Below, one piece after another: positions 1 to 21,558 of a DNA stretch of 21,558 nt (positions within the stretch are counted from its first letter, which is position 1; the number at the start of each line of letters is the position of its first letter). Under the pieces are notes generated by a model. That model worked only from the letters and a program-made list of their open reading frames with translations. It was not told the DNA's origin and did no database searches. Position numbers and translations under genes: made by a program. Location: the IMG/VR virus record IMGVR_UViG_3300006917_000176, positions 1-21,558 of that record; one strand, written 5' to 3'. Origin of the DNA: a virus.

Positions 1-1
1 A

Positions 2-1219
2 TTGCCTACAGATCATGTAAGCGTTTCGCTGAAATTCAAACGTGACAAGAAGGGCAAGATCGAAGCCACGATGGAGAACTGCAACGTGGCGCTGCGGGCA
101 CCGTCGTTCTGTGGCATCGAGATTCGGTTCGACCAGTTCCGTGACGAGATCATGTTCGCGGCCGAGGGAAGTTCAGACTGGCAGCAGTTTACCGACGCCG
201 ACTACTCCAGGTTGCGTATCCGGCTGGAGAAGCAGGGCTTCAAGCCTATCGGCCGCGAAATGATCCGCGATGTGGTGCTGCTGGTGGCCGATGAAAACCC
301 TTTCGACTCGGCCATCGAGTGGTTGTCAGGGTTGCAGTGGAACGGTGTGGCCCGAGTCGATAATTTCTTGGTGGACTACTTCGGGGCTGAACCCAGCGAG
401 TACACCACGGCGGTGTCGCGGTATCTGTGGACGGCCATGGCGGGGCGTGTCATGGCCCCAGGCATCAAGGCCGACATGGTGCCCATACTGATCGGCCGGC
501 AGGGCGCTGGAAAGTCCAGCGGGGTTGCGGCCATGTCACCAGCTCCAGACTTCTTTGCCGAGGTGTCCTTCCATGAGCGCGAGGACGATCTGGCCCGCAA
601 GATGCGCGGGCGGCTGGTGGCCGAGATCGGAGAGCTGCGCGGGCTGCACACCCGAGAGCTGGAGCATATAAAAGCCTTCATCACCCGCACGCATGAGAAC
701 TGGATTCCCAAATACCGCGAGTTTGCCGTGACGTTCCCGAGGCGGTTGGTCTTCATCGGCACCACGAACCAAGAGGAATTTCTGGCCGATGAAACCGGCA
801 ACAGGCGCTGGTTGCCGGTCAAGGTGGACGGTGCTGATGTGGAGGCCATCGAGCGCGACCGGCTGCAATTGTGGGCCGAGGCGAGGGGGTTATTTCAGGC
901 CACTGGAATTGCGTTCCGGGAGGCCGAACGGCTTGCGAAGGACGTTCATGAAGATCATATGATCAAGGATTCCTGGGCCGATGTAGTCAATAACTGGCTC
1001 GACGAGACGGACATTTTGAGCGGTGAGATCAACCGCGAGAAGAAAATTTTGAGCGCTATGGAGGTCCTTATCGACGCTCTCAACTTTGACAAAAAACAGA
1101 TCGGCAGGCGCGAGGAGTTAAGGATAGCTAAAGTTTTGCAGGGTTTGGGCTACGAACGCGGCGTTTCGCGTGTAAACGGCGTTTTGGTCAAGGGCTGGCG
1201 GCCAAAAGTGCCATTTTGA
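2..1219 (+). CDS. VapE-family P-loop ATPase/helicase, 5' end outside window
   Basis: Virulence-associated E (VapE) type superfamily 3-like ATPase, the helicase part of phage primase-helicases, expected to unwind DNA at the phage origin. Numbering from the first codon in the window, a Walker A loop GRQGAGKSS is at residues 165-173, a Walker B-like strand RLVAEIGEL at 204-212, a sensor-1-like strand ending in GTTNQ at 253-257, and an arginine-finger-like GNRRW at 266-270. The C-terminal 80 residues look like a winged-helix tail. The frame is open to the window edge and the only in-frame start there is TTG at base 2 with no room for a ribosome site. VapE proteins often carry an N-terminal primase domain, so this is probably the C-terminal part of a longer protein. 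It is followed directly by the repeat-rich junction. The ATPase call is firm; the true start is unknown. Confidence 0.85.
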   Translation: MPTDHVSVSLKFKRDKKGKIEATMENCNVALRAPSFCGIEIRFDQFRDEIMFAAEGSSDWQQFTDADYSRLRIRLEKQGFKPIGREMIRDVVLLVADENPFDSAIEWLSGLQWNGVARVDNFLVDYFGAEPSEYTTAVSRYLWTAMAGRVMAPGIKADMVPILIGRQGAGKSSGVAAMSPAPDFFAEVSFHEREDDLARKMRGRLVAEIGELRGLHTRELEHIKAFITRTHENWIPKYREFAVTFPRRLVFIGTTNQEEFLADETGNRRWLPVKVDGADVEAIERDRLQLWAEARGLFQATGIAFREAERLAKDVHEDHMIKDSWADVVNNWLDETDILSGEINREKKILSAMEVLIDALNFDKKQIGRREELRIAKVLQGLGYERGVSRVNGVLVKGWRPKVPF

Positions 1220-1244
1220 CGGAAAAGTTACCCTTGTTACCCTT

Positions 1245-1277
1245 CTGTTACCCTTCTTTTTTGAAGAAGGGTAACAG
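1245..1277. repeat. Perfect 14-bp inverted repeat (hairpin) after the VapE gene
   Basis: The arm CTGTTACCCTTCTT at 1245-1258 is perfectly complementary to AAGAAGGGTAACAG at 1264-1277, leaving a 5-base loop. Each arm contains one full copy of the 11-mer. It starts 26 bases after the VapE stop codon. It is not a standard Rho-independent terminator because the T run lies inside the arm and loop, and the base of the stem is followed by CTAAAG. It may act as DNA (cruciform or paired protein site) or as a 3' end-protecting RNA hairpin. Confidence 0.85.
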
Positions 1278-1311
1278 CTAAAGCCACGGATGGCGCGGCC
1301 TCCAGCCAAAT

Positions 1312-1437
1312 GTTACCGTAGTTACCCTTCTTTTCCTTCTACCTTTGGTTAGAAAAAAATAGAGTGAAATTTAGGGGAACCGGGCTATTTATAAAATCAG
1401 GGGTAAACAATAGAAAAAGAAGGGTAACAACGGTAAC
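1312..1437. repeat. 20-bp inverted repeat bracketing an AT-rich core
   Basis: The 20 bases at 1312-1331 and the reverse complement of 1418-1437 agree at 19 of 20 positions. Each arm is a composite of a short GTTACC site and a full 11-mer. The 86 bases between the arms (1332-1417) are AT-rich, including an A7 run and TATTTATAAAAT at 1386-1397. Paired sites around an easily melted core suit an origin or a looped operator. Confidence 0.8.
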
Positions 1438-1470
1438 AAGGGCGGGAACCCGCGTGGTGATTGGGGTTGG

Positions 1471-1495
1471 CTGTTACCCTTCTCATGGGTAACAG
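1471..1495. repeat. 9-bp hairpin upstream of the HTH-like gene
   Basis: CTGTTACCC at 1471-1479 pairs perfectly with GGGTAACAG at 1487-1495 across a 7-base loop. It lies 36 bases before the start codon at 1532. It could be a site that controls the downstream operon or a structure in its leader RNA. A second small GC hairpin (GCGGG/CCCGC, 1442-1453) is just upstream. Confidence 0.7.
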
Positions 1496-1531
1496 GGGAT
1501 GAACAAAAACAGACTTTAGGGGAATGAAACG

Positions 1532-1927
1532 ATGAGCAGTTGGGGCACTGTTGACCTACACGTAGACACCAGAATGGACCGGCCGGCGTCCACCATGACG
1601 GCACTCAAACAGAAGGAAGCCGAGCGGCAAGAGATCCTGTCAGCGGTCGAGTTGTTCCTGGCACAGGGGGGGTCAATTAAGACCATACCCAGCACGATCA
1701 GCAAGGAGGCCCAGTTGGGGCAGATGCGCTCGGGGAAAGTTGCGACGATCAGCATGGCCGACATCGCCAAGCGCTGGGACGTGTCGGTCAGGGTGGTGCC
1801 GGCCCTGTTGGCCAAATGGCCCACACTCATGTACATCATGTCAGGGCAGGAAAGGCTATACTCTCTGGCAGACATCCAGCGCTGCGAGTCGCAGCCGAAC
1901 TACAAGCTGCACAAGTCCACCATATGA
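1532..1927 (+). CDS. Small HTH-like protein of unknown function
   Basis: A 131-aa protein I do not recognise. Residues 27-45 form a charged helix, and residues 73-96 (ISMADIAKRWDVSVRVVPAL and following) have the spacing of a helix-turn-helix or winged-helix recognition unit, followed by a short hairpin-like stretch with RLYSLADI. No membrane segment is visible. The start is supported by AGGGGA at 1518-1523, 8 bases before the ATG. The gene sits directly downstream of the repeat array and opens an operon whose next gene overlaps its stop (ATGA at 1924). A role as the protein that binds the repeats, or as a phage regulator, is inference from position and the HTH-like segment. Confidence 0.65.
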   Translation: MSSWGTVDLHVDTRMDRPASTMTALKQKEAERQEILSAVELFLAQGGSIKTIPSTISKEAQLGQMRSGKVATISMADIAKRWDVSVRVVPALLAKWPTLMYIMSGQERLYSLADIQRCESQPNYKLHKSTI

Positions 1928-2070
1928 GCGACATCATCGGACGGACAATCGGCGCGATACTGGTGGCCCTACTGCTGCCAATAGTCTTCATCGTCTTCGC
2001 ACTGGTGTGCGTGGCGGCCATTGTCCGAACAATGACCGAAAAACCCAACGACCCGGAGTATTGGGAATGA
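1924..2070 (+). CDS. 48-aa single-pass membrane peptide
   Basis: Starts at the ATGA overlapping the previous stop and ends in another ATGA that starts the methyltransferase gene, so all three genes are probably translationally coupled. The peptide has a polar N-terminus (MSDIIGRT), one long hydrophobic segment at about residues 9-35 (many I, L, V, A, F), then a short polar tail rich in charged residues (RTMTEKPNDPEYWE). One helix with a charged tail would fit a small inner-membrane protein. Holin-like or superinfection-related roles cannot be told apart here, and no lysis genes are adjacent. Longer in-frame starts upstream lie inside the HTH-like gene and would give a non-natural arginine- and histidine-rich extension. 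Confidence 0.6.
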   Translation: MSDIIGRTIGAILVALLLPIVFIVFALVCVAAIVRTMTEKPNDPEYWE

Positions 2071-3338
2071 ATCCCGCCGATAAAATCGAACAGTGGCCCA
2101 TTGATCGGTTGATACCTTACGCTCGCAACAGCCGGACGCACTCCGACGCCCAGGTGGCACAAATCGCCGCCAGCATCAAAGAGTGGGGCTGGACCACGCC
2201 TGTGCTGGTGGACGAGGGCGGGCAGATCATTGCCGGCCATGGGCGCATCATGGCGGCCCGTAAGCTCGGCATGGCCGAGGTGCCGGTGGTCATTGCCTCC
2301 GGCTGGTCGGACGCACAGAAGCGAGCCTACGTTATCGCAGACAACAAGCTGGCACTGAACGCAGGCTGGGACAATGACCTGTTGGCGCTGGAGTTTGGCG
2401 AGCTTGAGGGGCTTGGCTTTGACCTAGAGTTGACCGGCTTCAGCCTCGATGAGATCGACGCGCTAAAACCCGTTGAGGTGGCCGCAGGCTTGACCGACGA
2501 GGACGAGGTACCAGAGGCTCCGGCCGATCCTGTTACGCGGCTGGGCGACGTTTGGCTGCTGGGGCGGCATAGGTTGATGTGTGGGGATAGTACCAGCATT
2601 GATGCGCTTGAGGCGCTGTGCCAAAAACAGCCGGTCGATATGTGGTTGACTGATCCACCGTACAACGTTGCAGTGCAAGGAGGAAATCACGGCGATCCTG
2701 AACGAAAAAACGGCAAGCGCATCATGAATGACCAGATGGGCGACGAACAATTTAGGCAGTTCCTGCGTGATTGTTATGTTGCCGCTGATGCGGTGATGAA
2801 GCCGGGCGCGGTGTTTTACATATGGCACGCTGATAGCGAAGGATACAATTTCAGAGGCGCGGCAAAAGATGCTGGATGGACTATTAGGCAGTGCCTAATA
2901 TGGAAAAAGTCATCCATTGTGATGGGTCGACAGGACTATCACTGGAAGCATGAGCCTTGTCTGTACGGATGGAAGGACGGTGCCGGGCATCTTTGGGCAT
3001 CTGATCGCAAGCAGACCACTATCTTGGAGTTTGATAGGCCAAGCCGCAACGGCGAGCATCCTACCATGAAGCCGGTGGCGCTGTTTGAGTACCAAATGCT
3101 CAACAATACCAAGGGCAACGATATTGTGCTGGATAGCTTTGGCGGCTCTGGCACAACCATGATCGCCGCCGAAAAGAATGGACGAGTGTCCCGTTTGATG
3201 GAACTCGACCCGAAATACTGCGACGTTATCGTCAAGCGCTGGCAAGACTTCACCGGCAAGCAGGCCACGCTTGAGGCCACAGGTCAAACATTTGCGGAGG
3301 TAAGCAATGGCAAAGCAAGCCAAACCGAAGCAGCCTGA
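2067..3338 (+). CDS. ParB-domain DNA methyltransferase (N4-C/N6-A type)
   Basis: 423 aa, with an N-terminal ParB/sulfiredoxin-like domain (about residues 8-95, motif IIAGHGR at 54-60) fused to a beta-class amino-methyltransferase. The catalytic motif DPPY is at 196-199, the S-adenosylmethionine motif DSFGGSGTT at 356-364, and the conserved HPTMKPV at 331-337. Motif IV before motif I is the beta-class order, as in N4-cytosine and N6-adenine DNA methyltransferases such as CcrM/MboI-type enzymes. No restriction endonuclease is beside it, so it is likely an orphan enzyme that marks phage DNA, either against host restriction or for timing of packaging or replication. Start at 2067 overlaps the stop of the membrane peptide. 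Its 3' end overlaps the small terminase gene by 32 bases. Target sequence cannot be read from the protein. Confidence 0.93.
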   Translation: MNPADKIEQWPIDRLIPYARNSRTHSDAQVAQIAASIKEWGWTTPVLVDEGGQIIAGHGRIMAARKLGMAEVPVVIASGWSDAQKRAYVIADNKLALNAGWDNDLLALEFGELEGLGFDLELTGFSLDEIDALKPVEVAAGLTDEDEVPEAPADPVTRLGDVWLLGRHRLMCGDSTSIDALEALCQKQPVDMWLTDPPYNVAVQGGNHGDPERKNGKRIMNDQMGDEQFRQFLRDCYVAADAVMKPGAVFYIWHADSEGYNFRGAAKDAGWTIRQCLIWKKSSIVMGRQDYHWKHEPCLYGWKDGAGHLWASDRKQTTILEFDRPSRNGEHPTMKPVALFEYQMLNNTKGNDIVLDSFGGSGTTMIAAEKNGRVSRLMELDPKYCDVIVKRWQDFTGKQATLEATGQTFAEVSNGKASQTEAA

Positions 3339-3744
3339 AACTGAAAAATCGACCCTAATAAAAGGGAAAAACGGCGGTGCGCGGCCTGGCGCTGGTCGGC
3401 CGGGATTCACGCCAACAAACGACGAGCGCAGGCAAGTCGAGGCGCTGTCCGGCTACGGCCTGCCTTTTGAGCAGATCGCCGCGCTTATTCGCGGCGGCAT
3501 CCACATCGACACGCTGCGAACGCATTTTGCCAGCGAGCTTGTTAGCGGCAAGGCCAAGGCCAACGGCCAGATCGGCAAGACTTTGTTTCAGAAGGCCATG
3601 GGCGGCGATACCGCGGCGATGATCTGGTGGTCCAAGGCGCAAATGCGCTGGGCCGAGACGCAGAAGCATGAACACACCGGCGCGGATGGCGGCGAGATCG
3701 TGGTGCAGAAGATCGAGCGCGTGGTAGTCAAGAATGGCGACTAA
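3307..3744 (+). CDS. Terminase small subunit, probable
   Basis: 145 aa, directly upstream of and overlapping the large terminase by 11 bases. Residues 23-32 (GGARPGAGRP) form the glycine-arginine-proline motif found near the N-terminus of many phage DNA-packaging proteins. A helix-turn-helix-like region follows at about 51-78 (GLPFEQIAALIRGGIHIDTL), then a segment with WWSKAQMRW at 107-115. Such proteins recognise the pac or cos site and load the motor. The start has a good ribosome site (GGAGG at 3296-3300) inside the end of the methyltransferase gene. Identification rests on position and motif; a pac site could lie in or near this gene, as in P22, but none can be pointed to. Confidence 0.75.
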   Translation: MAKQAKPKQPETEKSTLIKGKNGGARPGAGRPGFTPTNDERRQVEALSGYGLPFEQIAALIRGGIHIDTLRTHFASELVSGKAKANGQIGKTLFQKAMGGDTAAMIWWSKAQMRWAETQKHEHTGADGGEIVVQKIERVVVKNGD

Positions 3745-4975
3745 GGGCCAGACGCTCCAGATACCAACGCCTGAATGGGCGCTGCCGCTGTTGCAGCCCT
3801 CGCGCTACAAGGGCGCACACGGCGGGCGAGGCTCGGGCAAGTCGCATGAGTTCGCGCAGATGGTCATCGAGGCGCACATCATGGACCCGAACACCTCGAC
3901 GGTTTGTGTGCGCGAGTTTCAGAAATCTTTAAAGCAGTCCGTTAAGCGCTTGTTAGAGTTGAAGATTCAGGAACTGGGCGTCGGCAATTATTTTGAAGTG
4001 CAGGAAGCCGTTATCAAGAATCGACACGGCAAGGGCCTGATCATTTTTGAAGGGATGCAGAACCATACGGCCGACTCTATAAAATCGCTTGAGGGCTTCG
4101 ACCGCGCCTGGTGCGAGGAATCACAGAGCCTAAGCCAGCGCAGCCTCGATATGCTCCGGCCCACGATCCGCAAGCCCGGCAGCGAACTATGGTTCACATG
4201 GAACCCAAGGGAAGCGACCGACCCTATCGACGCTCTACTGCGCGGCCCGACGCCGCCACCGGACGCCATCGTGCTGGAGGTCAACTGGCAGCAGAATCCA
4301 TGGTTCCCGCAGGTACTGCGGGATGAAATGGAGTACGACCGCAACCGAGACCCGGACAAATACGCGCACGTCTGGCAAGGCCAGTACCTCCAGAACAGTG
4401 AGGCCCGCGTGTTCCGCAACTGGCGCATCCAGGAGTTTGAAGCGCCTGCCGACGCGGTGCATCGCATGGGCGCAGACTGGGGCTTCGCTGTGGATCCGAC
4501 CGTTCTGGTGCGCTGTCATATCGTCGGCCGCACGCTCTACATCGACCACGAAGCCTATATGGTCGGCTGCGAGATCGTGAACACGCCGGACCTGTTCATG
4601 CAGGTGCCTGAGGCCGAGAAGTGGCCCATTGTGGCCGACAGCTCGCGGCCCGAGACCATCGCCCACATGCGAAAGCATGGCTTCCCGAAGATCATGGCGG
4701 CCGTCAAGGGACCGAAGTCGCTGGAGGAAGGTATCGAATGGCTCAAGTCCTTCGACATCGTGGTGCATCCGCGCTGCACGCACACCATCGACGAACTCAG
4801 CCTGTACTCGTACAAGACCGACCCGCTCACCGGCAAGGTGTTGCCCGTCCTTGAGGACAAGTCCAACCACATCATCGACGCGCTGCGCTATGCTTGTGAG
4901 GGAGTACGGCGGGCGCAGAATGTCAAACCCGTCCAAAATTTTAGCCCGTTGGCGACCGCCAACCGCTGGAGGTAA
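3734..4975 (+). CDS. Terminase large subunit (Sf6 gp2/PBSX type)
   Basis: 413-aa packaging motor and nuclease that cuts concatemeric DNA and pumps it through the portal. Walker A GGRGSGKS is at residues 30-37, Walker B with catalytic acid at about 122-129 (FDRAWCEE), the coupling motif FTWNP at 154-158. The RNase H-like nuclease acids fit D248 (GADWG), D302 (VADSS) and D382 (HIIDALRYA). Overall pattern (VCVREFQKSLKQSV, then IKSLEGFDRAW, then PTIRKPGSELWFTWNP) matches the Sf6/PBSX group, which package by headful, rather than the 499-aa P22 gp2. Start overlaps the small subunit and has only a weak ribosome site, which suggests coupled translation. Confidence 0.95.
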   Translation: MATKGQTLQIPTPEWALPLLQPSRYKGAHGGRGSGKSHEFAQMVIEAHIMDPNTSTVCVREFQKSLKQSVKRLLELKIQELGVGNYFEVQEAVIKNRHGKGLIIFEGMQNHTADSIKSLEGFDRAWCEESQSLSQRSLDMLRPTIRKPGSELWFTWNPREATDPIDALLRGPTPPPDAIVLEVNWQQNPWFPQVLRDEMEYDRNRDPDKYAHVWQGQYLQNSEARVFRNWRIQEFEAPADAVHRMGADWGFAVDPTVLVRCHIVGRTLYIDHEAYMVGCEIVNTPDLFMQVPEAEKWPIVADSSRPETIAHMRKHGFPKIMAAVKGPKSLEEGIEWLKSFDIVVHPRCTHTIDELSLYSYKTDPLTGKVLPVLEDKSNHIIDALRYACEGVRRAQNVKPVQNFSPLATANRWR

Positions 4976-4981
4976 CGTCCA

Positions 4982-7072
4982 ATGGCCCGCATTTCAAAAG
5001 ATCAGTACCTGGCAAACCTGCACGCCGAAGCGCTCAAGGAGTTCGATGACATCCAGAGCGCCTTGCGTGATGAAAGGCTCCAGTGCCTTCAAGATCGACG
5101 GTTCTACTCAATCGCCGGCGCACAGTGGGAAGGCCCGCTGGGCGAACAGTTTGAGAACAAACCGAAGTTTGAGGTCAACAAGATCGCCTCGGCCGTCCTC
5201 CGCATCATCAGCGAGTACCGCAGCAACCGCGTGACCGTGGACTTCGTATCGAAGGACGGCACCAAGGACGTGAAGCTGGCCGATGTGTGTGATGGCCTGT
5301 TCCGCGCCGATGAAATGGACTCCTGCGCCGAAGAAGCTTATGACAACGCTTTCGAGGAAGCTGTGGCTGGCGGCTTCGGTGCGTTCAGGCTCAGGACCGA
5401 ATGGGAGGACGAGTACGACGAGGACAACGACCGCCAGCGCATCCGCATCGAGCCGATATTCGATGCCGACAGCTCCGTGTTCTTTGACCTGAACGCCAAG
5501 CGCCAGGACAAGGCCGACGCCACGCGCTGCTTTGTGATCACCGCGGTGACCCGCGCCGCGTATCAGGCCGAATGGGGCGACGACCCGGCAAGCTGGCCGA
5601 AAGAAGTTTATCAAACGGAGTTTGATTGGCTCACGCCTGATGTTGTGTACATCGCAGAGTACTACCGCGTCGAGGACGTGAAGGAGACGATCCGGATCTA
5701 CCAGAACCTAGATGGCACTGAGGACCGCTACAGCGAAATGGACTTTGAGTCCGATCCTGAGCTTGAGCGCACGCTGGAGGCCATCGGTTCCGTCGAGGTA
5801 CGGCAGAAAAAGGTCAAGCGCCGCAAGGTTCGCAAATACTTGATGAACGGTGCGCGCATCCTGGAGGATCTTGGCCACATCGCCGGCAAGTGCATTCCTA
5901 TCGTGCCGGTCTACGGCAAACGCTGGTACATCGACAACGTAGAGCGCTGCATGGGCCACGTCCGTCTCGCCAAGGACGCACAGCGCTTGGCCAACATGCA
6001 ACGCTCCAAGCTTGGCGAGATTGCCGCGCTCTCCAGCATCGAGAAGCCAATCTTCCTGCCCGAGCAGGTCGCCGGCCATCAGTTGATGTGGAGCGAGGAC
6101 AACCTCCGCAACTATCCGTACCTGCTGCTTAACCCGGTGACCGACCAGAACGGCAACCAAGCCGCCACCGGCCCAATTGGCTACACCAAGCCGCCCGTGG
6201 TGCCGCCCGCCATGGACGCGCTGCTCACCGTCACCGAGAAAGACATGCAAGACGTGCTGGGCAACCAGCAGCAAGCCGACAAGATGGTCAGCAACATTTC
6301 CGGCAAGGCCGTCGAGCTGATCCAACAGCGCGTCGATATGCAGAGCTTCATCTACATCAGCAACTGGAGCAAGGCCGTCAAGCGCTGCGGCGAGGTCTGG
6401 CTGGAAATGGCCCGTGACGTGTACGTCGAGAAAGGCCGACGAATGAAAATGGTCGGCGCTCAGGATGAGGTGGACAGCATCGAGCTGATGCGGCCGATGA
6501 TGACCGAGACTGGCGAAGTCGAAATGGAAAACGACCTGTCCAAAGCCACGTTCGATGTGAACGTGGATGTCGGCCCGTCCAGCTCCAGCAAGCGACAGGC
6601 AACGGTGCGTGCGCTCATGAACATGATTGCCATCACGCAAGATCCGGAAATCTCGCAGGTGTTGCAGTCGATGGCCATCATGAACATGGAAGGCGAGGGC
6701 ATTGGAGACGTAAAAGACTTTTTCCGCCAGCGCCTGCTCAAGATGGGCGTGGTCAAGCCTACGCAAGACGAAGCGCAGCAGCTTGCCATGGAAGCCATGC
6801 AGGCCGCGCAACAGCAAGATCCGAACGCCATCTTCCTCCAAGCCGCTGCCGAGGAAGCCATCGCCAAGGCCGCACGCGCACGCGCCGATACTGTCCGAAC
6901 GGTGGCAGACTCGGAGCTTATCCGCGCCAAAACCATCGAAACACTGGCGAAGGTGGATATGGACGCCAACGAACAGGCGCTCTCAAACGCCGCTATCATT
7001 GGGCAAATGGCTGCCCAGCAAGCCACGCAGCCGCCCGTATCCCTGCCAACCAGACCGCCCGAGGTGCTGTAA
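4982..7072 (+). CDS. Portal protein, P22 gp1-like
   Basis: 696 aa, close to the 725 aa of P22 gp1. The dodecameric portal forms the DNA channel at one capsid vertex and docks the terminase and later gp4. The N-terminal half has the typical pattern EVNKIASAVLRIISEYRSNR (about residues 63-82), then an acidic stretch with EWEDEYDEDNDR. The mid-region contains GNQQQADKMVSNISGKAV around 433-450. The C-terminal 100 residues are predicted helical, rich in Ala and Gln (after DEAQQLAMEAMQAAQQQDPN), which fits the C-terminal helical barrel of P22-type portals, though this barrel looks short. Ribosome site GGAGGT at 4968-4973. Confidence 0.93.
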   Translation: MARISKDQYLANLHAEALKEFDDIQSALRDERLQCLQDRRFYSIAGAQWEGPLGEQFENKPKFEVNKIASAVLRIISEYRSNRVTVDFVSKDGTKDVKLADVCDGLFRADEMDSCAEEAYDNAFEEAVAGGFGAFRLRTEWEDEYDEDNDRQRIRIEPIFDADSSVFFDLNAKRQDKADATRCFVITAVTRAAYQAEWGDDPASWPKEVYQTEFDWLTPDVVYIAEYYRVEDVKETIRIYQNLDGTEDRYSEMDFESDPELERTLEAIGSVEVRQKKVKRRKVRKYLMNGARILEDLGHIAGKCIPIVPVYGKRWYIDNVERCMGHVRLAKDAQRLANMQRSKLGEIAALSSIEKPIFLPEQVAGHQLMWSEDNLRNYPYLLLNPVTDQNGNQAATGPIGYTKPPVVPPAMDALLTVTEKDMQDVLGNQQQADKMVSNISGKAVELIQQRVDMQSFIYISNWSKAVKRCGEVWLEMARDVYVEKGRRMKMVGAQDEVDSIELMRPMMTETGEVEMENDLSKATFDVNVDVGPSSSSKRQATVRALMNMIAITQDPEISQVLQSMAIMNMEGEGIGDVKDFFRQRLLKMGVVKPTQDEAQQLAMEAMQAAQQQDPNAIFLQAAAEEAIAKAARARADTVRTVADSELIRAKTIETLAKVDMDANEQALSNAAIIGQMAAQQATQPPVSLPTRPPEVL

Positions 7073-7894
7073 ATGGCCGACCTGCTCAAAGCCGCAAAAG
7101 ATCCAAAGTTTCGCGAGGATGTCATCCGAGGACTGGGCGAGACGTTCAGCCGTGGCGTCGCTGGCGTTCTCGGCGCTCCGGTGGACCTGACCACGATGGC
7201 CATGCGGCCATTTGGCTACAACGTCCCGGCCGAGCAGGTGGTGGGTGGCTCAGAGTACATCGGTCGGCAGATGGAAGAAGCCGGGCTGATATCCAGCGCT
7301 CGGCGTCCAGCCGCTGAGTTTCTGGCCAACGTGTTGACGCCTGATCCTATGGACGTGGCAAAACTTGGTGCAATGGCTGTTCCAGTGGTTGGAAGAGTAA
7401 TGAATGATGTTTCAGCAAAAGGAATGACTCTTGTTAAGCAGGAAGCTAAAACAATGAGCGCAAACGATTTTTTGGATGCAAATGTCAGCGACGTACTTCC
7501 TGCCCATATAAAAACAGGAACAAAGCCAAAAACAGTTGTTCACGAAAACATGCCTTTAAGTTCTTTAACTCCATCAGAATATGATGAGTTTGAGGAAATA
7601 CTTGATTCTCCAAAGTCTTACGAGAAAGTTAAACAAATGGTTGGAAAGGAATTGCCGCCAATACTTGTTAAAGGAACATCTGAAGACACGCGATATTTGC
7701 CTCAAGTGATAGATGGGCATCACAGAACCATGGCTGCAATCATGGAAAAAAAACAAGCAATACCAGTTTCTTATGACGCAGAAACTCTTGCGGAGATATG
7801 GAAAAAACAAAACAACGACCCAAGAAGCGCAAGAGAAATAGTTAAAGAGTTTGAAAAAAACATAGAATCAAGATTTTCAAAAGAGGCTAAGTAG
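7073..7894 (+). CDS. Phage virion-associated protein with C-terminal ParB/sulfiredoxin-like domain
   Basis: 273 aa in two parts. Residues 1 to about 100 resemble the N-terminal region seen in phage proteins that travel with the portal (GVLGAPVDLTTMAMRPFGY, then YIGRQMEEAGLI, then LTPDPMDVAKLGA). The rest is a separate domain whose core, PPILVKG at 195-201 and QVIDGHHRTMAAIMEKKQAI at 211-230, matches the ParB/sulfiredoxin fold with its G-H-x-R-type catalytic loop. In polyvalent phage proteins and polymorphic toxins such domains act as nucleases or nucleotide-dependent enzymes. GC drops from about 55% to about 32% in the second part and recovers exactly at the next gene, so this half looks acquired. 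Start follows the portal stop with no gap (GAGGTG at 7061-7066). Domain call good; activity unknown. It may be delivered with the DNA or act in the infected cell. Confidence 0.75.
   Translation: MADLLKAAKDPKFREDVIRGLGETFSRGVAGVLGAPVDLTTMAMRPFGYNVPAEQVVGGSEYIGRQMEEAGLISSARRPAAEFLANVLTPDPMDVAKLGAMAVPVVGRVMNDVSAKGMTLVKQEAKTMSANDFLDANVSDVLPAHIKTGTKPKTVVHENMPLSSLTPSEYDEFEEILDSPKSYEKVKQMVGKELPPILVKGTSEDTRYLPQVIDGHHRTMAAIMEKKQAIPVSYDAETLAEIWKKQNNDPRSAREIVKEFEKNIESRFSKEAK
7361..7891 (+). other. AT-rich, probably transferred segment encoding the ParB-like domain
   Basis: Row counts give G+C of 33/60 at 7081-7140, 19/60 at 7561-7620, 19/60 at 7801-7860, and 38/60 at 7921-7980. Codons change as well, to AAA, GAA, ATA, CTT and TTT. 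The left border lies near codon 97-110 of the gene and the right border coincides with its stop. This is the only such island in the window. Confidence 0.8.
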
Positions 7895-7895
7895 C

Positions 7896-8381
7896 ATGGC
7901 CCTGTTCAACTTCAACCGCCTGACCGGCAAGCTGATGAGCCAGTTCAACGAGAACGGCACCGGCGAGAAGACGCCCACCGGCTCGCCCATCAATCCGGTG
8001 GAGCCGTTCCGGGGGATCCGGCCGATGCCGGCCAACCCGAGGCTTGGCTTCTTTGGTGGCCTTGGCCAGATCGCGCCGCTAATCCAGGCAGACCAGACGC
8101 GCCGGCTTGGTTTCAAGGGACCAGCAAGGCCCGAGGACAAGCGCCAGATGCCGACCGACGCGATGTTTGAAGAAGGCGCAGCCGCTGCCCCGGCTCCGGC
8201 ACCGTCTGAGCAGGCCATCATGCTGCAACCTCAGCGGCCACAGCCGGCCTTCATGAATGCCGTGGCTCAGGCCGGCGCACAGCCGCCACAGGGCGCGCAA
8301 GGCCAGCAGGGACTACCAGACTTCACCGATGACCAACTTCGCGCCCTAGCGCAAATGGTGGCGCGGTTCATACGCTTTTGA
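7896..8381 (+). CDS. Pro/Ala/Gln-rich hypothetical virion protein
   Basis: 161 aa, not recognised. The N-terminal 90 residues include MALFNFNRLTGKL and a Pro-Gly-rich stretch (PVEPFRGIRPMPANPRLGFF). A low-complexity linker follows (AAAAPAPAPSEQ, QPQRPQPA, QPPQGAQGQQG), then a C-terminal amphipathic segment DDQLRALAQMVARFIRF that could be a docking helix. It lies between the portal-side effector gene and the scaffold, where other P22-like phages rarely have a gene. Its start ATG is one base after the previous stop. A head-assembly or internal protein is a reasonable guess, but no function is shown. Confidence 0.7.
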   Translation: MALFNFNRLTGKLMSQFNENGTGEKTPTGSPINPVEPFRGIRPMPANPRLGFFGGLGQIAPLIQADQTRRLGFKGPARPEDKRQMPTDAMFEEGAAAAPAPAPSEQAIMLQPQRPQPAFMNAVAQAGAQPPQGAQGQQGLPDFTDDQLRALAQMVARFIRF

Positions 8382-8490
8382 ACTATACTGCTTTCAACCT
8401 TGACAAACTGATCCTGCGGCGAGTGCCGCCAGTCTGCTGGGAATCACGGCATCCGGCCCGCCGTCCAGGGCTGAGTACAATGGGGTCACT
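8382..8490 (+). promoter_or_regulatory. 109-base leader before the scaffold gene
   Basis: The longest gap inside the head operon. It contains a TTGACA at 8400-8405 with no matching -10, a TATACT at 8384-8389 with no matching -35, and a TACAAT at 8476-8481. A small GC hairpin (GCGGC/GCCGC, 8416-8429) has no T run after it. The scaffold ribosome site is GGGG at 8482-8485. The gap may carry a weak promoter or a structure that adjusts scaffold and coat translation; the sequence alone does not settle it. Confidence 0.25.
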
Positions 8491-9333
8491 ATGACAGACG
8501 AAACGGCAGAGGTCGAAGTACCAGACTTAGAAATCGAGCAACCCGAGCAGATAGGCGAAGAACAAGAGGCTCCCGCCAGCCCGCCCGAGGTTGAAGAAGA
8601 TGAGGTCATGGTCACGATTGGGGAGGAAGCGCCGCCTCCAGAGGAACATGCTCAAGCGCCTGAATGGGTGCGCGAGTTGCGTAAACAGCACCGGCAGTTG
8701 CAGCGCGAAAAGCGCGAACTTGAGGAAAAGCTGAAGACCGTCAGTCAACCGGCCGAGAGGCCAATCACTGTCGGGAAAAAGCCAACCCTTGAGGAGTACG
8801 ACTACGATGCTGAGAAGTACGAGAGTGAGCTGGCAGCGTGGTTCGAGAGAAAGGCGAAAGCGGACGAGGCTCAGGCCCGTGCGCGACGTGCCGAACTCGA
8901 TGCACAGCAAGCTTGGCAGCAGAAGCTTGACAGCTACGGCAAGGCCCGTGGCGAACTCAAGGTGCGGGACTTTGAAGATGCTGAGGCTACGGTCTCGGAA
9001 ACGCTCAACGTCACGCAGCAGGGCGTCCTGCTTCAGGGGGCTGAAAATCCCGCGCTGCTCGTATACGCACTCGGCAAAAACCCGTCAAAGGCGAAAGAGC
9101 TTGCCTCGATACAGGACCCTGTGAAATTCGCTTTCGCGGTAGCAAAACTGGAGACGCAATTGAAAGTTCAAAACCGTAAAGCGGCCACGCCGCCAGAGAA
9201 AACAGTCCGGGGAACCGGGCCAGTATCCGGTGCCGTGGACTCAACCCTTGAACGCCTGCGGGCTGATGCGGAAAGGACTGGTGACTTCTCGAAAGTCATG
9301 GCCTACAAGCGCCAGCAGAAGGCAAAACGCTGA
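8491..9333 (+). CDS. Scaffolding protein, P22 gp8-like
   Basis: 280 aa (P22 gp8 is 303). It should guide assembly of the procapsid and then leave. The N-terminal 55 residues are very acidic and proline-containing. Residues 59-85 (WVRELRKQHRQLQREKRELE onwards) and 110-150 are charged helices able to form coiled coils. The C-terminus (TGDFSKVMAYKRQQKAKR, residues 263-280) is strongly basic and resembles the coat-binding helix-loop-helix end of P22 scaffold. Position immediately before the coat gene supports the call. Confidence 0.88.
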   Translation: MTDETAEVEVPDLEIEQPEQIGEEQEAPASPPEVEEDEVMVTIGEEAPPPEEHAQAPEWVRELRKQHRQLQREKRELEEKLKTVSQPAERPITVGKKPTLEEYDYDAEKYESELAAWFERKAKADEAQARARRAELDAQQAWQQKLDSYGKARGELKVRDFEDAEATVSETLNVTQQGVLLQGAENPALLVYALGKNPSKAKELASIQDPVKFAFAVAKLETQLKVQNRKAATPPEKTVRGTGPVSGAVDSTLERLRADAERTGDFSKVMAYKRQQKAKR

Positions 9334-9356
9334 ATCAATTTTAGGAGCGCCACACC

Positions 9357-10640
9357 ATGGCAAACTCATTTTCCAAAGAAGAACGCGTAGCGTTTGAAGA
9401 CATCCTGGAAGGCTTTAATGACCTTCTCGTCCTGAGCAAGAACGTGTCGGTCTACAACACCGATCAGACGATGATGGCTCGCACCAACAACGTCATCTGG
9501 CGTCCACAGCCGTACATCAGCCAGTCTTTCTCCGGCACTGACATGACGGCCAACTTCGTTGACTACACGCAGCTTTCTGTTCCTGCCACTATCGGCTTCA
9601 GCCGTTCAGTGCCGTGGATCATGAACGCTCAAGAACTGCGCGACGCTCTGCAAGAGCAACGCCTGGGCGAAAGCGCCAAGCAGAAGCTGGCGTCTGACAT
9701 CAACGTCGCAATGCTGAACGTAGCATCTGCTCAAGGCACGCTGGTTGTTCCCATCACTGGCGGCGCTGGCGACTACGACGACGTAGCCCAAGCTGATGCA
9801 CTGATGAACGAGCAAGGCGTTCCCAACTTCGACCGCAGCCTGGCGCTCTCCAGCCGTGACTACAACGGTCTGGCTGGCAACATCGCTACCGGCGCAGGCA
9901 CTGGCGCTCGCTCCTTCAACGGCAACAAGTCCAACAACGCCTACGAGCGCAGCTTCGTCGGTATGGTAGCTGGCTTTGAGACGTTCAAAATGGACTACGC
10001 CAACCGTCTGGCTGCCGCTGCTGGTGGTGTCACCACGATCAACACGACCGTTGCCGGTGGTAACTTCTGGGTGCCGACTGCAACTTCCGTTGCCGTCACC
10101 GGCGAAATCTCCAACGTGGACAACCGCTTCCAGACTGTCACCGTTTCCAACACGGTCGGCATCGCTCCGGGCGACGCGTTCACCATCGAGGACGTGGAAG
10201 CTGTACATCACATCACCAAGCAGTCTACTGGCCGCGACAAGACCTTCCGGGTCATCAGCATCGTCAACGGCACGCAGATGGTTATCAGCCCTGCCATCGT
10301 TTCCGCTCAAGGCGGCACCGATTCCGAGCTGCAATACCAAAACGTGGTTGTCACTGCGCCCAACGCTGCCGCTGGCATCACTTGGTTGAACGCCAACGCC
10401 ACCACGATCAACCCGTTCTGGCAACGCGATGCGCTTGAAATCCTGCCCGGCCGTTATGCAGTACCTGCTGACGCTGGCGTGGCTGTCATGCGCGGAACGA
10501 CTGATCAGGGCATTGAGCTGGTCATGCAGAAGTTCTACGACATCAACAACATGAACATCAAATACCGTCTCGACACTCTGTTCGGCGTTGTGAACAAGCA
10601 ACCCGAAATGTCCGGTATCTTGATCTTCGGCCAGCCGTAA
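9357..10640 (+). CDS. Major capsid (coat) protein, P22 gp5-like
   Basis: 427 aa, against 430 for P22 gp5, with an HK97-type fold. The first part (about 1-220) includes SVYNTDQTMMARTNNVIWRP and DINVAMLNVASAQGTLVV. A beta-rich block of about residues 223-345 (VTTINTTVAGGNFWVP to AGITWLNA) occupies the place of the P22 insertion (I) domain, which stabilises the fold and contacts neighbouring subunits. The C-terminal strand ends in GILIFGQP. A strong ribosome site (AGGAG at 9343-9347) suits a highly made protein. Confidence 0.93.
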   Translation: MANSFSKEERVAFEDILEGFNDLLVLSKNVSVYNTDQTMMARTNNVIWRPQPYISQSFSGTDMTANFVDYTQLSVPATIGFSRSVPWIMNAQELRDALQEQRLGESAKQKLASDINVAMLNVASAQGTLVVPITGGAGDYDDVAQADALMNEQGVPNFDRSLALSSRDYNGLAGNIATGAGTGARSFNGNKSNNAYERSFVGMVAGFETFKMDYANRLAAAAGGVTTINTTVAGGNFWVPTATSVAVTGEISNVDNRFQTVTVSNTVGIAPGDAFTIEDVEAVHHITKQSTGRDKTFRVISIVNGTQMVISPAIVSAQGGTDSELQYQNVVVTAPNAAAGITWLNANATTINPFWQRDALEILPGRYAVPADAGVAVMRGTTDQGIELVMQKFYDINNMNIKYRLDTLFGVVNKQPEMSGILIFGQP

Positions 10641-10662
10641 TTCGGACAAAGGAGTCAACACA

Positions 10663-11271
10663 ATGTCTAACTCTATTGCATACGCAAACGGTAGCGCTCA
10701 AGTTACCCTCACCGCTGGCCAGTCCATCGCACTCTACAGCCTGGCTCAGGCTCAGGTGTTTGAACTGGTTGGCTATCCCAACTACCCGGTGCAGGAAGAT
10801 CTTGAGGCCACTTTCAGCGGCTACGAGATCCTTGGCCCCTACGCCAACGGCGCTACGCTGGTTCTGAGCCCCGGCTCAAGCGACCTGCTGTATAGCATCG
10901 GTACGTCGCCCGTTGTGTCTGGCGTTGCCTATCAAGGTGCGCCTGTTGCACAGAACGCCGCTGCTCAGCTCGACGCTTCCGACATCCTCGGCGGGTTGGT
11001 CACCAACACGCACGCCACTGGTGCAACGGTTCTTCTCGACCTTCCCAATGGCGTTGACGTTGACGCTGGCAGCCAGCTCGGCATCGACGAGTATTTCGAC
11101 TGGTCAATCATCAACTTGTCATCTGGTGCCGGTGATACCGTCACTTTGCAAGTCGGTGTTGCAACCACGCATACGCTCGTCGGTTCCGGCGTTGTTGCCA
11201 TCAGCTCTAGCGCGCTGTTCCGCACGCGCAAGACTGCTGCTGACACGTTCGTGACCTACCGCATCGGCTGA
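10663..11271 (+). CDS. Possible capsid decoration or head structural protein
   Basis: 202 aa, beta-rich and low in charge, following the coat gene after 22 bases with a good ribosome site (AAGGAG at 10649-10654). No motif allows a named family. Residues 1-65 are a Ser/Ala/Thr-rich strand pattern (GSAQVTLTAGQSIALYSLAQ), and the end reads VTLQVGVATTHTLVGSGVVA followed by a basic finish (FRTRKTAADTFVTYRIG), a pattern I associate with phage head-attached proteins. The terminator right after it suggests that coat and this gene share an abundant transcript, which fits a stoichiometric head component. This gene has no counterpart in the P22 order. Confidence 0.55.
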   Translation: MSNSIAYANGSAQVTLTAGQSIALYSLAQAQVFELVGYPNYPVQEDLEATFSGYEILGPYANGATLVLSPGSSDLLYSIGTSPVVSGVAYQGAPVAQNAAAQLDASDILGGLVTNTHATGATVLLDLPNGVDVDAGSQLGIDEYFDWSIINLSSGAGDTVTLQVGVATTHTLVGSGVVAISSSALFRTRKTAADTFVTYRIG

Positions 11272-11279
11272 TGCAAAGC

Positions 11280-11308
11280 GCGGGGGGCTTCGGCCCCTCG
11301 CTACTTTT
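11280..11308 (+). terminator. Rho-independent terminator after the coat/decoration genes
   Basis: A 9-bp GC-rich stem, 11280-11288 (GCGGGGGGC) with 11293-11301 (GCCCCTCGC), one G-T pair, a stable TTCG tetraloop, then TACTTTT ending at 11308. It starts 8 bases after the stop at 11271 and precedes a small downstream ORF. It should reduce transcription past the capsid genes unless an antiterminator acts. Confidence 0.85.
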
Positions 11309-11321
11309 GGGAGTGCCTACA

Positions 11322-11405
11322 ATGAAGAAGTCCAGCTCATGCAGCGCCAAGCCTGGCATGTCCAAGCCTAAGGGAAAAGGCGGCAAAAAGAAGGGGATGA
11401 AATAA
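11322..11405 (+). CDS. 27-aa lysine-rich peptide
   Basis: A short ORF: ATG at 11322, GGGAG ribosome site at 11309-11313, TAA at 11403-11405. The peptide is 37% lysine (10 of 27), with glycine, proline and serine (MKKSSSCSAKPGMSKPKGKG, then GKKKGMK). Its stop overlaps the next start by one base (TAATG), which suggests coupled translation. Its composition matches the C-terminal tail of the next protein. It may be a DNA-binding or virion-internal basic peptide. Short size makes this less certain than its neighbours, but the ribosome site and tight overlap support it. Confidence 0.55.
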   Translation: MKKSSSCSAKPGMSKPKGKGGKKKGMK

Positions 11406-11623
11406 TGCCACTCAAGAAAGGCTACAGCCGCGACACTATCGGCAAGAATATCAAGACGGAAGAAAAGGCCGGCCGTCCCAAGAAGCAAGCCGTTGCCATC
11501 GCTCTCAACGTGGCCCGCGAGGCTGCAATGAAAGCCGGCAAGCCTTCCAAGGCTCCGAAGCCTGCGCCTAAGTCTGCGATGAAAGCTGCTCCGAAAAAGA
11601 AAATGACCAAAAAAGGAATGTGA
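11405..11623 (+). CDS. Small basic phage protein (DUF6496-like)
   Basis: 72 aa. The N-terminal part, MPLKKGYSRDTIGKNIKTEE then AGRPKKQAVAIALNVAREA, matches the pattern I know for DUF6496-type small phage proteins, which are common in marine and environmental phages. The C-terminal half is a Lys/Pro/Ala tail (KPSKAPKPAPKSAMKAAPKK, KKGM). No enzymatic motif. Starts in the stop of the 27-aa peptide. Likely a nucleic-acid-contacting or head-associated protein; function undescribed as far as I know. Confidence 0.75.
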   Translation: MPLKKGYSRDTIGKNIKTEEKAGRPKKQAVAIALNVAREAAMKAGKPSKAPKPAPKSAMKAAPKKKMTKKGM

Positions 11624-11626
11624 CCC

Positions 11627-11986
11627 ATGGGCGCAAAGCACACACTCTACAAGGTACCAGGCAAGATCCGGCTCAAGTCGGGGACGACCTACAGCGTGCT
11701 TGAGGTGTTTGACAAGCGCTCACTGGCCAACAGCCTCGACCGGGGCTGGCATCCTACCCTTGAGGCCGCTGTGGCTGCATCCAAAGGCATCACACCAAAG
11801 GAAGCACCACAGGCGGCCGCCATTGTTGAAGCCGAGGCTCCAGTGGTCGATACTGTACCCGAGGACAACGCGCCGCCGACACGCGAAGAGCTTGAAGAAA
11901 AGGCCCGCGAGTTGGGCGTCAAGTTCGACGGTCGGACTGGTGATAAACTGCTGCTGAGGCGCATCAACGAAGCGCTGGAGGGCTAA
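11627..11986 (+). CDS. Small protein with C-terminal HeH/SAP-like domain
   Basis: 119 aa. The N-terminal 55 residues are a mixed alpha/beta segment (MGAKHTLYKVPGKIRLKSGT, then FDKRSLANSLDRGWHPTLEA). An acidic Pro/Ala linker follows at about 56-82. The final part (PTREELEEKARELGVKFDGR, then LLRRINEALEG) has the helix-extended-helix pattern of HeH/SAP/Rho-N-like domains, which bind nucleic acid or proteins. Such end domains are common in small neck-region phage proteins. It directly precedes the gp4-like adaptor, and its stop abuts that start (TAAATG). Confidence 0.65.
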   Translation: MGAKHTLYKVPGKIRLKSGTTYSVLEVFDKRSLANSLDRGWHPTLEAAVAASKGITPKEAPQAAAIVEAEAPVVDTVPEDNAPPTREELEEKARELGVKFDGRTGDKLLLRRINEALEG

Positions 11987-12469
11987 ATGGGCTGGAGCAA
12001 AAGGCAGTTTATCGAAGCTGCGTTTGAGGAAATCGGTCTGGCGTCGTACACATTCGACCTTCAGCCGCAGCAGCTTGAGAGCGCCATGCGTCGCCTCGAT
12101 GCAATGATGGCCGAATGGAACGCCAAGGGCATCCGTCTCGGCTACCCGCTGCCCAACAGCCCGCAGGACTCCAGCCTGAACGAACAGACGCTGGTGCCTG
12201 ATAGCGCCAACGAGGCGATCATCTGCAACCTGGCGGTGAAGCTCGCGCCAAGTTACGGCCGCGCTGTCATGGCCGAGACAAAGGCCACAGCCCGCCAAGG
12301 CTACAATACCCTGCTCTCCCGCGCCGCTGTGCCGCCAGAGCAACAATTTCCCGATACGCTGCCGGTCGGTGCAGGCAATAAGCCGTGGAACATCGACCAG
12401 CCCTTTGTACAACGTCCGGTTGATCCGGTGGACGCTGGCCCTGATGGCTGGCTGCAATACAACAACTGA
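11987..12469 (+). CDS. Head-to-tail adaptor, P22 gp4-like
   Basis: 160 aa (P22 gp4 is 166). Conserved features include LDAMMAEWNAKGIRLGY at about residues 37-53 (LEAMMAEWYQDGIIFGY in P22 as I recall it), NLAVKLAPSYGRAV at about 77-90, and LPVGAGN near the C-terminus (MPTGSGN in P22). gp4 binds under the portal after DNA packaging and forms the first neck ring; a peptidoglycan-degrading activity has been reported for P22 gp4. The N-terminus (WSKRQFIEAAFEEIGLA) fits the same fold. Confidence 0.9.
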   Translation: MGWSKRQFIEAAFEEIGLASYTFDLQPQQLESAMRRLDAMMAEWNAKGIRLGYPLPNSPQDSSLNEQTLVPDSANEAIICNLAVKLAPSYGRAVMAETKATARQGYNTLLSRAAVPPEQQFPDTLPVGAGNKPWNIDQPFVQRPVDPVDAGPDGWLQYNN

Positions 12470-12478
12470 GGCCGCGCC

Positions 12479-12934
12479 ATGCCGTATATCAATCAACTTC
12501 CGCTACTCAATCAGGTTAGTGCTGGCGACCAGTTGCCGGTCTACACGCCGAACAACGGCGACGCTCGCCGCCTGCCGATCTCGGCACTGCTGCAATACTT
12601 CCAGCAGACCTTCGCTGCGCCTACCGTGGCGACCACGCTTGTCACGCCGGGGACAGGCTTCAACTACGCTGTACCATCGCCCGTCTCACAGGCCCAGTGG
12701 ATCTTGATACAGCCTGCTGGCGCGTTGCTGACCGGCACTGTCACGCTGCCGCTGAACACCGGCACGCCTGATGGCACCGAGGTGCTGATCACGACCACGC
12801 AGCAGATTGCCGGATTTACGCTTGCGCCCAACGGGGCAGCGAACATTTACGGCAACGTGCTGGTGCTGGCGGCTGGCGACTTCGTGAAGTTCCGGTTCTA
12901 CCAGGCTACCAATAGTTGGTATCGCGTCGGCTGA
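12479..12934 (+). CDS. Hypothetical beta-rich neck-region protein
   Basis: 151 aa. The N-terminal 48 residues (MPYINQLPLLNQVSAGDQLP, then RRLPISALLQYFQQTF) resemble the start of several phage tail-associated proteins, giving an N-terminal docking segment. The rest is a strand-rich domain with alternating hydrophobic residues (TGTVTLPLNTG, TEVLITTTQQIAGFTL, FVKFRFYQATNSWYRVG). No known family named. It lies between gp4-like and gp10-like genes with a GAGG ribosome site at 12468-12471, so a neck or tail-attached protein is likely. Confidence 0.6.
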   Translation: MPYINQLPLLNQVSAGDQLPVYTPNNGDARRLPISALLQYFQQTFAAPTVATTLVTPGTGFNYAVPSPVSQAQWILIQPAGALLTGTVTLPLNTGTPDGTEVLITTTQQIAGFTLAPNGAANIYGNVLVLAAGDFVKFRFYQATNSWYRVG

Positions 12935-12946
12935 GGAGTTTGTCTC

Positions 12947-13231
12947 ATGGCAGCCAAAAAGAAAAAAGGCCCTTCGCTCTCGGTCGGACGCGGTGAGAAG
13001 CTGCCCGTCTCCAAAGGCGCGGGCCTGACTGCCAAGGGCCGGGCGAAGTACAACCGCGAGACGGGTAGCAACCTAAAACCGCCAGCACCGAATCCCAAGA
13101 CTAAGAAGGACAAGGCGCGGCGGGAATCATTTTGCGCTCGTATGTCGGGGATGCCCGGCCCGATGAAGGATGAGAAAGGGCGGCCGACACGCAAGGCCGC
13201 ATCCCTGAAACGCTGGAACTGTCCCGAGTAA
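12947..13231 (+). CDS. Small basic conserved phage protein (DUF6321-like)
   Basis: 94 aa, strongly basic. It contains LSVGRGEKLPVSKGAGLTAK at residues 11-30, GRAKYNRETGSNLKPPAPNP following, then FCARMSGMPGPMKDEKGRPT and KRWNCPE. This is the pattern of DUF6321, found in many marine and T7-like phages. Two cysteines (in FCARM and WNC) are the conserved ones I remember. Function is unknown. It has a GAGGAG ribosome site in the previous stop region and is followed 3 bases later by another basic protein. Confidence 0.85.
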   Translation: MAAKKKKGPSLSVGRGEKLPVSKGAGLTAKGRAKYNRETGSNLKPPAPNPKTKKDKARRESFCARMSGMPGPMKDEKGRPTRKAASLKRWNCPE

Positions 13232-13234
13232 GCC

Positions 13235-13630
13235 ATGGCCTACACCGACACCGCACTGCGAGAGCGCATCAAGAAGCGCGTCATGGCCGGCACCAAAGGC
13301 GGCAAAGCTGGCCAGTGGTCGGCCCGCAAAGCGCAGCTCGTGGCGCAGGAATACGAGAAGGCTGGCGGTGGATACACTGGCGGCAAGACGAAAGCGCAAA
13401 AGTCGCTGAGCAAATGGACCGGCGAGGAATGGGGGACGCGCTCCGGAAAGCCATCGACGCAAGGCCCGAAGGCCACCGGCGAGCGATACTTGCCGAAGGC
13501 CGCCCGCGAGGCTCTGAGTCCACAGGAGTACGCTGCCACGACGCGGGCCAAGCGCGAGGCCACCAAGGCCGGCAAGCAGGTGTCCAAGCAGCCCAAGAAG
13601 ATTGCACAGAAAACAGCCCGATACAGGTGA
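13235..13630 (+). CDS. Small basic conserved phage protein (DUF5872-like)
   Basis: 131 aa, very rich in Lys, Arg, Gly and Thr. Key segments are GGKAGQWSARKAQLVAQEYE, GGKTKAQKSLSKWTGEEWGT, and GERYLPKAAREALSPQEYAA, ending in KQPKKIAQKTARYR. This is the pattern of DUF5872, a domain known from phages and also from some large eukaryotic viruses. Conserved Trp residues lie in the QWSARK and KWTGEEWGT motifs. Unknown role; nucleic-acid binding is plausible from charge only. Start by ATG 3 bases after the previous stop; ribosome site is weak, so coupled translation is likely. Confidence 0.85.
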   Translation: MAYTDTALRERIKKRVMAGTKGGKAGQWSARKAQLVAQEYEKAGGGYTGGKTKAQKSLSKWTGEEWGTRSGKPSTQGPKATGERYLPKAAREALSPQEYAATTRAKREATKAGKQVSKQPKKIAQKTARYR

Positions 13631-13633
13631 ACC

Positions 13634-15040
13634 ATGCCCCAAATACCGATTGTATCCGGCATCTACAGCGACAACGGCCCGGACCTGCGGACGAGCTACC
13701 CGGTCAACATGATGCCGGTGCCGAAGCAGTCCGGCGTGTCGAATGAGTTTCTGCGGCCGACCGATGGACTGGTGAGTTACGGCACAGGCCCAGGCATCGG
13801 GCGCGGCGGCATCAACTGGAATGACGAGCTGTACCGCGTCATGGGGACGAAGCTCGTCAAGATCGCGCAGGACGGCTCTGTTTCGATCCTGGGCGACGTT
13901 GGTGGGACAGGCTATGTCACGATGACCTACTCGTTCGACCGCCTTGCTATCGCGTCTGGTGGCAACCTGTTCTACTGGGACGGCGCAGCGCTCACACAGG
14001 TGACAGACCCGAACCTCGGCACCGTCCTCGATGTCATCTGGATCGACGGTTACTTTATGACAACGGATGGCACCACGCTGGTGGTGACGGACATTCTGAA
14101 CCCGTTAAACGTGCTGCCGTTCGCCTATGCGTCCAATGAACTTGACCCGGACCCGATCAAGGCCTTGCTCAAGATCCGTAACGAGGCCAACTCACTCAAC
14201 CGCTACACTATCGAGGTATTTGAGAACGTCGGCTCAACGCTACAGTTTCCGTTTCAGCCGGTGGACGGCGCGCAGATCCAGAAAGGCACCATCGGCACGC
14301 ATACCTGCTGCGTGTTCCTCGATGCCATCGCGTTTGTGGGCGGTGGCCGCAATGAAGCGCCGGGCATCTACGTCGCGCAGAACGCCAACACACAGAAAAT
14401 CAGCACGCAGGAAATCGACGAGATCCTGCTGGGCTACGGCGAGGCCACGTTGGCCGGCTGTCTGCTGGAGGCCCGCAATGACCGGGCGCACCGGCATTTG
14501 ATGTTCCACCTACCGGATCAGACGCTAGTCTTCGACGCTGCCGCCTCCGAGGTGCTGGGTCAGCCGATATGGTTCAAAATGGTGACGGCTGTGCAAGGGC
14601 TGGCCCGGTTCAAGGCCGAAAGCTACGTCTGGTGTTATGACCGTTGGAACGTCGAAGATCCTACCTCCACGACCATCGGCCGCACCGTGGACACCATCGG
14701 CACGCACTGGGGTGAGAAGGTGCGCTGGGAGTTCGGCACGATCATCATCTACAACAATTCGCTCGGCACCATCATCAATCAGATGGAGCTTGTGGCCCTG
14801 CCGGGTCGCGTGGCGCTGGGGCAAGATCCGTTCATTGCCACCAGTTACTCGCTCGACGGCCTGACGTGGAGTCAGGAGCAGAGCATCCGCGTCGGTAGCA
14901 TCGGCCAGACCAACAAGCGCTTGGTGTGGTTCCGTATGGGATCTATGCGAAACATGCGGATGCAGCGGTTCCGGGGCGATTCAGACGCGCATGTGGCCTT
15001 CCTGCGTCTTGAAGTCACTGCCGAAGGGCTGGCGTACTGA
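13634..15040 (+). CDS. Packaged-DNA stabilisation protein, P22 gp10-like
   Basis: 468 aa, against 472 for P22 gp10. Forms the second neck ring, below gp4, and gives the docking site for tailspikes and needle. The N-terminus (MPQIPIVSGIYSDNGPDLRT, SYPVNMMPVPKQSGVSNEFL) is typical of the family, as are GGNLFYWDGAALTQV at 109-123 and DVIWIDGYFMTTDG. Repeated beta-strand units through the body fit a beta-propeller-like part. Length, position after gp4 and before the needle, and sequence pattern agree. Its stop overlaps the next ATG by one base (TGATG). Confidence 0.92.
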   Translation: MPQIPIVSGIYSDNGPDLRTSYPVNMMPVPKQSGVSNEFLRPTDGLVSYGTGPGIGRGGINWNDELYRVMGTKLVKIAQDGSVSILGDVGGTGYVTMTYSFDRLAIASGGNLFYWDGAALTQVTDPNLGTVLDVIWIDGYFMTTDGTTLVVTDILNPLNVLPFAYASNELDPDPIKALLKIRNEANSLNRYTIEVFENVGSTLQFPFQPVDGAQIQKGTIGTHTCCVFLDAIAFVGGGRNEAPGIYVAQNANTQKISTQEIDEILLGYGEATLAGCLLEARNDRAHRHLMFHLPDQTLVFDAAASEVLGQPIWFKMVTAVQGLARFKAESYVWCYDRWNVEDPTSTTIGRTVDTIGTHWGEKVRWEFGTIIIYNNSLGTIINQMELVALPGRVALGQDPFIATSYSLDGLTWSQEQSIRVGSIGQTNKRLVWFRMGSMRNMRMQRFRGDSDAHVAFLRLEVTAEGLAY

Positions 15041-15987
15041 TGGCCGGCTCAAAGTACACGCCACCGTTGAAACTGACCCGCGAACAGCTTGCGGAGTTCC
15101 TGCCTGACCATCAGATGATCCGGGCGTTTGAGAACCTGTTTGCCACCATCGAGCCGTTAGCACCGACAACCATTGATGACCTGACGATCCTGGCAGGACA
15201 GGCCGATAACAAGGCTGTGCAGGCGCTCCAGTCGCTGGCCGAGATTGCACAGACGGCGGCCATCAATGCCGGCGCTGCTGAGGATCGGGCCACGCAGGCG
15301 CTGCAAGCCATCGCACAGTTGGCGCAGGATGCCGCGCTGTGCTGCGCTATTGCCGAGGCCAAGGGAACGCAGGCCATCGGGTCTATCGCGGCTCTGGAGC
15401 AAGACACGGCCGTCACGGCGGCTGTGCTGGAGGCCAAGGCCACGCAGGCGCTCGATGCCATATCGACGCTCACGCAAGCCGTGGAGCTGCTGGCGCTGGC
15501 ACCGCCTCCGCGTGAGTTCAAGCGGGCGCGGTATGGCTCGTTTTACGACACCACGACACAGACCGCCACTGCCATCAACACGGCCACGCTGATCACCTAC
15601 AACTCGACCCAGTTGAGCCAGGGCGTCTACGTTGACAGCGTGGTGACAAGCCGGGTCTATGTAGACACCGAGGGCATCTACAACTACCAGACCTCCATCC
15701 AGCTCGACTCGACGGTTGCGACGGATGAGGAGTTCTATTTGTGGTTCCGGCTCAACGGCGTGGACGTGACCGACTCCGCCAGCCGGGTGCGGATCAAGGG
15801 CAACAATGCCGAGATATTCGTTTCGCTGAACTTCTTTTTTGACCTCAAGGCCGGCGACTATGTGGAGTTGGTGTTTTCGGTCACGGACCTTGGCGTCCGA
15901 CTGGAAGCCACAGCCGCCGCCGCACCGCATCCCGGCATACCATCTATAATCCTAACAGTTGCCAACAATATCGAGGGCGTCCAATGA
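15040..15987 (+). CDS. Tail needle, P22/Sf6 gp26-like
   Basis: 315 aa in three parts. Residues 10-40 (LKLTREQLAEFLPDHQMIRA and following) form the N-terminal plug that likely sits in the gp10 ring. Residues 58-157 are four 25-residue alanine-rich repeats, long helical and probably trimeric. Residues 163-315 are beta-rich (RYGSFYDTTTQTATAINTAT, FYLWFRLNGVDVTDSASRV, KAGDYVELVFSV), like the TNF/C1q-type knob at the tip of the Sf6 needle. The needle closes the tail and is thought to pierce the outer membrane. P22 gp26 is 233 aa without this knob. An unusual CC pair is at residues 101-102. Confidence 0.7.
   Translation: MAGSKYTPPLKLTREQLAEFLPDHQMIRAFENLFATIEPLAPTTIDDLTILAGQADNKAVQALQSLAEIAQTAAINAGAAEDRATQALQAIAQLAQDAALCCAIAEAKGTQAIGSIAALEQDTAVTAAVLEAKATQALDAISTLTQAVELLALAPPPREFKRARYGSFYDTTTQTATAINTATLITYNSTQLSQGVYVDSVVTSRVYVDTEGIYNYQTSIQLDSTVATDEEFYLWFRLNGVDVTDSASRVRIKGNNAEIFVSLNFFFDLKAGDYVELVFSVTDLGVRLEATAAAAPHPGIPSIILTVANNIEGVQ
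15211..15510 (+). repeat. Four tandem 75-bp units encoding a 25-residue needle repeat
   Basis: Units start at needle residues 58, 83, 108 and 133. The shared pattern is K/R-A-[VT]-Q-A-[LI]-x-[SA]-[LI]-A, with a Q at unit position 14 and E near the end. At DNA level the phrase CACGCAGGCG(CT) recurs at unit starts, for example near 15291 and 15442. The last unit fades after about residue 150. 25 residues is two heptads plus one hendecad, a mild break of the usual heptad rule for coiled coils. Confidence 0.8.
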
Positions 15988-16316
15988 CCGTAACAGTGCA
16001 GGCCATCATTTCGAAAGAACTTGAGGCCGTTCAAACCACGCAATACACCAGTACGGCCGCCCGGACCATACTGGACAAGTTCACCGTGACCAACAACGAC
16101 GCGGTGGCCCGGACGTTTTCGGTCAACCTTGTGACGGTGGGCGGAACGGCTGGCAATGACAACCTGATCATCGACACCAAGACGGTCCAGCCCGACGAGA
16201 CGTACCTTTGCCCTGAAATGATCGGGCAGGTGCTGAACCCTGGGGACTTCATCAGCACCATCGCCAGCGCGGCCAACGGGCTGACAGCGCGGGTCAGTGC
16301 GCGGATCGTGACCTGA
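15984..16316 (+). CDS. Small beta-sandwich-like phage protein
   Basis: 110 aa, strand-rich with ordered alternation (YTSTAARTILDKFTVTNNDA, ARTFSVNLVTVGGTAGNDNL, IIDTKTVQPDETYLCPEMIG). Looks like an Ig-like or jelly-roll single domain. Not a family I can name with confidence, though similar small proteins sit beside needle or neck genes in related phages. Starts in the ATGA at the needle stop. Perhaps a decoration or tail-attached protein; no function shown. Confidence 0.65.
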   Translation: MTVTVQAIISKELEAVQTTQYTSTAARTILDKFTVTNNDAVARTFSVNLVTVGGTAGNDNLIIDTKTVQPDETYLCPEMIGQVLNPGDFISTIASAANGLTARVSARIVT

Positions 16317-16331
16317 CAAAGTGGGGTTTGT

Positions 16332-16865
16332 GTGCAACACTGTACCATGCTGAGTACACCGAGCCGCCAGCGCCTCGCCCGTCTATCGGAGAATGTCGCC
16401 GTGGCCGTCACAGAAGGTGCCAGCACAGAGCAGCTTGTCGAGGTCTATTCAGACCCGTTCGTTGCACGCATCGCCCATGATCACCGCAAGCACTATCCCG
16501 TATTCAGCCCTGCGGCCACCTACCTGAGCGCATGGGTCGATGGTAGGTTTGTCGGTCTGTATCTTGCCATCACGGCATCCGAGATCGAGCTTGACGTGCA
16601 TGTCCTGCTCAAGAAGCAGGCCACCAGGCACTCGAGGGCGCTGGGCGCTGCGTTTCTGGCGTGGTGCTTCTCCAATCCAATGATCAGACGCCTGACCGGC
16701 TACATTCCCGACTGGATACCGGCAGCGCGCAATCATTCAGAAAAAATGGGTTTCAAATACGAGGGCGTGCGGCGTCACGCTCACATTAAAGACGGTCAAC
16801 CACGCGGCCTGTGGATCATGGGCCTGTTGCGTGAGGAATGGGAGGCTCAGTCATGGGCAGTGTAA
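16332..16865 (+). CDS. GNAT-like protein in the P22 gp14 position
   Basis: 177 aa from GTG at 16332 (GGGG at 16323-16326, 5 bases upstream); ATG at 16347 is possible but has no ribosome site. The fold is acetyltransferase-like: FVGLYLAI strand at 73-80, HVLLKKQATRHSRALGAAFL helix region at 90-109, and a motif-B-like part with AARNHSEKMGFKYEGVRRHA at 131-150. The acetyl-CoA loop (normally Q/R-x-x-G-x-G/A) is degenerate here, as KQATRHSRALG. P22 gene 14, in the same position, is a head-assembly gene. Either an active acetyltransferase or, given the loop, a structural descendant. Confidence 0.65.
   Translation: MQHCTMLSTPSRQRLARLSENVAVAVTEGASTEQLVEVYSDPFVARIAHDHRKHYPVFSPAATYLSAWVDGRFVGLYLAITASEIELDVHVLLKKQATRHSRALGAAFLAWCFSNPMIRRLTGYIPDWIPAARNHSEKMGFKYEGVRRHAHIKDGQPRGLWIMGLLREEWEAQSWAV
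16840..16845 (+). promoter_or_regulatory. Ribosome site deciding the gp7-like start
   Basis: GGGAGG at 16840-16845 lies 7 bases before ATG 16853, so this start is preferred over an in-frame ATG at 16838 that lacks a ribosome site. The site lies inside the end of the GNAT-like gene. Confidence 0.7.
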
Positions 16866-17587
16866 GCGACGCATTCAGTGGCATCGGTAATTTTATCGGT
16901 GACACCATTGGCGGCATCACCGGGGCATCGCAAGCCGGCGAAGCAGCAGAAAAGGCCGGTAATGTTCAAGCGGCAGCGGCTCAAAAAGGCATAGAAGAAC
17001 AGCGCCGCCAGTTCGACCGAATGATGGAGGTGTTGGCCCCGTTTCAAGAAGCGGGCGTCGGCGCGTTGGGGCGCTTGCAACCATACGAGCAGGCCGGTGT
17101 CGGTGCGTTGGAATCACAGCAAGCGCTGGCTGGCCTGCGAGGCCCTGAAGCGCAGCGGGCGGCGATTGACCAGTTGGCCGCCAGCCCCGAATTCCAGGCG
17201 CAAGTCGAACAAGGGGAACGCGCCCTGCTCCAACGCGCTGCTGCCACTGGTGGCCTGCGTGGTGGCAATGTTCAAGAAGCGCTGGCACAGTTCCGACCTC
17301 AAATGCTTTCTGATTTGATCAAAGAGCAATACGGTCGTCTCGGCGGCTTCACTCAGTTGGGATCGCAGACGGCTACCAACATTGCACAACTGGGGCAAGC
17401 ATCGGCGGCCCGTCAAGGGGTTGGAGCGCTGGAGTCTGGCGCGGCAATCGCTGGCCTACTTGGCGAACAAGGCGCGGCGCGAGCCGGTGGCATACTCGGT
17501 CAGGGCGGCGTGGTTGGTCAGACCTTCGGTGACATTCTGTCGCTGGCGACCGCAGGCACAAAAGCATATAGCGCATTTGGGGGTTGA
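16853..17587 (+). CDS. DNA ejection protein, P22 gp7-like
   Basis: 244 aa (P22 gp7 is 229). Packed inside the capsid and released before DNA to help build the conduit through the cell envelope. The N-terminus is Gly/Ile-rich (SDAFSGIGNFIGDTIGGITG) and may insert in membrane. A central region has QRRQFDRMMEVLAPFQEAGV and repeats of a GVGAL motif at 68-72, 82-86 and 189-193. The end is Gly/Ala-rich (FGDILSLATAGTKAYSAFGG). Overlaps the GNAT-like gene by 13 bases. First of three ejection genes in P22 order. Confidence 0.85.
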   Translation: MGSVSDAFSGIGNFIGDTIGGITGASQAGEAAEKAGNVQAAAAQKGIEEQRRQFDRMMEVLAPFQEAGVGALGRLQPYEQAGVGALESQQALAGLRGPEAQRAAIDQLAASPEFQAQVEQGERALLQRAAATGGLRGGNVQEALAQFRPQMLSDLIKEQYGRLGGFTQLGSQTATNIAQLGQASAARQGVGALESGAAIAGLLGEQGAARAGGILGQGGVVGQTFGDILSLATAGTKAYSAFGG

Positions 17588-17590
17588 ACG

Positions 17591-19069
17591 ATGCCAGCAC
17601 CATACAACTACATGGCCGCCATTCCGCGCCCTGATCTTGCCAGAAGCGTACAGGCCGGCGCTGCACTGGGCGAAGCGATTGGCGGCGCTGTGCAAGCATC
17701 GCGTGACCGAGAGTTCCAGCAAGAGCTACAAGACACGCTCAAAAAGCCGGGCTTTCGTTCGTTCAATGACCTGATGGCAAAGTACCCTGACAAGGCCGAG
17801 AACATCCAAAAGCTCAATGATCGGATGGACGCCGCCGAGAAAGAAGCAACCTACAAAACCGGCATTGATGTCTACACGGCATTGGAGACGGGCAACTTTG
17901 ACACGGCCAAGGCTATCCTTGACGAGCAGATTGCCGCAGGCAAGAACGCTGGCCGCGATATGCGCGTCATCGAGGGCATCAGGACCAAAATGGATCAAGA
18001 CCCGAGGGCTGCACAGGCAGGCATCGGCTTGTGGTTGGCAGGATCAGATCCGAAGCGCTGGGACGAGACGACCACAGCGTTTGAGTCACGCGCCAAGAAA
18101 GAAGCCGAGCGCCGAAAAATATCGGCAGAGGCTGGCGAGCAAGAAGTTAAAGCACGCTACGCCGAAGAAGTGGCAAAGTCTGGAATCGCCAAGACTCGCT
18201 CAGAGATTGAAAACAACTATAGCCAGATTTCAGACAGAGCAAGGCGCTATGGCCTTGATGAAAAAAAGGCTATTCTCGACATCGCAGAGCGCCAGAAGGC
18301 TCTCGGCACTGTTCCAGAAGCTGTCAGAAAAGACGCTGATGCTGCCATCATTGCCGCCGGCACCGCTGAAATGTCAGCCAATGAGCTAAATGGTCTGGCC
18401 GACAGGATTGATAAAACGGAATTCGGTCGTCAGGGCGCTTTCGCCACTGCCGAGGACTTTTTTGTTGATGCGTTTGGCGGCCAGAGCGAAGCGGCCGACA
18501 TTCGCAAAGAGTTCACGCGTCTGCGGAACTCGGAGATCATCAAGTCACTGCCACCAGGCCCTGCAACTGATCGCGACATTGCCATCTTTGCCGAAGGCTA
18601 CACCAAGGCCATCGCGGATCCGGCTCGTATGTCAGGGTATTTGCGCGGTGCGGCCAAACTGCGCGACATCGAGGCAAAAGTACAGTCTGCGAAGGCTGAC
18701 TGGCTGTCAACCAACGGGTCGCTGCAACGCGCTCGCCGTGGCTTCCAAGCTGGCGACTACACCGCACAGCCTGGCGAGTCCTATGCAGAGTTTCAGCGCC
18801 GCGTGGCCCAAGATGTCAACGCACGCTATGCTGAGCAATCGCGTCAGCGCGAACTGTTCCCTGTCACGCCTGGTGCTGGCGCTCCGGCTGCAACACCGGC
18901 CGGCCGGTCTATTGCTGAGACTGGTATTCTTGGCAGAGTTCAAGGCGCTGGCCGTGGAGAGCCGATGGCAACCGTTCCCGCAGCGTTTGGCGGTGCAACT
19001 GCTGGCCCTGCCGCTGCTCCTGCCGCTGAAGGATTCAAAATTCTAAGCACTCGCCCGGTCCAGAGGTAA
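17591..19069 (+). CDS. DNA ejection protein, P22 gp20-like
   Basis: 492 aa (P22 gp20 is 471), located between gp7- and gp16-like genes. N-terminal segment MPAPYNYMAAIPRPDLARSV then an Ala/Gly stretch; residues 80-300 are long charged helices (for example DAAEKEATYKTGIDVYTALE, ERRKISAEAGEQEVKARYAE); the last 80 residues are Pro/Ala/Gly-rich and probably disordered. Similar helical and low-complexity build is typical of ejection proteins. Assignment rests mainly on order and build. Confidence 0.78.
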   Translation: MPAPYNYMAAIPRPDLARSVQAGAALGEAIGGAVQASRDREFQQELQDTLKKPGFRSFNDLMAKYPDKAENIQKLNDRMDAAEKEATYKTGIDVYTALETGNFDTAKAILDEQIAAGKNAGRDMRVIEGIRTKMDQDPRAAQAGIGLWLAGSDPKRWDETTTAFESRAKKEAERRKISAEAGEQEVKARYAEEVAKSGIAKTRSEIENNYSQISDRARRYGLDEKKAILDIAERQKALGTVPEAVRKDADAAIIAAGTAEMSANELNGLADRIDKTEFGRQGAFATAEDFFVDAFGGQSEAADIRKEFTRLRNSEIIKSLPPGPATDRDIAIFAEGYTKAIADPARMSGYLRGAAKLRDIEAKVQSAKADWLSTNGSLQRARRGFQAGDYTAQPGESYAEFQRRVAQDVNARYAEQSRQRELFPVTPGAGAPAATPAGRSIAETGILGRVQGAGRGEPMATVPAAFGGATAGPAAAPAAEGFKILSTRPVQR

Positions 19070-19072
19070 TAC

Positions 19073-21013
19073 ATGGCAAACGTCATCTATGAGGTAATGG
19101 CACCGGACGGTCAGACGATTCTTGAAATCGAAGGCCCAGAGGGCGCGTCACCAGAGCAGGTGACAGCGGCAGCCAGTCAACTCTACCGCGAGCAGTTGCA
19201 ACAACGCGCTGCCACAACTGACGTGCCAGTCCTCGATGAGCGCGGCCAGATGGTGCAACCGCCAGCGCCGGCACCAGCGCCTGAGCCTACTATGGGCGAA
19301 AGGGCAGTGGGCGCGGCTGAGGCGTTGGGCACTGTTGCCACTGGTGTGCCGGCCATGGTCGGACAAGTAGGCGGCACGCTCGGAGCCACGGCCGCCTCGA
19401 TCCTGCGCGGTGAGTTCGGCACGCCACAGGCTGCTCAGATGATTGCCGAGACGGCAGCCGAGCAGGCGCAACGTCCTTTGTATGTTCCACGCACGCCGGC
19501 CGGTCAGCAGGCAGTGCAGGCTATTGGTCAAGCGGCCGAGGTTATTCCTCCGTTCGTTCCCATGGCTGCCGAGCTTGGTATGGCCGGACGACTGGCTGGC
19601 GCTGCCGCGAGACAGGCCGCTGCGCCTGTAGAACAGGCGGCTAGAGGTGTTGCCACTGCTGGCCGTGAAATGGCCGCAGACGTGGCCAGAGGCGCAGCCG
19701 AGATGCGACAGGATGTGCAGGCTGCACGTCAGGCCGCTGAGGCTGGACGCGCTGCTGGAGCCGCTGAAACGCCTGCCGCCATGCAGCGCCGTACCGTGGC
19801 CGAGCAACTTGGATTTGAAGGCGAGGCTGGCCTGACCACTGGACAGGCTACGCGGGACTTCAATCAGCTCAAGTTTGAAAAGGAAATGGCCAAGTACGAA
19901 CAGGGCCAGCCGCTGCGCGAGCGTGTGGAGAACCAGACGCAAACGCTGCTGGGCAACTTCGATGCCATGGTGGACCGCCTTGAGCCGATCAACGTGGAAC
20001 CGCGTGAACTTGGCATGGGCGTGGACAAGGCGCTGGTCAATCGCGCCGAGGTCAAGCGTCGCCAGATCCGCCAGGCTTACGAAAAGGCCCGCGCCACTGG
20101 TGATATGGAAGCGCCTGTCTCCATGGATGCGTTGGCACAGCGTGCTGCCGACCTGACGCGCTATGAAGGCGTATCGCCAAACATTCGCGCTATACGGAAC
20201 GAAGCTCGCCGCCTGGGTGCCATCATCGAGGACGAGAACGGCAACATCCTGCCAGGCACCGTCAGCATCAACAACTCTGAGATCCTGCGCCAGTTCGTAA
20301 ACGAGTCAACGGACTGGACCAGCCCACGCGAGGCCCTGTTCGCCAAGCGCTTCACGTCTGCCATCGACGAAGCTACCGAAGGCGCTGGAGGCGAAGCCTA
20401 CAAACGAGCCAGACGCCTACGTCGCCAGTTTGCGGATGAGTTTGAGAACGCCAGCCTCACGGCCAGACTGCTCTCAACCAAGCCGGGCAGCGATGACCGC
20501 CGAGTGGCCTATGAGGATGTGTTCGACAAGATCATCGTCATGTCGCCACTGGAGGAAATGAACAAGACCCGCAGCACGCTGCTCCGGTCTGGCCCAGAGG
20601 GTAAGCGCGCATGGCAAGACCTCAAGGCTTACGGTATTGACTACATCAAGAACAGGGCGCTCTCGCCAAGCCAGACGGACTCACGCGGCAACCCGTTGAT
20701 CTCGCCTGACAAGCTCCAGCGCACCATTCAAGCGATGGATCGACGCGGCAAACTGGAATCGCTCTATGGCAAGAAGCAGGCGCAGACGCTGCGTGACCTG
20801 GCCGACATTGCTGGCGTCATCTACACCGCACCGCCTGGAGCCATCAACACGTCAAACACCGCCTCGGCGTTGCAAGTGGCACTGGATAGCGTGGCGACCT
20901 TTGGCGTAACAGGCATACCAGCTCCAGCCGTGACGGCTTTGCGCGAGGCGTCCAAGTACGTCAAAGACCGCAAGACCCGCGCAAGGATCAATGCCGCGCT
21001 GCAAGGCAAATAG
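19073..21013 (+). CDS. DNA ejection protein, P22 gp16-like
   Basis: 646 aa (P22 gp16 is 609). P22 gp16 partitions into membranes and forms part of the DNA entry conduit. The N-terminal 40 residues (YEVMAPDGQTILEIEGPEGA, SPEQVTAAASQLYREQ) are a small domain frequent at the head of phage internal proteins. A Pro-rich linker is at 62-72. Residues 78-235 are long Ala/Gly-rich helices (TVATGVPAMVGQVGGTLGAT, ARQAAAPVEQAARGVA). Residues 240-646 are mixed charged helices with conserved-looking LGFEGEAGLTTGQATRDFNQ. Start just after AGAGGT ribosome site; previous stop at 19069. Confidence 0.82.
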   Translation: MANVIYEVMAPDGQTILEIEGPEGASPEQVTAAASQLYREQLQQRAATTDVPVLDERGQMVQPPAPAPAPEPTMGERAVGAAEALGTVATGVPAMVGQVGGTLGATAASILRGEFGTPQAAQMIAETAAEQAQRPLYVPRTPAGQQAVQAIGQAAEVIPPFVPMAAELGMAGRLAGAAARQAAAPVEQAARGVATAGREMAADVARGAAEMRQDVQAARQAAEAGRAAGAAETPAAMQRRTVAEQLGFEGEAGLTTGQATRDFNQLKFEKEMAKYEQGQPLRERVENQTQTLLGNFDAMVDRLEPINVEPRELGMGVDKALVNRAEVKRRQIRQAYEKARATGDMEAPVSMDALAQRAADLTRYEGVSPNIRAIRNEARRLGAIIEDENGNILPGTVSINNSEILRQFVNESTDWTSPREALFAKRFTSAIDEATEGAGGEAYKRARRLRRQFADEFENASLTARLLSTKPGSDDRRVAYEDVFDKIIVMSPLEEMNKTRSTLLRSGPEGKRAWQDLKAYGIDYIKNRALSPSQTDSRGNPLISPDKLQRTIQAMDRRGKLESLYGKKQAQTLRDLADIAGVIYTAPPGAINTSNTASALQVALDSVATFGVTGIPAPAVTALREASKYVKDRKTRARINAALQGK

Positions 21014-21048
21014 ACTAAACTCATAAGAACCTATCAGGAGACCCAACA

Positions 21049-21558
21049 ATGAGCGCACTGTCGATCAACCCTCCATTCCCGGTGTTCCCCGATCTTGACG
21101 GCCAGCCGTTGGAGGATGGGTATATCTGGATCGGCGTGGCCGGCCTCAATCCTATCACTAACCCGATCGTGGTTTACTGGGATGCAGCTCTGACTATCCC
21201 AGCAGCGCTTCCGGTCCGCACCATTGGCGGATTCCCTGCTCGCGCTGGCTCGCCTGCGCGGCTGTACGCTGGTTCGGACTACTCGATTCAGGTGCAGAAC
21301 AAGAACGGCAGCGTGACCTATAGTGCTCCTAATGCGACTGAATTGCTGTCATCGGAATTGGTGACGTTCATTCAATCAGGCACAGGCGCTGTTGCCACAA
21401 CCGTTCAAGCCAAATTGCAAGAATCAGCAAACGCTGTTACAGACTTTGGTGCAGATAATACTGGGACATCGAATGCCACAACGGCGCTGTTCAATTTCTT
21501 CACGCATTGTATCAACACCGGCACGCCAGGCCACATTCCTGCGGGCACCTATTTGGTG
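21049..21558 (+). CDS. Tailspike, P22-type head-binding domain; 3' end outside window
   Basis: First 170 codons only. Residues 6-100 match the P22 gp9 head-binding domain in layout: NPPFPVFPDLDGQPLEDGYI, an IWIG strand, then YWDAALTIPAALPVRT and RLYAGSDYSIQVQNKNGS. This domain attaches to the gp4/gp10 neck. Residues 104-130 are a short linker, and VTDFGADNTGTSNATTALFN (131-150) is the usual beginning of a right-handed parallel beta-helix of pectate-lyase type. The rest decides receptor binding and hydrolysis and is not present, so target polysaccharide is unknown. AGGAG at 21036-21040, 8 bases upstream, supports the start. Confidence 0.88.
   Translation, partial: MSALSINPPFPVFPDLDGQPLEDGYIWIGVAGLNPITNPIVVYWDAALTIPAALPVRTIGGFPARAGSPARLYAGSDYSIQVQNKNGSVTYSAPNATELLSSELVTFIQSGTGAVATTVQAKLQESANAVTDFGADNTGTSNATTALFNFFTHCINTGTPGHIPAGTYLV

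Follow-up and report, generated by a model that had tools for sequence, protein, structure and literature searches.

Organization of the head operon

The window, i.e., the whole stretch of 21,558 nucleotides analyzed here, is a viral fragment (IMG/VR IMGVR_UViG_3300006917_000176, positions 1–21,558), and whole-phage context was judged on this fragment and its relatives. It contained a head operon of the P22-like podovirus type, in which Pfam and PHROG matches placed TerL, the P22 portal, scaffold and coat in order. The complete gene order was terminase, portal, the gene at 7073–7894, a gene for a 161-aa protein, scaffold and coat, with putative ejection proteins further on. The ATG of the 7073–7894 gene abuts the TAA stop codon of the portal gene (7070–7072). 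The N-terminal part of its product is designated here the carrier and the C-terminal part the payload; the space between portal and scaffold is designated the slot.

4982–7072, plus strand: P22-type portal protein, 696 aa, left neighbor of the slot (Pfam P22_portal, E 2.9e-158; PHROG 156, E 1.1e-141)
7073–7894, plus strand: carrier-payload fusion gene, 273 aa (open reading frame; same fusion in L002)
7073–7390, plus strand: carrier module, residues 1–106, common to relatives with other C-terminal domains (N-terminal alignment)
7375–7393, plus strand: junction where DNA homology ends (blastn ends at 7392 for L002, 7392 for L003, 7393 for L004 and 7375 for L005)
7391–7891, plus strand: AT-rich payload with a predicted ParB/sulfiredoxin-fold domain at residues ~116–270 (composition, PDB profile search, AlphaFold, Foldseek)
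7541–7543, plus strand: His157, nearly invariant, candidate functional residue (payload-family alignment)
7577–7579, plus strand: Glu169, nearly invariant, candidate functional residue (payload-family alignment)
7712–7726, plus strand: DGHHR motif, residues 214–218, where ParB has its phosphate-binding GxxR box (11 of 11 aligned rows)
7896–8381, plus strand: Pro/Gln/Ala-rich protein, 161 aa (homologs in L005, 86%, and L120, 76%)
8491–9333, plus strand: scaffolding protein, right boundary of the slot (PHROG 648, E 3.1e-56)
9357–10640, plus strand: major coat protein (PHROG 283, E 1.2e-66)

Composition break inside the fusion gene

The G+C content was 0.607 over 7073–7390, fell to 0.375 over 7391–7891 and was 0.650 in the next gene. 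A likelihood scan placed the lowest-G+C segment of the window at 7389–7897 (z = -6.7 versus the rest of the window), and all 501-base windows elsewhere in the fragment had a G+C of at least 0.459. Third-codon G+C was 0.28 in the payload, 0.64 in the carrier and 0.58–0.78 in the other genes measured; the minimum over 150 bases, 0.33, also fell in the payload. In composition, the payload is foreign to the rest of the fragment. The initial annotation had located this drop correctly and was right about its sharpness, but its figure of about 32% for the payload was too low (37–38% measured). It had also allowed that the break might vanish in a wider context; the break persisted both in the fragment-wide scan and in comparison with relatives. 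Outside the L007 group, G+C after the carrier was lower than that of the carrier by at least 0.06 in nine of ten carrier relatives, the exception being L042, in which carrier and remainder differed by only 0.01. Members of the L007 group showed no drop after the carrier.

Exchange of C-terminal domains behind a conserved carrier

Carrier relatives were sought among viral contigs, first with the full-length protein and next with an alignment of its N-terminal part. Behind one carrier, in the same genomic slot, C-terminal regions of no fewer than five kinds were found, and the portal upstream and/or the scaffold downstream accompanied the carrier gene in all of L002–L007, L026–L028 and L044. A ParB payload was present in the window, in L002 (payload 53% identical) and in L044. 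L004 had an ART-PolyVal-like payload (E 8e-5, below the Pfam cut-off); the ART label of L003 and L026 derives from a common linker and YHGT/YRGT-like motifs, without a Pfam match. Another payload, LPD23 with an HExxH-like motif, occurred in L005 (4e-10) and L170 (3e-12), and GNAT payloads in L027 (1e-5) and L028 (2e-6), the latter with an additional DGHHS ParB-like end. L042 contained an ART domain above the Pfam cut-off, but in a different gene neighborhood. The L007 group had a 425-aa carrier fusion (L007:4962–6236), whose C-terminal part (G+C 0.65) matched no Pfam or PHROG family. The gene looks like a docking place for exchangeable effector domains, which are replaced at a fixed junction behind a conserved carrier. 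The suggestion in the initial annotation that different phages carry different enzymes after the same N-terminal region was thus borne out, the C-terminal domains listed across homologs being different rather than the same throughout.

Beyond the payload, DNA homology returned at 8446 (L002), 8377 (L003), 8376 (L004) and 7895 (L005). The four junction ends are not fully independent, as L003 and L004 have a common ART leader. In the comparison of the window with L002, synonymous pS was 0.85 (saturated) in the payload versus 0.59 in the carrier, 0.53 in the portal and 0.57 in the scaffold. Because synonymous sites are saturated in the payload and not in the chassis, the two ParB payloads were probably acquired separately, from a common pool.

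In six contigs (L006, L008, L009, L010, L012 and L013, identical at this place), insertion of a single G, as compared with L007, truncates the 425-aa open reading frame at codon 156 (~5399 in L006); the frame was intact in L007 and its relatives.

Occupancy of the portal-scaffold slot

We surveyed 80 portal relatives, of which 69 had a locatable scaffold. The slot was empty in 68 of these 69, with a portal-scaffold gap of only 9–161 bases. Among the 11 relatives without a located scaffold, L170 had the carrier with LPD23, and L176 had a Kelch protein. In L120, whose portal is 96% identical to that of the window, the slot (L120:7443–11529) held six open reading frames, including a Gp80-type head/fiber protein and, with no carrier present, a homolog (76%) of the window's 7896 gene. 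Among phages whose portals are at least 90% identical, five slot states occurred: ParB, ART-like (L003, L004), LPD23/HExxH (L005), decoration/fiber-like (L120) and empty (L121). Since most relatives lack the gene, it is dispensable for assembly. A literature search of open-licence papers yielded no description of the portal-scaffold slot.

The carrier module

The carrier matched no Pfam, PHROG or NCBIfam family and had no relative among the other proteins of the window. Its AlphaFold model was of low confidence (pLDDT < 50). A carrier core of ~41 residues recurred inside large phage proteins, and 19 of the 53 carrier-core open reading frames longer than 600 aa had an N-terminal transglycosylase-like domain (SLT). 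In these 19 loci, among L058–L099, the core motif lies in the middle of the protein and the transglycosylase-like domain at its start. As judged by sequence, this occurrence fits, without proving, a role of the carrier in virion-delivered proteins; that it may serve as a packaging signal is a guess.

A pattern search of 84,980 species genomes detected no carrier, whether as a bacterial-genome or a prophage copy. By tblastn, the carrier and the ParB clade were unmatched in 50,697 phage records, in which only unrelated chance-level matches (E ≥ 0.5) occurred; no significant match was obtained in the phage collection with the full-length protein, with either of its halves or with three related proteins. 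Therefore, the carrier and this ParB clade appear largely unseen in cultured phages. We also considered an internal start at the junction and rejected it, as Met110 is not conserved in L002.

The ParB/sulfiredoxin payload

Fold and profile matches agreed with each other, and with the initial annotation, in supporting assignment of the payload to the ParB/sulfiredoxin superfamily. A three-sequence AlphaFold run was poor (pLDDT 42.7), and the model used came from a 21-sequence run, in which residues 116–270 had pLDDT values mostly above 90. In Foldseek searches of this model against PDB, all 50 matches listed were ParB, Noc, KorB, PadC, Srx, SbnI or SerK (including the P. furiosus homolog), with weak E-values (best 3.9e-3), and the named fold matches in the viral library were mostly phage ParB-like proteins. 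The alignment profile matched SbnI (2e-4), ParB (0.01), and sulfiredoxin and SerK (~0.6) in PDB. A phmmer search of PDB with the payload alone gave no match, and single-sequence Pfam, PHROG, NCBIfam and PADLOC scans of the window protein assigned no family and gave only weak ParB matches. A DdrB-type ParB was rejected (no match of the window to Pfam PF18763 at E ≤ 10), as was a canonical partition ParB (TIGR00180, ParB with HTH, score 13.5 bits, cut-off 58.45). ParBc_2 (PF08857) was unmatched in the window and matched by 3 of the 11 members of the payload-family alignment (best 3.1e-5). A scan of genome contigs with the ParB family found two weak relatives only.

The alignment contained 11 sequences, and the GxxR phosphate-binding (P) motif was present in the form DGHHR, invariant in all of them, at residues 214–218 as first annotated. 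The literature names DGHHR as the motif conserved in ParB domains of toxins (PMC3482391). With SbnI/SerK free serine kinases, ParB CTPases and sulfiredoxin, the payload has in common the fold and a DGxHR-type phosphate loop, although only the core (~62 profile positions) is common. The ParB/Srx fold also includes non-enzymatic NTP switches, and we know of no activity established for this particular clade. A 2025 survey shows binding of ATP, CTP or GTP by members of this fold, with a choice of nucleotide that cannot be predicted from sequence (PMC12704722); hence, no nucleotide is claimed for the payload. The payload probably binds an NTP, and we consider phosphotransfer and nuclease action about equally plausible as its activity.

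The ParB module was also fused to ART in large proteins of L103 and L106. In L105, a stand-alone ParB module (L105:2292–2732) lies directly behind a gene for a virion structural protein. The N-terminus of this module, MLRFKQFIIE, presumably resembles the T4 capsid-targeting peptide.

Comparison with known delivered effectors

The polyvalent proteins (PMC5512222), some of which are packaged, e.g., P1 DdrB, draw on the same pool of domains (ParB, ART, GNAT, LPDs, metallopeptidase-like) beside virion genes, and payloads of this pool (ART-PolyVal, LPD23, GNAT and ParB) were found here in the head operon. Unlike polyvalent proteins, the proteins described here are short, with one or two effector domains, an undescribed carrier and a fixed portal-scaffold slot, and, unlike in DdrB, the domain of the window has no match to the Pfam ddrB-ParB family. 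MuF toxins (PMC5576092) likewise combine a constant, head-gene-linked N-terminus with variable C-terminal enzymes including ART. In contrast to these, the present family has an unrelated carrier (neither Pfam nor PHROGs gave a MuF match in the window protein) and belongs to P22-like podoviruses; no payload-specific immunity gene was seen and no prophage copies were found. The P1 Dar proteins DarB and DdrB are head-packaged and probably injected, with an N-terminal packaging signal and, in DdrB, a ParB-type domain; the window protein differs in phage and domain clade. The closest working likeness would be virion-delivered effectors of the polyvalent or MuF type, a kind that is itself already known.

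Proposed role and alternatives

We are inclined, with some reserve, to regard the 7073–7894 gene as an accessory cargo gene, whose carrier bears an exchangeable effector that would be delivered to the host and act there in an NTP-dependent manner. During assembly, the carrier would direct the fusion protein to the inside of the head or to the portal, and the protein would leave the virion with the DNA. In the newly infected cell, the ParB/Srx payload could act as an NTP-dependent phosphotransferase or nuclease and may target host defense or metabolism, in the manner of the early-acting P1 Dar proteins or T4 Alt. Delivery of the payload into the host as such seems reasonably likely, because of the position in the head operon, the carrier core in large transglycosylase proteins, the fusion of the ParB module to ART (L103/L106) and its location beside a virion structural protein (L105). 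There is perhaps an even chance that we are dealing with an undescribed delivery family, in which the ~106-residue carrier docks interchangeable effectors for head packaging and injection and the portal-scaffold interval serves as a cassette site, switching between near-identical phages; candidate docked effectors are the ParB/Srx kinase- or nuclease-like, ART-like, metallopeptidase-like and GNAT domains.

An unlikely explanation is that the fusion protein works late, in the producing cell, in head assembly or in host shut-off near lysis, with no injection. The gene does belong to the late head operon, where its start codon adjoins the stop codon of the portal gene, and our measurements do not separate packaging from late cytoplasmic action. 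However, payload identity varies while the neighbors persist, and the payload types are those placed by the literature in delivered proteins (PMC5512222). It is quite unlikely that the product is a MuF-like polymorphic toxin that kills competitors or superinfected cells, the producer being protected by a cognate immunity gene. Both ART and ParB are domains typical of toxins. As in MuF toxins of temperate phages (PMC5576092), a constant N-terminus is followed by a variable C-terminus, and DGHHR ParB domains are counted among polymorphic toxins (PMC3482391). Against this, the 7896–8381 gene persists next to another payload in L005 and without the carrier in L120, so that it was rejected as a payload-specific immunity gene, and the absence of the carrier from the bacterial genomes and prophages searched leaves a temperate life unsupported.

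That the payload is a neutral passenger, a functionless AT-rich fragment captured by an accessory gene, is very improbable. The gene is missing from most relatives and a one-base insertion shortens the payload in the six L006-group contigs, but the ParB core is kept across the 11 sequences (DGHHR invariant, His157 and Glu169 nearly so), and the frame is intact in both the window and L002 even though synonymous sites between them are saturated. An assembly chimera or local composition noise is practically out of the question. The window is a single metagenomic contig, yet an independent contig, L002, whose chassis DNA is 79–80% identical, contains the same fusion of carrier and ParB, which refutes a chimera. 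In addition, homology with L005 resumes at 7895, past a different payload, the junctions are clean and convergent, and the composition break is strong (z = -6.7).

If the accessory-cargo reading is correct, the carrier would serve as a small, naturally occurring tag for packaging into P22-type heads, and the sequences behind it in other phages would form a candidate list of anti-defense or host-takeover enzymes. Early phage effectors could then be sought in the slot.

Other ParB-type domains

A second, unrelated ParB-type domain was found in the same phage, in the form of a fusion of ParB_N with an N6/N4 DNA methyltransferase (window 1740–3338). L104, a relative of the window's phage with a 75% identical methyltransferase, contained the ParB module behind another N-terminus (L104:1457–2215), in a gene located upstream of those for the methyltransferase and the small terminase.

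Follow-up and report, generated by a model that had tools for sequence, protein, structure and literature searches.

The gene at positions 15040 to 15987 of the viral DNA analyzed here (21,558 nucleotides, IMG/VR record IMGVR_UViG_3300006917_000176, hereafter the window) probably encodes the central tail needle of a P22-like podovirus, with a rod of 25-residue coiled-coil modules that carries a knob. Whole modules are gained and lost among its relatives. The genes and parts discussed below are as follows.

11987–12469, plus strand: gene for a P22 gp4-like tail accessory factor (PF11650).
13634–15040, plus strand: gene for a P22 gp10-like hub protein (PF11134, E 1.4e-33; phrog_578).
15040–15987, plus strand: tail-needle-like gene, 315 amino acids, with N-terminal domain, rod of 25-residue units and C1q/TNF-like knob (open reading frame, gene order, structure model).
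15040–15174, plus strand: N-terminal domain, residues 1–45, kept across relatives, low model confidence; presumed hub-binding plug.
15211–15285, plus strand: unit 1, 25 residues, residues 58–82 (lag analysis).
15286–15360, plus strand: unit 2, 25 residues, residues 83–107 (lag analysis).
15361–15435, plus strand: unit 3, 25 residues, residues 108–132 (lag analysis); the chimeric unit of relatives begins like this one.
15436–15510, plus strand: unit 4, 25 residues, residues 133–157; its final 9–10 residues turn into linker.
15523–15984, plus strand: C-terminal knob, residues 162–315, predicted C1q/TNF-like jelly roll (structure model and structure matches).
15984–16316, plus strand: 110-residue gene directly after the needle-like gene (open reading frame; position conserved in relatives).
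16838–17587, plus strand: gene for a P22 gp7-like ejection protein (phrog_598; Pfam P22_gp7 below its cut-off).
21049–21558, plus strand: tailspike-like gene, start only, running past the window end (PHROGs tail spike/fiber matches).

Residue 58 of the reading frame that opens at 15040 lies at position 15211, and 15211–15510 is exactly 4 × 25 codons, with units starting at residues 58, 83, 108, and 133. The unit starts follow the pattern [KR]x[VT]QA[LI]xx[LI][AS]x[IL]xQ. Between residues 41 and 157, identity at a lag of 25 is 36/92 (BLOSUM sum 152). None of 3000 plain shuffles reached this score over lags 5–60 (best value at most 28), and none of 3000 shuffles that preserved the hydrophobic pattern did so over the same lags (maximum at most 29). 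The best lag is 25, and heptad lags in the rod were not above shuffles. The four exact tandem units of the original prediction, and their period outside the heptad multiples, were thus recovered, with a reservation for the last unit: its repeat is clear by eye over about 16 residues only, and residues from about 148 to 157 already form the linker to the knob. The predicted helix ends within this unit, at residue 152. Any two units share 8–12 of 25 residues, yet just 35–42 of 75 bases, so that the repeat appears to be old and visible mainly at the protein level; it seems to be held by protein constraint. Between the window and the related locus L092 (L-numbers denote loci of relatives carrying the needle-like gene), 21 codons are synonymous and 9 changed among 128 rod codons. 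L090 matches the window identically over 7024 bases and hence is not an independent case.

Relatives were collected from viral contigs, almost all of them metagenome assemblies, which were scanned five times. Four scans contributed their best 80 matches each and the fifth 11, so the counts describe relatives of the queries rather than the whole group. The family profile fitted 272 loci, of which 264 are complete and 8, being partial, were left out; loci on contigs fetched twice were merged only if their proteins were identical. This gave 180 distinct proteins, and 176 were measured after leaving out four without an anchor. The rod, taken as the distance between two fixed anchors, is 79 residues long in 61 of these best-match proteins, 104 in 69, 129 in 5, and 154 in 1. 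These lengths form an exact ladder of two, three, four, and five units, held by 136 of the 176; the window protein has four units. The predicted variation in copy number across relatives is therefore real. Of the 67 distinct proteins from the first best-80 scan, 52 had their best lag at 25. Most of the 40 off-ladder rods in the best-match set (33) lie within three residues of a rung and seven do not; rods of 77 residues show no clear units by eye.

Other lengths and forms were also seen. The rods of loci L252, L255, L256, and L260 measure 127 residues, two below the four-unit length, against 104 in their near relatives L249 and L254; the step is 23 residues rather than 25. Next to the knob, L036–L038 and L049 contain another repeat, with a period of 19 residues (best lag-57 match in L036, 51/57 nucleotides). 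L036 exceeds L049 by one copy of it, which is a second way of lengthening. L033 (5001–5792) encodes a three-unit needle whose knob is 25 residues short of that of its relatives, either a broken knob or an assembly error. When 84,980 species genomes were scanned twice with patterns, no relative bearing the needle N-terminal domain was found; the first scan gave no locus and the second gave four that match the knob. One of these four is L086, in which the match begins at residue 141 and the contig has masked stretches. Of 50,697 phage records, 13 matched the needle-like protein at E 0.01, and no match extended over 80% of its length.

The steps between rungs can be followed in close relatives. 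We compared 36 disjoint pairs, not all of them independent events, with at least 88% identity in the N-terminal domain and knob and with different rods. Thirty-one pairs differ by exactly 25 residues; the other five differ by 23 (three pairs), 19 (one), and 1 (one). For the 26 pairs in which DNA identity was computed, it is 93.0% over shared DNA for L029/L144 (98.9% identical in N-terminal domain and knob), 93.9% for L261/L246, 96.0% for L260/L254, which differ by 23 residues, and 73–91% for the remaining 23. Judged from the three pairs at 93–96%, unit number apparently can change near the species level. Both directions of change have left traces. In L001 and L091, which are three-unit relatives of the window, one unit is a chimera with a unit-3-like beginning and a unit-4-like continuation, which most simply suggests a deletion via recombination where unit starts resemble each other. 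The five units of L261 include two adjacent copies that are identical at 72 of 75 bases, and its close relative L246 has four units; L261 thus carries a recent tandem duplication of 75 nucleotides. A quick tree of the N-terminal domain and knob, with 169 labeled rows and each rod rounded to its nearest unit class, requires no fewer than 35 switches of class, and the well-supported branches alone force eight for two units, nine for three, and four for four. Knob or rod swaps may account for part of these changes.

It is possible that the differences in unit number are neutral, with recombination between repeats yielding only multiples of 25 and length itself unselected. Unequal recombination or slippage makes whole units without selection, and two- and three-unit forms occur together in metagenome sample 3300037485 (L100 with 79 residues, L110 with 104). 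However, at the low base identity between window units the repeat is a poor substrate for frequent slippage, and yet most best-match rods stand on the exact ladder. Unit classes also cluster on the tree, with 35 changes against 63.7 in shuffled labels, although near-copies alone cause clustering.

The reading as a tail needle draws first on gene order. Homologs of the P22 coat (PF11651, upstream of the gp10-like gene), gp4 (PF11650), gp10 (PF11134), and gp7 (phrog_598) proteins occur in that order in the window, which is a P22-like podovirus virion module. The stop codon of the gp10-like gene and the start codon of the needle-like gene overlap by one base (TGATG). The needle genes of P22 and Sf6 likewise lie directly behind gp10, and Sf6 has the same one-base overlap. 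The window departs from P22 in that three open reading frames separate gp4 from gp10 and two separate the needle from gp7. Downstream of the needle-like gene, the window carries the 110-residue gene, a 177-residue gene (at 16332), the gp7-like gene, a phrog_917 gene, one more gene, and the tailspike-like gene. Among distinct relatives of the best-match set with at least 300 nucleotides of upstream sequence, 173 of 174 have a gp10-like gene that ends no more than 60 nucleotides from the needle start. The lone exception is L004, in which the N-terminal domain is a different one and the gp10-like match is weaker (24% identity) and stops 92 nucleotides upstream. In the same set, the 110-residue gene follows in 167/167 distinct relatives with room downstream and the gp7-like gene lies downstream in 135/137; the 177-residue gene is present in just 13/151. 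A promoter and terminator scan of 14900–16100 found none.

Two further observations concern these neighbors. In L065 (106–2301) the gp10-like and needle genes form one open frame of 731 amino acids, a fusion or an assembly error; the few bases that its close relative L064 has before the needle start are missing, which gives the single frame. A query with the tailspike N-terminal domain matched 46 of the 50 relatives' records searched. The domain sits in a short frame of about 160–185 residues in several records and in frames of 450–870 residues in others, and some records give two matches. By eye, unit number bears no relation to the tailspike, whose frames span about 160–867 residues in both two- and three-unit records.

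The second line of support is architecture. AlphaFold2, run on a single chain of the window protein with an alignment of 37 sequences, gave five models with mean pLDDT from 48.3 to 72.7, the best being 72.7. The model has helices at residues 14–20 and 24–36, a single continuous helix at 46–152, and strands at 164–309. The block mean confidence is 39–56 in residues 1–80 and 65–81 in residues 81–150. The structure matches place the predicted knob among the jelly rolls of the C1q/TNF superfamily. In Foldseek it matches the knob of the phi812 central spike with E 1e-7. VIA gives Z 15.8 over 136 residues, with spore-surface BclA-like and BxpB/ExsF-like proteins as top matches, Z 14.7 to the phi812 central spike (9eul), and 14.2 to cyanophage A4. 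The likeness to phi812, to A4 (9k09), and to cyanophage A-1(L) (8ke9) is that of a shared knob fold; the structure-search matches all fall on the knob and do not cover the rod. Sequence searches added little: solved structures gave nothing significant (single matches, E 0.94 and 2.3), Pfam at E 0.1 gave no family, and PHROGs gave just two weak matches, both in the knob.

P22 gp26 (Lederbergvirus) is described in excerpts of PMC3741392 as an elongated helical shaft running from a hub-side N-terminus to a distal tip, which is also the predicted plan of the window protein; the tip of gp26 is different. The Sf6 and HS1 needles combine a helical shaft with a TNF-like knob, as the window protein is predicted to do (excerpts of PMC3741392). 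The shafts themselves are not alike. By residue identity, the best lags are 21, 14, 42, and 35 in P22 gp26, all heptad multiples, and 14, 28, and 42 in Sf6, where lag 25 scores only 0.027, compared with 25 in the window; P22 likewise shows little at lag 25. In Sf6 and HS1 the shaft length varies by heptads (11 versus 16) according to the same excerpts (PMC3741392), and in the window group by 25-residue units. Alignment of the window family with P22 and Sf6 gp26 by hhalign found no similarity (probability 0.1–1.9%) with profiles that are shallow (Neff 2.1–2.7 versus 1.0–1.7). Since no sequence homology was found and the shaft is not built of heptads, we do not file the protein with the gp26 family, and regard it as one that probably works like a gp26-type needle. 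The name tail needle, given in the original prediction, is accordingly supported by gene order and architecture, and not by sequence homology to gp26.

Related arrangements occur elsewhere. In MW202867, an uncultured phage from Manatee Spring, a gp10-like gene is followed by a needle-like gene for a protein of 390 amino acids with a similar N-terminal domain and knob and other sequence in place of the 25-residue rod. In L096 (3345–3764) and L097 (314–907), behind a seemingly gp10-like gene, a family-like N-terminal domain is joined to other distal sequence that replaces the knob. This exchange of tips parallels the difference in tip between P22 and Sf6.

The protein could alternatively be another hub-attached fiber or adhesin at the gp26 position, its rod and knob serving receptor binding only, with no plugging of the tail. 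The lack of detectable gp26 homology would fit such a protein, as would the distal sequences of L096 and L097. Many other predicted proteins of phages also have knobs of this kind, and some of them are annotated as tail fiber or collagen-like. The place of the gene argues against this: it is the place of the needle gene in P22 and Sf6, kept in all but one of the relatives scored. The combination of a helical shaft and a TNF-like knob is moreover the architecture of the Sf6 needle, as excerpts of PMC3741392 present it. We consider the fiber or adhesin unlikely.

For the tail needle, the nature of the rod itself is the next point. The long helical shaft, expected of such a needle, is predicted as one continuous helix. 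A two-unit relative, L144, was modeled with an unbroken helix at residues 42–102 (a weak model, mean pLDDT 58.1), 46 residues shorter than that of the window, where two units would make 50. It is very unlikely that the units instead form helical hairpins, as in an alpha-solenoid or bundle, with no rod: a unit of this size could in principle make short hairpins, and the models are of single chains with part of the rod at low confidence, but both show one uninterrupted helix. In addition, proline is rare in first and internal units (listed once, 3/48) and glycine reaches at most about one third at any position (30/92). Still less credible is misassembly at repeats as the source of the length differences: the relatives are nearly all metagenome assemblies, and tandem copies that are almost identical, like those of L261, can be assembled wrongly, but most units have diverged too far to collapse (median best lag-75 identity 38.5/75 in 176 genes) and 136 of the 176 distinct proteins stand on the ladder.

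Across the 136 proteins on the ladder, hydrophobic residues fall at unit positions 4, 7/8, 11, 14/15, 18, 22, and 25, some of them variable, in a numbering that begins two residues before that of 58/83/108/133. Seven core layers per 25 residues make a 7+7+11 pattern. The hendecad in every unit that had been proposed is a candidate register consistent with these conserved positions. The hydrophobic period of the rods peaks at 3.54–3.56, close to 25/7 = 3.57. Applied to P22 and Sf6, whose shafts are heptad coiled coils, this measure yields 3.21 and 3.41, respectively, and does not recover 3.5. It is for this reason a weak witness to the register.

The proposed needle would be organized as follows. 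By analogy with P22 gp26 (excerpts of PMC3741392), the N-terminal 45 residues or so would occupy the gp10-like hub and thereby close the tail as a plug. The rod of coiled-coil modules, each 7+7+11 with seven core layers, would bear the C1q/TNF-like knob. This knob fold is normally trimeric. P22-type needles are trimeric as well in the excerpts of PMC3741392. On both grounds the rod would most likely be a parallel trimer. Units would be lost through recombination between neighbors and gained through tandem duplication of 75 nucleotides. As 25 residues are about seven helical turns, gain or loss of a unit would keep the core face in phase, and the needle could lengthen or shorten with plug and knob undisturbed. 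The rise of an alpha-helix is about 1.5 Å per residue, so that each unit would add about 37 Å. Variation in needle length is already known, and the 25-residue module is the new part. Bhardwaj et al. reportedly treated needle length and stability in 2009. In searches of the open-licence PMC literature, we found no report of 25-residue modules in tail needles. Published needle shafts have 11–16 heptads and are 220–320 Å long, and the role of needle length and tip in P22-like phages is given as an open question (both from excerpts of PMC3741392).

More doubtful is the idea that the rod is an evolvable ruler whose steps of about 37 Å fit the needle to the thickness of the layer on the host surface through which the knob must reach. 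If this were true, one P22-like group of uncultured viruses would repeatedly switch needle length module by module. Close pairs that stand one exact module apart with N-terminal domain and knob nearly unchanged, such as L029 and L144, would make the question of length and tip directly testable. A step of 25 residues that keeps phase would also be a rule for building coiled-coil rods that differs from heptads.
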